Of a DNA stretch of 54,459 bases, positions 1-54,459 are shown one piece after another. Source of the DNA: a virus. The notes under the pieces were generated by a model. That model searched no databases and was not told the DNA's origin. It saw nothing but the letters and a program-made list of their open reading frames with translations. Location: IMG/VR virus record IMGVR_UViG_3300008452_006594, positions 1 through 54,459 of that record; one strand, written 5' to 3'. The number at the start of each line of letters is the position of its first letter. Position 1 is the first letter of the stretch. The position numbers and the translations under genes are program-made.

Positions 1-1
1 T

Positions 2-3000
2 AATGGAACTAGCGGAACAAATGGTACTAATGGAACATCAGGAACTAATGGAACTAGCGGAACAAATGGTACAAACGGGACCTCAGGTACGAATGGAACA
101 AATGGAACATCGGGTACTAACGGAACTAATGGTACAAACGGAACATCAGGTACTAACGGAACTAGTGGTACAAACGGAACTTCAGGTACGAATGGGACAA
201 ATGGTTCAAGCGGTACCAATGGTACTAGCGGTACAAATGGAACAAACGGTACTAGTGGAACAAATGGAACCTCAGGAACGAATGGTACTAATGGAACATC
301 GGGAACCAATGGAACTAGCGGAACTAATGGTACGAACGGTACAAGCGGTACCAATGGTACTAGCGGTACTAATGGAACTAGCGGTACTAATGGGACAAAT
401 GGTACGAGCGGGACTAATGGAACATCGGGAACCAATGGAACTAGCGGAACTAATGGTACGAACGGTACAAGTGGAACAAATGGAACTAGCGGTACTAATG
501 GAACTAGCGGTACTAATGGGACAAATGGTACGAGCGGGACCAATGGAACATCAGGAACAAATGGTACAAATGGTTCAAGTGGTACCAACGGAACTAGCGG
601 AACAAATGGTACGAATGGTACCAACGGTACTAGCGGAACAAATGGTTCAAGCGGTACTAATGGTACTTCAGGAACTAACGGAACTAATGGTACTAGCGGA
701 ACAAATGGTTCAAGCGGTACTAATGGTACTTCAGGAACTAACGGAACTAATGGATCTTCAGGTACTAATGGTACATCTGGTACTAATGGAACCAACGGAA
801 CTAGCGGAACAAATGGTACTTCAGGAACCAACGGTACTAGTGGAACAAACGGAACAAATGGAACTAGTGGAACAAATGGTTCTTCAGGTACAAACGGAAC
901 AAATGGTTCGAGTGGTACCAACGGAACTAGCGGGACCAATGGAACTTCAGGAACTAATGGAACAAATGGTACAAGTGGTACTAATGGAACATCAGGAACT
1001 AATGGATCTTCGGGAACTAATGGTACTAGCGGTACTAACGGAACATCAGGAACGAATGGTACTAGCGGAACAAACGGAACTTCAGGAACCAACGGGACTA
1101 ATGGAACATCAGGTACAAATGGAACGTCAGGGACTAACGGTACAAATGGGTCAAGTGGTACAAACGGAACGTCAGGTACTAATGGGACTTCGGGAACAAA
1201 TGGAACCAACGGTACAAATGGGTCAAGTGGTACAAACGGAACAAACGGTACAAGTGGAACCAACGGAACATCGGGAACTAATGGTTCTAGCGGTACGAAT
1301 GGTACTTCAGGAACTAATGGTACGAATGGATCTTCGGGAACTAATGGTACTAGCGGTACTAACGGAACTAATGGATCTTCAGGTACAAATGGAACATCAG
1401 GTACTAACGGAACTAATGGATCTTCAGGTACAAATGGAACATCAGGTACTAACGGAACTAATGGATCTTCAGGTACAAATGGAACGTCAGGAACTAATGG
1501 AACTTCAGGTACAAACGGAACAAACGGTAGTTCGGGAACAAATGGAACTAGCGGTACAAATGGGACTAATGGCTCTTCAGGAACAAATGGAACTTCAGGA
1601 ACCAACGGAACAAACGGTACTTCAGGAACCAACGGAACATCGGGTACTAACGGAACTAGTGGGACAAATGGTACTAACGGGTCTTCAGGTACAAATGGAA
1701 CGTCAGGAACTAATGGAACTTCAGGTACAAACGGAACAAACGGTAGTTCGGGAACAAATGGAACTAGCGGTACAAATGGGACTAATGGATCTTCAGGTAC
1801 TAACGGGACAAATGGTTCAAGCGGTACCAACGGAACTTCAGGAACTAACGGAACATCCGGTACTAATGGAACAAATGGTTCAAGTGGTACCAACGGAACT
1901 AGTGGTACTAACGGAACAAATGGATCGAGCGGTACAAATGGAACAAACGGTTCAAGTGGAACAAACGGAACATCAGGAACTAATGGTACAAGTGGAACCA
2001 ACGGAACATCAGGAACTAATGGAACCAATGGTACAAGTGGGGTTTCTCCTACAGTACCTGGAGCTAATAATGAAGTACTAACTTCAGATGGTGCGGGCGG
2101 CATAGTTGCTGAATCACTTTTAACTTTTGATGGTACAATCACATCACCTTACTTGAATATTAATTCAGTAAAGGTAGGTAGAGGGAATAACAATGTTGCA
2201 ACTAACATTTCAATTGGATGTACGGTTGCATTTGCTAATACCGCAACGGGACCATTAAACATTGCAATTGGTGGATTTTCTTTAAAATGTAATACTACAG
2301 GATGTAGGAATGTTGGTATTGGACCGAACAGCCTTTACACGAATACTTCAGGAAATAGAAATATTGGTATTGGATATAGGTCTTTACTGTTGAACTCGAA
2401 TGGTGCAGAAAACGTCGCAATAGGGGGACAATCTACTTTATCTTCAAATACCTCGGGAAGTAATAATGTTGGTATTGGTAGCTACGCTTTGAGATATACA
2501 ACAACAGGAAATTACAACTTTGCGATTGGTAGTAGAGTATTAAATTGTAATACAACGGGAAGTTGTAATATTGGTATTGGTCGATTATCATTATATTGTA
2601 ACACAACTGGTTGTCACAACACGGCATTTGGATTTTGTTCATTACGTAGTAATACTACAGGTTCACAAAATAATGCAATGGGTCAATACGCATTGAGAAG
2701 TAACACTACAGGTTCACAAAATAATGCATTTGGGCGTAATGCTTTACGAAGCAATGTTAGTGGTGTCAATAACGTCGCAATTGGTGATGGTACTTTATTT
2801 AATAATACAATTGGTAGTGGTAATTTAGCAGTTGGGTATCGATCTATGTCTTCAAACATAAATGGGGGTAATAATACCGCAATTGGTAGATACTCTTTAC
2901 AATCTAACACACAGGGAACCTATAATAACGCGATAGGATTATCTTCATTACGTAATAACACATTAGGTTGTCATAATACGGCAATTGGTAGGTATTCATT

Positions 3001-5326
3001 GTTAAATAACAATACAGGTAACTTTAATACCGCAATTGGTCAATATGCTTTAAGAAATAATACGTCGGGTCTTCATAACATAGCAATTGGTTGTCAATCC
3101 TTACGTTATAATACAACAGGGTGTGATAATGTTTCGTTTGGACGAGACGCATTACGTTTCTCTACAACAGGCAGTAATAATATTGGAATTGGTAGAGAAA
3201 CTCTATACGCATTTGGGGCTAAATATGACAACGTTGCGATAGGGTATCGATCTTTAAAATGCGTAACAACAGGATGTTGTAATATAGCAATTGGTAGACG
3301 AGCATCATATAATAATACAACTGGTAATAATAATGTTTCTATTGGATCGGGAGTATTATTTCAAAATACAACGGGTTGTCAAAATATTGGAATAGGAATA
3401 TCTAATTTAGATAATAATACGACAGGTTATCAGAATATCTCCATAGGTGCGTCCGCTTCACTTGCCAATACAACTGGATCACGAAACCTTTCAATTGGGT
3501 ACAGAGCATTATTTTCAAATGTTGGGGGTTGTTATAATATTGCAATAGGTCACTTTAGTTTATATTGTAGTAATACACTAAGTCACGAAATTGCAATTGG
3601 TTCGGAAGCTATGAGATATAGAGCCCCTTTCAATTTACCTGGACCTGCAAATATTGCTATTGGTCTGTTCGCCCTAAGGGGGTGTAACTATACGTATAAA
3701 CAATGTGGATATGGAAACATTGCAATTGGCGGTTGTTCTCAAAGATATAACTCTACAGGACATTACAATATAGGTATAGGTAGTAACACATTAACTTTAA
3801 ATAAAACTGGACGGCAAAATGTTGCTATTGGTGCAAATGCACTTAGAAATACAACAGCTTACAATCCATCCGTAGCGGTAGGTTTTTTAGCCTTATGTAC
3901 CCAAACAACAGGTTATAATAATACTGCAGTAGGTACGAGAGCTTTACAATCAAATTCAACTGGTATTAGAAATACCGCAGTTGGTCATTTCGCATTAATA
4001 TATAATACTGGAAATGACAATACTGGAGTGGGTTACAATACTCAAAATAATGGAGGAACTGCATATGCAAATAGTTCCTTAGGAAGTAAAACATTAGAGT
4101 CCAACATAGCAGGTTTTCATAATGTTGCTATGGGATATAGAGCATTAGCAAAAAATTTGACTGGTTTTAAAAATACTGGTTTAGGTTCTCGTTCAATAGA
4201 AAATAATACTTATGGTCATAATAATATTGGAATTGGTTATCAATCTCTATATAACAATAACACAGGATATCAAAACATTGCAATAGGTACTTGTAGTTTA
4301 CTAAATAATACATACGGTCAATTTAATATTGCTCAAGGATATAGAGCCATGTATAATAACACGTATGGATGTTTTAACGTTGCAATTGGTAGATGTGTAC
4401 TTGAAAATAATACAACCGCAAATGAAAACATTGCTATCGGTAGAAAACCTTTATTCTCAAACACTACAGGTACTCAAAACATCGCTTTAGGTAGAAACGC
4501 ACTTATCTGTAACTCAACAGGAAATTACAACATTGCAATGGGTAGAACTGCACTATATGAAAATACAACTGGTGTAGGAAACGTTTCAATTGGTATTCGA
4601 ACAATGGCATATAACAAATCAGGATCTTGTAATGTTGTTTTAGGTTATAGAGCAAATTATAATGGTTATCAGTCGTGTTTTAATGTGTTTATAGGTACTA
4701 AAGCAGGTTGTAATCATTCTTGTTATTGTACTAATGCTAATGTTGCAATAGGATTTCAAGCTTTATTCTCAAGTGTTGCAACTTCAGAAAACGTTGCTAT
4801 TGGTACTGAAACATTATATGGTAATACTTCGGGTGGTGTAAACGTTGCAATAGGGGAAAGATCTCAAAGAAATTTAACTACAGGTCAAAGAAACGTAAGT
4901 GTTGGTTCGCGAGCCATGTATTATGCAACCACAACTAGATATAGTATTGGTGTAGGTGCTTGGGCGGGGTCTAAATTAACTACAGGTTATGATAATATTG
5001 CAATCGGTAGATGTGCATCTTATAATCAACCAACAACATCTAAGAATAATATTGCCATAGGTAGAGAAGCAAACTGTGCAACAACTTATCAAGGTGATAA
5101 TAATATATTTTTGGGTTACAGAACTGGTATGCCGACTGGTAACTACACCGCTTCAGTTGCGATAGGTGGTTATACAGACATACAAGCTAGTAATTATATA
5201 CACTTTGGTTCTGCAGTAGGAGGATTCAATTTGGGGGTTGTTAGTTCAGGTATTGGATGTACGGTTAGTGATATTTGGCCTGTTTATATCAATGGAGTGT
5301 TGAGAAAAATAATGTTATCTTGTTAA
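2..5326 (+). CDS. Giant tail fibre/adhesin, 5' end missing: collagen-like stalk plus YadA-head-like repeats
   Basis: The frame starting at base 2 stays open to the TAA at 5324-5326, giving 1774 visible residues; the true start lies upstream of the window. Residues 1-680 are uninterrupted Gly-X-Y triplets, mostly GTN and GTS. A short linker (VSPTVPGANNEVLTSDGAGG, about 681-700) follows. The rest, to about residue 1700, is a 17-residue repeat of the form N-x-A-I-G-x-x-x-L-x-x-N-T-T-G-x-x, as in YadA/trimeric-adhesin head domains, ending in a short globular tail. Collagen-like stalks and such left-handed beta-roll heads are typical of trimeric phage fibres, so a receptor-binding or whisker fibre is likely. 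There is no visible S74 chaperone domain. A reading that starts at the TTG at 2153 would wrongly cut off the stalk. Confidence 0.85.
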   Translation, partial: NGTSGTNGTNGTSGTNGTSGTNGTNGTSGTNGTNGTSGTNGTNGTNGTSGTNGTSGTNGTSGTNGTNGSSGTNGTSGTNGTNGTSGTNGTSGTNGTNGTSGTNGTSGTNGTNGTSGTNGTSGTNGTSGTNGTNGTSGTNGTSGTNGTSGTNGTNGTSGTNGTSGTNGTSGTNGTNGTSGTNGTSGTNGTNGSSGTNGTSGTNGTNGTNGTSGTNGSSGTNGTSGTNGTNGTSGTNGSSGTNGTSGTNGTNGSSGTNGTSGTNGTNGTSGTNGTSGTNGTSGTNGTNGTSGTNGSSGTNGTNGSSGTNGTSGTNGTSGTNGTNGTSGTNGTSGTNGSSGTNGTSGTNGTSGTNGTSGTNGTSGTNGTNGTSGTNGTSGTNGTNGSSGTNGTSGTNGTSGTNGTNGTNGSSGTNGTNGTSGTNGTSGTNGSSGTNGTSGTNGTNGSSGTNGTSGTNGTNGSSGTNGTSGTNGTNGSSGTNGTSGTNGTNGSSGTNGTSGTNGTSGTNGTNGSSGTNGTSGTNGTNGSSGTNGTSGTNGTNGTSGTNGTSGTNGTSGTNGTNGSSGTNGTSGTNGTSGTNGTNGSSGTNGTSGTNGTNGSSGTNGTNGSSGTNGTSGTNGTSGTNGTNGSSGTNGTSGTNGTNGSSGTNGTNGSSGTNGTSGTNGTSGTNGTSGTNGTNGTSGVSPTVPGANNEVLTSDGAGGIVAESLLTFDGTITSPYLNINSVKVGRGNNNVATNISIGCTVAFANTATGPLNIAIGGFSLKCNTTGCRNVGIGPNSLYTNTSGNRNIGIGYRSLLLNSNGAENVAIGGQSTLSSNTSGSNNVGIGSYALRYTTTGNYNFAIGSRVLNCNTTGSCNIGIGRLSLYCNTTGCHNTAFGFCSLRSNTTGSQNNAMGQYALRSNTTGSQNNAFGRNALRSNVSGVNNVAIGDGTLFNNTIGSGNLAVGYRSMSSNINGGNNTAIGRYSLQSNTQGTYNNAIGLSSLRNNTLGCHNTAIGRYSLLNNNTGNFNTAIGQYALRNNTSGLHNIAIGCQSLRYNTTGCDNVSFGRDALRFSTTGSNNIGIGRETLYAFGAKYDNVAIGYRSLKCVTTGCCNIAIGRRASYNNTTGNNNVSIGSGVLFQNTTGCQNIGIGISNLDNNTTGYQNISIGASASLANTTGSRNLSIGYRALFSNVGGCYNIAIGHFSLYCSNTLSHEIAIGSEAMRYRAPFNLPGPANIAIGLFALRGCNYTYKQCGYGNIAIGGCSQRYNSTGHYNIGIGSNTLTLNKTGRQNVAIGANALRNTTAYNPSVAVGFLALCTQTTGYNNTAVGTRALQSNSTGIRNTAVGHFALIYNTGNDNTGVGYNTQNNGGTAYANSSLGSKTLESNIAGFHNVAMGYRALAKNLTGFKNTGLGSRSIENNTYGHNNIGIGYQSLYNNNTGYQNIAIGTCSLLNNTYGQFNIAQGYRAMYNNTYGCFNVAIGRCVLENNTTANENIAIGRKPLFSNTTGTQNIALGRNALICNSTGNYNIAMGRTALYENTTGVGNVSIGIRTMAYNKSGSCNVVLGYRANYNGYQSCFNVFIGTKAGCNHSCYCTNANVAIGFQALFSSVATSENVAIGTETLYGNTSGGVNVAIGERSQRNLTTGQRNVSVGSRAMYYATTTRYSIGVGAWAGSKLTTGYDNIAIGRCASYNQPTTSKNNIAIGREANCATTYQGDNNIFLGYRTGMPTGNYTASVAIGGYTDIQASNYIHFGSAVGGFNLGVVSSGIGCTVSDIWPVYINGVLRKIMLSC
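1355..1489 (+). repeat. Three tandem copies of a 45-bp unit inside the collagen-like array
   Basis: Copies at 1355-1399, 1400-1444 and 1445-1489 are identical except for one late ACA/ACG difference in the third. The unit is five Gly-X-Y triplets, so the duplication keeps both the reading frame and the collagen register. Confidence 0.85.
1466..1788 (+). repeat. Perfect 107-bp direct repeat, offset 216 bp
   Basis: Bases 1466-1572 recur exactly at 1682-1788, silent codon choices included. The offset is 24 x 9 bp, so triplet register is preserved. Similar copies occur as a 63-bp tandem (626-688 and 689-751) and at a 126-bp offset (around 295 and 421). This is the signature of recent unequal recombination within the gene. 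Confidence 0.8.
2170..5250 (+). repeat. 51-bp-period (17-residue) beta-roll repeats
   Basis: The successive coils each carry A-I-G (or V/I-G-I-G), a hydrophobic L, then N-N-T-T-G. Spacing between AIG motifs is 17 residues over most of the region, with a few longer insertions (for example around 3190-3240 and 3600-3720). Nucleotide identity between neighbouring units is modest, so the repeat is old at DNA level. Confidence 0.85.
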
Positions 5327-5372
5327 AAAACATAGACATTTTTATTAACTATAGTATTTTTTAAAATAAAAA

Positions 5373-6191
5373 ATGGTACAAAAAATATTTTATAACACAT
5401 CACTCCCAAGAGCAGGGTCTACATTACTTCAAAACATTTTGATGCAAAATCCTGAATTTTATTCAACACCAACTTCTGGCCTTGCTGATTTATTGATGAC
5501 TGCAAGGAGTGTTTATTCAACAGGAGACGCATTTAGAGCTCAAGATCCTGAGGAAATGAAAAATGGAATGAAAAATTTCTATAAACAAGGTTTGTATGGG
5601 TTTTATAATGCAATTACAAATAGACCGTATGTTTTTGAAAAAAGTAGGGCTTGGATCGGTAATTATGGATTTTTGGAGTTTTTTGAAGAAGATATCAAAA
5701 TGGTTTGTATGGTTAGAGACTTACGTTCTATTTTTTCATCAATGGAAAAAAACTTTAGAAAAAATCAACACAAAGATCCTATGATTGTCAATGGAGTTGA
5801 ATTGAAAAATATGACAACAGTTGCAAGAATTGATCACTTCTCAACAACTCCACCTGTTGGTCCGTCAATTGAATGGTTATTTGAAGCAATACACCAAGGA
5901 TATGATAAAAAAATTCATTTTATACGTTTTGAAGATTTGACTGTAAATCCTGAAAAAGAAATGAAAAAACTATATAACTATTTAGGATTTGATTATTATC
6001 CTCACCACTTTACAAACATGGAACAACTAACACACGAGAATGATGTAATTCATGGAATTTTTGGCGACCATACAATTAAACCAAATATTGAGCCATATAA
6101 AGAAGACTTTATTGAAGTTTTAAGTAAAGAACAATCAGATAGAATTAGATCTCACTATGATTGGTTTTATAAAAGATTTAACTATTTATAA
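5373..6191 (+). CDS. PAPS-dependent sulfotransferase
   Basis: 272 residues. The N-terminal motif SLPRAGSTLLQNIL (residues 10-23) is the 5'-phosphosulfate-binding loop of the sulfotransferase superfamily. VCMVRDLRSIFSS (111-123) fits the 3'-phosphate-binding R..D/S motif. Enzymes of this family move sulfate from PAPS to hydroxyls of sugars, proteins or small molecules; the acceptor cannot be told from sequence. No signal peptide, so it is cytoplasmic. Just downstream the phage encodes an APS kinase, which makes the PAPS donor. The ATG at 5373 follows an A-rich leader with a degenerate TATTTTTT element. Length is normal for a bacterial single-domain sulfotransferase. Confidence 0.85.
   Translation: MVQKIFYNTSLPRAGSTLLQNILMQNPEFYSTPTSGLADLLMTARSVYSTGDAFRAQDPEEMKNGMKNFYKQGLYGFYNAITNRPYVFEKSRAWIGNYGFLEFFEEDIKMVCMVRDLRSIFSSMEKNFRKNQHKDPMIVNGVELKNMTTVARIDHFSTTPPVGPSIEWLFEAIHQGYDKKIHFIRFEDLTVNPEKEMKKLYNYLGFDYYPHHFTNMEQLTHENDVIHGIFGDHTIKPNIEPYKEDFIEVLSKEQSDRIRSHYDWFYKRFNYL
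6183..6190 (+). promoter_or_regulatory. TATTTATA element (candidate late promoter) before 6194
   Basis: The motif overlaps the last codons and stop of the sulfotransferase gene and lies only 3 nt before the next ATG, as at several other genes here. Confidence 0.4.
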
Positions 6192-6193
6192 TT

Positions 6194-6454
6194 ATGGAAA
6201 CACAAGACACACCACCAAACCCAAGAAATTCTGTATCGGCAGCCTTTGATTCGGTAAACTTAATCAATAACACAATACCATCTACAGGAAAAACTATAGA
6301 TGAAAAAATAGACATTGTGAAACGCAACAAAGACCATTTAGAAATTATGATGGGTAAAAGTTGGTTTACAGAAGCTTTAATAAATGACGAAGGCAATCAA
6401 ATACAAACCTGTATTGTAAATGCTCAAAATTTCTTAGACTCTAATGGCGGATAA
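6194..6454 (+). CDS. Small acidic protein, paralogue of the next gene
   Basis: 86 residues, function not recognised. The sequence is polar, with no membrane segment or known motif. It aligns by eye with the N-terminal 90 residues of the following protein: both have (A/L)DS(V/I)..IN near residue 20, a K(D/K)HL.I helix in the middle and a C-terminal F(L/I)..N..GG. It overlaps that gene by 11 nt, which suggests tandem duplication and translational coupling. It sits between a sulfotransferase and a glycosyltransferase among virion genes, so a small fibre-associated or chaperone role is possible but unproven. Confidence 0.7.
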   Translation: METQDTPPNPRNSVSAAFDSVNLINNTIPSTGKTIDEKIDIVKRNKDHLEIMMGKSWFTEALINDEGNQIQTCIVNAQNFLDSNGG

Positions 6455-6938
6455 TTCTTTTGATAGGGTAAAGGTTGCATTAGACTCAATTACAATGATC
6501 AATAAATTGATTGAGAATACAAGCACGCCTTCAGGAAATTTAGATCCACCAAATATAAATGAGATTATTGAATTTAATAAAAAACATTTAATGATTGAAA
6601 AAGATAAAGGTGGTTTTAGTGAGACTGAACTTACATTGATTGAAAATAAAATTTCTGAGGCTACAACTTTCATAGAAAACAATCCTAATAACGGTGGAGG
6701 AGGAGTTTCACCATACGTTGTTTTTTTCCAAGATTGTAAGTTAGGGTTTGAATTTGGGGTCAATTTTTCTCCCGAATACCCAAATTTAAAAATTGGTGAC
6801 ACATATGGTTTAGACGCCAAAGGATATCGAGGTTGTGGTCAAGTAACATCTACACCAAAAAAAACACCACCAATTTATAAAAGTCCGTCAATAGTAACGT
6901 ACTTTGAATTTTGTCAGCAATGTATTGACAAGTTCTAA
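6444..6938 (+). CDS. Small protein with paralogous N-domain and Gly-linked C-domain
   Basis: 164 residues, function not recognised. Residues 1-85 repeat the fold of the preceding 86-residue protein. After a GGGG hinge (about 88-91) comes a distinct C-terminal domain (about 92-164) with several Cys and aromatic residues (FFQDCKLGFEFG, GYRGCGQVTS, FEFCQQCIDKF). The two-Cys C-terminus could be a metal site or disulfide pair, but I cannot name a family. The ATG lies inside the end of the previous gene. Confidence 0.7.
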   Translation: MADNSFDRVKVALDSITMINKLIENTSTPSGNLDPPNINEIIEFNKKHLMIEKDKGGFSETELTLIENKISEATTFIENNPNNGGGGVSPYVVFFQDCKLGFEFGVNFSPEYPNLKIGDTYGLDAKGYRGCGQVTSTPKKTPPIYKSPSIVTYFEFCQQCIDKF

Positions 6939-6995
6939 TATATCTTACTAAAAGATTTATTTAAAATTTATTTTTCTTATTTTTTTATAAAAAAT

Positions 6996-7874
6996 ATGGA
7001 AGAAAAATATATTGTTTGGCATATTGAGGGTGGTTTAGGAAAAAACGTTGCTGCAACATCTTTACTAAAATCCATTAAAGAAAAATATGTCGATAGAAAA
7101 ATAATTGTTGTTGCTTCTTATCCTGACATTTTTATTAATAACCCAAATATCTACAGAGTTTATAGAGTAGGTAATACTCAATACTTTTATGATGATTTTA
7201 TAAAAGATAAAGACACTATAGTGTTTAGACATGAACCATATTATCAAACAAATCATTTTCATAAAAGAAAACATTTAATAGAAAATTGGTGTGAATTATT
7301 AAATTTAGATTACGAAAATCAAACTCCAGATATACAATTTAATTTAGTTCAAGAAAGAATTGGTTTAAAGTGGAGACGAGAAAAACCTATATTACTCATT
7401 CAAACCAATGGTGGTCTAATTACATCTGATCTACCTTATTCTTGGACAAGAGACATACCTTTTGATCTATCCCTACAAATTGTAGAAAAATATAAAGAGG
7501 AGTACCATATCATACAAGTTTGTAAACCATCCTCAAGAAAAATTCCTGAAGCTGAAGTGATTGATCAAGAAATGTCAAATATAGATTTATTCACATTACT
7601 AACTTATAGTAGTAAAAGAATTCTTATTGATTCTTGTTTACAACATGTTGCTGCGGCTTTTAATTTAGAATCGTCTGTTTTATGGATTGGTACTTCACCA
7701 AAAGTATTTGGTTATACAATTCATAATAATATAGTTGCTAACCCACCTACGGGTAATATTAAACATCCAAATTCATATCTGTTTGATTATTCATTTGAAG
7801 GTTTGGCCTTTGAATGTCCTTATTATTCAATAAACGAAATGTTTGATGTTGATAAACTTTTAGAAAAAATATAA
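6996..7874 (+). CDS. GT-B glycosyltransferase, heptosyltransferase (GT9)-like
   Basis: 292 residues. It begins WHIEGGLGKNVAATSLLKSI (residues 8-27), resembling the Gly-rich N-terminal loop of GT9/ADP-heptose transferases that binds the acceptor. The second half has the expected nucleotide-sugar domain pattern: strand PILLIQTNGG, then LIDSCLQHVAAAFN, then VLWIGTSPKVFGY. GT9 enzymes transfer heptose or related sugars to LPS or protein. Substrate here is unknown. The stop is two bases before the APS kinase ATG, so the two are probably co-expressed. Confidence 0.65.
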   Translation: MEEKYIVWHIEGGLGKNVAATSLLKSIKEKYVDRKIIVVASYPDIFINNPNIYRVYRVGNTQYFYDDFIKDKDTIVFRHEPYYQTNHFHKRKHLIENWCELLNLDYENQTPDIQFNLVQERIGLKWRREKPILLIQTNGGLITSDLPYSWTRDIPFDLSLQIVEKYKEEYHIIQVCKPSSRKIPEAEVIDQEMSNIDLFTLLTYSSKRILIDSCLQHVAAAFNLESSVLWIGTSPKVFGYTIHNNIVANPPTGNIKHPNSYLFDYSFEGLAFECPYYSINEMFDVDKLLEKI

Positions 7875-7876
7875 AT

Positions 7877-8329
7877 ATGATTTATTGGTTTACAGGTCAA
7901 CCTGGTGCGGGTAAGACCTCAATTGCTGAAGTACTAATTACAAAACTACCAAATAACACCTTTCACGTTGATGGTGATGATCTAAGAGAAATCTTTAATA
8001 ACAAAGATTATAGTGAATTGGGAAGAAGAAAGAATATTGAACTTGCTCAACACATTACACATTTTCTACATAACAAAGGTAATGATGTTATTGTAAGTTT
8101 AGTTTCTCCTTACAGAGATCAGAGAGAAGAATTTAAATCAAAGTTGGGTAATGACATTATCGAGATATATGTTCATACCGAAAATTTAAGAGGACGTGAA
8201 GACTTTCACGTTAAGAACTACGAAGAACCATTAGAAAACTTTTTAGACATGGATACTTCAGATGTAATAATTGAAACTTGTGTTAATCAAATTTTAGGAT
8301 ATGAAAAACTACATAGCAAAAGCAGATAA
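7877..8329 (+). CDS. cysC: Adenylylsulfate (APS) kinase
   Basis: 150 residues. It has the P-loop GQPGAGKTS (7-15), the substrate motif DGDDLRE (32-38), GRRKNIELA (49-57) and SPYRDQREEF (77-86), in the order expected for APS kinases; FHVKNYEEP (110-118) matches the family's C-terminal signature. The enzyme phosphorylates APS with ATP to make PAPS, the sulfate donor for sulfotransferases. It is slightly shorter than the usual 170-200 residues, losing part of the mobile lid. The next gene starts 29 nt before its stop. With the sulfotransferase at 5373 it forms a self-contained donor-making and donor-using pair. Confidence 0.85.
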   Translation: MIYWFTGQPGAGKTSIAEVLITKLPNNTFHVDGDDLREIFNNKDYSELGRRKNIELAQHITHFLHNKGNDVIVSLVSPYRDQREEFKSKLGNDIIEIYVHTENLRGREDFHVKNYEEPLENFLDMDTSDVIIETCVNQILGYEKLHSKSR

Positions 8330-8699
8330 GAAAACCTCATCAACAGACAGACAATACTCAATGTTTGTTGGGAGATGGCAACCATTGCATGAAGGTCATC
8401 AATGGTTATTTAATCAAGCGTTAGAGGAAGGTAAAAACGTTTTGATTTGTATTAGAGATGTAAAACCTGACGATAAAAATCCTTTTACTCCTGATGAGGT
8501 TAAAAAGAATATTGAGGACCACTATGGTAACTTAATCACTGAAGAGCGTGTTAAGGTAATTATTATTCCCGATATAGAATCAATTAACTACGGTAGAGGT
8601 GTTGGATACGACGTAATTGAGCATGTACCACCACAAAATATTCACGACATTTCTGCGACTAAAGTAAGAGAACAAATGAAGAAAGAAGGTAAGATATGA
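8301..8699 (+). CDS. HxGH nucleotidyltransferase (NMNAT/cytidylyltransferase superfamily; ATP-sulfurylase-like role possible)
   Basis: 132 residues. GRWQPLHEGH (24-33) carries the HxGH active site and ISATKVREQMKKEG (117-130) the second nucleotide-binding ISxTxxR motif. The superfamily transfers AMP or CMP to a phosphate-like acceptor and includes NMN adenylyltransferase, cytidylyltransferases and ATP sulfurylase. Sequence alone does not settle the substrate. Overlap with APS kinase makes an APS-forming activity an attractive guess, while NAD salvage is the usual role for short phage members. The first 20 residues are absent from the core fold; an internal ATG at 8361 (MFVGRWQ) is an alternative start. 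Confidence 0.75.
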   Translation: MKNYIAKADKKTSSTDRQYSMFVGRWQPLHEGHQWLFNQALEEGKNVLICIRDVKPDDKNPFTPDEVKKNIEDHYGNLITEERVKVIIIPDIESINYGRGVGYDVIEHVPPQNIHDISATKVREQMKKEGKI

Positions 8700-9139
8700 A
8701 AGAAAAAATAAAAAAATTCCAAATCAGATTCAATGTTAACAGTACATCTGAAATTGATCGATGGAGATTAATTACAGATGGTGATGAAAAATTGGTAAAA
8801 GATATTATTATTGATGGTCATACATATACTTCTATGGACTGGATGGAGGATATTAATCAATATAAATGGCATGTCAGTTGTGAAGGTTATGTGACAATAA
8901 CTAATAATGTTGCTTATGTTGTAACCGTGAAAGAAGATGCTGCCATGCTCAGACACATATTAAAAACAATATCCTATCGTTTTTTAGGTACTTTTACAAC
9001 AATTGTGACCGCATATTCATTAGGAGTTTCTTTAGAGTTATCATCTTTATTAGGTGTTGGTGAACTTATGATAAAACCTGTTATGTATTTTTTTCACGAA
9101 AGAATTTGGTATAAATTTGTAAGAATAGGTAAAAAGTAA
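8696..9139 (+). CDS. DUF2061-type membrane protein with extra N-terminal domain
   Basis: 147 residues. The C-terminal 65 residues (LRHILKTISYRFLGTF, then two hydrophobic stretches, then MYFFHERIWYKF) match the DUF2061 pattern, a small inner-membrane domain ending in an HERxWY motif. From memory, DUF2061 genes often sit with cysC/cysD/cysN in Bacteroidota and Proteobacteria, which would fit the neighbours here. Residues 1-75 form a separate soluble beta-rich domain of unknown role. The ATG overlaps the previous stop by 4 nt, implying translational coupling with the nucleotidyltransferase. Confidence 0.7.
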   Translation: MKEKIKKFQIRFNVNSTSEIDRWRLITDGDEKLVKDIIIDGHTYTSMDWMEDINQYKWHVSCEGYVTITNNVAYVVTVKEDAAMLRHILKTISYRFLGTFTTIVTAYSLGVSLELSSLLGVGELMIKPVMYFFHERIWYKFVRIGKK

Positions 9140-9148
9140 TTACCTATT
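9124..9148. terminator. Palindrome at convergent gene ends (possible two-way terminator)
   Basis: A perfect 9-bp inverted repeat, AATAGGTAA / TTACCTATT, has a 7-nt loop and contains the stop codons of both converging genes. It lacks a clear T-tract on either side, so it may act as an RNA-stabilising hairpin rather than an intrinsic terminator. Confidence 0.4.
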
Positions 9149-12049
9149 GTCCATATATATTATCACTTCATTATAATATTCTATGAATTCGTCATTCCAT
9201 AGATTCCATTTAATATCAAGACCATCGACTGAATAAACTTGAATATTATTGAATTGGGATAAAATATTATCTCTAAACCATCTAAACTTACATTCGTGGT
9301 AATTTGAGTCGTTTCTGAGATGAAACTCTGTTACAATTTTTGGAATTGATTTTAAAAATTCAATGTTACTTTCTTGAAAAACATCGTATTCCCCACCTTC
9401 ACAATCACACTTCAAAAAATCAATTTTATCAATTTTATATTCATCTAAAAATTCTTTGAAACTAAATGTCGGGACGTTTTCTGTCATATTATCCCAAGTG
9501 ATTTCAATTTTCTTTTTATCAGTTATTGCTCCCTGAATAATTTTTACATTTTCTTGACCTACATTGTTTTTTAAAATTTTGATTTGGTGACTTAATGGTT
9601 CGACAACATAACATTGTTTTGGTTTTTTCGGTAATATTTTATAAGTAAATGGACCTAAAGATGCACCTAAATCTACAACAATGTCACCCTCCTCAACCTC
9701 AAAAAATCTTTCATAAGTATTACCTTCAAATATTTCTTCCTCAGCTTGTTTTACATACCATTCACTTCTTCCACCCCAATCAAAATTAATTTCTTGAGTT
9801 ATTTCCTTATTTGTGATTTTATTAATTTCTGAAATAACCATTTCAGAAGTAATTTGTTTTGTACATTCAAATTGACGATCAGTTCCTTTATGGTGAGGAC
9901 ACCAATTCCAATCACCAGCATCTAATCTTTCTGAATTAAAACATCCGTGACAAACATTTTGATTTATAACTCTATAGGTATCTAAAGTTGTTTCTGCCCA
10001 CTTTGCACTAAAACCTGAAATTAAAATAACAGGAAGTTTACATGCCCAAGCCAACCAAGATAAACCTGATCCTAAACCAATAAAAAATTCACATGTTGAT
10101 AAATCATCTATAACTTCTTGTATGTTCCCACCTTTATATATTGTAACTCCTTTTGGGTAAAAATTATTCATATATCCGTCTCCTTCTTTTGAATAAACCA
10201 TACACTCATATCCTAAACCTATAAGATAATCAACAACCTCTTGCCAACCACTTTGATTATTCCAATATTTTGCTTGTGCTGTTGAATGGATCCCAATACC
10301 AACTTTTTTAACTTTTTCTACTTTTGGTAGTTTTAATTTTGGTCTAATTTCAGAATAATCTAACCCTAAAATATCTGTTGCTGTTTTTTGAAGTGGTTGT
10401 CTTCTGAAATCATTTTTATGATTATTTTTATCGTATAAACCTTCTGATGTATAATACCAACCAAGCCTGTATTGTGCATATATGTTTTCAACAACTTTAC
10501 CTGGATCAACAAACTCAATTTCAGGGTATTGGTCAATAAACAAGTCGTTCATGAAAGTTGAAACGATTAATTTGCAATTGTGTTTTTGTCTAAAAACCTC
10601 ACAGTATGGAACCCAAGCCATTGTATCACCTAATGATTTTGACCCGAAAGAAATGTAAACTCTTTTGTTTGTCAGATCCAATGTATTTGTGTAAATTAAT
10701 TCGTCATTTTCTCTTATTTCTGTTTTCCATTTTACGTAATATTCTGTGTTAATTTTTACCCAATGGTTTATAGGTAGAGTATTTTCGTAAATTAAATTAT
10801 CATTATCATCAAATATTTTTATATTAAATGGATTTTCACTCTGACCTAAAATTTCAACAAAAGGATTTATAACGAAATGTTGATTAACAATGTAATCGTT
10901 TTTAATTTTTTCATTTTTTTGTTTAGGTGTATGCATTACATTTTTATAAAAATAATATAAGCTGTCCCCAAAATCATTTTGATATTCAATCGTATAATTT
11001 GAGTCCTTATCTATTAAATCGATTAAGTTATTTTTTATTTCATTATAATCGTCACTTGATATAGGATAAATGTATTTGTCAAACATACCTACATACTGAG
11101 GTAAATTTCTTGTCAATATTTTTAATCCATAATTAATAGATTCTCTAATAACTAATGGATTACATTCCCAAGTTGAGTTAAACATTAAAACATCAGATGC
11201 TATCATGAAATCATCGACATCGTCTCTTTCACCCCAAACCGTCACATTACTTGGTAAGTTATTCATAATTGGACCCCAATAATCCTCAAAATTTGGTGCT
11301 TGGTTTCCAATAAAATGAAAATGAACGTTGGGATGAGATTCCTCAAATAATCTTGCAACTTCAACACCCTCTTTTTGATTTTTACCCGATGTCCACAGAC
11401 CAACGTTTAAAACATGAGTCTTCATATGATCTAAACCTATTTTATCTCTTACCTCAATTTTTTTAAGAAGAGGTACTCTATGATCATCATAATATATTTC
11501 TAATTCATCTAAAATTGGTTTTACTTTATTTTCATATGGATACATTATGAGTTCTTTTTTAGATGGTGTGTCTTTAAAAGAAACTTGATTATGGTATGGA
11601 GTTACAAGACAATAGTAATCAGGATGTAATTTTTTATTATTAGGATCAAACCAAATGTTATGACAAGTTTCTACTACTCTCCAAGTTCTATTATTATCAT
11701 ATAATTCGTTTAATAAATCTAATGGCATTTTATTAAAACTTTCAAATGCTTCAGGAATTTCTTCAGCATGTACTATATCTATTTTGTTTTCTTTTATAAT
11801 ACGAATCAATTCATATTTTTTTTCTTTTTCTGTTGTTCCACCAAGAGTCCAAAAATGACCAGTTTCCAATAAATCAATAATTTTATTTCTTTGCACAACA
11901 TAAGTGTCACTAAACTGAGAATACTCAACTAAAAAAATTTCAATTTGATTTTTGTATTTTTGAAGGGACTGAATTCTTTTCAAAACAAATTGTGGCATAC
12001 CCCCTGTTGAAAGGTGTGGTGTAAGATATAATAATTTAATTTTTTCCAT
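9140..12049 (-). CDS. Three-domain fusion: GT4 glycosyltransferase, TibC-like O-heptosyltransferase, FkbM methyltransferase
   Basis: 969 residues. Residues 1-370 form a GT4-type GT-B enzyme (TPHLSTGGMPQFVL at 10-23; TWECNPLVIRESINYG at 293-308). Residues 385-745 match the bacterial autotransporter heptosyltransferase (TibC) family: a small beta domain (FNIKIFDD to HWVKINTEYYV), then ISFGSKSLGDTMAW (466-479), GIGIHSTAQAKYW (584-596) and a four-cysteine cluster C700, C703, C717, C729 like the TibC iron finger. Residues 775-969 are an FkbM methyltransferase (VVDLGASLGPFTY, FLKCDCEGGEYDVF). TibC-family enzymes O-glycosylate repetitive adhesins, so a fibre or host adhesin is a plausible target. 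No membrane segment. The gene runs opposite to its neighbours, with no clear TATTTAT motif before its ATG. Confidence 0.8.
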   Translation of the reverse strand: MEKIKLLYLTPHLSTGGMPQFVLKRIQSLQKYKNQIEIFLVEYSQFSDTYVVQRNKIIDLLETGHFWTLGGTTEKEKKYELIRIIKENKIDIVHAEEIPEAFESFNKMPLDLLNELYDNNRTWRVVETCHNIWFDPNNKKLHPDYYCLVTPYHNQVSFKDTPSKKELIMYPYENKVKPILDELEIYYDDHRVPLLKKIEVRDKIGLDHMKTHVLNVGLWTSGKNQKEGVEVARLFEESHPNVHFHFIGNQAPNFEDYWGPIMNNLPSNVTVWGERDDVDDFMIASDVLMFNSTWECNPLVIRESINYGLKILTRNLPQYVGMFDKYIYPISSDDYNEIKNNLIDLIDKDSNYTIEYQNDFGDSLYYFYKNVMHTPKQKNEKIKNDYIVNQHFVINPFVEILGQSENPFNIKIFDDNDNLIYENTLPINHWVKINTEYYVKWKTEIRENDELIYTNTLDLTNKRVYISFGSKSLGDTMAWVPYCEVFRQKHNCKLIVSTFMNDLFIDQYPEIEFVDPGKVVENIYAQYRLGWYYTSEGLYDKNNHKNDFRRQPLQKTATDILGLDYSEIRPKLKLPKVEKVKKVGIGIHSTAQAKYWNNQSGWQEVVDYLIGLGYECMVYSKEGDGYMNNFYPKGVTIYKGGNIQEVIDDLSTCEFFIGLGSGLSWLAWACKLPVILISGFSAKWAETTLDTYRVINQNVCHGCFNSERLDAGDWNWCPHHKGTDRQFECTKQITSEMVISEINKITNKEITQEINFDWGGRSEWYVKQAEEEIFEGNTYERFFEVEEGDIVVDLGASLGPFTYKILPKKPKQCYVVEPLSHQIKILKNNVGQENVKIIQGAITDKKKIEITWDNMTENVPTFSFKEFLDEYKIDKIDFLKCDCEGGEYDVFQESNIEFLKSIPKIVTEFHLRNDSNYHECKFRWFRDNILSQFNNIQVYSVDGLDIKWNLWNDEFIEYYNEVIIYMDNR

Positions 12050-12085
12050 AGCATAAAAAATAAGTTTAGAGTTTACAAACTAAAG

Positions 12086-12093
12086 TATTTATA
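12086..12093 (+). promoter_or_regulatory. TATTTATA element (candidate late promoter) before 12114
   Basis: Exact motif, 20 nt before the ATG, in the divergent intergenic region; sense-oriented only for the plus-strand adhesin gene. Confidence 0.5.
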
Positions 12094-12113
12094 GAATAAA
12101 GATATATTTTACA

Positions 12114-13112
12114 ATGGCAACTGCAAGACCTTTTGCGTACAACACAGGATCGACAATTTCGGGAACCATACAAGTTGGTAACTTGGCAGTTGGTTACCCG
12201 ACTGCAGGATTTGCGTCAACAGGTCTTGAATGGTGGAATGGTCCTGATGAAGATTTGGGTTACGTTATTGCACAACAAGTTCCTGATGATAGTCAACCAA
12301 CACCAGTTGTTGGGGTTACAGCATCTGTGGGATTCTTCAGAACTAACGGATTTGATGATAATGAATTTGTAACTTTGGCAAATTTAGTGTCAAATGCGAA
12401 CTATACTAATGCGTCAAATGCCGCTATAGGGTTAACTTCTAATGGGTATTGGACATCTTATGTTCCTAATTCAAATTTAAAATTACACTTAGATGCATCA
12501 GACCCAAATAGTTATTCAGGGGTAGGTACAACATGGTATGATTTGAGTAGTAGTGGTAATGATGTACAAATGAACAACTCAGGAAGTATTAATTGGGTTA
12601 ATACGGGTGCTACATATTTTTCCACAGGATCTAATGGTTGGTTTTCAAACCCTTCAGGAATAGATTTGCCAACAGGTAACACACCTTATACTTTCATTAT
12701 ATGGGCTCAAATAGAATCAGGTTGGAATGCTAACGGTTTCATGAGTATTGGTCCATTTGGTATTGCTAATCAATCAAATGCATTTAGGACTGGTATAGAA
12801 AATCAATTTATAAACTATTGGTGGGCTAATGATTTAGCCGTAGTAGGGTCACTACCTTCAACCACCTCTTGGTTTAACGCTGTTGCTAAATTTGATGGAA
12901 CAACAAGAAGTATATTAGTTAATGGTGTACTTTTAGGTTCTGACACTCCTGTAGGTCATTACGTTAGCACAAGCGAATTACAAATTGCAAAAACATATAC
13001 TAATGAGTATTTAAATGGAAATGTTGGTGAAGTGTTAATTTATGATATCGCATTATCCGATTCAGATATATTACAATATTATAATGATACCAAAACAAGG
13101 TTTGGTCTATAA
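12114..13112 (+). CDS. LamG/concanavalin-like lectin-domain fibre or adhesin
   Basis: 332 residues. Residues 1-115 are an Ala/Gly/Ser-rich domain (begins MATARPFAYNTGSTISGTIQ) that looks like a virion attachment module. Residues 120-325 form a LamG/concanavalin A-like jelly roll: LKLHLDASDPNSYSG (122-136), TWYDLSSSGND, FIIWAQIE, VNGVLLGS and the closing GNVGEVLIYDIALSDSDI. Such domains bind carbohydrate, so a receptor-binding or decoration protein is likely. No signal peptide, as expected for a virion protein. It follows a strong TATTTATA element and sits between two glycosyltransferase genes. Confidence 0.75.
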   Translation: MATARPFAYNTGSTISGTIQVGNLAVGYPTAGFASTGLEWWNGPDEDLGYVIAQQVPDDSQPTPVVGVTASVGFFRTNGFDDNEFVTLANLVSNANYTNASNAAIGLTSNGYWTSYVPNSNLKLHLDASDPNSYSGVGTTWYDLSSSGNDVQMNNSGSINWVNTGATYFSTGSNGWFSNPSGIDLPTGNTPYTFIIWAQIESGWNANGFMSIGPFGIANQSNAFRTGIENQFINYWWANDLAVVGSLPSTTSWFNAVAKFDGTTRSILVNGVLLGSDTPVGHYVSTSELQIAKTYTNEYLNGNVGEVLIYDIALSDSDILQYYNDTKTRFGL

Positions 13113-13155
13113 TTAATTTATATATTTTCATTTTTTTTGGTGTATATTTTTCTTG

Positions 13156-14091
13156 ATGAAAAACATTTGTATTGATATTACACAATGCCGAGCTTTAGGA
13201 GATACTTTATGTGCCACACCTGTAGTTAGAAAAATTAGTAAAACATATAATCAAAAAGTTTCTGTAATCTCCCATCATTCAGAAATATTTTCAAATTTAC
13301 CTTATGTAGAAAATAATTATCAATATTCCCCCGAAACGTTTGATAAAATAAAAGACGAGTATGAAATGTTTCAAACTTTCGACGTTTTTTATAAGGAAAG
13401 TGGTATTTGTAACAAACATAATACAATGGACATCAGACAACTTCATGCCATTAGTTTAGGTTTTATGTTAACAAAAAAAGAAATGGAAATGGATTATATC
13501 ACTGATGACAATGTCATCTTACCTGATTTACCATTAAAATATGTTTTAATTCATCCAGTTCAAAATTGGGATTCAAGAACTTGGCCGGCAAAAAGTTGGC
13601 AAATGTTAACACAACTTTTAAATGAAAAAGGTATTTCAGTAATTTCTGTGGGTAAAGATTCTTCAGAAATGGGAGGTTCTAATGTTGATAAACCCGTATT
13701 TAATTTTCCAATAAAGCTTGGGTACAACTTAATGAATCAAACGACCTTAGATCAAACTTGGCATTTGATTAACAATAGCTCTTGTTTTGTAACTATGGAT
13801 TCAGGTCTTTTACATTTAGCAGGAACAACAGATGTTAACATAATTCAGTTGGGAAGTTCCATTGATCCTGAGTTCAGATCGCCCTATAGACAAGGTTCTC
13901 AGAATTATAAATACCACTATGTTAGAGGTGGTTGTGGATTAAATTGTGCTTCAGATATGAAATATGGTGTTAGAGAATGGGGGACAATTCAAGGAATACC
14001 ATCTTTAGTTGGGTGTTTAGAAAGAAAAAAAACTTTTGAGTGCCACCCATCTGTTTTACAGGTATACCAAAAAATTTTGGAAATAGTGTAG
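13156..14091 (+). CDS. GT9/heptosyltransferase-like enzyme with C-terminal Cys cluster
   Basis: 311 residues from the ATG at 13156; a TTG one codon earlier is also open but the ATG is preferred. The N-terminus ITQCRALGDTLCATPVVRKI (8-27) is the GT9 acceptor loop. LIHPVQNWDSRTWPAKSWQ (131-149) and FVTMDSGLLHLAGTTDVNII (211-230) are the donor-binding half. Four C-terminal cysteines, C260, C264, C287 and C296 (CGLNC, then GCLERKKTFEC), recall the metal finger of TibC-type protein heptosyltransferases, with different spacing. The likely role is transfer of heptose or a similar sugar to protein or glycan. Confidence 0.7.
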   Translation: MKNICIDITQCRALGDTLCATPVVRKISKTYNQKVSVISHHSEIFSNLPYVENNYQYSPETFDKIKDEYEMFQTFDVFYKESGICNKHNTMDIRQLHAISLGFMLTKKEMEMDYITDDNVILPDLPLKYVLIHPVQNWDSRTWPAKSWQMLTQLLNEKGISVISVGKDSSEMGGSNVDKPVFNFPIKLGYNLMNQTTLDQTWHLINNSSCFVTMDSGLLHLAGTTDVNIIQLGSSIDPEFRSPYRQGSQNYKYHYVRGGCGLNCASDMKYGVREWGTIQGIPSLVGCLERKKTFECHPSVLQVYQKILEIV

Positions 14092-14096
14092 TTAGG

Positions 14097-14104
14097 TATT
14101 TATA
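14097..14104 (+). promoter_or_regulatory. TATTTATA element before 14111
   Basis: Exact motif only 6 nt before the ATG, overlapping no gene. If it sets a -10-like position the transcript would be nearly leaderless. Confidence 0.4.
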
Positions 14105-14110
14105 TTATAT

Positions 14111-14413
14111 ATGCCAAATTACGTAAATATAAATTCAATCGTAGGAACACCTCCATACACAATATTTGTATGTGATCAGACTTTTACTTCTTGTTTTTTG
14201 GCTGCAGGACCAATTCCAATATCTACACCATATACTTTTATGGTACCACCACCATTAACTAATGTGACAGACATTATTGTTAAAATAATTGATAGTAACG
14301 GATGTGATACTTGGTATCCACTATCTTGTGGGACTTACTACGGAAAGGAATTCGAAGATTTTGCAATATTTTTGTTTCAGGACACAAATATATATTTATT
14401 TGAAGGTCAGTAA
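14111..14413 (+). CDS. Small SprB-repeat-like/Ig-like protein
   Basis: 100 residues. The segment VGTPPYTIFVCDQ, then a beta stretch, then VKIIDSNGCDTWYPLSC resembles one unit of the SprB-type repeat (GTPPY...DxNGC) common in Bacteroidota surface adhesins. Similarity is by eye and short. It lies between a glycosyltransferase and a collagen-like fibre gene and is preceded by a TATTTATA element, so a small virion surface or fibre-tip protein is plausible. No signal peptide or membrane segment. Confidence 0.55.
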   Translation: MPNYVNINSIVGTPPYTIFVCDQTFTSCFLAAGPIPISTPYTFMVPPPLTNVTDIIVKIIDSNGCDTWYPLSCGTYYGKEFEDFAIFLFQDTNIYLFEGQ

Positions 14414-14421
14414 TATTTATT
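14414..14421 (+). promoter_or_regulatory. TATTTATT element before 14425
   Basis: Motif begins directly after the previous stop and ends 3 nt before the ATG. Confidence 0.4.
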
Positions 14422-14424
14422 AGT

Positions 14425-15759
14425 ATGCCAGTTTATAATAGACTCACAGATAGATCTCAAGTTTCAGCCGTCACAGTTAACGATATTTTTCACGTTGTAG
14501 TTACAGGTGATACAAGTCAGAGCCCACAAGGTTCTTCATATTTTGCCCCAATTAGTTTTTTACAACCAATATTAAGTGGTGCTAGTGGTTCGGCAGGTAC
14601 TTCAGGTACAAATGGTACGAGTGGTACTAATGGGACTAGCGGGACTTTTGGTACTTCAGGTACAAATGGCACAAGTGGTACTAATGGTACTAGTGGGACT
14701 AACGGTACAAATGGTACTAATGGTACTAGTGGGACTAACGGTACAAATGGTACAAGCGGAACTAATGGTACAAATGGTACAAATGGTACAAGCGGAACTA
14801 ATGGCACAAATGGTACTAATGGAACATCAGGTACCCATGGCACATCGGCAACTAACGGTACGTCAGGTACTAATGGTACAAGTGGAACAACTCCACCGGG
14901 TTTTACATCAGGTACTAATGGTACTAATGGTACAAACGGAACATCTGCAACTAATGGTACAAACGGAACTAATGGTACTTCAGGTACAAATGGGACATCA
15001 GGTACCAACGGAACATCAGGGACTAATGGAACTAATGGTACTTCAGGTACATCGCCAACTTCAGCAACTACAGTCAGTACTATAGAAAACACAGGAAATA
15101 CTAAATTTTATGTAACATTTGTTGATTCAAACAATACCGTTGCGCTAGCAGAAAGTTTATACACAAATGCAGGTATTAGCTTTAATCCAAGTACTGATAT
15201 TCTTGAAGTTTCTTCCGCATACCAAAGTGGTGACGGAACAGTATCCGCACCATCACATAGTTTTACTTCAGACCCAAATACGGGAATTTATAGGATAGGT
15301 ACCGATAATATCGGTGTTGCCACTGGCGGTGTAAGACGAATGAGTGTTGATAGTAGTGGTACTTTATATGTTGGTAACGGGAATGAATCTAATGGATCAA
15401 ACTTCATAATTCCTTTAGGTGGGTACGTCCAAACATCTAACGCAACTCCAACAACATTAATAACTTTGGCAACATCAAACGATAATGTTTATACGGTAGA
15501 GGCGTTTGTTGCTGGTGCAACAACATCAGGGACTGTTGGTATTGGTGGAATTATAAGTGCAACTTTTTTAAATAACGGAGGAACTGTTAATCTTATTGGG
15601 GCAGTTCAAGGGTCAGTTCAAGAAAACATTATAGGGTCACCAACATTTACACTTCTTGGGTCGGGTAGTAATATTATTTTACAAGTTACAGGAGTTGCCT
15701 CAACTACTATTAATTGGTTCGGTAAAATTAAATATATCACAGGAAGTAGGTCAATTTAA
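14425..15759 (+). CDS. Collagen-like tail fibre
   Basis: 444 residues, complete. Residues 1-52 are an attachment domain (VTVNDIFHVVVTGDTSQ) similar in pattern to the N-terminus of the fibre at 20352. Residues 53-213 are GTN/GTS collagen-like triplets with one break (TTPPGFTSG). The C-terminal part contains the fibre motif DPNTGIYRIGTDNIGVATGG (about 287-306) followed by a beta-rich distal domain ending at about residue 444. The layout (anchor, stalk, head) is that of a trimeric phage fibre. The stalk is much shorter than in the fibre at 2-5326 but has the same Gly-Thr-Asn/Ser chemistry, so the two probably share assembly and modification. Confidence 0.8.
   Translation: MPVYNRLTDRSQVSAVTVNDIFHVVVTGDTSQSPQGSSYFAPISFLQPILSGASGSAGTSGTNGTSGTNGTSGTFGTSGTNGTSGTNGTSGTNGTNGTNGTSGTNGTNGTSGTNGTNGTNGTSGTNGTNGTNGTSGTHGTSATNGTSGTNGTSGTTPPGFTSGTNGTNGTNGTSATNGTNGTNGTSGTNGTSGTNGTSGTNGTNGTSGTSPTSATTVSTIENTGNTKFYVTFVDSNNTVALAESLYTNAGISFNPSTDILEVSSAYQSGDGTVSAPSHSFTSDPNTGIYRIGTDNIGVATGGVRRMSVDSSGTLYVGNGNESNGSNFIIPLGGYVQTSNATPTTLITLATSNDNVYTVEAFVAGATTSGTVGIGGIISATFLNNGGTVNLIGAVQGSVQENIIGSPTFTLLGSGSNIILQVTGVASTTINWFGKIKYITGSRSI
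14590..15050 (+). repeat. Second collagen-like 9-bp-period array
   Basis: GGN-ACN-AAY/AGY triplets interrupted once near 14888-14912. Codon choices vary as in the first array. The antisense strand is open across it, which is an effect of the repeat and not a gene. Confidence 0.9.
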
Positions 15760-15807
15760 CTTTCAGTTTTTCATTTATTTTAATCATTATTTTTTTATTT
15801 TTTCTGT

Positions 15808-17052
15808 ATGAGAATATTTGTACAGATTGCTGCTTATCGTGACCCCCAACTTATACCAACAATCAAATCTATGTTGGAGAATGCAAAAAAACCAAAAAAC
15901 ATTATTATTGGTATCGCAAGACAATTTAATCCTGAAGATGGTTTTGATGATTTAACTGAATATGAAAATGATGATCGTTTCCGTATTTTAAATATCCCAT
16001 ACACCGAATCAAAAGGAGTGTGTTGGGCAAGACATCAAGTACAACAATTATATGGGGGTGAAGAATACACACTTCAAATCGATTCTCATATGAGGTTTGA
16101 AAAAGATTGGGACGATACTTTAATTAAAATGATTAAAAAATTACAAAAACTTGGTCATAAAAAACCTTTGTTAACGGGTTATGTTTCATCTTTTGATCCT
16201 GATAATGATCCTGAAGGTAGGGTTAATGAACCTTGGAGAATGGCATTTGATAGATTTACACCTGAAGGCGTTGTATTTTTCTTACCTGAAGTGATTCCTG
16301 ATTGGAAAAAAATTAAAGATCCAATTCCCGCAAGATTTTACTCGGCACACTTTTGTTTCACTTTAGGTCAATTCTCAACTGAAGTACAACACGATCCTGA
16401 ATTTTATTTTCACGGAGAAGAAATTTCAATTACGGTTAGAGCTTATACACATGGATATGATTTATTTCACCCAAACAAAGTTATTATTTGGCACGAATAC
16501 ACTAGAAAGGGTAGAACTAAACAGTGGGATGATGATAAGGAATGGTATTTGAAAAATACTGCCTGTCATAAAAAAAATAGACAACTTCTTGGTATAGATG
16601 GTGAAAAATATGAAGGAGATTATTATGAGTGGTTTGGTAAAGAAAGAACAATAAGAGATTATGAAAAATATGCGGGGTTGCTATTTGAGACAAGAGCAGT
16701 ACAACAAGACACTATAGATAAAAAATATCCACCAAACGAGTACAATTTTGAAAATGAGAACGAATGGAAAAAAAGTTTTTCCACAATATTCAAACACTGC
16801 ATTGATTTAGATTTAAATCAAGTTCCTGAAACGGATTATGATTTTTGGGTTGTTGCCTTCCACGATCAAGAACATCAAACAATTTTTAGACAAGATGTCG
16901 ACGCAAACGAGATTATAAGAATAAAGTCAGACCCTGAAGGATACGGTAAAATATGGAGAGAGTTCAACACAACAAAGATACCATCTTATTGGGTAGTGTG
17001 GCCTCACTCAATTTCAAAAGATTGGTGTGATAGAATTGTCGGTAATTTATGA
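15808..17052 (+). CDS. GT60-like polypeptide GlcNAc-transferase
   Basis: 414 residues. IFVQIAAYRDPQLIPTI (3-19), KGVCWARHQVQQLYGGEEYT (69-88) and LQIDSHMRFEKDWD (89-102) match the GlcNAc-transferase family typified by the Skp1 hydroxyproline GlcNAc-transferase; the DSH (92-94) occupies the metal/UDP-binding DxD position. GYVSSFDP and the His-rich FHGEEISITVRAYTHGYDLF complete the catalytic domain (to about 290). A C-terminal addition (about 330-414, YDFWVVAFHDQEHQTIFR) is of unknown use. Known members add GlcNAc to protein hydroxyls, so Thr/Ser-rich virion proteins here are candidate acceptors. Overlaps the next gene by 4 nt. Confidence 0.75.
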   Translation: MRIFVQIAAYRDPQLIPTIKSMLENAKKPKNIIIGIARQFNPEDGFDDLTEYENDDRFRILNIPYTESKGVCWARHQVQQLYGGEEYTLQIDSHMRFEKDWDDTLIKMIKKLQKLGHKKPLLTGYVSSFDPDNDPEGRVNEPWRMAFDRFTPEGVVFFLPEVIPDWKKIKDPIPARFYSAHFCFTLGQFSTEVQHDPEFYFHGEEISITVRAYTHGYDLFHPNKVIIWHEYTRKGRTKQWDDDKEWYLKNTACHKKNRQLLGIDGEKYEGDYYEWFGKERTIRDYEKYAGLLFETRAVQQDTIDKKYPPNEYNFENENEWKKSFSTIFKHCIDLDLNQVPETDYDFWVVAFHDQEHQTIFRQDVDANEIIRIKSDPEGYGKIWREFNTTKIPSYWVVWPHSISKDWCDRIVGNL

Positions 17053-17936
17053 AAACACTATTTGTAACTTGTTTATATTCTAAACTTTTTGGATCTGAAT
17101 TTGGTGGTAGAGATAGTAGAGACGGACATTATAAAAATTCATTAAAAAGTCTTTTAAAAATGTCTGATGCCAAATTTATTTGTTACACATCAGAAAATCA
17201 GTTAGAGGATTTAAAAACTTTCTTTTATAAACAAAACAAATTTAATGAGGATCAAATTCAATTTAAAATATTTAATTTAAAAAATTGTGAATACCATCAA
17301 CAAATTTCTGAATTAAGAAAAACACAAAGTAATTTACTACAAGACAGATGTTACGAAATACAATACTCTAAATTCTTTTGGTGTTTAGAAAATTGTAACA
17401 ATTCAGATTTTGATTATGTTTATTGGATTGATGCCGGATTGTCTCATAGTGGATTAATACCACCAAAATATTTAGACCAAACAAAGGGGTATTGGGAAAA
17501 ATATTTTGAGTCTGAATTATTTAACAACACATTTTTAAATAATTTGATTAAACATACTGAAGAAAAGATTGTGGTATGTGCAAAAGAAAACCAAAGAAAT
17601 TATTGGTCAAAAACCTTACCAAAAAAATATTATAACAATTATAGTTTTGATAGACATATCATCGGAGGTTTGTTCGGAGGTAAAAGAGAGAAATTAAAAT
17701 ACTTCTGTGATTTATTTAATAAAGAAATCAAAAAGGTTTTAAATAATGAAGTTGATCTTTATTTAGAAGAAAATATAATGAGTTTAATATTTTCTAATAA
17801 TAAAGAGTTATTCAACCCACTTCTATTTGATATTTGGTGGCACGAAGAAGATTACATACCTGGCGTTGATTTGAAAGAATTGACGTTAAAAGAAAAAAGT
17901 TTTTATAAAATTATAGAAAATCTAAATAATATATAA
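17049..17936 (+). CDS. HtrL/YibB-type putative glycosyltransferase
   Basis: 295 residues. The core YVYWIDAGLSHSGLIPPKYL and the later RHIIGGLFGGKREKLKYF with LEENIMSLIF fit the HtrL/YibB (WlaTC) family found in LPS and capsule loci, where members are thought to be glycosyltransferases. The D in YWIDAG is the likely metal or donor ligand. Starts inside the end of the GT60-like gene and ends one base before the next gene, so three transferases form a tight operon. Substrate unknown. Confidence 0.7.
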   Translation: MKTLFVTCLYSKLFGSEFGGRDSRDGHYKNSLKSLLKMSDAKFICYTSENQLEDLKTFFYKQNKFNEDQIQFKIFNLKNCEYHQQISELRKTQSNLLQDRCYEIQYSKFFWCLENCNNSDFDYVYWIDAGLSHSGLIPPKYLDQTKGYWEKYFESELFNNTFLNNLIKHTEEKIVVCAKENQRNYWSKTLPKKYYNNYSFDRHIIGGLFGGKREKLKYFCDLFNKEIKKVLNNEVDLYLEENIMSLIFSNNKELFNPLLFDIWWHEEDYIPGVDLKELTLKEKSFYKIIENLNNI

Positions 17937-17937
17937 G

Positions 17938-19605
17938 ATGATAACATTAGTTACAGGATTGTGGGATATTGGTAGAGGAGATCTATCAGAAGGATGGTCA
18001 AGGTCTTTTGATCATTATTTAAGTAAATTCGAACAACTATTACAGGTAGATTGTAATATGATAATTTTTGGTGATAGTGAATTAGAAAAATTTGTTAATG
18101 AAAGAAGAAGTGTAACTAACACACAATTTGTATTGAGAGATTTAAGTTGGTTTAGAAATAATGAATTCTTCAATCAAATTCAGTCAATAAGAACAAATCC
18201 GAAATGGTGTAATCTTGCTGGTTGGTTAAAGGACTCAACACAAGCGAGATTAGAAATGTACAACCCATTAGTCATGTCAAAAATGTTTTTATTACATGAT
18301 GCGGTCTTATTAGATAAATTTAGTTCTGAAAAACTATATTGGATTGATGCTGGTTTAGCAAATACTGTCCACATGGGTTATCTAACTCATGATAAAGTAT
18401 TACCAAGAATTGATAATCTTTTTAGTAATTTTACATTCATTTGTTTCCCGTATGTTGCCGATAAAGAAATACATGGTTTTGATATTAATAAAATGGATAT
18501 CATTACAGGAACAAGAGTTGATAAAGTATGTCGAGGAGGATTCTTTGGCGGTCCTGTAAATTTAATTAGACAAATGAACACCCTCTATTATAATCTGATG
18601 AAATCAACATTAGAAAGAGGATTAATGGGGACGGAAGAAAGTCTATTTTCAATTTTATTATATAACAACCCAACAATAATAGATTATGTAGAAATTGAGT
18701 CCAACGGTTTGATTTATAAATTTTTTGAAGATGTAAAAAACAATAATTTAGTCATCAAATCATTAAAAAAAGAAAGAGTTATAAAAAATAAAAACAATGG
18801 TCAAGTTGGTTTATACGTCATAACATTTAATAGTCCAAAACAATTCGAGACTCTTATTAATTCTATGTTATTATATGACTCTGAATTTTTAGAAAAAACT
18901 AATAAATTTTTATTAAACAACTCAACTGATCTATCAACAACGCCTGAATATATTAAGTTGTGTGAGCAATATGGATTTGAACATATCAAAAAAGATAATA
19001 TAGGGATTACAGGTGGTAGAGTGTTTGTTGCTGAACATTTTGAAAATTCAGACATGGAGTACTATTTGTTTTTTGAAGACGATATGTTTTTCAACATGGG
19101 TGCGGACGATTTATGTAAAAACGGATTTAACAGGAATGTAAGACACTTATATAGAAAAGTTTTACAAATTATGAGAAAAGAAAATTTTGATTTTTTAAAA
19201 TTAAATTATACTGAATTTTATGGTAGTCATGAAAGACAATGGTCTTGGTATAATGTGGATCAAGAATTTAGATCAAAACATTGGCCAAATAATCAAAAAC
19301 TACCGACACACGGTCAAGATCCTAATTCTCCTTTTTTAGAATTTAAAAATATAAAATCTGTTGATGGCTTACCATACGCAACAGGTGAGATTTATTTATC
19401 TAATTGGCCAATTATTTTATCAAGAGAGGGAAATTACAAATGTTATATTGAAACTAAGTTTGATCATCCTTACGAACAAACTTTAATGTCTCACTGTTTC
19501 AAAGAAACAATTAAAGGTAGAATACATGCAGGTTTGTTACTTTTAACCCCAACTGAACACAACAGGTTTGACTTCTATGATGGTAAATTGAGAAAAGAAT
19601 TCTAA
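17938..19605 (+). CDS. Fusion of HtrL/YibB-type domain with a GT2-like glycosyltransferase domain
   Basis: 555 residues. Residues 1-270 repeat the HtrL/YibB fold of the preceding gene (VTGLWDIGRGDL at 5-16, LYWIDAGLANT, CRGGFFGGPVNLIRQMN, GTEESLFSILLY). From about 280 a second domain begins (GLYVITFNSPKQFETLINSM) with a GT-A pattern: NIGITGGRVFVAEHF and YYLFFEDDMFF, where EDD is the likely metal-binding acidic motif. Linking two transferases in one chain suggests consecutive steps on one glycan. Same operon as 15808 and 17049. Confidence 0.65.
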   Translation: MITLVTGLWDIGRGDLSEGWSRSFDHYLSKFEQLLQVDCNMIIFGDSELEKFVNERRSVTNTQFVLRDLSWFRNNEFFNQIQSIRTNPKWCNLAGWLKDSTQARLEMYNPLVMSKMFLLHDAVLLDKFSSEKLYWIDAGLANTVHMGYLTHDKVLPRIDNLFSNFTFICFPYVADKEIHGFDINKMDIITGTRVDKVCRGGFFGGPVNLIRQMNTLYYNLMKSTLERGLMGTEESLFSILLYNNPTIIDYVEIESNGLIYKFFEDVKNNNLVIKSLKKERVIKNKNNGQVGLYVITFNSPKQFETLINSMLLYDSEFLEKTNKFLLNNSTDLSTTPEYIKLCEQYGFEHIKKDNIGITGGRVFVAEHFENSDMEYYLFFEDDMFFNMGADDLCKNGFNRNVRHLYRKVLQIMRKENFDFLKLNYTEFYGSHERQWSWYNVDQEFRSKHWPNNQKLPTHGQDPNSPFLEFKNIKSVDGLPYATGEIYLSNWPIILSREGNYKCYIETKFDHPYEQTLMSHCFKETIKGRIHAGLLLLTPTEHNRFDFYDGKLRKEF

Positions 19606-19611
19606 TCGAAG

Positions 19612-19619
19612 TATTTATA
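19612..19619 (+). promoter_or_regulatory. TATTTATA element before 19633
   Basis: Exact motif, 13 nt before the ATG, just after the stop of the glycosyltransferase operon. Confidence 0.5.
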
Positions 19620-19632
19620 GATAAAAGATTAG

Positions 19633-20328
19633 ATGGAGTTTTTTATCAGAAAAAATGCAACACTCCCTGTGTTGAAGATTAATGCTATTAAAGACGGAAG
19701 AAGTGACTACAATAGATCTATGAGATTTATTGAGGATACCGACATCTTTTTTTCTATGGTGGACACAGAAACAAACATCCCAAGAATTACTTCTCGACCT
19801 GCGGGTTTGATGAAAAAAGACCCATTAGATATTAGTACTGATGCCGAGTATTATGTTTATTATCAATTTACACCATTTGACACAAAAAAAGTTGCAAGAT
19901 ATAAAGGTCAGTTTTTATTCAGAAATGAAACTGGAATATTAACATTACCATTAAGTGAAGAAATATATATAAACGTAATAGAAAGTTTTATAATTGATGA
20001 CTTCGAGTTTCAAAGTTGTTACGTAGTTGATTATCCTTGTTGTTTCGGACCTGTACCACCAAAACCACCTGGACCTATTCCACCAGGACCATCAACAACT
20101 ACTACAACGACTATAATACCAACTACCACAACTACTACGATATTTGTATCACCGACCCCTACGGTTACGCCGACTAATACGGTTACACCAACCCCTACGG
20201 TAACACCAACTAACACCCCTACACCAACACCAACATCATCTCAACCGGTTGAGGAACTTATAGATCCAATTATTACTGAAAATAATGAGTATATTAATAT
20301 TGGTAATAACGAATACCTAAAATATTAA
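19633..20328 (+). CDS. Virion protein with N-terminal beta domain and Thr/Pro-rich tail (paralogue of 22412)
   Basis: 231 residues. Residues 1-135 form a beta-rich domain (FIRKNATLPVLKINAIKDG at 4-22; AEYYVYYQFTPFDTKKVARY; FLFRNETGILTLPL; YINVIESFIIDDF) that recurs almost unit for unit at 22412. Residues 140-210 are low complexity: poly-Pro/Gly, runs of Thr, then (P-T-x)n, resembling mucin-like O-glycosylated linkers. A short C-terminal tail follows. Such an anchor plus flexible mucin-like stalk suits a head or fibre decoration protein. Not matched to a named family. Confidence 0.65.
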   Translation: MEFFIRKNATLPVLKINAIKDGRSDYNRSMRFIEDTDIFFSMVDTETNIPRITSRPAGLMKKDPLDISTDAEYYVYYQFTPFDTKKVARYKGQFLFRNETGILTLPLSEEIYINVIESFIIDDFEFQSCYVVDYPCCFGPVPPKPPGPIPPGPSTTTTTTIIPTTTTTTIFVSPTPTVTPTNTVTPTPTVTPTNTPTPTPTSSQPVEELIDPIITENNEYINIGNNEYLKY

Positions 20329-20331
20329 AAC

Positions 20332-20339
20332 TATTTATA
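20332..20339 (+). promoter_or_regulatory. TATTTATA element before 20352
   Basis: Exact motif, 12 nt before the ATG. Confidence 0.5.
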
Positions 20340-20351
20340 AAATAAAAAACT

Positions 20352-22391
20352 ATGGCACTAACAGGAAAAACAATCGGAGAATTAGAATACCTACAATTCC
20401 CAACTAATGATACATTACTCCCCGTACAATATATTGGGGATACTTTTCATATTTCATTTTCTTCGATAACTTATAACGAAGGGACATACGCACAATTTGT
20501 TTCAGAATCAATCGCTGGCATATTAACACCAGGAAGGTTTTACCTAATGACGGATTTCCAAACTTGTTATGACCAACCAAATTACACTAATGAGGGTGTT
20601 GCAATAACAACAGGAAATTATAAGACAGGTAGTACCGAACCAATCTTGTTATTGGCAATATCAACAACAGAGTTTTCACCAACGGTATATTCTACAATAT
20701 ATATAAATGATAAAATAACATATGATTTCACTTGGGATACTACTGAAGTAACAATTTCACCGGCAAAAGGTAGAATAACCGAAAGAATTGATAGGTTTAA
20801 TAACAGAGCTGACTACGATTTCAGAGCCGTTCAGTTTATTAGATATCAGGCATTTTTATCTGAAAACTATTATAACGGCACTGTGTCAATAGATGGTTCA
20901 GGTAATGTTGTTGGTGTCGGTACAACATTTGATACTGATTTTAGTGTTGGGCAAATTTTGGGTATACATAGCCCTAACTATGGAAACCTTATTGGTGGTT
21001 TTGCGTATTATGAAATTTTAACCATCACGGATGCAACAAATATGACAGTAACAGGAACAACTTTCTATACTGAAAGTAACAAATTTTATTCACGAGGTAC
21101 TGGAGGAGGTATAAGGTCTCCATTCAAATGTAACGTACCTACACCGTCATACACAGGGTCCTCAGAATATTATACCTTTAATGAAAATGATAACGTAAAC
21201 ACATATTTGGGGGATAATCAAAATTATGATACATTTATTCTATCCAACAACGTGTTTTTGAATGGTAGTTATCAAGATATGGTATTTGGTGGTAATGTTG
21301 TTGGTAACACGTTTGACAATTTTATGACTAGTAGTACCTGTGGGCCATTTTTCCAATTTAACATCATAACAAATAATTTTGATAGAAATACTATTGGTCC
21401 TGATTTTACATTCAATTTTATAGAGTGTGATATGCAAGGTAATACTGTCGTTGGTAATTTTGACTATAACATGCTTGGGGATAATGACGGATTTGATTTT
21501 GATTTTAATCAAGTAGGTTGGGGTTTCCGAAATAACTTTTTAACAATGTATGATGATGATTTTATTTACAATACGATTGGTCCTAATTTCAATTCAAACT
21601 TGATTCATTATGGTTTTTCAAATAATCTAATTGGTAATAATTTTAATAATAATATTCTTAGGAATAATTTTGACGAAAATGAAATTGGGGTGGCGTTCTA
21701 TAGTAATACTGTTAGAGCACCTTTCTTCAATAATAAAATAGGTAGCACATTTTATAACAACATTTTCTACAGTAATGTTAATGGTAATGTTTTCGGTAAT
21801 AACTCATTTGGAAATACTTTTGGTGACCTAAATAATGTAGGCGTTTATAATTTCCAAAATAACCAAATTGGTAGTGATATGACGAATAATTATTTTTCGG
21901 GAGCAACTTTCAGTAATATTATAGGTGATGCCTGTCAAAGTAACAACATTGACACAAACTTTTCCTATAACCAAATTGGTAGTAATTTCCAATCAAACAC
22001 AATTGCAAATGATTTTGGTTTTGGTGGAGGAATAACAAGAGGTAATGTTATTGGAAATCAATTTTCAAATAATGTAGTTGGTGAATATTGTTATGATAAC
22101 ACTTTTGGTGATAATTGTACAAGTAATGTTTTAAACGATAATTTTGTGAATAATAAAATTTCACACGGAGCTACCCTAATAACAGGAGATTTTGACAATT
22201 CAGGAAGCTTTCAAAATAATGTCCTAACATTTGGTTATTACTCCGCAAACTTAACACTTTCTGGTGGTACTGGTGGTAATCCATACCTTTATACTGATGT
22301 TAGTTGTAATATTGTTAGAGATGTGAATGCAACAATTTATGTGACTTTCTTAAGTGGTGGTACTGCTTCGTCACAAACGGTAATAATTTAA
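20352..22391 (+). CDS. Beta-solenoid tail fibre/tailspike-like protein
   Basis: 679 residues. The N-terminus LTGKTIGELEYLQFPTNDTL, then LPVQYIGDTFHISFSS (3-38), looks like a fibre attachment domain. Residues 40-290 are a mixed beta region. From about 300 to 610 a nonapeptide repeat of the form F-x-x-N-x-I-G-x-x dominates, consistent with a beta-helix with stacked Asn and Phe ladders. The C-terminal 60 residues (NLTLSGGTGGNPYLYTDVSC) form a cap. No catalytic residues for a lyase or hydrolase are apparent, so I call it a fibre, not an enzyme. It lies between two paralogous Thr/Pro-tail proteins. Confidence 0.7.
   Translation: MALTGKTIGELEYLQFPTNDTLLPVQYIGDTFHISFSSITYNEGTYAQFVSESIAGILTPGRFYLMTDFQTCYDQPNYTNEGVAITTGNYKTGSTEPILLLAISTTEFSPTVYSTIYINDKITYDFTWDTTEVTISPAKGRITERIDRFNNRADYDFRAVQFIRYQAFLSENYYNGTVSIDGSGNVVGVGTTFDTDFSVGQILGIHSPNYGNLIGGFAYYEILTITDATNMTVTGTTFYTESNKFYSRGTGGGIRSPFKCNVPTPSYTGSSEYYTFNENDNVNTYLGDNQNYDTFILSNNVFLNGSYQDMVFGGNVVGNTFDNFMTSSTCGPFFQFNIITNNFDRNTIGPDFTFNFIECDMQGNTVVGNFDYNMLGDNDGFDFDFNQVGWGFRNNFLTMYDDDFIYNTIGPNFNSNLIHYGFSNNLIGNNFNNNILRNNFDENEIGVAFYSNTVRAPFFNNKIGSTFYNNIFYSNVNGNVFGNNSFGNTFGDLNNVGVYNFQNNQIGSDMTNNYFSGATFSNIIGDACQSNNIDTNFSYNQIGSNFQSNTIANDFGFGGGITRGNVIGNQFSNNVVGEYCYDNTFGDNCTSNVLNDNFVNNKISHGATLITGDFDNSGSFQNNVLTFGYYSANLTLSGGTGGNPYLYTDVSCNIVRDVNATIYVTFLSGGTASSQTVII
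21240..22190 (+). repeat. 27-bp-period (nonapeptide) beta-helix repeats
   Basis: Units FxxNxIGxx repeat in register, for example the five consecutive units from about 21641 to 21775. DNA sequence varies between units while F, N and I/V positions are kept. Confidence 0.75.
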
Positions 22392-22395
22392 TGGA

Positions 22396-22403
22396 TATTT
22401 AAT
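22396..22403 (+). promoter_or_regulatory. Variant TATTTAAT element before 22412
   Basis: One-base variant of the TATTTAT motif, 8 nt before the ATG; weaker than the other copies. Confidence 0.25.
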
Positions 22404-22411
22404 AATAACAA

Positions 22412-23263
22412 ATGGAATTCACAATAGGACAAAATTCAACCTTACCATTACTTAAACTACAAGTAGTGAATGATGGTACCCAAAATTTTGACTCAATGAT
22501 GAAGTTTATTGAGACCTCATCTGTGTTTTTTTCAATGATTAGAACAGAAAATGGAATTCCAAAAATATTAACAAAAAGCGCGGGGTTTGTTGAAAAGTTA
22601 GAGATGGACCCAAATGCTTCACCTGAGTATTATGTTTACTACAGATTTACAACTCAGGACACTTCAAAAGTTGGGAGATATGAAGGTCAGTTTTTATTCA
22701 TAAACGAGGAAGGTACTTTAGTTTTACCAATAAGAGAAAGTTTATATATTAATATTATTGAAAGTTTTATTGCCAATGATTTAACTTATGATCCTTGTTA
22801 TGTTTTAGAATATAAATGTTGTACAACACCATTTCCATCACCGACTCCTACACCAACAAAAGAACCTGTTATTAGTCCTACACCAACAACTACAGTCACA
22901 CCTACACCAACATTAACACCAACACCAACCACAACATCAAATAAACCTGTTTGTCCTCACCCAATAAGAAGAACTTTAGTTTATGGTACAGATCAACATG
23001 GTCCATTTGGTGACAGTCAAGGTAAGGCTTGTGAGGCATATTTTTGTTTTACTTTGGGGTCATGTTCTACTTCAGATTACTTGACCAGATATTTCAACAT
23101 TGGGGGACCTAATGTTGGTTCATTAGTTTTTGATACAGAAATTTCGTGTTATAAAACAAATGATACAGGATATTTTATTTCATGGTATGCCGGTGGGTAT
23201 ACTGTATATTATATTGACAATGGTGTCATCACTGACGTTGTTGATTGTGAATGTGATGTTTAA
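22412..23263 (+). CDS. Virion protein with Thr/Pro linker and Cys-rich distal domain (paralogue of 19633)
   Basis: 283 residues. Residues 1-138 are paralogous to the protein at 19633 (MEF.I..N.TLP.LK; EYYVYYRFTTQDTSKVGRYE; LYINIIESFIANDLTYDPCY). A (P-T-P-T) linker spans about 145-185. Unlike its paralogue it then has a distal domain of about 95 residues with many cysteines (CPHPIRRTLVYGTDQHGPFG, CEAYFCFTLGSCSTSDYL, VDCECDV). The same anchor with different tips suggests swappable display modules. Specific family not recognised. Confidence 0.65.
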   Translation: MEFTIGQNSTLPLLKLQVVNDGTQNFDSMMKFIETSSVFFSMIRTENGIPKILTKSAGFVEKLEMDPNASPEYYVYYRFTTQDTSKVGRYEGQFLFINEEGTLVLPIRESLYINIIESFIANDLTYDPCYVLEYKCCTTPFPSPTPTPTKEPVISPTPTTTVTPTPTLTPTPTTTSNKPVCPHPIRRTLVYGTDQHGPFGDSQGKACEAYFCFTLGSCSTSDYLTRYFNIGGPNVGSLVFDTEISCYKTNDTGYFISWYAGGYTVYYIDNGVITDVVDCECDV

Positions 23264-23294
23264 TACTTATTGACGATAATAAATTAATCATTTA

Positions 23295-23302
23295 TATTTA
23301 TT
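23295..23302 (+). promoter_or_regulatory. TATTTATT element upstream of DNA polymerase
   Basis: Motif lies 56 nt before the polymerase ATG, the longest leader in the window. Confidence 0.35.
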
Positions 23303-23314
23303 TACGAAGGTAAA

Positions 23315-23332
23315 TGCCGACCTAATTCGGTA
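23315..23332 (+). promoter_or_regulatory. Hairpin in the polymerase leader (possible translational operator)
   Basis: CCGA (23317-23320) pairs with TCGG (23327-23330) around a CCTAAT loop, extended by G-T and T-A pairs. A three-codon open frame (ATG CCG ACC TAA) starts in it. T4 gp43 represses its own translation by binding a leader hairpin, so a similar role is possible, though the T4 operator covers the start region and this one lies 26 nt upstream. Confidence 0.3.
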
Positions 23333-23358
23333 GCTAATACACCAAAAGTAAAAAATAT

Positions 23359-26220
23359 ATGATATCACAAGAAGAAATTGAAAACTTCCTTGTGGGTAAT
23401 GACCCCGAGGAATATATCGTATCGGTAGAGTACGATTACGTATCTGACAAAATCTACAAAATCAAAGAAGTTCCTGGTAAAGGTAAACAGATCCAACGAG
23501 ACACATTGATCTCATTTGCTTGGGTTGGTGATCTACGTGGTCAAAACTTTTACTCATCATCAAAAGGTTTACAAAAAGAAGCCATGACCAAACATGGTAT
23601 TATGATTGAGAAACTTAAAACTGAAGGTAATGATCGCTTAGAACGAGGGCTCACTTTTATGGTTAAGTCTATGAAAGGTTATCGAAATCTTATACAATTT
23701 TTTAGAGAAGGTGGTGTTGATCCTTGGGGTGAAAAAACAAAAGACCTCATCATGATACTCCCTCCTGTTGAACAATATCTAATCTCAAAAGAGAAAAGAT
23801 TGTTTAAAGGATTTGAAGAATACAACGACATCACGAGGATGGTATTCGACTTGGAGACGACCTCACTTGAACCCAAGGATGGTCGTATCTTCATGATTGG
23901 AATCAAAACAAACAAAGGTTATAAAAAAGTTATCGAATGTGCAACACCTGATGATGAAAGAAGAGGACTTGTTGAGTTCTTCAACATCATTGATGATATC
24001 AAACCTTCAATCCTTTCAGGTTACAATTCATTTAACTTTGACTGGTATTGGATCTATGAAAGATGTAAGGCACTAAACCTTGACATAAAAAAAGTTGCAA
24101 AATCACTAAATCCTGATAAATCAATTTCAATGAAGGAATCAATGTTGAAATTGGCGAATGAAGTTGAGAAGTTTAATCAAACTCAAATGTGGGGTTATAA
24201 TATTATTGATATTCTACATTCAGTTCGTAGGGCTCAGGCGATTAACTCGAACATCAAAGAGGCAGGTTTGAAGTACATTACCAAGTATATCGAAGCTGAA
24301 GCTCCTGATCGTGTATATGTTGACCATGATAAGATTGGATCTATGTATCGAGACAAAGAAGAATATTGGTTAAACATTGAAAATGGTAAGTATAAGAAAG
24401 TAGGTAACGATCCAAAAGTTGATGATGTATGTGGAAGACATTCTAAAGTATATATCAAAACAACGGGGGACGACATCATTGAGCGTTATCTCGACGATGA
24501 CTTGGAAGAAACTCTTTTGGTCGATGAAGAATTTAATCAAGGTTCATTCTTGTTGGCATCATTACTTCCAACAACGTATGAAAGAGTTTCAACAATGGGT
24601 ACTGCTACATTATGGAAAATGTTGATGTTGGCTTGGTCTTACAAACATAACTTGGCAATTCCTGCTAAGAATGACAAAGGGAACTTCGTAGGTGGACTTT
24701 CTCGATTGATCCGAACAGGATACTCAAAGAATGTGTTAAAACTTGACTACTCGTCTCTATATCCATCTATTCAGTTGGTACACGATGTATTTCCCGAGTG
24801 TGATGTTACAGGTGCAATGAAAGGGTTATTATCTTATTTCCGTAACACTCGTATCAAATACAAACAACTCGCTGAGGAATATGCAAGTATTGATAAGAAA
24901 AAATCTACATCTTACGACCGTAAACAATTACCGATTAAGATCTTTATTAATTCGATGTTCGGTGCGTTATCTGCCCCTCAAGTATTCCATTGGGGTGATA
25001 TGGACAAGGGTGAGATGATTACTTGTACAGGTCGTCAGTATCTTAGAATGATGATTAACTTTTTTATGGATCGTGGTTATACACCTTTAGTGATGGACAC
25101 GGACGGTATTAACTTCTCGGTTCCTGAAGGTGTGGAGACAAGAAAATATGTTGGTAAAGGTTTAAATTGGAAAGTAAAAGAGGGTAAAGAATACATCGGT
25201 GAAGAAGCTGATGTAATGGAGTTCAATGATCTTGCAATGAGAGGTGAAATGGCACTTGATACTGATGGACAATGGCCAGCTTGTATTAACTTAGCTCGTA
25301 AGAACTATGCTCTGATTACTGCAAAAGGTAAGATTAAACTTACGGGTAACTCAATCAAATCTAAAAAAATGCCGATATATATTGAAAAGTTTTTGGATAA
25401 AGGGATTAAGTTATTACTTGATGGTAAAGGACAAGAGTTTGTTGAGTGGTATTACGAATATGTACAAAAGATATTTGATCAGAAAATTCCATTGATGGAT
25501 ATTGCAAATAAAGCAAAGATCAAACAAACAATTGAGGATTATATAGTTCGTAGTAAACAAACAACTAAATCAGGAGCATTAATGTCTCGTCAAGCACACA
25601 TGGAGTTGGCAATCAAAGACAAACTAAATGCTAATCTTGGTGAAGTTATCTTCTATGTAAACAACGGTACAAAGGCATCTCACGGTGATGTTCAGAAAGT
25701 TAATAAACCAAAGAAAGGTTGGTCACAAGAACATATTGACAATTACATGAGAGATTGGGGAACTACAATACCTGAGGATGTCGATTCAATAATTCAATTA
25801 AATTGTTATAGAATTGACCCGTTAGATCTTGAAAGTAACCCCACTATGACAGGAGAATATAATATTCAAAGAGCAATTGCAACATTTAACAAACGTGTTG
25901 AACCTCTGTTAGTAGTTTTCAAACAAGAAGTTCGTAATGGGTTGTTGGTTAAAAACCCTGAAGAGAGACCATTCTTTACTAAAGTCCAATGTGAATTAAT
26001 CAATGGACAACCTTTTGAAGAGGGAGACCAAGACAAATTAGAAGATGTAATGGAAATCTCTGATGAGGAAATGTCTTTTTGGAATCGTGTTGGTGAAACG
26101 CCTTATCACATGTATAAAGATGCGGATCAAACTATGTGGAGATATGTACCTGAAAAAGAGTTAGTCCATTTTAATTCCGTCGGAGGAAAGGATGTACCAA
26201 ACACCGTTGACATTTTGTAA
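23359..26220 (+). CDS. 43: Family B DNA polymerase (T4 gp43-like)
   Basis: 953 residues, near the 898 of T4 gp43. The 3'-5' exonuclease has FDLETTSLEP (163-172, D164/E166) and GYNSFNFDWYW (221-231). Polymerase motif A is LDYSSLYPSIQ (about 462-472), motif B KIFINSMFGALS (about 528-539) and motif C MDTDGINFSV (about 578-587), in which the usual DTDS is DTDG. GKIKLTGNSIKSKKMP is the downstream KxY-like region. It replicates the phage genome with proofreading. The gene uses noticeably more CGT/CGA arginine codons than the glycosylation genes, which prefer AGA. Its last 60 bp overlap the opposing gene at 26161. Confidence 0.95.
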   Translation: MISQEEIENFLVGNDPEEYIVSVEYDYVSDKIYKIKEVPGKGKQIQRDTLISFAWVGDLRGQNFYSSSKGLQKEAMTKHGIMIEKLKTEGNDRLERGLTFMVKSMKGYRNLIQFFREGGVDPWGEKTKDLIMILPPVEQYLISKEKRLFKGFEEYNDITRMVFDLETTSLEPKDGRIFMIGIKTNKGYKKVIECATPDDERRGLVEFFNIIDDIKPSILSGYNSFNFDWYWIYERCKALNLDIKKVAKSLNPDKSISMKESMLKLANEVEKFNQTQMWGYNIIDILHSVRRAQAINSNIKEAGLKYITKYIEAEAPDRVYVDHDKIGSMYRDKEEYWLNIENGKYKKVGNDPKVDDVCGRHSKVYIKTTGDDIIERYLDDDLEETLLVDEEFNQGSFLLASLLPTTYERVSTMGTATLWKMLMLAWSYKHNLAIPAKNDKGNFVGGLSRLIRTGYSKNVLKLDYSSLYPSIQLVHDVFPECDVTGAMKGLLSYFRNTRIKYKQLAEEYASIDKKKSTSYDRKQLPIKIFINSMFGALSAPQVFHWGDMDKGEMITCTGRQYLRMMINFFMDRGYTPLVMDTDGINFSVPEGVETRKYVGKGLNWKVKEGKEYIGEEADVMEFNDLAMRGEMALDTDGQWPACINLARKNYALITAKGKIKLTGNSIKSKKMPIYIEKFLDKGIKLLLDGKGQEFVEWYYEYVQKIFDQKIPLMDIANKAKIKQTIEDYIVRSKQTTKSGALMSRQAHMELAIKDKLNANLGEVIFYVNNGTKASHGDVQKVNKPKKGWSQEHIDNYMRDWGTTIPEDVDSIIQLNCYRIDPLDLESNPTMTGEYNIQRAIATFNKRVEPLLVVFKQEVRNGLLVKNPEERPFFTKVQCELINGQPFEEGDQDKLEDVMEISDEEMSFWNRVGETPYHMYKDADQTMWRYVPEKELVHFNSVGGKDVPNTVDIL

Positions 26221-26508
26221 CTCAACACAAGCACCCCTACCAACTGATATTTCATCCCAATCTTCGTCTATTCGACCTATGTCGGGAATGATTATACAGT
26301 TGGTAAGTGTTTTTATTTTAATTCGTTCTGTTGTTGTTGAGTCAAGTTTTATTTTTGATTGTACAACATCCCTTACGATTAAAAGGGTTTCACCATTAGT
26401 TATGTAAGTTTCATTACTGTTTATTACAATATCAAACGATTCAAAACTATATGATTGATTTCCTTTTATTACGGTTTTTCTAACTGGTTTGTTTTTTATA
26501 ATTGACAT
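26161..26508 (-). CDS. Small beta-rich virion protein
   Basis: 115 residues. Beta-strand-rich, with the C-terminus RGACVELQNVNGVWYILSSD (92-111) resembling the closing strand of phage fibre or decoration domains. It starts 4 bases after the neck gene stop on the same strand, so it is probably its operon partner. Its 3' end overlaps the polymerase coding sequence tail-to-tail by 60 bp, and both frames look genuine. Exact role unknown. Confidence 0.65.
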   Translation of the reverse strand: MSIIKNKPVRKTVIKGNQSYSFESFDIVINSNETYITNGETLLIVRDVVQSKIKLDSTTTERIKIKTLTNCIIIPDIGRIDEDWDEISVGRGACVELQNVNGVWYILSSDGIKMD

Positions 26509-26512
26509 AAAA

Positions 26513-27640
26513 TTAAATTACATATATCTGACGAGGCATAGCTCTAAACTTAAGAGTTTTGTTTAAGTTTTCTGCTAGTAAAGCTTCTCTTTCCATAACT
26601 TTTTCAGGACGAAGTCTTGTTAATCTTCCTTCAGCTCCGATCAATTCTTCTATTAGTTTAGCCTTTTCATCTTTTCCTTCAGTACCTAATGTTGCATAAT
26701 CCATAGTTAAGTCACCATCAGGAGTCTTTAAGTTACCACTAAATTTACCACGAACTCTTGCTAAAGTTTCTTTACAGTATGCTATAAACCATCTACGAAC
26801 CCAAACTTGTGCAGGATTATTTAGTTTGTACCAACTTATCTTATTGAATGGTACATCTGAAGGTAAAAGAACAATATCAGGATTATCCGCCAAACATTTG
26901 TCTCTATCACCTTGTGAAGTATCATAATACCAATACCAAACTTGACCTTTTGCCAACTCCGCATTACCAAAGTCAAATTTACCACCTGGTGTGTTTAAAA
27001 GGTGTAGTGCTTTTTTACCACCAGGAAGTGCAGTGATATAATAAGTCAAATCACCCGCAAATATTCTTCTTTGGATATTAACTTCTTGCATTCTTAATAA
27101 TGTATCAAATGCTGGTGTTAAATAATAACTTCCTGCCATATTACCAATTTGTGCAAGCCCTCCACCACCACCAAGTCCAGTTCCATTACCAACACCCGCA
27201 AAACCACCCAAACCAAACATTAAGTTGTTTAATGTTGATGGGGTAAACCATAATACTTCATTTATCTCACGACCTGCAGGTATTTCATAAATCTGTTGGT
27301 TGGGTACTAACTGAATATAATCTTTTTTGATTTCCCAATCACCACCTGCTTGTAATCCAACTATTTTTGAATACGCATAGGTATAACGAGTTTCAAAGTC
27401 TAAACTTTTAGTTATGAAAGCTCTTGATAAAGATTGGGTATCTAAATTCAAATTATTTAATGTGGTCCATTGAGATTCAATTAACCAATCTTGGACATAT
27501 TGAGAATAATCGTCAATTGAATATTCTAATAATGTGTCCATCATTTCGTCTTCCAATTCCACAGATCTTAAAGGTGCACCTAATAAGTGTCTAACTTTTT
27601 GATAGAATTGACTTCTTTCTGGTTCGTCGATTATTGCCAT
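26513..27640 (-). CDS. 13: Neck protein, T4 gp13-like
   Basis: 375 residues (T4 gp13 is 309). The N-terminus VRHLLGAPLRSVELEDEMMD (16-35) followed by YSQYVQDWLIES matches the gp13/cyanophage neck pattern LGAPVIEINVDDDQ..D..L.YY. The C-terminus WVRRWFIAYCKETLARVRGK (about 281-300), then FSGNLKTPDGDLTMD, matches the family's W..Y..A..K...G..L.KF.G...P.G..L.G signature. A Gly-rich insertion (about 140-165, GLGGFAGVGNGTG) is unusual. gp13 caps the portal and joins head to tail. Preceded by a TATTTATA element in sense orientation. Confidence 0.7.
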   Translation of the reverse strand: MAIIDEPERSQFYQKVRHLLGAPLRSVELEDEMMDTLLEYSIDDYSQYVQDWLIESQWTTLNNLNLDTQSLSRAFITKSLDFETRYTYAYSKIVGLQAGGDWEIKKDYIQLVPNQQIYEIPAGREINEVLWFTPSTLNNLMFGLGGFAGVGNGTGLGGGGGLAQIGNMAGSYYLTPAFDTLLRMQEVNIQRRIFAGDLTYYITALPGGKKALHLLNTPGGKFDFGNAELAKGQVWYWYYDTSQGDRDKCLADNPDIVLLPSDVPFNKISWYKLNNPAQVWVRRWFIAYCKETLARVRGKFSGNLKTPDGDLTMDYATLGTEGKDEKAKLIEELIGAEGRLTRLRPEKVMEREALLAENLNKTLKFRAMPRQIYVI

Positions 27641-27652
27641 AGAGTTTTTCTC

Positions 27653-27660
27653 TATAAATA
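27653..27660 (-). promoter_or_regulatory. TATTTATA element (minus strand) before the neck gene
   Basis: Reads TATTTATA on the coding strand, 12 nt before the ATG at 27640. Confidence 0.5.
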
Positions 27661-27680
27661 TCTTTAATAATTAATTTGTG

Positions 27681-29876
27681 TTAGATGGGGCAAATGATCT
27701 TTTCTCTATCTTTAGATTTGACAGTCAAAGTGGTAGACTCTAAGGTGTTTTTGTCTTTGAAAAAGAATCCATTAATTTTGTCGTATTCAGGTTTTATTCT
27801 AAATCTTATTGATAATCTTTTTTCATCACAACCTCGTTGACCTTTGTTGGACCAATATAAATCTATATATTCAATAGGAACAATTAAGTCACCTTCATAA
27901 ATTATACCTGACATTTTGCTTTTAACCTTATTTAAGTACTCCTCAGCTGAAGGTTTACTATTTAACCAAGTGTATAATTTATCTATCAATTCATTATATA
28001 ATTTTATGTATATTGGTTTTTCACTTGATAATGAAGATTGTTTAAATATAGAAAAGAACTCAGACAAATAACTATCAATGAATGGGTCCATTTTTTTAAC
28101 CTCAAAAAGTGAATTAGTAGGAAATATTGTATTACCATCCTCATCTTTTAGTTCTTGTTTAGTTATTAAATCCGCTTTGATATAATAACTACCACTTTTG
28201 AATGACTTAGATAAACAAGAAGTTATTTGAAAAAAAGTATAGTTTAAACTTTCAGTACCTGAATGGATTTTTTTCAAAAGGTCAATTAATGTTTCTTTTG
28301 CATCATCAGAACACTTATAATTCAATTGTAGTTTTGTTTGGTTTTTTTCAAAATAATCACCAACAAATCTATCTTCATATTTACTGTGTTCTTTTTGTCT
28401 TGCATATGCTAACAATCCTTCAATATCATTTGGTATTGTTGTTACGTACCTTTGTTTATTTAGTATTTTTTTAACTTGGTCATCCTCAAATTCTTTATCA
28501 ACAATGAAGTCCGATACTAATTCTAAAAAGTTTACAGTTCTATTTGTGTCTTGGAGAGCCAATTGAATTATCACAGGAAATGTACCGACATTTTTTTTGC
28601 CAAAAAATTGGTCTAGTATAAAAATTGATCTTTCTAATTCATGAATCAAATATTGATCTTCTAAACCATCTCTAAAATTTTTTAATTGACAATATGGTGA
28701 TTTTTCAGATTTTGATTGTACACATAAATAATCTATTTTAGAACTTCTTCTAAGAGCAATTTCATTTATTTCTTCAGATTCATTAAGTTTTTTTTTTGAT
28801 GTTCTACTCACAAATAAATCATTAACAAATTCCCAATTAACAACATCCCAAAACTTTTTAATATATTCATCACGTTTGTTTTGATATTTCAAATAGTAAG
28901 CGTGTTCCCAAACGTCCAAACCTAACAGAGGATACCCACCTTTTTTAACTATGTTCATCAATGGATTATCTTGATTTGGTGTAGACATAATCTTCAAATT
29001 ACCTTCACTGTTAAGATACAACCAAGCCCATCCTGAACCAAAACGATCCTGAGCGGCTTTGTTAAACTCATCCTTCATTTTTTTTATGTTACCAAAATCT
29101 TTTTTAATTTTTTTCAAAATTTCTCCTCTTGGGAGTTGTTTTTTTGGGGACAACATCTTCCAAAATAATGCATGATTAAATGCTCCACCAGCATTATTTC
29201 TAACCTTATTGTCAAATTTACTTATAGTTCTTACAATATCCTCTAACTCCAAATCACCATCAATGTCTTTGATTGCTTTATTCAATTTATCAACATATCC
29301 TTTGTAGTGTTTATTGTAATGAATATTCATAGTTTTTGAATCTATAAATCTATTCAAAGAAGAATATGAGTAAGGTAACTTTTCAATACCAATTGATTTC
29401 ATTTCAGAAATCAAATTTTTTTTGATTAATTGTTTTTCGTTTAATAAAATTTGTTCAGATAGAAGACTAACTTTTCCTTCGATTCCTTTATGTTCATACA
29501 TCAGTTCTTCAAGTTCAGGATATTTTTTTTCAAATTTTTTAACAATCTGTCCCGCAAATGCATTTGCTTCGTCTTCATTAATACCACCAATGTTAGGTCC
29601 GTGTTCTCTACCAAGAATTGTCATTTGATATTCATGAACCCATTCATGGGCTAATGTTCTCATGATGTCACGATTTAATCTTCCTTTAGCAAGAACTTTA
29701 ATTAGGTGATCACCTCTTCTACTACCTGTAGACATCTCACCTTTTCTACCATTTAAAAACATAATTTTTAAATCATTTTTAAGTGGGTATTCTTCTTGTA
29801 GTAAAGAAATAAACTTTTTAACAAAGTCTTTTCGATTTTTAATATCGGGATTTTCGTATTTGATAGAAACTTTCAT
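27681..29876 (-). CDS. Fusion: HExxH metallopeptidase, Mn-type superoxide dismutase, and unknown C-terminal domain
   Basis: 731 residues. Residues 30-130 carry LAHEWVHEYQ (75-84), an HExxH zinc motif, with a likely third ligand in NEDEANAFA (100-108). Residues 165-355 are a complete Fe/Mn superoxide dismutase: LPYSYSSLNRFID, HYNKHYKGYV (H186), NNAGGAFNHALFWKMLSP (H235), FGSGWAWLYLNSEG, STPNQDNPL, LLGLDVWEHAYYLKYQNKR (D321, H325) and FWDVVNWEFV. All four metal ligands are present, and Gly at 231 with Gln at 302 favours the manganese type. Residues 360-731 are unrecognised, with several Cys. SOD turns superoxide into peroxide and oxygen. A TATTTATC element 4 nt upstream suggests late, perhaps virion-linked, expression. 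Confidence 0.85.
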   Translation of the reverse strand: MKVSIKYENPDIKNRKDFVKKFISLLQEEYPLKNDLKIMFLNGRKGEMSTGSRRGDHLIKVLAKGRLNRDIMRTLAHEWVHEYQMTILGREHGPNIGGINEDEANAFAGQIVKKFEKKYPELEELMYEHKGIEGKVSLLSEQILLNEKQLIKKNLISEMKSIGIEKLPYSYSSLNRFIDSKTMNIHYNKHYKGYVDKLNKAIKDIDGDLELEDIVRTISKFDNKVRNNAGGAFNHALFWKMLSPKKQLPRGEILKKIKKDFGNIKKMKDEFNKAAQDRFGSGWAWLYLNSEGNLKIMSTPNQDNPLMNIVKKGGYPLLGLDVWEHAYYLKYQNKRDEYIKKFWDVVNWEFVNDLFVSRTSKKKLNESEEINEIALRRSSKIDYLCVQSKSEKSPYCQLKNFRDGLEDQYLIHELERSIFILDQFFGKKNVGTFPVIIQLALQDTNRTVNFLELVSDFIVDKEFEDDQVKKILNKQRYVTTIPNDIEGLLAYARQKEHSKYEDRFVGDYFEKNQTKLQLNYKCSDDAKETLIDLLKKIHSGTESLNYTFFQITSCLSKSFKSGSYYIKADLITKQELKDEDGNTIFPTNSLFEVKKMDPFIDSYLSEFFSIFKQSSLSSEKPIYIKLYNELIDKLYTWLNSKPSAEEYLNKVKSKMSGIIYEGDLIVPIEYIDLYWSNKGQRGCDEKRLSIRFRIKPEYDKINGFFFKDKNTLESTTLTVKSKDREKIICPI

Positions 29877-29880
29877 CTTT

Positions 29881-29888
29881 GATAAATA
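29881..29888 (-). promoter_or_regulatory. TATTTATC element (minus strand) before the SOD fusion gene
   Basis: Sense-oriented motif, 4 nt before the ATG at 29876. Confidence 0.45.
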
Positions 29889-29905
29889 TTATACTGATCA
29901 AAAGA

Positions 29906-31672
29906 TTATCGTCTATTGTTAATTAGGTTTAATATTTCTTCAACAATGTCACCTGTGTTTTCTACAATACCATCACCCATTACGGTTCTAATGATTTCTT
30001 TTTTACGATTAAGGATGTCATAAATTGCACCTTCAATCGTATTTTCAAACAGTGGATAATAAACCAATACGTTTGATTTCTGACCATATCGATAAGCTCT
30101 ATCTTCAGCTTGGGCGTGTTCTGCAGGAACAAAAGATAAATCGTTCATAATCACAGCTTCTGCAGATGTTAAAGTTAAACCAACTCCTGCCGCTTTTAGG
30201 TTACCAACAAAAACTTTGACTTTATCGTCATTTTGAAATTGGTCGACAGCTTGTTGACGAATTGCATTAGAACAACTACCATCGAGATAAACCGCTTGTT
30301 TTTCAAAATGTTGGTATATGGTTTGGAGTGTGTCTGTAAAGTTTGTGAATATTATAACTTTCTTACCTTGATCAATGATATTTTCAGCAAACTCAATTGT
30401 TTGTTTTGTTTTTTCATTCGCAATTACTTTTCTAACTTTCATTAGTTTAGAAAACTGAACCGTTAAAGATGAAGACTCATCGGGGTTTTTATCATACCAA
30501 TCAAAATATTCACCCATTAAATCCTCATACTCTTTTGATTTTAATCTTAGGTAAACAGGAGTGATAATTTTATCTGGTAAGTCTAAAACATCTTCTTTTA
30601 ATCTACGAAGAATTTGTTTTGATGTCCTATCTCTTAATTCTTCAAGATTAGATGCACCTGAAACATTCCACACTTTTCTTTTACCTGCTGTAAATTGAAA
30701 CCCTTGACAATACCTAATCGCATAAGCCTTCCAATTCTGAGCAACAGAACTTTCAATTAGATTTAACAAATTATAATAATTCATTGGTCGAGAAGTCATT
30801 GGTGTTCCTGTTAACAACCAAACTCTATCTATTTTTTTTGCAAAACTATTAATAATCTTTGTTCTTTGTGCCTGAACATTTGATATCATGTGAGCTTCAT
30901 CTAAGATTACCAAATCAAATCCACTTTTTAATAATAGAGACTCATCCTTTTTTTTCGGATCTGAGTCGTGAAAATTTTTAAGAATGTCATAATTAACAAT
31001 GACAAAATCATCTTCAGTTGAAAATTTTTTACCTTCCGCAATAAAAACAGGTCTATCTGAATAATTTGCAATTTCTCTTTGCCAATTTATTTTTAAAGAT
31101 GCGGGACAAACAATTAATATTTTTTTTGCACCTGTCTCTAATGCTGCAATAATAGTTGAGGTTGTTTTACCAAGACCCATATCATCAGCAAGAATAAATC
31201 TTTTTGATCCTGCTAATTTTTCGATTGCAATTTTTTGATGATCAAGCGGAGGACGATGGGAATATTTCGAATAATCAATACTAACAGACTGTACATTATG
31301 TGTTTTAATTAAAGCCGATTTTGGAATCCAAAATTCGGATAGTTTATCCTTCTCAAAAAACTTACCCCAAACGTGATAAGACTTTTCCTTCTCAACCAAA
31401 AGCTTTTCAATAAAAATTTCCTTTGGTACCTCAATAAGATATTTTTCTTCAGCAAACTTTTTGGCAAAGTAGTTGTCTAACTCGACCCATTTACGAGCAA
31501 TCTTAGGCGTTGAGTCGTAATATGTTGTAATATATTCGGATTGACTTCTAGTGGGATAAAATTTACTAGAAACTTCTTTTTTATGTTTTAGATATAGTAT
31601 ATAATTATTCGCACCACTATAACTTTCGAGCAACTCTAATGCTTTATGTTCTATCAGTGTTTTTGTTTCCAA
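29906..31672 (-). CDS. SNF2/SMARCAL1-like superfamily 2 helicase
   Basis: 588 residues. Motif I ILADDMGLGKT (160-170), Ia LIVCPASLKINW (186-197), II LVILDEAHMIS (254-264), III WLLTGTP (285-291), V GVGLTLTSAEAV and VI AEDRAYRYGQ are all intact. The order and the RYGQ ending are those of SNF2 translocases, closest in layout to the SMARCAL1/annealing-helicase type seen in many phages; T4 UvsW is a looser analogue. Probably remodels replication forks or recombination intermediates. The first codon is TTG (31670-31672), directly after an in-frame stop and with no internal Met for over 160 residues, so the TTG start is needed. Confidence 0.85.
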   Translation of the reverse strand: METKTLIEHKALELLESYSGANNYILYLKHKKEVSSKFYPTRSQSEYITTYYDSTPKIARKWVELDNYFAKKFAEEKYLIEVPKEIFIEKLLVEKEKSYHVWGKFFEKDKLSEFWIPKSALIKTHNVQSVSIDYSKYSHRPPLDHQKIAIEKLAGSKRFILADDMGLGKTTSTIIAALETGAKKILIVCPASLKINWQREIANYSDRPVFIAEGKKFSTEDDFVIVNYDILKNFHDSDPKKKDESLLLKSGFDLVILDEAHMISNVQAQRTKIINSFAKKIDRVWLLTGTPMTSRPMNYYNLLNLIESSVAQNWKAYAIRYCQGFQFTAGKRKVWNVSGASNLEELRDRTSKQILRRLKEDVLDLPDKIITPVYLRLKSKEYEDLMGEYFDWYDKNPDESSSLTVQFSKLMKVRKVIANEKTKQTIEFAENIIDQGKKVIIFTNFTDTLQTIYQHFEKQAVYLDGSCSNAIRQQAVDQFQNDDKVKVFVGNLKAAGVGLTLTSAEAVIMNDLSFVPAEHAQAEDRAYRYGQKSNVLVYYPLFENTIEGAIYDILNRKKEIIRTVMGDGIVENTGDIVEEILNLINNRR

Positions 31673-31706
31673 TTAATCTTTTTTAAAAAAATACTAATAA
31701 AAAAGA

Positions 31707-31714
31707 TATTTATC
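31707..31714 (+). promoter_or_regulatory. TATTTATC element before 31729
   Basis: In the divergent gap between the helicase and the neck/tail block; 14 nt before the ATG. Confidence 0.5.
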
Positions 31715-31728
31715 AATAAAATCGTATT

Positions 31729-32241
31729 ATGAGAAGTAATGTTCCTATTACAAGATTCGGTAAATTCTTTGGAGATCGTGATTTCGAACTAGAAATTGGT
31801 ATGGGTCAAGAATGGTTAATTGGTGACATGAACTTCACTTGTGTACTATATAGAGTAGACAAAAACAAAATAAAAACTGATGACGTATATGGTGAAGCGG
31901 TAACTGACGGAATTAAATTTTTACCACCTGTGGAGTTTAATGCTTATGTTGGTATTGCAGCCCCTGAAAACAAAATGATTGGTTCTACTCGTATGGATCA
32001 ATTTGAACCAGGTAATATAACAATGTCCGTTTACATGAAAACTCTTGAAGATTTAGATATTGAAATAGATTTTGGTGATTATGTGGGATACTACGATAGT
32101 GAAAATTTTGTAAGATACTATACTGTTGTTAACGATGGTCGTGTGACTTCAGATATAAAACATACCTATAAGGGGTTCAAGCCCTTTTATAGAACAATAA
32201 TTGCGGCTCCTGTTGGACCAAATGAATTCAGAGGACTATAA
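31729..32241 (+). CDS. Neck/head-closure protein, T4 gp14-like
   Basis: 170 residues. The pattern DVYGEAVTDGIKFLPPVEFN (51-70), then YVGIAAPE, then IDFGDYVGYYDSENFVRYYT (113-132) resembles gp14-type neck proteins (YGEA..k.f..P.e...l, then GD.i.y....Y.V). It is shorter than T4 gp14 (256). Its stop overlaps the next ATG by one base and the next gene looks like gp15, matching T4 order 13-14-15. The assignment rests on pattern and position. Confidence 0.5.
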   Translation: MRSNVPITRFGKFFGDRDFELEIGMGQEWLIGDMNFTCVLYRVDKNKIKTDDVYGEAVTDGIKFLPPVEFNAYVGIAAPENKMIGSTRMDQFEPGNITMSVYMKTLEDLDIEIDFGDYVGYYDSENFVRYYTVVNDGRVTSDIKHTYKGFKPFYRTIIAAPVGPNEFRGL

Positions 32242-33284
32242 TGGCTTTACCAAAAAAACACCCAATAAAACCGGCAATACCTTTAACGTATCCTAAAACT
32301 CTTTTACCAAGAAGAGAAGAGATAAAAGACATGATCACTAAGGATGGTACATACCTTCCTAAGTCATTATTACATGCCGATTTAGATGGTGGTTTTTTAG
32401 AATTTGTTAAAAATACTTTAAAAATTTCATCAGAAGGAAAAACAGTTCCTGTTGCCGATATTCTAATAACAACACAAAACTGGTCACAGTTTGTTGAAAC
32501 ATGGGACTTTCAAAATATTGATAAGAACATTGAACCTCCATTCATTACGGTAATTAGAAATCCTGAAGTAAAATACGGAAATAATCCTGCGGTAATGTAC
32601 AATATACCAAACAGGAGAATGTATTATTATATGGAGGTTCCTACTTGGGATGGAAATAGAGTTGGTGCTGACATTTATAAAATACCACAACCTGTACCTG
32701 CAGATTTTAAATATACAGTGGCGATTGTGTGTAATAGAATGAGAGAATTAAACTCATTTAATAAAAAAGTTTTAGAGACTTTCGCATCAAGACAAGCATA
32801 TCAAGTTATTAAAGGACATTACATTCCAATTATAAATGATAGTATGACCGATGAATCAGTTTTAGATTTAGAAAAAAGAAAATACTACATTCAAAAATAC
32901 GAATTTACAATGATGGGGTTCTTAATTGATGAGGATGAATTTGAAGTTTTTCCTGCATTATCAAGAACATTTCAAATGTATGAGGTTGATCAAAGACCTG
33001 TTAAGAGACATCAGAAAAAACAAACACCAGTACAACCAGAAACAATACGTTTGATATATCCTGTAGATAATTTGTCTCAAGAATACTTTTTTGAATACAC
33101 GTGTGATTTGAATTTTGATATCTCAGATAATTTAGAAAGTTATTCTGTATACATAAATGACCAATATTATGGTGATAATGTTGATAGAATTCAAATCAAT
33201 ACTAACGACACATTGAGAATTGATGTTGTCAAACAAGTAAGTGCCGCCGAATCTTCATTAGCGTTCACACAATTCTTAGTTTAA
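32241..33284 (+). CDS. Tail terminator/completion protein, T4 gp15-like
   Basis: 347 residues (T4 gp15 is 272). ITTQNWSQFVETWDFQNIDK (85-104), then PPFITVIRNPEVKYGNNP (108-125) and YYYMEVPTWDGNRVGADIYK (138-157) suit gp15-type proteins, which cap the tail tube and sheath. A C-terminal extension (about 262-347, after KRHQKKQTPVQPE) forms an added beta domain. Placed between a gp14-like gene and the sheath, as gp15 function requires. Ends against an opposing small gene with a 4-bp overlap. Confidence 0.55.
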   Translation: MALPKKHPIKPAIPLTYPKTLLPRREEIKDMITKDGTYLPKSLLHADLDGGFLEFVKNTLKISSEGKTVPVADILITTQNWSQFVETWDFQNIDKNIEPPFITVIRNPEVKYGNNPAVMYNIPNRRMYYYMEVPTWDGNRVGADIYKIPQPVPADFKYTVAIVCNRMRELNSFNKKVLETFASRQAYQVIKGHYIPIINDSMTDESVLDLEKRKYYIQKYEFTMMGFLIDEDEFEVFPALSRTFQMYEVDQRPVKRHQKKQTPVQPETIRLIYPVDNLSQEYFFEYTCDLNFDISDNLESYSVYINDQYYGDNVDRIQINTNDTLRIDVVKQVSAAESSLAFTQFLV

Positions 33285-33442
33285 CTTTCCCCGTATATAT
33301 CTTTCTTTTCCTTACATTTTTCAACTATAAGGTTTTCTAAAAATTTATACATTTTAATACCTCTCTTATCGCAATATTTTTTCAGGACATCGTGTACTTC
33401 AACATCAATTTTTAAGTTTTTTATCTTCTTAGGTTCTTTCAT
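33281..33442 (-). CDS. Small ribbon-helix-helix-like DNA-binding protein
   Basis: 53 residues from the ATG at 33442. The lysine-rich strand KKIKNLKIDVEVHDVLKKYC (5-24) and following helix IKMYKFLENLIVEKCK (29-44) fit the ribbon-helix-helix fold of CopG/Arc-type regulators. A GTG start at 33499 would add 19 residues but lies upstream of the TATTTATA element at 33484-33491, so the ATG is preferred. It sits alone, antisense, between the gp15-like gene and the sheath, and could regulate the tail operon. Confidence 0.55.
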   Translation of the reverse strand: MKEPKKIKNLKIDVEVHDVLKKYCDKRGIKMYKFLENLIVEKCKEKKDIYGES

Positions 33443-33483
33443 AACGGTAGGTAGAAAAAAGGCAGAATAAAATCTTACCAAAA

Positions 33484-33491
33484 TATAAATA
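33484..33491 (-). promoter_or_regulatory. TATTTATA element (minus strand) before the RHH gene
   Basis: Sense-oriented for the small gene ending at 33281; 41 nt before its ATG. Confidence 0.4.
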
Positions 33492-33527
33492 GTTTGCACA
33501 ATGTAAAGTTTTTACTAAAAACTCGAA

Positions 33528-33535
33528 TATTTATA
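33528..33535 (+). promoter_or_regulatory. TATTTATA element before the tail sheath
   Basis: Exact motif, 31 nt before the sheath ATG at 33567. Confidence 0.5.
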
Positions 33536-33566
33536 GGTAAAATAAATAAGTAAAGACATTTTAAAC

Positions 33567-36500
33567 ATGGCAACAAACAGTAAAGTTTTCGTTTCACCTG
33601 GTGTTTATACTTCTGAAGTAGATTTGAGCTTTGTTGCTCAAAGCGTCGGGGTAACAACATTAGGTATCGTAGGTGAAACTTTGATAGGTCCAGCTTTTGA
33701 ACCGATTTTTATTACAAATTTTGATGAATTCCAAACAGTATTTGGAGGTACTTCACCAGAAAAATTTGTTAATACCCAAATTCCAAAGTATGAAGCGGCT
33801 TACATTGCAAAAGCATATCTACAACAATCCAATCAATTATTCGTAACAAGAATCTTAGGATTATCAGGTTACGATGCAGGACCATCTTGGTCAATAACTA
33901 CGGTTGCTAACGTAGATCCATCAACAATTGGTGTTTGGTGTCTAAGTTCAGTAACTAATTCGGCAACTTGTGTTACAACATGTGTAGTTCCAAAAGAACT
34001 CACATTTACAGTTCCGTTTACTGCTTGTACTAATTCAACAACAACAATAGGTTTCCAAGGAAGCTTCCCTTCAATTATTCAAGACATAATTACAGAACAA
34101 TATGAAGAGTTTAACGGAGATACTTCTACATTAGAAACTCAAATTAATAATTTAATTTTTGATGTTATCACAAGTAACAATCCTTATCTTGCGGAAGATG
34201 AACAAATTGCTTACTTTGGTTCTATTGCTACTGACGACTATAACACATTAAATGGTGCTGGTTGGACAGCGGGAACTAATGTATTTAATGTTCCATCTGT
34301 ATCGTTTGATGCCACTGATTTAACTTCTCCTTTGAATGATTCTTGGTACTATGCGTTATTTACAAATACAGGTAATACAAATTACTCAGGATATTCATTC
34401 TCTACTTTGGTGTCAGGTTTAACGGCTTATTATCCAAACCCAACTCCTACACCACAAGCATCATCATCACCAACACCTACACCATCGGCAGCTAATCCTT
34501 GTATTACACCGTCACCTTTTGTGTCACCTACACCTACTCCTACACCTGTTAATATTGATTGTTATTCAGGAACTATTGTTGGTAAAATTTATTACTACAC
34601 AGGGACATCATATGTTGATTACGATAATGTAGTTGTTGCAACTTTAAGATCAAGAGGTATTGCAACTTATACAAACTCAACTAACCCAGCATACTCAGTA
34701 ACGGCAACAACAGATGCTAGTTTAGATATGACAGGAAAATATGCTGGAGTTCTTAAAAACCCATACTTGACATTTGCGGTTAATTGTACTGATAAATTTG
34801 GTCAAAACTTTACGTTTGAAACTTCTTTAACTCAAAATGATCCTGAGTATATTAGTAAAGTGTTTGGGATTGCAAACTTCCAAAAACCAAGAATTGAAGT
34901 TCCATTATTTAATGAGGAAGTATTCCAATCTTGGTTAAACTACTCTTGGAAAAAAGGATACGTTAGAGGTTTAAATCCAAACTTTATTGAATTAGACTCT
35001 GCTCAAAGTGGTGACCCTAACTCAATTGGATGGTATTTGGACAGATATCAAACGCCTAATTCTCCTTGGGTTGTATCAGAATTAAGAGGTAATAAAGTTT
35101 ATGACCTATTCAGGTTCTACACAATTTCTGATGGTGATGCCGCTAACACGTTAATTAAAGTTTCACTTATCAATCAAACTTATAACAACTTAACGTTTGA
35201 TGTATTGATTCGTGACTATTTTGATACTGATGCAAACCCTGTAGTTCTTGAGAAATTTACAAACTGTACAATGGATCCAGGACAAAACAACTTTATTGCA
35301 AATAAAATTGGTACATTGGATGGAGAATACGCACTGAATTCTAAATACGTAATGGTTGAAATGAACGAGGATGCCCCAATTGACGCACTTCCTTGTGGAT
35401 TCAACGGATTTAACTTCAGAAATTATGCAGGAGCTCAATCACCATTCCCAATTATTAAAGGTAAATATGATTTCCCTGGCGAAGTAATTTATAACCCACC
35501 ATTTGGTTTGTCTTCAGGTAATGATGATGCGTTGGTAAGTCCGGGAGATAATGTTAGAAGAACATACTTAGGTATATCTAACAATTTAGGATGGGATGCC
35601 GCTTACTTCGAATACGTTGGTAAGAGAAATCCTAATAATACTTGTGATATTGATGGTTTACCATTCAACTACAGATCTGCAGGTTTCCACATGGACGTAA
35701 ATGCAAGTGGTTTAACAATCGGGCCTGAGTTCTCGACGAGTGGTGACCCAAGATTTATCTGTGGTAACTCACCATTCATCACTGAACCTGAACTTCCAAC
35801 AAACGCATACTATAGATTGTTCGCACGTAAATTCACATTCTTAGTACAAGGTGGATTTGACGGATGGGATATCTACAGAGAATGGAGAACTAACGAAGAT
35901 AGATTCCAAATCGGTAGAACAGGATTCCTATTCGGAGCTTGTCCATCTACAAGATACCCACAAGCAACAGGTTGGGGAGCGTTTAAAGAAATTTCTTTAG
36001 GTGACGGAACTCAGAATTGGGCAAATACCGACTACTATGCATACTTGTTAGGTCAACAAACATTTGCAAACCCTGAGGCGGTTAACATTAACGTGTTTGT
36101 AACACCGGGTATTGATTATGTAAATAACAGTAACCTTGTAGAAGATGCGGTTAATATGATTGAATTCAACAGAGCGGACTCATTATACATTTGTACAACT
36201 CCTGACGTTGATATGTATGTTGCAACTACAACAGGGATTGATGTATTTATCTACCCAACAGAAGCAGTTGACAACTTAGAGAATACAGGAATTGACTCTA
36301 ACTACACGGCTACTTACTATCCGTGGGTATTGACAAGAGATAGTGTAAATAACACTCAAATCTATATCCCACCAACAGCTGAAGTAACAAGAAACTTAGC
36401 GTTGACAGATAACATCGCGTTCCCTTGGTTCGCTGCGGCGGGTTACACTCGTGGTATTGTTAACTGTATTAAAGCTCGTAAGAAGTTAACTCAAGAAGAT

Positions 36501-36917
36501 AGAGACATCCTTTACGTAGGTAGACTTAACCCAATCGCAACCTTCTCTGATGTCGGTACCGTAATTTGGGGTAACAAAACTCTACAAGTAAGAGAATCGG
36601 CTCTTGACAGAATCAACGTTAGAAGATTGTTGTTACAAGCTCGTAAATTGATTTCAGCAGTTTCTGTAAGACTATTGTTTGAACAAAACGACTCACAAGT
36701 AAGACAAGACTTCTTAAATGCTGTTAACCCAATCTTAGATGCAATCAGAAGAGATCGTGGTTTATATGACTTCCGAGTTACAGTTTCTTCAGATCCTGAG
36801 GATTTAGATAGAAACCAAATGACAGGTAAGATTTATATCAAACCAACAAGATCACTTGAATTTATCGACATTACATTCTATATCACTCCAACAGGAGCAT
36901 CGTTTGAGAATATATAA
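33567..36917 (+). CDS. 18: Tail sheath protein, T4 gp18-like, with large insertion
   Basis: 1116 residues against 659 for T4 gp18. The N-terminus FVSPGVYTSEVDLSFVAQSV (8-27), then TLGIVGETLIGPAF, and the C-terminus RGLYDFRVTVSSDPEDLDRN (about 1068-1087), then IKPTRSLEFIDITFYITPTG, are hallmark sheath sequences. The middle holds extra domains, including a Cys/Thr-rich stretch (about 120-150) and a Pro/Thr linker (about 288-330, PTPTPQASSSPTPTP and PSPFVSPTPTPTP). Sheath cores contract to drive the tube through the cell envelope; insertions normally decorate the outer surface. The linker matches those in the proteins at 19633 and 22412. Confidence 0.9.
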   Translation: MATNSKVFVSPGVYTSEVDLSFVAQSVGVTTLGIVGETLIGPAFEPIFITNFDEFQTVFGGTSPEKFVNTQIPKYEAAYIAKAYLQQSNQLFVTRILGLSGYDAGPSWSITTVANVDPSTIGVWCLSSVTNSATCVTTCVVPKELTFTVPFTACTNSTTTIGFQGSFPSIIQDIITEQYEEFNGDTSTLETQINNLIFDVITSNNPYLAEDEQIAYFGSIATDDYNTLNGAGWTAGTNVFNVPSVSFDATDLTSPLNDSWYYALFTNTGNTNYSGYSFSTLVSGLTAYYPNPTPTPQASSSPTPTPSAANPCITPSPFVSPTPTPTPVNIDCYSGTIVGKIYYYTGTSYVDYDNVVVATLRSRGIATYTNSTNPAYSVTATTDASLDMTGKYAGVLKNPYLTFAVNCTDKFGQNFTFETSLTQNDPEYISKVFGIANFQKPRIEVPLFNEEVFQSWLNYSWKKGYVRGLNPNFIELDSAQSGDPNSIGWYLDRYQTPNSPWVVSELRGNKVYDLFRFYTISDGDAANTLIKVSLINQTYNNLTFDVLIRDYFDTDANPVVLEKFTNCTMDPGQNNFIANKIGTLDGEYALNSKYVMVEMNEDAPIDALPCGFNGFNFRNYAGAQSPFPIIKGKYDFPGEVIYNPPFGLSSGNDDALVSPGDNVRRTYLGISNNLGWDAAYFEYVGKRNPNNTCDIDGLPFNYRSAGFHMDVNASGLTIGPEFSTSGDPRFICGNSPFITEPELPTNAYYRLFARKFTFLVQGGFDGWDIYREWRTNEDRFQIGRTGFLFGACPSTRYPQATGWGAFKEISLGDGTQNWANTDYYAYLLGQQTFANPEAVNINVFVTPGIDYVNNSNLVEDAVNMIEFNRADSLYICTTPDVDMYVATTTGIDVFIYPTEAVDNLENTGIDSNYTATYYPWVLTRDSVNNTQIYIPPTAEVTRNLALTDNIAFPWFAAAGYTRGIVNCIKARKKLTQEDRDILYVGRLNPIATFSDVGTVIWGNKTLQVRESALDRINVRRLLLQARKLISAVSVRLLFEQNDSQVRQDFLNAVNPILDAIRRDRGLYDFRVTVSSDPEDLDRNQMTGKIYIKPTRSLEFIDITFYITPTGASFENI

Positions 36918-36937
36918 GTTGGTTTATTATTCATACA

Positions 36938-36964
36938 AAGGGGGACGAAAGTTCCCCTTTTTTA
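36938..36964 (+). terminator. Intrinsic terminator after tail sheath
   Basis: Stem AAGGGGGAC / GTTCCCCTT with a GAAA tetraloop followed by a T-run. The TATTTATT element of the next gene starts 10 bases later, so the sheath is its own transcription unit. Confidence 0.85.
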
Positions 36965-36973
36965 TTTAAGAGA

Positions 36974-36981
36974 TATTTATT
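36974..36981 (+). promoter_or_regulatory. TATTTATT element before 36985
   Basis: Directly follows the sheath terminator and ends 3 nt before the ATG. Confidence 0.5.
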
Positions 36982-36984
36982 AAT

Positions 36985-37815
36985 ATGAATTACAAAAAAT
37001 TTGTTAAAGAAATTTTATCTGAAATCATTCACGATCAGATGAAACCCACAATGAAGTATTATGCTTTTGACTGGGATGATAACCTTATGTATATGCCAAC
37101 AAAAATTTATCTTGTAGATGATAAAGGTAAAACTGTTGGTATGTCTACGGAAGATTTTGCGGAGTATAGAACTGATATTGGTAAAGAACCGTTCAAATAT
37201 GAGGGTCACACTATTGTAGATTTTGATAAGGATGCCTTCAGAGACTTTAAAGTACCAGGTGACAAGGCTTTCATTAGTGATGCTATGAAAGCAGAAACAG
37301 GTCCTGCATGGAGTGACTTTGTTGAGGCGGTTAATAATGGGTCTATTTTTGCAATCATCACAGCAAGAGGACACACCCCTTCGGTTCTTAAAAATGCGAT
37401 TTATAATCTAATTAAGAAAAACAAACACGGATTAAGTGAAAAAGAACTTGTTAAAAATCTTAAAAAATATAGAGATTTGGCAGATGAAGAAGAATTGTCG
37501 GATGATGAATTGGTAAGAGTATATTTAGATATGAACAAATATCATCCTGTAAGTTTCGGTGAAGGTTCTGCTGCGAATCCTGAAGAACTTAAAGTAAAAG
37601 CAATGAGTGAGTTTATGAGATACGTTCAAGAACTTTCAAGGAAACTACAAGAAAAAGCTTTTATGAAAAATAAAATAAGTAATTATTTTGTACCTTATAT
37701 TGGGTTTTCAGATGATGATTTAAGAAACGTTCAAGCAATGAAGAAACATTTTGATGATGAATCTGGATTAGATATTTATCATACAGGAGGAGGTAAAAAA
37801 ACTAAATTTGAATAA
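36985..37815 (+). CDS. HAD-superfamily phosphatase
   Basis: 276 residues. YAFDWDDNLMYMPT (26-39) is HAD motif I with D29 as nucleophile and D31 as general acid. IFAIITARGH (121-130) is motif II (Thr126). YIGFSDDD near residue 240 supplies the acidic motif IV. The cap region is helical and charged. HAD enzymes hydrolyse phosphomonoesters; a nucleotide or DNA 3'-phosphate substrate is usual in phages but cannot be picked here. Oddly placed between tail sheath and tail tube, and independently transcribed. Confidence 0.75.
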   Translation: MNYKKFVKEILSEIIHDQMKPTMKYYAFDWDDNLMYMPTKIYLVDDKGKTVGMSTEDFAEYRTDIGKEPFKYEGHTIVDFDKDAFRDFKVPGDKAFISDAMKAETGPAWSDFVEAVNNGSIFAIITARGHTPSVLKNAIYNLIKKNKHGLSEKELVKNLKKYRDLADEEELSDDELVRVYLDMNKYHPVSFGEGSAANPEELKVKAMSEFMRYVQELSRKLQEKAFMKNKISNYFVPYIGFSDDDLRNVQAMKKHFDDESGLDIYHTGGGKKTKFE

Positions 37816-37883
37816 TAACTGGGACTAGTTAAGATATAATTTGAAAAATAATTGAAGTAAATAGAAAAATTTTTATTTCATAG

Positions 37884-37891
37884 TATTTATA
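37884..37891 (+). promoter_or_regulatory. TATTTATA element before the tail tube
   Basis: Exact motif, 32 nt before the ATG at 37924, with an A-rich leader similar in length to that of the sheath gene. The two most abundant tail proteins share the long leader. Confidence 0.5.
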
Positions 37892-37923
37892 ATAAAAATA
37901 AAACAAAATTTAAACAATAAGAT

Positions 37924-38412
37924 ATGGCTGATTTATTAATGAAAATGCCGATCCCTTACGAACCGAAAAGGGAGAACCGATGGATCTTAAGATTCCCTTC
38001 ATCACTTGGAATTAACGAGTGGTATGTGGAAAGTGCGTCAAGACCAAAACTTACGATCAACTCAAAAGAGATCGAATTTTTAAATACTTCAACGTTTGTT
38101 GCTGGTAGATTTAAATGGGATGCAATTTCAGTTAAATTCCGTGACCCTATTGGACCTTCAGCATCACAAGCTATTATGGAGTGGATTCGTTTATGTGCTG
38201 AGTCGGTAACGGGACGTATGGGTTATGCAGCAGGTTACAAAAAAAATGTTGACCTTGAAATGTTGGATCCAACAGGGGTAGTTGTTGAAAAATGGATATT
38301 AGAAGGAGCATTTCTTTTAGGGTATGATGGAGGTTCTTTAGCTTACAACTCTGATAATATCGCAGGTATCACATGTCAAATGCAAATGGATAGATGTATC
38401 TTAGTATACTAA
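37924..38412 (+). CDS. 19: Tail tube protein, T4 gp19-like
   Basis: 162 residues, almost the same as T4 gp19 (163). PYEPKRENRWILRFPSSLGI (11-30), the following WYVESASRPKLTINSKEIEF, then TFVAGRFKWDAISVKFRDPI and the central MEWIRLCAESVTGRMGYA fit the gp19 tube family. It polymerises as hexameric rings forming the DNA channel. Followed by a terminator, so it is a single-gene unit, in keeping with high copy number. Confidence 0.85.
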   Translation: MADLLMKMPIPYEPKRENRWILRFPSSLGINEWYVESASRPKLTINSKEIEFLNTSTFVAGRFKWDAISVKFRDPIGPSASQAIMEWIRLCAESVTGRMGYAAGYKKNVDLEMLDPTGVVVEKWILEGAFLLGYDGGSLAYNSDNIAGITCQMQMDRCILVY

Positions 38413-38434
38413 TCTAAATAATACTAAAACATAT

Positions 38435-38467
38435 AACCGTAGACTTTACAGTTTACGGTTTTTTTTT
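38435..38467 (+). terminator. Intrinsic terminator after tail tube
   Basis: Stem AACCGTA / TACGGTT extended by AC/GT across one G-T mismatch, loop TTTACA, followed by nine T. Confidence 0.85.
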
Positions 38468-38494
38468 ATCATTTAAGTTGAAATTATATATAAT

Positions 38495-39265
38495 ATGGAA
38501 CAAAATGAATATACAGTAGGTCACGGTAATTTGAATTTACCTCATGACGTTATAACTCTACCAACACAGGGGATTTTTTATAAATCAAAAAAGAAATCAG
38601 TTAAAGTGGGTTATTTGACTGCGGTTGATGAAAACATACTTTCAGATTACGATGGAACAAGAAATGTTACTGAGTCAATTATTCTACCATTGTTAAGGAA
38701 CAAAGTATATGAAAGAGAAATCAGACCTGAAGAACTTTTAGATGGAGATGTTGAAGCAATCTTGTTGTTCTTAAGAAACACAGCTTTTGGACCTGAATAC
38801 AAAGTGACAGTCACAGATCCCGTAACCGAACAAAAATTTACTTCAACAATTAAGTTAGATGAACTTAATTTCAAAAAGACAGAGGTAGAACCTGATGAAA
38901 ACGGACTTTTCAATGTGACATTACCTATGTCAAAAAACAAAGTAACTTTAAAATTATTATCAATATATGATACGTTAGAAATTAACGCAATTTTAAAATC
39001 GTATCCTTCTGACAGAACTGCACCGACAATCACAACTAAGTTGAACAAGCACATTGTAAGTTTAAATGGTGATACGGACAGAATTAAAATTTCAACATTT
39101 GTTGAAAGTATGCCAATTGCTGATTCTAAATTTATTAGAAGATTTCTAGTTGATAACGAACCAAGATTAGATTTAAGAAAAGAAGTAATAGCCCCGTCAG
39201 GAGAAAGAGTAATGGTCAACATTGCTTTTGGGGTGGAGTTTTTTCGGCCTTTCTTCGCAATATAA
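38495..39265 (+). CDS. 26: Baseplate hub assembly/tape-measure chaperone, T4 gp26-like (frame-0 product)
   Basis: 256 residues. ITLPTQGIFYKSKKKSVKVG (20-39), then YLTAVDENILSDYDGTRNVT and LLRNKVYEREIRPEELLDGD, then AILLFLRNTAFGPEY is the T4 baseplate/gp26 family pattern (LPS.G..Y......v.v..lta.dEd.L; ll.gD...il..lR...yG). It ends FGVEFFRPFFAI. At the codons TTT TTT CGG (39239-39247) a second frame, +1, is open for another 50 residues, suggesting a longer frameshifted form as in lambda gpG/gpGT. Immediately upstream of the tape measure gene, where tail chaperones sit. Confidence 0.75.
   Translation: MEQNEYTVGHGNLNLPHDVITLPTQGIFYKSKKKSVKVGYLTAVDENILSDYDGTRNVTESIILPLLRNKVYEREIRPEELLDGDVEAILLFLRNTAFGPEYKVTVTDPVTEQKFTSTIKLDELNFKKTEVEPDENGLFNVTLPMSKNKVTLKLLSIYDTLEINAILKSYPSDRTAPTITTKLNKHIVSLNGDTDRIKISTFVESMPIADSKFIRRFLVDNEPRLDLRKEVIAPSGERVMVNIAFGVEFFRPFFAI
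39242..39247 (+). other. Candidate +1 programmed frameshift site (TTT CGG)
   Basis: In frame 0 the codons are GAG TTT TTT CGG. A P-site Phe-tRNA on TTT can slip forward onto TTC while the A-site waits for CGG, which appears rare in this AT-rich genome. The +1 frame then reads GGC CTT TCT and stays open to 39398. The six-T run is also a possible sequencing-indel site. Confidence 0.6.
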
Positions 39266-39398
39266 GATAACCATATTAGATGAGTTTTATTATTTCTCTA
39301 AAATTTTTAGAACACAATATTCTGAGTTTATGTCTATGCCTACATACATAAGAAAATATTTAATTAACAAATATGTTGAAGAAATTGAAAATAAATAA
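39243..39398 (+). CDS. C-terminal extension reached by +1 frameshift (gp51-like segment)
   Basis: About 51 codons with no stop in frame +1. The product ends LDEFYYFSKIFRTQYSEF, then MSMPTYIRKYLINKYVEEIE. The aromatic helix followed by MP.Y.RKYL resembles small T4 gp51-type hub catalysts and chaperone T-domains, where a mostly helical peptide ends in R..yl....E. There is no good independent start: the first in-frame ATGs are 21 and 23 codons from its end. Frameshifted fusion to the gp26-like protein is the simplest reading. Confidence 0.55.
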   Translation, partial: FGLSSQYKITILDEFYYFSKIFRTQYSEFMSMPTYIRKYLINKYVEEIENK

Positions 39399-39403
39399 AA
39401 TGA

Positions 39404-39411
39404 TATTTATG
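39404..39411 (+). promoter_or_regulatory. TATTTATG element before the tape measure gene
   Basis: 18 nt before the ATG at 39430 and 6 nt after the frameshift-frame stop. Confidence 0.45.
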
Positions 39412-39429
39412 AGTAAATAGGTAATTAGA

Positions 39430-41274
39430 ATGAGTGATGAAAAGACATATAGTAAAGAAGAAATTGATAAGTTAGTCAAGGAAGCCTACAAAAAAGGTAG
39501 GAAAGAATCTGGTGATGATGATGGAGACGAAAAACCCGATCTACTTAATTTTGAAAAAGATTATGTAAAAAGTTGGCAAATTGGTCTAAAGGATATTAAA
39601 GATATTACTCAAGAAACAATGAAAGCAGTTGCCGATTCTTTTGTTGATCAAAGTTTAGGTGAAAATACTTTTATTAAATTATTAGATCAACAAGCTACTG
39701 AACTTTCTGCACAATTTGGTGTTGGAAAGGGTAGGATGGAGGAATTCCGTCAATCTATCGCAGATGTGTCTCCTGCTCTTATAAGAATGGGTATAGACCA
39801 AGAAACTGCAATCAAGAACATAGGTAAAATGGGTGAGGCATTGGGATCCGCGGCAAGTTTAGGAAGTGAGGCTATAATTGAACTATCCGCCGCTTCTAAA
39901 GCAACTGGACAAGATGTTGGTGTTTTAACTGGAAAATTCAGAGAAGTCGGTATATCGGTTTATGATGTCGGTGAAAAAATGTTAGAAGTTGCAAATTCTG
40001 CAAGAGCTGCTGGTGTTTCAGTCGGTGCGGTATCTTCAGCTGTTGCCACAAACATAGGAAAATTAAACGTATATAATTTTGAAGGTGGTATTAACGGTCT
40101 AACAAAAATGTCTATACAGGCATCTAGACTTGGTGTTGATATGGGTAAAGTATTCAAAATTGCCGATGATTTATTCTCACCTGAAAAAGCGATTGAGTTA
40201 TCAGCATCATTACAAAGATTAGGTGTTACATCAAGTGGGTTGTTAGATCCATTAAGAGCGATGGACATGGCTCAAAACGATCCTGAAGCCTTACAAAAAG
40301 AAATAGTCAATATGTCAAAAGAATTTACCAAGTTCAATGAACAAACAGGTAAATTTGAAATTATGCCAGGGTCAAAACGAAGATTAAGAGAGGTTGCCGA
40401 AGCTATGGGTATGACTGCTGAAGAGTTAGCAGGTATGTCAATAAAAGCTTCTGAGTTCGACAAAAAAATGTCACAAATCAAATTACCAAGTTTTGCTGAG
40501 GGTAATGAAGAAACTAAAGAACTCATTGCTAGTATGGCACAGATGAAGGATGGTGTTGCCACGGTTAATGTAAAAGATGAAAAAACAGGTGAAGTATTAT
40601 TAAAACAAGTTGATCAATTAACACCCGAGGATATTGAAAAACTAAAAGAGTCTCAAACAACTCAGGCTCAAACCGTTGAAGAGTTAGCTTATGATCAATT
40701 AACAGAGTTACAACAGATTAATTATAGTATATCGGGAACAAAGGCTGCAGTTGGGTTTGGGAAAGCTACTTCAGAACCAATCGAAAAACTCTTCACAACT
40801 ATGATGGGTATCAATAAAGATGTTGCCGTGGGCATGAATAGAGGTGTAACGACAAAATCTATTAGAGAACCATTAACACAACTAACCCAACCAATTGAAG
40901 ATGCAATAACCTCATTATTGAAAGAAGATAAAGAAGGTGCGAATTTAGCATTAACTAATTTTTTAACAAACGCCGCTAAAATAGAAGAAGAATCAAAAGT
41001 TAAAATTCAAGCTTCATTTGATGCAACTTTAAAAAGTATTCAGGATACATTTAATAAAGCGTATAATCCACAAAAACCTGCAGAGGGACAAGTAATAACC
41101 GTTAATTGGAATATTTCAGGTGATCCTAATATTACTAAAAACGTTGATCAAGAAACCGTCAATAAAATGATGATCAAAGGATCGGACACTCCTGAGGTTA
41201 AAGTCAATTTAAATAGTAATTTAAATTCTAAAAACGCACCATCAGCTATGACAGGAGGAAAAAATCAACCTTAA
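39430..41274 (+). CDS. Tape measure protein
   Basis: 614 residues, close to T4 gp29 (590), so a tail of roughly T4 length is implied. The N-terminus is charged (EEIDKLVKEAYKKGRKESGD). A long Ala/Gly/Met-rich helical region follows (MGEALGSAASLGSEAIIELS; AASKATGQDVGVLTGKFREV; ARAAGVSVGAVSSAVATNIG), as in TP901-type tape measures. The C-terminal half has further helices and ends in a flexible NLNSNLNSKNAPSAMTGG tail. Tape measures thread inside the tube and set tail length. Position directly after the chaperone pair supports the call. Confidence 0.8.
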   Translation: MSDEKTYSKEEIDKLVKEAYKKGRKESGDDDGDEKPDLLNFEKDYVKSWQIGLKDIKDITQETMKAVADSFVDQSLGENTFIKLLDQQATELSAQFGVGKGRMEEFRQSIADVSPALIRMGIDQETAIKNIGKMGEALGSAASLGSEAIIELSAASKATGQDVGVLTGKFREVGISVYDVGEKMLEVANSARAAGVSVGAVSSAVATNIGKLNVYNFEGGINGLTKMSIQASRLGVDMGKVFKIADDLFSPEKAIELSASLQRLGVTSSGLLDPLRAMDMAQNDPEALQKEIVNMSKEFTKFNEQTGKFEIMPGSKRRLREVAEAMGMTAEELAGMSIKASEFDKKMSQIKLPSFAEGNEETKELIASMAQMKDGVATVNVKDEKTGEVLLKQVDQLTPEDIEKLKESQTTQAQTVEELAYDQLTELQQINYSISGTKAAVGFGKATSEPIEKLFTTMMGINKDVAVGMNRGVTTKSIREPLTQLTQPIEDAITSLLKEDKEGANLALTNFLTNAAKIEEESKVKIQASFDATLKSIQDTFNKAYNPQKPAEGQVITVNWNISGDPNITKNVDQETVNKMMIKGSDTPEVKVNLNSNLNSKNAPSAMTGGKNQP

Positions 41275-41303
41275 TATACTATTCAAAAAAATAGACTATA
41301 ATC

Positions 41304-41311
41304 TATTTATA
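41304..41311 (+). promoter_or_regulatory. TATTTATA element before 41322
   Basis: Exact motif, 10 nt before the ATG. Confidence 0.5.
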
Positions 41312-41321
41312 AAATAAAAGT

Positions 41322-44300
41322 ATGGCTGAGAGTTTTTTATCTTTTGGTAACTCAGAATTGTTTAGAAAACAGTTATTAGTTAGAAATTTACAACCCTATG
41401 GAGTACCAGGTGCTTATACATCACCTGGTAACCCTGTAAATTATGAAACAAATTTAACAGTTTCTAATGTGGTAGATTCGCCTAATAATTACGTTTCAAC
41501 AAATATATTTGCTTCTGACCTTTATCCTTTAAATGAATATGGACCTGAAGGTGGTTTTGGAAACCCAATTGGTGTTAATCTTACACCGGTTTTAGAACCA
41601 AATCAAGGACCATACTACCCAATTAATGGAGAACAAAGTCAAGGATTGGTACTTGTAAATGAATTCTTTATAGAATCCGCATACGTAACTAACAGATGGG
41701 GACCATCAGGAGGATATAAAGATTTAGTCATTATAACAGATGTTCAACAATCAGGACTTATATACCAACCATATTGGTACCCTGGTTATTATAGTTATTC
41801 TAGTTACTCAACATACGGAATAGTTTTTTCGGACGATCCGTTGGGGTCAAATGGACCTTTATCTGCCGATAGTTATTTGGCAAAAATTGGTGCAGAACAA
41901 TTAAAGTTTGCCTTCAATGAAAGAATTGCACAAGAATTAGAACAGGCAACAATTGGTGCTATTAACTTAGATACAATATCTGATCCTTTCTCTGCGAGTT
42001 TATTAGCAACAGGACAACAACCATTCTTTATACGAAATTGGAAAATTACAGTTCCTGAAAATCCCGCTTTGGCTGCGGTATCTTTAGCTAATAGATTAAC
42101 AGGTACTTATTTCCCTGTTTCATTTATCCCTGGTGATTATTTTGATGATGATAATCCTATTAATGGACCACAAAATGCTGCGGCCTTAGGTGTTGCGAAT
42201 AATCTAACAGGTGGTTTGTTAGCACCGATATTGAATAAGTATAGAAGTCCATCTGAAGTATTTGTTGCAAATACAGGTAATGGTCAAAGATCTGCATTAT
42301 TTTCGGCATTAGATTATAACCTTTATAGACCGGCCTATAATAGAGGTATAGTTGGTGGTCTGATTGCGGGTGCATCGGCAGCAGTAAATAGATTATTTGA
42401 CCAAGACAAAGCTCAATCTTCGGGATATTATGTTGGTAGTGAAAATGCTGAACCATCACAAATTGATGGACCCCCTAATCAATTACCTGTTAATCAATTT
42501 GGAGTTCAACAACAAACTATAGTTTATGGACCACAAGAGTTAGGTATTTTATATGAAGGTAATGAAAACCAACTTAATTTCGGATTGAAAGGTAAATCTT
42601 ATACTGATGGAGGTGGAACATCAGGTCAAATGGTTTGGACTTCACCAAAGTATAAAGGGGATGCTGGTTTCCATGCGACTGTGGGTGGTGGTGCAGGAAG
42701 TTTAGATGACGAGTTTAATCAGATTTCAGGTGATTATTTAAGATATCAATCAATAGATGTTCCTTTCAGACCTGGTTCTATTCTTTATGAGACACAAAGA
42801 TTAGTAGATTCGGCGGATCAAGTACAAGGACAAGCAAGGTTAAAACATGTTGGGACGGCAATCAATCAAGTCTCAAAAGTTTTTAATGATGGTTATAAAG
42901 AATTAACGAAAGGTTCTAGAGTTTTATCTTATGTTAATCAAGCGGACGGAACTCAAGCAGGATTAGAATATTGTAGAGTGTTCCAAAAAGATACTCCATA
43001 TTACACATATGCTGACTTACAAAAAGTTGACGGTATAACAACTTCAGGTAGAAGATTCGACTATTCAATATTTGATAATACATACAACTTAAACATTGCA
43101 CCTTTAAGAAATCCGGGCTCAACAAATATTGTTGACGGTAAAGTTAAAAAGTATATGTTCTCAATTGAAAACTTGGCTTGGAGAACTTCAGACAGACCGG
43201 GTTACACTTACGATGATTTACCTGTTTGTGAGAAAGGACCAAATGGAGGAAGAATTATGTGGTTCCCACCATATAATGTTAAGTTTAGTGATGACACCAA
43301 ACCCGATTTTAATGCAACAAGCTTCATAGGCAGACCCGAACCAATTTACACTTATAAGAATACATCCAGAAGTGGACAGATCAGTTGGACCATCATTGTG
43401 GATAATCCATCCATGATGAACACTATTATTGAAAAACAAATGAAAGGTGCATCAAAAGACAGAATTCAAAGTATAATTGATTCATTCTATGCTGGTTGTA
43501 CTAAATATGATATATATGAATTAGGTATTAAATTTAATACTATACCAACAAAAGATTTATACACTTATCAACAAATTTTAAACAACCCAAGACTAACCAC
43601 TGAAGAACAAGTAGAAGTTTTACAAAGTATACCTACAAATCAAGAAACTACAAATGCTAATGATGCTTCAGGTGCCGATGGTACTGAAGGAACTACAGGT
43701 ACTGGTAATCAACAAGCCCAAAACATCCAATATGTGGATGCTGATTTAAGTAATTACGTTGGGTATGGTTTTTATTTTGAGAATGATGTTCCTGGAGGAC
43801 CTAATGGGACAAAACCTGGAGAAAACAAAGAAGGTGGTACTTCTGCTTACAATTACGATTACTATTATAATCAATATATAGGTTTAGAACCAACTTATTT
43901 GCAACAAGCACCTCAAACTGTTTATGTTGGTACGGACCAATTTACAAAAGAAGGTATCCCAAACTTCTTCTCAACAGTGGTTACAGGAAACTTTAACATA
44001 ATTCAAACCGACTTGATTCAAAAACAATTGAATGAAATTTTAGTTGATAAAAAAGGTAAGGTTGAAATAGAACTCGTTGGGTCGGCATCTGCACCACAAA
44101 AAGTTTCTTACAACAAAAAATTATCAGAAAGAAGAAATGATTCAGTTAAAAAATGGTTTTTAGCGCAAAAACTTAAAGATGGAAAAACTTTACAAGAATA
44201 TCAATCTGCTGGATTTTTTAAGATGACATTAAACGCTAATGGAGAACAACTTGTGATCCCAAAAACCAAAGAAGAAGCCGCAGCCACAACAGGAGATACA

Positions 44301-46436
44301 ACCGATATTAGTGTAACAAATGCTCAAGGGGGTAATGTTCTAAATGCTAGTGTTAACTGTACTAAAAATATAACGTTAGTTGCGACAGAGAACCCAACTT
44401 CAGGAGATATTCAAGAATCAAGTAAAGCTCAATGGTATAGTATTCCTGCAATGGCTTGTCGTAGAGTTGCGATCCAAAGGATTAAAGCGGAAATTCCAAA
44501 AGATGAAACTCCGCAACCAAGTCCTGTACCGCCAAAACCGGTACCAACACCTGTCCCGAACATTCTTACAGGTCAGACTCAAAGTATTAAACCTGAACCT
44601 AAAATTACTATTGAACAAAAAATTAAAGAAGGTATTTCTAAAAAAATATTAAGAAATCTTTTTACTGAGTGTGATTATTTCCAAATCATAAAAGAAAGTG
44701 ATCCTATGATATACGATTCTATAAAAGATAGAATTAAATATTTTAGTCCTGCTTTCCACTCGATGACACCTGAAGGTTTAAATGCTCGTTTGACTTTCTT
44801 ACAACAATGTATGAGACCTGGTCAAACAATTCCTGTTATAGGTGCCGACGGTAGACCAAAATATAATGACGCATTAAATACTACATTTGGTGCACCACCA
44901 ATTCTGATTTTAAGATTTGGTGACTTTTATCATACCAAAATAGTGCCGACAAATCTTGGTATTAGTTACGACCCACTTCATTTAGATATAAATCCTGAAG
45001 GGATTGGAGTACAACCAATGTTGGCTAACATATCATTGTCTTTTAATATAATTGGAGGTATGGGTCTTAAAGAACCAGTCCAAGAATTACAAAACGCACT
45101 TTCTTTCAATTATTATGCTAATACAGAAATTTATGATGAAAGAGCAACCGCAACTGAAGATACGAGTAAGATGGATCAATACGTTGTTCAAAAAATAACT
45201 TCTGCATTCCCAACTGTAAGTTCACAGGAAGCGGCAAACATAGTTAATAACGTACAACCTAAAAAAGGTGGAAGTACTATGGGTGTAATTGCAAGTGATA
45301 CCGATATTGACTATACAACTCTATTAACTTCATTACAAGACGGACTACAAGGATATTTTAAAGCCTATTATGATGCGATTAGTAAAATTAATACGGATTA
45401 TAATTTTGGAGTTTTACAAATTGCATTACAAGATAAATCATATACTGAAGGAGAACTTTCAGAATATACAAATGATAAAGTTAAAACCACACTTTATGGT
45501 AAAAGTAATAATTATCAAGAATATGTTGAGAACTTAATCAAAGAAGTTAAAAAAGACATTGAACAAAATGATGACCCAATTCTTTCTTATTTGAAGGGAG
45601 AAAACCAAATGACAAATAAAATTAAAAGAGAATTAGAAGATAAATTACAAGCGTATGCAACACAAAGACAACAACCAATTTTAGATGTTATAACAAACAA
45701 CACATCAAACATAACAAAAGTTGAAACTGATTTAAATTATTTGTTTAGACAATTAGATGTTGTATCTGATAAATTAGATGGTTATTTAGGATCCAATAAC
45801 GAACCAATTGGATATGATCTAAGTGGAGATACTTTCTTTGGGCCAGCAACTACAGATGGAACATTAGCTAATTTATATACCAAAAAAGTACCTGAAACGA
45901 TAACCAAGTTTGAAAAACTTTTGGAAAGTTATAAAATAATATCGAAAGATGGATTCTTTAAAAAGAGAACATCAACTATTGAAAATGGGAGTGGTTGTAA
46001 ATTTGTGGTAAATAATCAAGGATATTTTGGTTTGAATGGTGATTGTCCTTGGAATAGATTTTATATCGCAATGTCCCCTTTATTTACTAAAGAACAATCA
46101 TATACTGAATTTGTAAATGATTTGGTAAGTGGACCTGAAATAAAAAATAACCCAACTATTATCGACTTAGTAAAAAGGGCGTGTAACAATGTAAAAGAAG
46201 ATTACATTCCATTCCAAGAAATATGGACAAAAGTTTTTACTGATATAGAAAAATCACAAGATTATGTTACAGTTACAACATTTAAATTACCCGACGGACA
46301 AGTGAAGGTGTGTAACTATAAAACACCAATAACCGACAACACAAATCAAAAAAACAAAAAATTAAAAGACCTGTACTCAAGTGTTAACTTGAACGACAAT
46401 AAAAAGACCTTCAATGGTAAAGTAACATTCAATTAA
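41322..46436 (+). CDS. Very large baseplate/tail protein with OmpA-like peptidoglycan-binding domain
   Basis: 1704 residues. The N-terminal third is Gly/Pro/Tyr-rich (VPGAYTSPGNPVNYETN; PYWYPGYYSYSSYSTYG). Around 600-720 lies a structural core (KKYMFSIENLAWRTSDRPGY, SGQISWTIIVDNPSMMNTII). About residues 885-990 form an OmpA/MotB-type fold: VEIELVGSASAPQKVSYNKK (about 913-932), then LSERRNDSVKKWFLAQ, which in OmpA binds peptidoglycan. A Pro linker (about 1065-1085, PSPVPPKPVPTPVPN) leads to a C-terminal part with ILRFGDFYHTKIVPTNLGIS and MLANISLSFNIIGG, a hub-like beta signature, then coiled-coil helices. Its stop lies 1 bp before the gp53-like gene. Probably a baseplate hub or wedge with cell-wall anchoring. 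Confidence 0.65.
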   Translation: MAESFLSFGNSELFRKQLLVRNLQPYGVPGAYTSPGNPVNYETNLTVSNVVDSPNNYVSTNIFASDLYPLNEYGPEGGFGNPIGVNLTPVLEPNQGPYYPINGEQSQGLVLVNEFFIESAYVTNRWGPSGGYKDLVIITDVQQSGLIYQPYWYPGYYSYSSYSTYGIVFSDDPLGSNGPLSADSYLAKIGAEQLKFAFNERIAQELEQATIGAINLDTISDPFSASLLATGQQPFFIRNWKITVPENPALAAVSLANRLTGTYFPVSFIPGDYFDDDNPINGPQNAAALGVANNLTGGLLAPILNKYRSPSEVFVANTGNGQRSALFSALDYNLYRPAYNRGIVGGLIAGASAAVNRLFDQDKAQSSGYYVGSENAEPSQIDGPPNQLPVNQFGVQQQTIVYGPQELGILYEGNENQLNFGLKGKSYTDGGGTSGQMVWTSPKYKGDAGFHATVGGGAGSLDDEFNQISGDYLRYQSIDVPFRPGSILYETQRLVDSADQVQGQARLKHVGTAINQVSKVFNDGYKELTKGSRVLSYVNQADGTQAGLEYCRVFQKDTPYYTYADLQKVDGITTSGRRFDYSIFDNTYNLNIAPLRNPGSTNIVDGKVKKYMFSIENLAWRTSDRPGYTYDDLPVCEKGPNGGRIMWFPPYNVKFSDDTKPDFNATSFIGRPEPIYTYKNTSRSGQISWTIIVDNPSMMNTIIEKQMKGASKDRIQSIIDSFYAGCTKYDIYELGIKFNTIPTKDLYTYQQILNNPRLTTEEQVEVLQSIPTNQETTNANDASGADGTEGTTGTGNQQAQNIQYVDADLSNYVGYGFYFENDVPGGPNGTKPGENKEGGTSAYNYDYYYNQYIGLEPTYLQQAPQTVYVGTDQFTKEGIPNFFSTVVTGNFNIIQTDLIQKQLNEILVDKKGKVEIELVGSASAPQKVSYNKKLSERRNDSVKKWFLAQKLKDGKTLQEYQSAGFFKMTLNANGEQLVIPKTKEEAAATTGDTTDISVTNAQGGNVLNASVNCTKNITLVATENPTSGDIQESSKAQWYSIPAMACRRVAIQRIKAEIPKDETPQPSPVPPKPVPTPVPNILTGQTQSIKPEPKITIEQKIKEGISKKILRNLFTECDYFQIIKESDPMIYDSIKDRIKYFSPAFHSMTPEGLNARLTFLQQCMRPGQTIPVIGADGRPKYNDALNTTFGAPPILILRFGDFYHTKIVPTNLGISYDPLHLDINPEGIGVQPMLANISLSFNIIGGMGLKEPVQELQNALSFNYYANTEIYDERATATEDTSKMDQYVVQKITSAFPTVSSQEAANIVNNVQPKKGGSTMGVIASDTDIDYTTLLTSLQDGLQGYFKAYYDAISKINTDYNFGVLQIALQDKSYTEGELSEYTNDKVKTTLYGKSNNYQEYVENLIKEVKKDIEQNDDPILSYLKGENQMTNKIKRELEDKLQAYATQRQQPILDVITNNTSNITKVETDLNYLFRQLDVVSDKLDGYLGSNNEPIGYDLSGDTFFGPATTDGTLANLYTKKVPETITKFEKLLESYKIISKDGFFKKRTSTIENGSGCKFVVNNQGYFGLNGDCPWNRFYIAMSPLFTKEQSYTEFVNDLVSGPEIKNNPTIIDLVKRACNNVKEDYIPFQEIWTKVFTDIEKSQDYVTVTTFKLPDGQVKVCNYKTPITDNTNQKNKKLKDLYSSVNLNDNKKTFNGKVTFN

Positions 46437-46437
46437 A

Positions 46438-46761
46438 ATGCCTTTTCAATATTGGAATAGATATACGAATTTTTTAATCAACGGAGAACAAACTGTTGTC
46501 CCCTTTGTACCAGTACCAGCAAAAACCTCAGATAAAAATTATATTTTTATAATTGGTCAATCAAGATTGGATAAAGCATCACAACAATTTTATGGATCAC
46601 CCTACTTTGGATGGTTAATAATGGCGGCGAATCCCCAATATTCAGGAAATGAGTACTCAATACCTGATGGTGCTGTATTGACAATTCCATTTCCGTTAGT
46701 AGCTTCTTTACAAGACTATAAAAACGCATTAGAAAATTACTTCTTCTACTATGGCAGATAA
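46438..46761 (+). CDS. 53: LysM-like baseplate wedge protein, T4 gp53-like
   Basis: 107 residues. SRLDKASQQFYGSPYFGWLI (42-61), then MAANPQYSGNEYSIPDGAVL and TIPFPL match the gp53 N-terminal/LysM-like module (l..iS..fYg....ww.I..aNp......i..G..L.IP). T4 gp53 (196) is longer; this lacks its second half. gp53 staples wedges around the hub. It overlaps the following hub gene by 11 nt and follows the large OmpA-containing gene by one base, so the three are translationally linked. Confidence 0.65.
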   Translation: MPFQYWNRYTNFLINGEQTVVPFVPVPAKTSDKNYIFIIGQSRLDKASQQFYGSPYFGWLIMAANPQYSGNEYSIPDGAVLTIPFPLVASLQDYKNALENYFFYYGR

Positions 46762-49700
46762 CGGCGAAAATATATTAGTAGAATTTGACTACGATAATAT
46801 TACTTTAATTGACCCAAATAAATTAATTGACGAACAAGGTAATGTTAAGGACCGACTTGTAAAACAAGAGGACTTAGTTTTCTATGCAAATTTGGAATGT
46901 AATGTTTTACCAAGAACAAAATTAGCGGTAGGGTCTGCGATGAACGATCAACAAAGAACAATCTCTGTTGGTAAGATTAATTTTTTAAATCCTGGTCATA
47001 AAACATTTTTGGATACTGCTTGGTCAGATGAACTAACAGGTAAGGGTACTTTGGAAGGTAAAGGTGTTAACCAACCTAAATTAACCGCAGTTAAAAACCC
47101 AAACAAATCCGACGATTTTTATATAACTCAAAACCTTTGGTCAAATGGAACACCTGGCGCAGTTGATAATGGATTTTTAGGTATTAAAAGTATTAGATTT
47201 TCAATAGGTACAGATTTCTTACCTGTGATTGATATTGAATTAGAGGACGTTAAGGGTAGAGCTTTATTCGAAGGGGGTAATAGTTCACCATACTCAGCAT
47301 TTTTTCAGTTACCATATCCACAGTTTACACTAACAATGAAGGGTTATTATGGAAAGGCGGTTAAGTTCCCTATTATGTTACAATCATTCAGTTCCAAATT
47401 CAATCCATCTTCCCATAATTTTGAAATATCATTAAAGTTCTACGGATACAAGTATACTCTATTATCTTACGTGAATTATGGATCACTGATGGCGGTTCCA
47501 CACATGTATAATAACGTTGTTAATCAGGCTACCGTATCAAAGACGCAAGGAAGTAACACAAATGAACAATCTGCACAAACACCAACAATTGTTAGTAGAG
47601 GTTATCAAAAAATGAAAGAAATTTATTCTGATTATAAATCAAAAGGATTAATTCCTGATGATTTTCCAGAAATAACTTTGAACCAACTTAATTTTAGATT
47701 ACAAAAATTTATTGACGATGTATTAAGTGAGTTTGCAAAAGAAAATCTTGGTGTTCTAACCGAGATGACAAATTATACAAACGCATTAACTTTGTACCAA
47801 CAAAAAGTTTATTTGTATGGGTCTTCATGGTTCAATAATTATATGAATGTAAAATCACCCATAGTTTTAAAAAATGGGCAAAATATATATGACTTCAAAC
47901 CTGACTTGGACGCTCAAAAACAAGAAACCGCTTTAACGGAACTTGATGGTATTATTAAAGACAATAATGCAAAATTAAACGAAAATAGTATTTTTGGAAC
48001 AAACGGATCGTATACTGTTGGAAACAAAACAGTTCAGTCTAAAATATCTGTCCCAATAGAAATGAAGACATTTGCGAAAGGTGAGTTAATAACTAATGTA
48101 GATTTAGAAAAAACTTTCAGAGCATCACCAAACGCACCTAAAGGAACATTGTCACCTTTAAATACACCACAGACCGGATTGACCGCTACAGATTTGGCAT
48201 TTGCAACATTTAAAACCAACTTGGAAACTAAATTTAAAGAAACGAATGGACAATTTTTTATTTTTGACGGACCCAATACCTTTATGAGTATTACAGATAC
48301 GGCTGGTAAATCTGCACAAAAGTTTAGAACTCAAATTGAACAACAAATTACAGAAAGTTTAGCATCTAAATTTAATAGTCAGGGTGAAAATAGTTTAGGA
48401 TTTATTCCATCCATAAGAAACATATTGGCAATTTTTTATTGTCAAGGTGAGGCATTTTTAAGATTGTTAGATGAGGTTCATAAAAAAGCTTGGGACCAAA
48501 GAGAAAACCCATATAGAAGGGCTGCTATTTTTGGAAATCAAACAACGGCCCCAAGTGTTGACATTAAAGACTCGACACAAAATAACGAACCAATTTATCC
48601 TTGGCCACAAGTGATCCAAGAAACCGTTGGGGACGACAATCAAGAAAAGTTTCAAGTAATTTATCCTGGTGCTCAAAATGTTGCAAACTCATATAGAGCT
48701 TACGATCCTGAAATATGGCCCGAGGTTGAATTTGTTGAACAATTTATTAAAGGGTACACTCAAAGACAAAACGACGCTGATAAAAGAGGTGCTGAATTTA
48801 ATGAAATAGATCTACAACCATCTCGAATCTCTTTGAACGGAATTGATTTTCCTGTTTCAAATGAAGTATTTCAGAATAAAGAAGAGTCTAAATACTTCTT
48901 TGAGATATATGAAAGACTTCTTTTGAATTCATATTACAGTAGACTAAACAGACAATCAGGTTATAATCTATCTATTTATGAAGCTGAAGCTGATGATGAA
49001 GCTGTAAACATATTAAAAAGTCTTGGTCAAGATAATCCATTCTTATCTAAAACAATTAAAGAATATCTCTTAGATAGTAATAATTATTTACCATTCTTAA
49101 GACATATATCAAATCAAGGTCAAGGTGAAAGTTGGCAATCATACATAAGAGGTGAGTTTGTTACTAACTATATCAAAAATGATGTAAGGAACCCAAATGT
49201 GTTATATAATGAGGATATTATTGTTTCTACTAAATCTCAACCTAACGTTTCTTTAAGTAACCCAAAAAATTTAACAAATTTAAATAAATACCTTGCAGGA
49301 ACTTCAGTTTCTAATGTGTTTGAGTTTGGTGATACATACCCACTCACTGATTTAGATTGGGATAAAAAGAATTTGGCCGATGGTAAATCATTAAACAATG
49401 CAAACGAAGCATTTGATACAAAAGATGTTTTAAACTACAACCCTATACAATTAACAATAACTAATTTCTTAGATAATACAAACGAAAATCAAAGGAGACC
49501 TTTTACACACTTCAATTTTGTAGACCTAAATGTAACCCCTAATCTTTTAATTCTTAAAAATTTTTATAAAGACAGAGAATACAAAGACCAACTAGTCACT
49601 GAAGGTAATATATCATACTCCAATTATTCAGGAAATGTGTTTTCTGAACAGACAACATCTATGTTGAATACACCTTACTTTATAAACGCAATACAACAAG

Positions 49701-52700
49701 GGGTTTTTAATTTTAGATACAAACAAAACGATCCATACCCATACAAAAGTGCCGCGTATTTGTTTTTGAATAGTTTACCATTAGGGACACTAAGAGAAAA
49801 ATATAAAACTTTCGATGGTCAAGCCACAACTGATTTGAACTACATTTTAGCAACAATGAAAAAATTTGGGGCGGTTCATAAATTACCGTATGCTTGGATT
49901 TTAAAATACGGTTCTATTTGGCATAGATATAAAATCTACGACAAAACAGGAAAAGACTTTTTAGATGACGTATGGAAAAACTTTAACTACTTAGAAAATT
50001 GGGATCCAGGATTTTCTTCATCAACAAAGACATACTCATTGTTGATTGATGGTGATCAAAAAAATCTTGTATTACAAAATACTACAGGAACACCTCCATT
50101 CACAGATATGACAACAGGGTTCTACCCCCAACTAATTGATGACTTTAATGTGTTCTTACAAGGATTAAAATTATTTAGTGGTAAAACACAAGTTTCTGGT
50201 AACTGTGAGGTTAAATCAATTAGTGGTAATTGTAAAACTTTCCAAGTCACGGGAACTTGTTCAAATAACGGTACAGGAATAACAATAAATTCAATCACAA
50301 ACAATTATATTTCTTTACCTCACAAAATTTATATTCCTTCATTGAATATTAATTTACAATTAATAACGCAAGTCACTGGTACTACAGGAGGTACTGGATT
50401 TTATAATACATCATCAAACTTAAACGCAACATTTAATAATTTACCTTTTGTTTTAGGGACGTTTGCAAATATCACAAATCCAACATCTACTCAAATACAA
50501 AATGGACAAATTTTAGGAGGATCACCCAATATATCTGGTATAACAATATTAAATGTAATTTCAGCGTCAACAACCACAACCTCAACTTCAGGAGTGACTA
50601 ATACTCAAGCTTTACCACCACCACCAACAAAAAGTGGCAACGCAACGGAAGTCACAACATTACTAATTTCAAACGTTACATACACAGTCACTATCTATGT
50701 TTTTGGACCACAAAAATATGCAGTACTAAGAGATCAAAATCAAGTCGTACTTCAAATAGGACAAAACGCTTCAAATGCTAGCGTCACAAACCAACAACTA
50801 AGAGAAGAAATTGTCTACAGTTATTTTAACTCTTTAGTTACTAACCCAAACAATCCACAATTCATTCAAAGTGTACAAAGTGTTCAAGGGGCAACACCGG
50901 CAATTACTTCTTCAGTTGTTACTAGTTTATGTGAAGTATCTTCTGCAAGTTCACAAACATTTAACTATACAGTTTTGAACCCACCAATCCAAATTTTGGA
51001 TGTGTTGAGTAATGTGTTAAATAATGGAACAATCATAAATGGATTAAATTTAAATGGGAATGTAGTTTTAACATCACAAATTTCAGGGACAACTGGAGGT
51101 GTTGGTTTATATAATACAACAACAATACAATCGGCAACAACCTCACCATTTGTAGTTCAAAATCAATATGTACAAGGTATTGCATCATCATCAATACAAC
51201 CATTATTAGACAATAAAAAACTAATAATGTTTAATACCACTAACTCTACCATATTTGGAGCGCCAGGTTTTGACCCAAATAATTCAACAAGAAGTATGAG
51301 GATATCTCCTTACTCTGTCATCGTTAGAAGTACAGATGAAACAGGTTATTACGTTCTACCTTCGTTCGGGTCAAATATAAATCAAGCGAGAGAAGAATCT
51401 TTCAAAAACGGATCAATGAAGATAGAATTATATAACAATCCTTCTATGTTCAATGGAACCGTAAGATTATTTTGGAATGCACCACAATACGGATGGTTCA
51501 ACAATGACCAAGTCAAAAAAAATAATCCCTTAACTTATTTAAAAGAAATTTTAAACGAACAAAAAGAACAGCAAAACTTTTTGATATCAGGAGAAATTAC
51601 CGATTACACAAGTTTTGAAGAATTATTTACTACGTTTAATACTCAAACTTTAGATCTATTTGAATCTGAGTTTTTAAATTTTAGTAGATCATTATATGAT
51701 TATGTCGACACATTACCTGAGACTACAAAAGCTGAGGTTTCCGTTGGTACAAGTAATCAAGTTAAAAATCCTGATGGTAGTGTGGTTCAACTCCAAAACC
51801 CTGATGGAAGTGTTGGTTCACTATCCCAAAAAACATTTAAGAATTTTCATTTCTTGATGAGAGAACTAATGAAAATACAGACACCAACAGGAACTTCACC
51901 TGAAACAAAACTTAGTGAAATAATCACAAGTCAAAACACTCAGTTCCAACAAGTTTTGTCATCTTTTGTGAACTATGATGTAGCGTTTAAGTTTGGAAAC
52001 CCGACTCAATTTGATAGAAGATTGTATTTAACTTTCTCAACAAGGTTTTTAGAGAACCCAATTATTTATGGGCCATATGAACAAGGAACACTACCACCAC
52101 AAGTTACTGTTGCTCAATCACAACAACAGAGTCCTGAAACTTGGAAAAAGTTATTATACTATGTTGGTGAATCATCAATACCTAAATTACAATATAAAAA
52201 TAACGGGTCATATATTACTGACTTCTTTATTGATTTAAATGTACAATTTAATGAAAAAAATGTTGAAGACTTTGCACCACTCATTAAAGTTTATGCTAGT
52301 GAAAAATTAAAAAAGAATAACTTGAATTTAGCGTCATTTTATTCTTTGATGGACAACTACATAATTGCATCTGATAATTACATAGGTAATGTTATTAATG
52401 TAATGTTACCTCAAGTAAGAAAAGAATTACCAACAGTCTTAATTAATCAAGAGTTGACTGAAAATAGGGCTAATTTGGAGGCAGGTTTTACTGAACAAAC
52501 AAGAACTGAATTATGGGAAACATTCAAAGCATTAAATGATAGTTGGATTGCAGGATTTGATTTTCAAAACAAAACATTATTTGAAGATGTTCTTTTGGTT
52601 GATAGGGCAAGTAGAAATGTAGGTGACAAGATTATCGTAGATATTTTTGAAATTCAAGAATTAATCAAAGACGGAAGTTATAAAAATACATTGTTAGACA

Positions 52701-54187
52701 TGGTTACAACAATATTGGTTCAAAATAACTTCCAATATTTTATGTTACCTGCATTTGTCAATTTTTATAATATCCAAGACGTTGAAAAAAACCCAACACC
52801 TAGACCTGACGGAACTTTAGAATTTGGTAATTCTTTATTTGGAACATTCTTAAATGTTGATTACAGAAATAGTTCACCAAAATTCTTATGTTATTACGTT
52901 AACAAACCAAGTGAACACTTGGATATGAACGATAATATTGATTACAGATACCGAGATGACGCCTTTGATCTTAGACGTGCTAGTGATAACCCACTTCAAG
53001 AAAATCAGGCTTACAAATTAGATTGGGATAAATCAAACAAAGTGGTTGGTTTTAACGTGGATGTAACAAAACCAAATCAACAAATCTTTAAAAGTTTTAG
53101 TGTTAACCAAAATCCTGGAAAACCAACATCAGAATCTTTAGAAATGTTAAATCAAATGGCAAACTTGGGTGGAAACAGACGATCAACAACTCAATCCGTT
53201 TCTTTATATAATCTTTATAAGAATAGAAGCTATGAATGTAGTGTTGAAATGATGGGATGTGCATTAATCCAACCATTGATGTACTTTAATATTAGAAACG
53301 TCCCTATGTTCTCGGGGCCATATATGATTACAAAGGTGACTCATGACATCACTGAAGATAATTTCAGTACTTCATTTACAGGAACAAGACAACCGTTTTA
53401 TGCACTACCTAAGATTGATAATTTTATTCAAACATTGAATATTAAAATTTTGAATACAATACAATCTAGAATCCAACAGAATGAAAAGAAAGAAAGAGAA
53501 AGTTCGGCAAATGTATTGGCCCAAAAAGAAAATGTTTTATCTAATATCAAAGCGGAAGAACAACTAACTAAAAATCAAGATTGTGTTGCTAATATCAACC
53601 CAAGATATCTAAACTATACAGGACTTGATACACCGGCACAAACATCTCAAACTACAAAAGAATTGTTTAATGCGATAAGAGATGAATTATTAAGTAGAGG
53701 TTATACAGCGACTGGAGACACAACGCCGTTGGTTGCAGGGTTAGCATTTACAATGGTATATGTTGATTCAGGTAAAGGATCAGGAATAAATGCATACGAG
53801 AACAACTACAGTACTATAAATCTGACCGAAGTTTATGGACCTAATTTTGTAAATTACATTAAGAAAAGTTATTATTGTATTACAAGAGGAACTAACAGTA
53901 ACTTACCTGTTGCATCATTTAATACATTTAAAGACTTCATAAAATTTGTAGTAGATAAAACATCGACATTATATACATTATTAAATCAAGATAAAAATAA
54001 TTTTGATTTCTCAACACTAGAAGGATTATCAGCGGCAACTGCAAAACAATATGTATTAAGTTATCCTGTTGAACAACCTGCAAATGTGTATACTACTTTA
54101 ACAGAACAAGAAAAATTAACACTACAACAAGAATTTGTTGCGGCTTATAATGTTTACGAAACAGTACAAACTTTCAAAATAAGCTGA
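46751..54187 (+). CDS. Giant baseplate hub-like protein
   Basis: 2478 residues. N-terminus: FLGIKSIRFSIGTDFLPVID (143-162), then IELEDVKGRALFEGGN and YPQFTLTMKGYYGKAVKF, a gp27/gpD-type hub barrel. Two copies of a small beta domain interrupt the middle (about 1150-1240 and 1394-1480), each starting with Cys and containing GTTGGxGxYNT. A Thr/Pro linker (about 1275-1300, TTTSTSG and PPPPTKSG) lies between them. Near 2165-2200, EMMGCALIQPLMYFNIRNVP, then MFSGPYMITKVTHDIT is the hub C-domain. The last 200 residues (GLAFTMVYVDSGKGSGINAY, ENNYSTINLTEVYG) weakly recall GH73/lysozyme-type folds, but the catalytic residue cannot be fixed. Likely the central hub plus spike-like functions. Confidence 0.65.
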   Translation: MADNGENILVEFDYDNITLIDPNKLIDEQGNVKDRLVKQEDLVFYANLECNVLPRTKLAVGSAMNDQQRTISVGKINFLNPGHKTFLDTAWSDELTGKGTLEGKGVNQPKLTAVKNPNKSDDFYITQNLWSNGTPGAVDNGFLGIKSIRFSIGTDFLPVIDIELEDVKGRALFEGGNSSPYSAFFQLPYPQFTLTMKGYYGKAVKFPIMLQSFSSKFNPSSHNFEISLKFYGYKYTLLSYVNYGSLMAVPHMYNNVVNQATVSKTQGSNTNEQSAQTPTIVSRGYQKMKEIYSDYKSKGLIPDDFPEITLNQLNFRLQKFIDDVLSEFAKENLGVLTEMTNYTNALTLYQQKVYLYGSSWFNNYMNVKSPIVLKNGQNIYDFKPDLDAQKQETALTELDGIIKDNNAKLNENSIFGTNGSYTVGNKTVQSKISVPIEMKTFAKGELITNVDLEKTFRASPNAPKGTLSPLNTPQTGLTATDLAFATFKTNLETKFKETNGQFFIFDGPNTFMSITDTAGKSAQKFRTQIEQQITESLASKFNSQGENSLGFIPSIRNILAIFYCQGEAFLRLLDEVHKKAWDQRENPYRRAAIFGNQTTAPSVDIKDSTQNNEPIYPWPQVIQETVGDDNQEKFQVIYPGAQNVANSYRAYDPEIWPEVEFVEQFIKGYTQRQNDADKRGAEFNEIDLQPSRISLNGIDFPVSNEVFQNKEESKYFFEIYERLLLNSYYSRLNRQSGYNLSIYEAEADDEAVNILKSLGQDNPFLSKTIKEYLLDSNNYLPFLRHISNQGQGESWQSYIRGEFVTNYIKNDVRNPNVLYNEDIIVSTKSQPNVSLSNPKNLTNLNKYLAGTSVSNVFEFGDTYPLTDLDWDKKNLADGKSLNNANEAFDTKDVLNYNPIQLTITNFLDNTNENQRRPFTHFNFVDLNVTPNLLILKNFYKDREYKDQLVTEGNISYSNYSGNVFSEQTTSMLNTPYFINAIQQGVFNFRYKQNDPYPYKSAAYLFLNSLPLGTLREKYKTFDGQATTDLNYILATMKKFGAVHKLPYAWILKYGSIWHRYKIYDKTGKDFLDDVWKNFNYLENWDPGFSSSTKTYSLLIDGDQKNLVLQNTTGTPPFTDMTTGFYPQLIDDFNVFLQGLKLFSGKTQVSGNCEVKSISGNCKTFQVTGTCSNNGTGITINSITNNYISLPHKIYIPSLNINLQLITQVTGTTGGTGFYNTSSNLNATFNNLPFVLGTFANITNPTSTQIQNGQILGGSPNISGITILNVISASTTTTSTSGVTNTQALPPPPTKSGNATEVTTLLISNVTYTVTIYVFGPQKYAVLRDQNQVVLQIGQNASNASVTNQQLREEIVYSYFNSLVTNPNNPQFIQSVQSVQGATPAITSSVVTSLCEVSSASSQTFNYTVLNPPIQILDVLSNVLNNGTIINGLNLNGNVVLTSQISGTTGGVGLYNTTTIQSATTSPFVVQNQYVQGIASSSIQPLLDNKKLIMFNTTNSTIFGAPGFDPNNSTRSMRISPYSVIVRSTDETGYYVLPSFGSNINQAREESFKNGSMKIELYNNPSMFNGTVRLFWNAPQYGWFNNDQVKKNNPLTYLKEILNEQKEQQNFLISGEITDYTSFEELFTTFNTQTLDLFESEFLNFSRSLYDYVDTLPETTKAEVSVGTSNQVKNPDGSVVQLQNPDGSVGSLSQKTFKNFHFLMRELMKIQTPTGTSPETKLSEIITSQNTQFQQVLSSFVNYDVAFKFGNPTQFDRRLYLTFSTRFLENPIIYGPYEQGTLPPQVTVAQSQQQSPETWKKLLYYVGESSIPKLQYKNNGSYITDFFIDLNVQFNEKNVEDFAPLIKVYASEKLKKNNLNLASFYSLMDNYIIASDNYIGNVINVMLPQVRKELPTVLINQELTENRANLEAGFTEQTRTELWETFKALNDSWIAGFDFQNKTLFEDVLLVDRASRNVGDKIIVDIFEIQELIKDGSYKNTLLDMVTTILVQNNFQYFMLPAFVNFYNIQDVEKNPTPRPDGTLEFGNSLFGTFLNVDYRNSSPKFLCYYVNKPSEHLDMNDNIDYRYRDDAFDLRRASDNPLQENQAYKLDWDKSNKVVGFNVDVTKPNQQIFKSFSVNQNPGKPTSESLEMLNQMANLGGNRRSTTQSVSLYNLYKNRSYECSVEMMGCALIQPLMYFNIRNVPMFSGPYMITKVTHDITEDNFSTSFTGTRQPFYALPKIDNFIQTLNIKILNTIQSRIQQNEKKERESSANVLAQKENVLSNIKAEEQLTKNQDCVANINPRYLNYTGLDTPAQTSQTTKELFNAIRDELLSRGYTATGDTTPLVAGLAFTMVYVDSGKGSGINAYENNYSTINLTEVYGPNFVNYIKKSYYCITRGTNSNLPVASFNTFKDFIKFVVDKTSTLYTLLNQDKNNFDFSTLEGLSAATAKQYVLSYPVEQPANVYTTLTEQEKLTLQQEFVAAYNVYETVQTFKIS

Positions 54188-54195
54188 TATTTATA
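54188..54195 (+). promoter_or_regulatory. TATTTATA element before 54208
   Basis: Begins at the base after the hub gene stop, 12 nt before the ATG. Confidence 0.5.
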
Positions 54196-54207
54196 AATAA
54201 AATACTT

Positions 54208-54432
54208 ATGAGTACTAAAATGTTATTGGATAATTACTTGGGGAAAAATACAAGAGTATCCGAAAAAGATATGGGTGACGGAACAAAACAAGTTTGTGAC
54301 TTAGACACAGGAGATTGTTATACTGTCAGAATCAAAGACGGACTCATCGAAAGAGTCGACAACACTATGAGAACATTTAAAAAAATTCAAGTAGAAACTA
54401 ATCAAGGTTATAAAACATTATTAAACGGTTAA
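54208..54432 (+). CDS. Small conserved-looking protein of unknown function
   Basis: 74 residues. Basic and acidic residues alternate; the motif EKDMGDGTKQVCDLDTGDCY (19-38) with two cysteines and two GD turns suggests a compact beta fold. I do not recognise the family. It is preceded by a strong TATTTATA element and its stop is one base before the next ATG, so it leads the next baseplate operon. Confidence 0.6.
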   Translation: MSTKMLLDNYLGKNTRVSEKDMGDGTKQVCDLDTGDCYTVRIKDGLIERVDNTMRTFKKIQVETNQGYKTLLNG

Positions 54433-54433
54433 G

Positions 54434-54459
54434 ATGAATATAGACGATAAAATTTTAAA
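54434..54459 (+). CDS. Start of next gene (truncated by window end)
   Basis: ATG at 54434 opens MNIDDKIL, one base after the previous stop. Eight codons are too few for identification; the context suggests another baseplate protein. Confidence 0.5.

Follow-up and report, generated by a model that had tools for sequence, protein, structure and literature searches.

The prohead protease gp21 of bacteriophage T4 cleaves after L/I-X-E (PMC9026906), and the T4 protein Alt is cut at both of its ends (PMC9026906, PMC5694885). In phiKZ and SPN3US, a protease related to gp21 cleaves head proteins behind a glutamate, the SPN3US motif being A-X-E, and the available part of that account describes no superoxide dismutase (SOD) for these phages (PMC5694885). 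The chlorovirus PBCV-1 encodes a late-expressed Cu/Zn SOD, A245R, that is packaged into its virions, and cells infected by PBCV-1 contain less superoxide than cells infected with virus that is devoid of the SOD gene (PMC7019647). An Fe/Mn SOD has been reported among the genes of putative Microcystis viruses (PMC12542629). Capsid-targeted and ejected proteins are already known. Our searches of the open-access literature showed neither an SOD carried as cargo in phage heads nor a polyprotein of head cargo whose nuclease-like modules are swapped, and both would apparently be new.

We analyzed a 54,459-nucleotide stretch of viral DNA (IMG/VR record IMGVR_UViG_3300008452_006594, hereafter the window) in which one gene encodes an HExxH domain, an Mn-type SOD and a C-terminal module, separated by two linkers. 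The product is probably a head-cargo polyprotein of a T4-related phage, which would be targeted to the capsid, processed by the prohead protease and, at infection, ejected along with the DNA. It resembles the internal head proteins and Alt of T4 in its (L/I)-X-E sites and in having cargo behind short targeting-like sequences, and relatives of the window phage share with T4 a T4-type major capsid protein (MCP) and an S77 protease. Unlike these T4 proteins, it strings several enzyme modules together in a single chain that contains internal sites, has an SOD as its predicted cargo and carries an HExxH domain before the first site. Its linkers are rich in (L/I)-X-E, where the SPN3US motif is A-X-E. 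Cu/Zn SODs differ in fold from Fe/Mn SODs. A245R is the SOD of a virus, as is that of the window, but it is a Cu/Zn enzyme of an algal virus, and no polyprotein is described in the part of the report available (PMC7019647).

The SOD-fusion gene and its relatives

The gene is a single open reading frame that starts with ATG and sits between the gene of an SNF2-type helicase and a neck-like gene (Table 1). An earlier note on this DNA had proposed that an HExxH domain, a full Mn-type SOD with all four metal ligands and a C-terminal domain are encoded together, next to a neck gene. The Pfam matches and the ligands, along with Gln302, bear this out for the protein, as do the phrog_211 match and its conservation for the neighbor. 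A PHROG search with the full protein returned no match.

Table 1. Parts of the SOD-fusion gene and its two neighbors, in window coordinates
Feature	Residues	Position	Strand	Remarks
Full gene (HExxH domain, linker 1, Mn-type SOD, linker 2 and type A module)	731 aa	27681..29876	(-)	
HExxH zincin-like domain	1-118	29523..29876	(-)	HEWVH at 77-81; E101, E103, N105 invariant
Linker 1	125-162	29391..29504	(-)	Candidate prohead-protease sites after E141, E147, E158
Mn-type superoxide dismutase	159-360	28797..29402	(-)	Pfam, PDB fold match, ligands
Linker 2	361-375	28752..28796	(-)	Candidate sites after E366 (LNE), E372 (INE)
Type A C-terminal module	376-731	27684..28751	(-)	PD-(D/E)XK-like motif E501, K567xD569, E592xK594
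Neck / head-tail adaptor-like neighbor gene		26513..27640	(-)	phrog_211, 5.5e-9; in 45/47 loci
SNF2-type helicase neighbor gene		29906..31672	(-)	PF00176, 9.5e-31; in 47/47 loci

Pfam recognizes the SOD over residues 165-353 (Sod_Fe_C, 6.6e-41; Sod_Fe_N, 3.1e-21), and the scores of 76.1 and 138.9 bits for PF00081 and PF02777 pass the respective cut-offs of 27 and 20.9. The metal ligands H186, H235, D321 and H325 are invariant in all 47 representatives of the family (defined below), as are Y194 and the Mn-type residues G231 and Q302, which we take to have the roles of the Mn-type Gly and Gln. When the model of the window protein is compared with the PDB, the best match is a SOD (Z 20.4 over 192 residues, rmsd 3.5). 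The Mn-SOD of Sphingobacterium sp. T2 (6gsc) shares the fold, the metal ligands and the Mn-type glutamine with the window SOD, but bacterial Mn-SODs of this kind are free enzymes while that of the window is fused, and none of 28 bacterial loci examined has an HExxH domain adjoining the SOD. In a thinly sampled tree, one branch sets the 47 phage SODs apart from the rest (support 83/62; recovered in 78% of the bootstrap trees). Among the cellular matches listed, the highest identity is 54%, found in a sample of 199 genomes from the order to which the Fluviicola genome belongs, and the best cellular matches among those listed belong to Bacteroidota-order genomes.

The N-terminal domain has H77, E78, H81, E101 and E103 in 37 of the 37 representatives in which it is present, a combination of HExxH and downstream Glu as in IrrE/ImmA or SprT-like zincins. 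Its fold neighbors among viral models are IrrE/SprT-like phage proteins, and its Pfam score as SprT-like stays under the cut-off (13.5 bits vs 25.6).

The earlier note knew of no other fusion of this kind. That view did not survive a search of metagenomic phages for the same architecture: a first scan of IMG/VR found relatives encoded in 232 confirmed stretches, the best 80 of which we retained, and a second found at least 583 confirmed stretches, not necessarily all fusions. Judged from these sequences, the SOD fusion is not rare among environmental phages. The same note had considered that the fusion might be an assembly chimera. This is ruled out by 100% identical proteins in four other IMG/VR contigs, from samples 3300032050, 3300032116, 3300031951 and 3300032093, together with conserved synteny, and the fusion stands.

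The architectures found among 334 loci, a redundant set since one contig may contribute several, are HExxH-SOD, HExxH-SOD-A, HExxH-SOD-B, SOD-B'-A, SOD-B'-B, SOD-A and SOD with other tails; type A or B modules also occur alone or behind unrelated N-termini. The 125 distinct SOD ORFs were reduced to 48 representatives below 90% SOD identity, with L112 left out for its two SOD stretches, and then to 47 by dropping L111, a SOD filed as phage that has bacterial-looking neighbors. Conservation of the neighboring genes is nearly complete (Table 1), the neck match being absent at L167 and L170, both of them short loci. The HExxH domain is carried by 37 of the 47 representatives and is lacking in 10, and the 37 form one clade on the SOD tree (99/99). 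At locus L057, the gene is broken within the SOD into two ORFs of 202 and 523 aa, by sequencing error or decay.

In a collection of phage records, 30 match the protein, and none of these covers 80% of it. Of the matches examined, H10 has bacterial-looking neighbors and H15 is a Vibrio phage with a free SOD. Some phage-filed records among H1-H14 carry SODs close to cellular ones, and H6 and H7 are named as Salmonella.

The element TATTTATC had been read in the earlier note as an indication of late expression. We rejected it as a late promoter: the window holds 5 matches vs 6.24 expected from shuffling, a count at chance level, and the match at the SOD-fusion gene lies 4 bases upstream of the ATG, which is too close for an ordinary -10 box. 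The reverse complement, GATAAATA, presumably resembles the T4 late box. It is read on the minus strand at 31707-31714, as one site only, and lies 34 bases ahead of the listed helicase start; the helicase gene is the first of the helicase-SOD-neck row. Elsewhere in the window, small overlapping APS-kinase-like and cytidylyltransferase-like genes at 7877-8699 (+) each match part of phrog_10255, and a gene at 9140-12049 (-) encodes 969 aa that include glycosyltransferase and FkbM methyltransferase domains.

Prohead-protease motifs and head genes

Confidence of the window protein model drops below 50 at residues 129-139 and 147-171, in the region of linker 1, and at 361-377, in the region of linker 2. 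It does so at 205-212 and 221-226 inside the SOD as well, and low confidence is therefore no special mark of the linkers. What sets them apart is their content of (L/I)xE. We counted this motif in the 40 residues before and the 40 residues after the SOD of the 47 representatives and compared the counts with shuffles. The region before the SOD contains 154 matches in 1861 residues, or 8.3 per 100 (shuffled mean 75.6, maximum 98), and the region after it 81 in 1560, or 5.2 per 100 (shuffled mean 28.1, maximum 41), excesses that are not to be read as probabilities since the 47 rows are related and (L/I)xK is also above shuffles within the SOD (319 vs 184.7). Within the SOD, (L/I)xE occurs 62 times in 8991 residues, or 0.69 per 100 (shuffled mean 70.9), and over all 48 representatives there are 0.62 matches per 100 residues in the HExxH domain, 1.2 in type A and 1.4 in type B.

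Control motifs behave differently. Neither (L/I)xD (7 vs 9.0 shuffled in linker 1, 12 vs 11.0 in linker 2) nor (L/I)xK (45 vs 86.4 and 51 vs 53.5) is raised, and (L/I)E is lowered in both linkers (56 vs 77.8 and 11 vs 29.0). Linker 1 shows a slight rise of (V/M/F)xE (39 vs 24.9) and a rise of (L/I)xxE (119 vs 73.4) that is not seen in linker 2 (30 vs 27.5). This last excess means that part of the linker 1 pattern may reflect an amphipathic helix; the model has a low-confidence helix at residues 132-161.

The placement of the candidate sites is a stronger point than the motif excess in linker 1. E158, directly before the SOD, is invariant in 47/47 representatives. Where more than 100 residues follow the SOD, at least one site is found within 40 residues of it in 39 of 39 proteins, and two or more in 33. 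In another 7 of the 47 proteins the chain stops at the SOD and no site follows, but the tails are only 5-8 residues long, so that the absence says little; L167, with a tail of 41-100 residues, was counted with neither group. The window protein has 12 (L/I)xE matches, 7 of which lie outside both linkers.

Sequences like the linkers recur at the N-termini of unfused relatives, as would be expected if the linker were a targeting propeptide. The 10 representatives that lack the HExxH domain open with a sequence much like linker 1, for example LLTE..LISEAKKIGIEKLPYAY at locus L242; the ORFs were taken from stop to stop, and these forms thus include a few residues upstream of the likely start. The separate type A gene of L231 opens with MKIIITEEQYRILNEG. 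More generally, separate type A genes open with ITExQ...LxE, and similar sequence joins the modules in L262, L265 and L266. L309 carries repeated modules with an INE site at the head of each. Because its HExxH domain comes first, the window protein has no targeting sequence at its N-terminus, the N-terminal position being found only in HExxH-less and separate-module relatives. A further ORF, of 1007 aa (L225), encodes a polyprotein in which ILTEDQYKKL sequences separate a hydrophobic domain at the N-terminus, an HExxH domain of another kind (HEIQH) and a type A module.

Ten long contigs carry the gene, and although they are not known to be complete, a T4 gp23-type MCP is encoded in four of them and an S77 protease in three of these four: G001, G003 and G008 have both, G002 has the MCP only, and neither was found in the other 6. 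The SOD-fusion protein of G008 is 91% identical to that of the window. In G001, G003 and G008, the MCP carries [FY]LINE|A immediately ahead of its region of alignment to T4 gp23. The best matches of the MCPs are uncultured phage LR756508, Microcystis phage Mel-JY01 and Flavobacterium phage immuto, each at less than 50% identity. A scan of 34 window proteins against PHROGs returned no named MCP or prohead protease.

Proteins with site-rich N-termini are more numerous than in shuffles. In a 272-kb relative, 52 of 282 predicted proteins have at least two sites within residues 1-32, against a mean of 16.2 and a maximum of 31 in shuffles, and in Flavobacterium phage immuto (150 of 160 kb) the corresponding figure is 20 of 176, against a mean of 9.3 and a maximum of 19. 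Judging by the N-termini only, these phages likely possess a large set of head-targeted proteins.

G001 encodes, at L090-L103, families of mostly small proteins with common N-termini such as MKIIITExQ, MKRIIRLTESDLARIVRRVINEE and MNLQEQIRRILKEE, which are perhaps head-targeted. In the window, a gene between those of the sheath and the tail tube (36985-37815, plus strand) opens with MNYKKFVKEILSEIIHDQMKPTMKYYAFDWDDNL and belongs to no Pfam family, and G001 has a protein closely similar to its product. We take this start to resemble a T4 capsid-targeting sequence, and FDWDDNL is presumably a HAD phosphatase motif.

Exchangeable C-terminal modules

The C-terminal domain of the window protein, about 356 aa long, did not match any Pfam family even with E values of up to 1 allowed. 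Its type A motif residues (Table 1) are invariant across 28 aligned sequences and are located on or beside a helix and strands of the model. Type B has the motif E137, D177, Q191xK193, and in types C and D, E...D...SxK and E...D...QxK were read by eye from 4 and 5 aligned sequences, respectively. All four module types, A to D, carry PD-(D/E)XK-like motifs and appear nuclease-like.

The type B model (mean pLDDT 86) finds its best compact fold matches in the SPARDA nuclease subunit (Z 7.5), archaeal Hjc (7.2), I-Ssp6803I (7.2), NhoI (6.5) and DpnI (6.1), with HinP1I and RecU lower in the list, all of which we take to be PD-(D/E)XK nucleases. The same list includes long-helix proteins up to Z 7.0 and the human tRNA splicing endonuclease and Rep15 at 5.5-5.9, and a Z below 8 is weak evidence alone. 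Homology between types A and B was rejected (hhalign probability 0.3%). The type B profile gave 4 matches to PDB sequences, the best at E 0.26, which we took as chance, and neither type A nor type B has a match at E 0.001 in 50,697 phage records.

The modules behind the SOD are swapped within the family. The C-terminal label switches 16 times on the best SOD tree, a number to be read in the light of the well-supported branches, which alone force just 3 or 4 changes per label, and of the label 'other', which pools several types.

A candidate head cargo and its alternatives

Packaging in the virion, one of the roles raised in the earlier note, is the best-supported reading, on grounds other than those given there: the T4-type prohead-protease motifs in both linkers and the similar N-termini of unfused relatives. 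We infer a sequence of targeting, cleavage, packaging and ejection, along with the activity of each enzyme. The linkers would be capsid-targeting propeptides with (L/I)-X-E sites, by which the precursor would join the prohead core. The T4-type prohead protease would then cut it into an HExxH protein, an SOD and a nuclease-like module, and a cut after E158 would leave an SOD of about ordinary length, starting MKSIGIEKLPY. The pieces would be retained in the head and pass into the cell together with the DNA. There the ejected SOD may remove superoxide during the opening minutes of infection, and the other two pieces, nuclease-like and peptidase-like, may act on host or competitor targets. Among known systems, Alt of T4 and the packaged SOD of PBCV-1 come nearest to this. 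On balance we favor this scheme in its full extent, in which one precursor would deliver a metallopeptidase, an SOD and an exchangeable nuclease at DNA entry and the targeting sequence would serve as the joint at which modules are swapped.

The SOD might instead be the product of an auxiliary metabolic gene that acts in the cytosol, made during infection to shield the host and the replicating phage, with the linkers as plain spacers. This is unlikely in our view. The SOD is intact, its best cellular matches among those listed are in Bacteroidota-order genomes, and the Fe/Mn SOD of putative Microcystis viruses has been read as host buffering (PMC12542629). A cytosolic role nevertheless leaves the (L/I)xE-rich linkers and the similar N-termini of unfused relatives unexplained, and since the SOD ends the protein in 7 of the 47 representatives, it does not need a downstream module.

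A packaged SOD could also work inside the particle, guarding the DNA and the head proteins from oxidants in the water. The linker motifs, the similar N-termini and the site-rich N-termini of the 272-kb relative would fit such a role equally, but the nuclease-like and peptidase-like companions are better placed in a cell, and many T4 internal proteins, as well as Alt, are ejected (PMC9026906). We therefore consider it improbable. That the HExxH domain, invariant in 37/37 and adjoining linker 1, serves the precursor as a self-processing or maturation protease, with the prohead protease uninvolved, is very improbable given that the 10 of 47 representatives devoid of this domain keep similar sites.

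If the head-cargo reading is true, this would be, within the open-access literature, the first known case of an SOD packaged in the head of a bacteriophage. It would mean that phages pre-load an antioxidant enzyme, and that superoxide at the time of DNA entry is a selective pressure on infection. Targeting sequences that double as cleavable joints would account for the evolution of head cargo through the exchange of modules, and the head cargo of uncultured T4-related phages would become readable from sequence.
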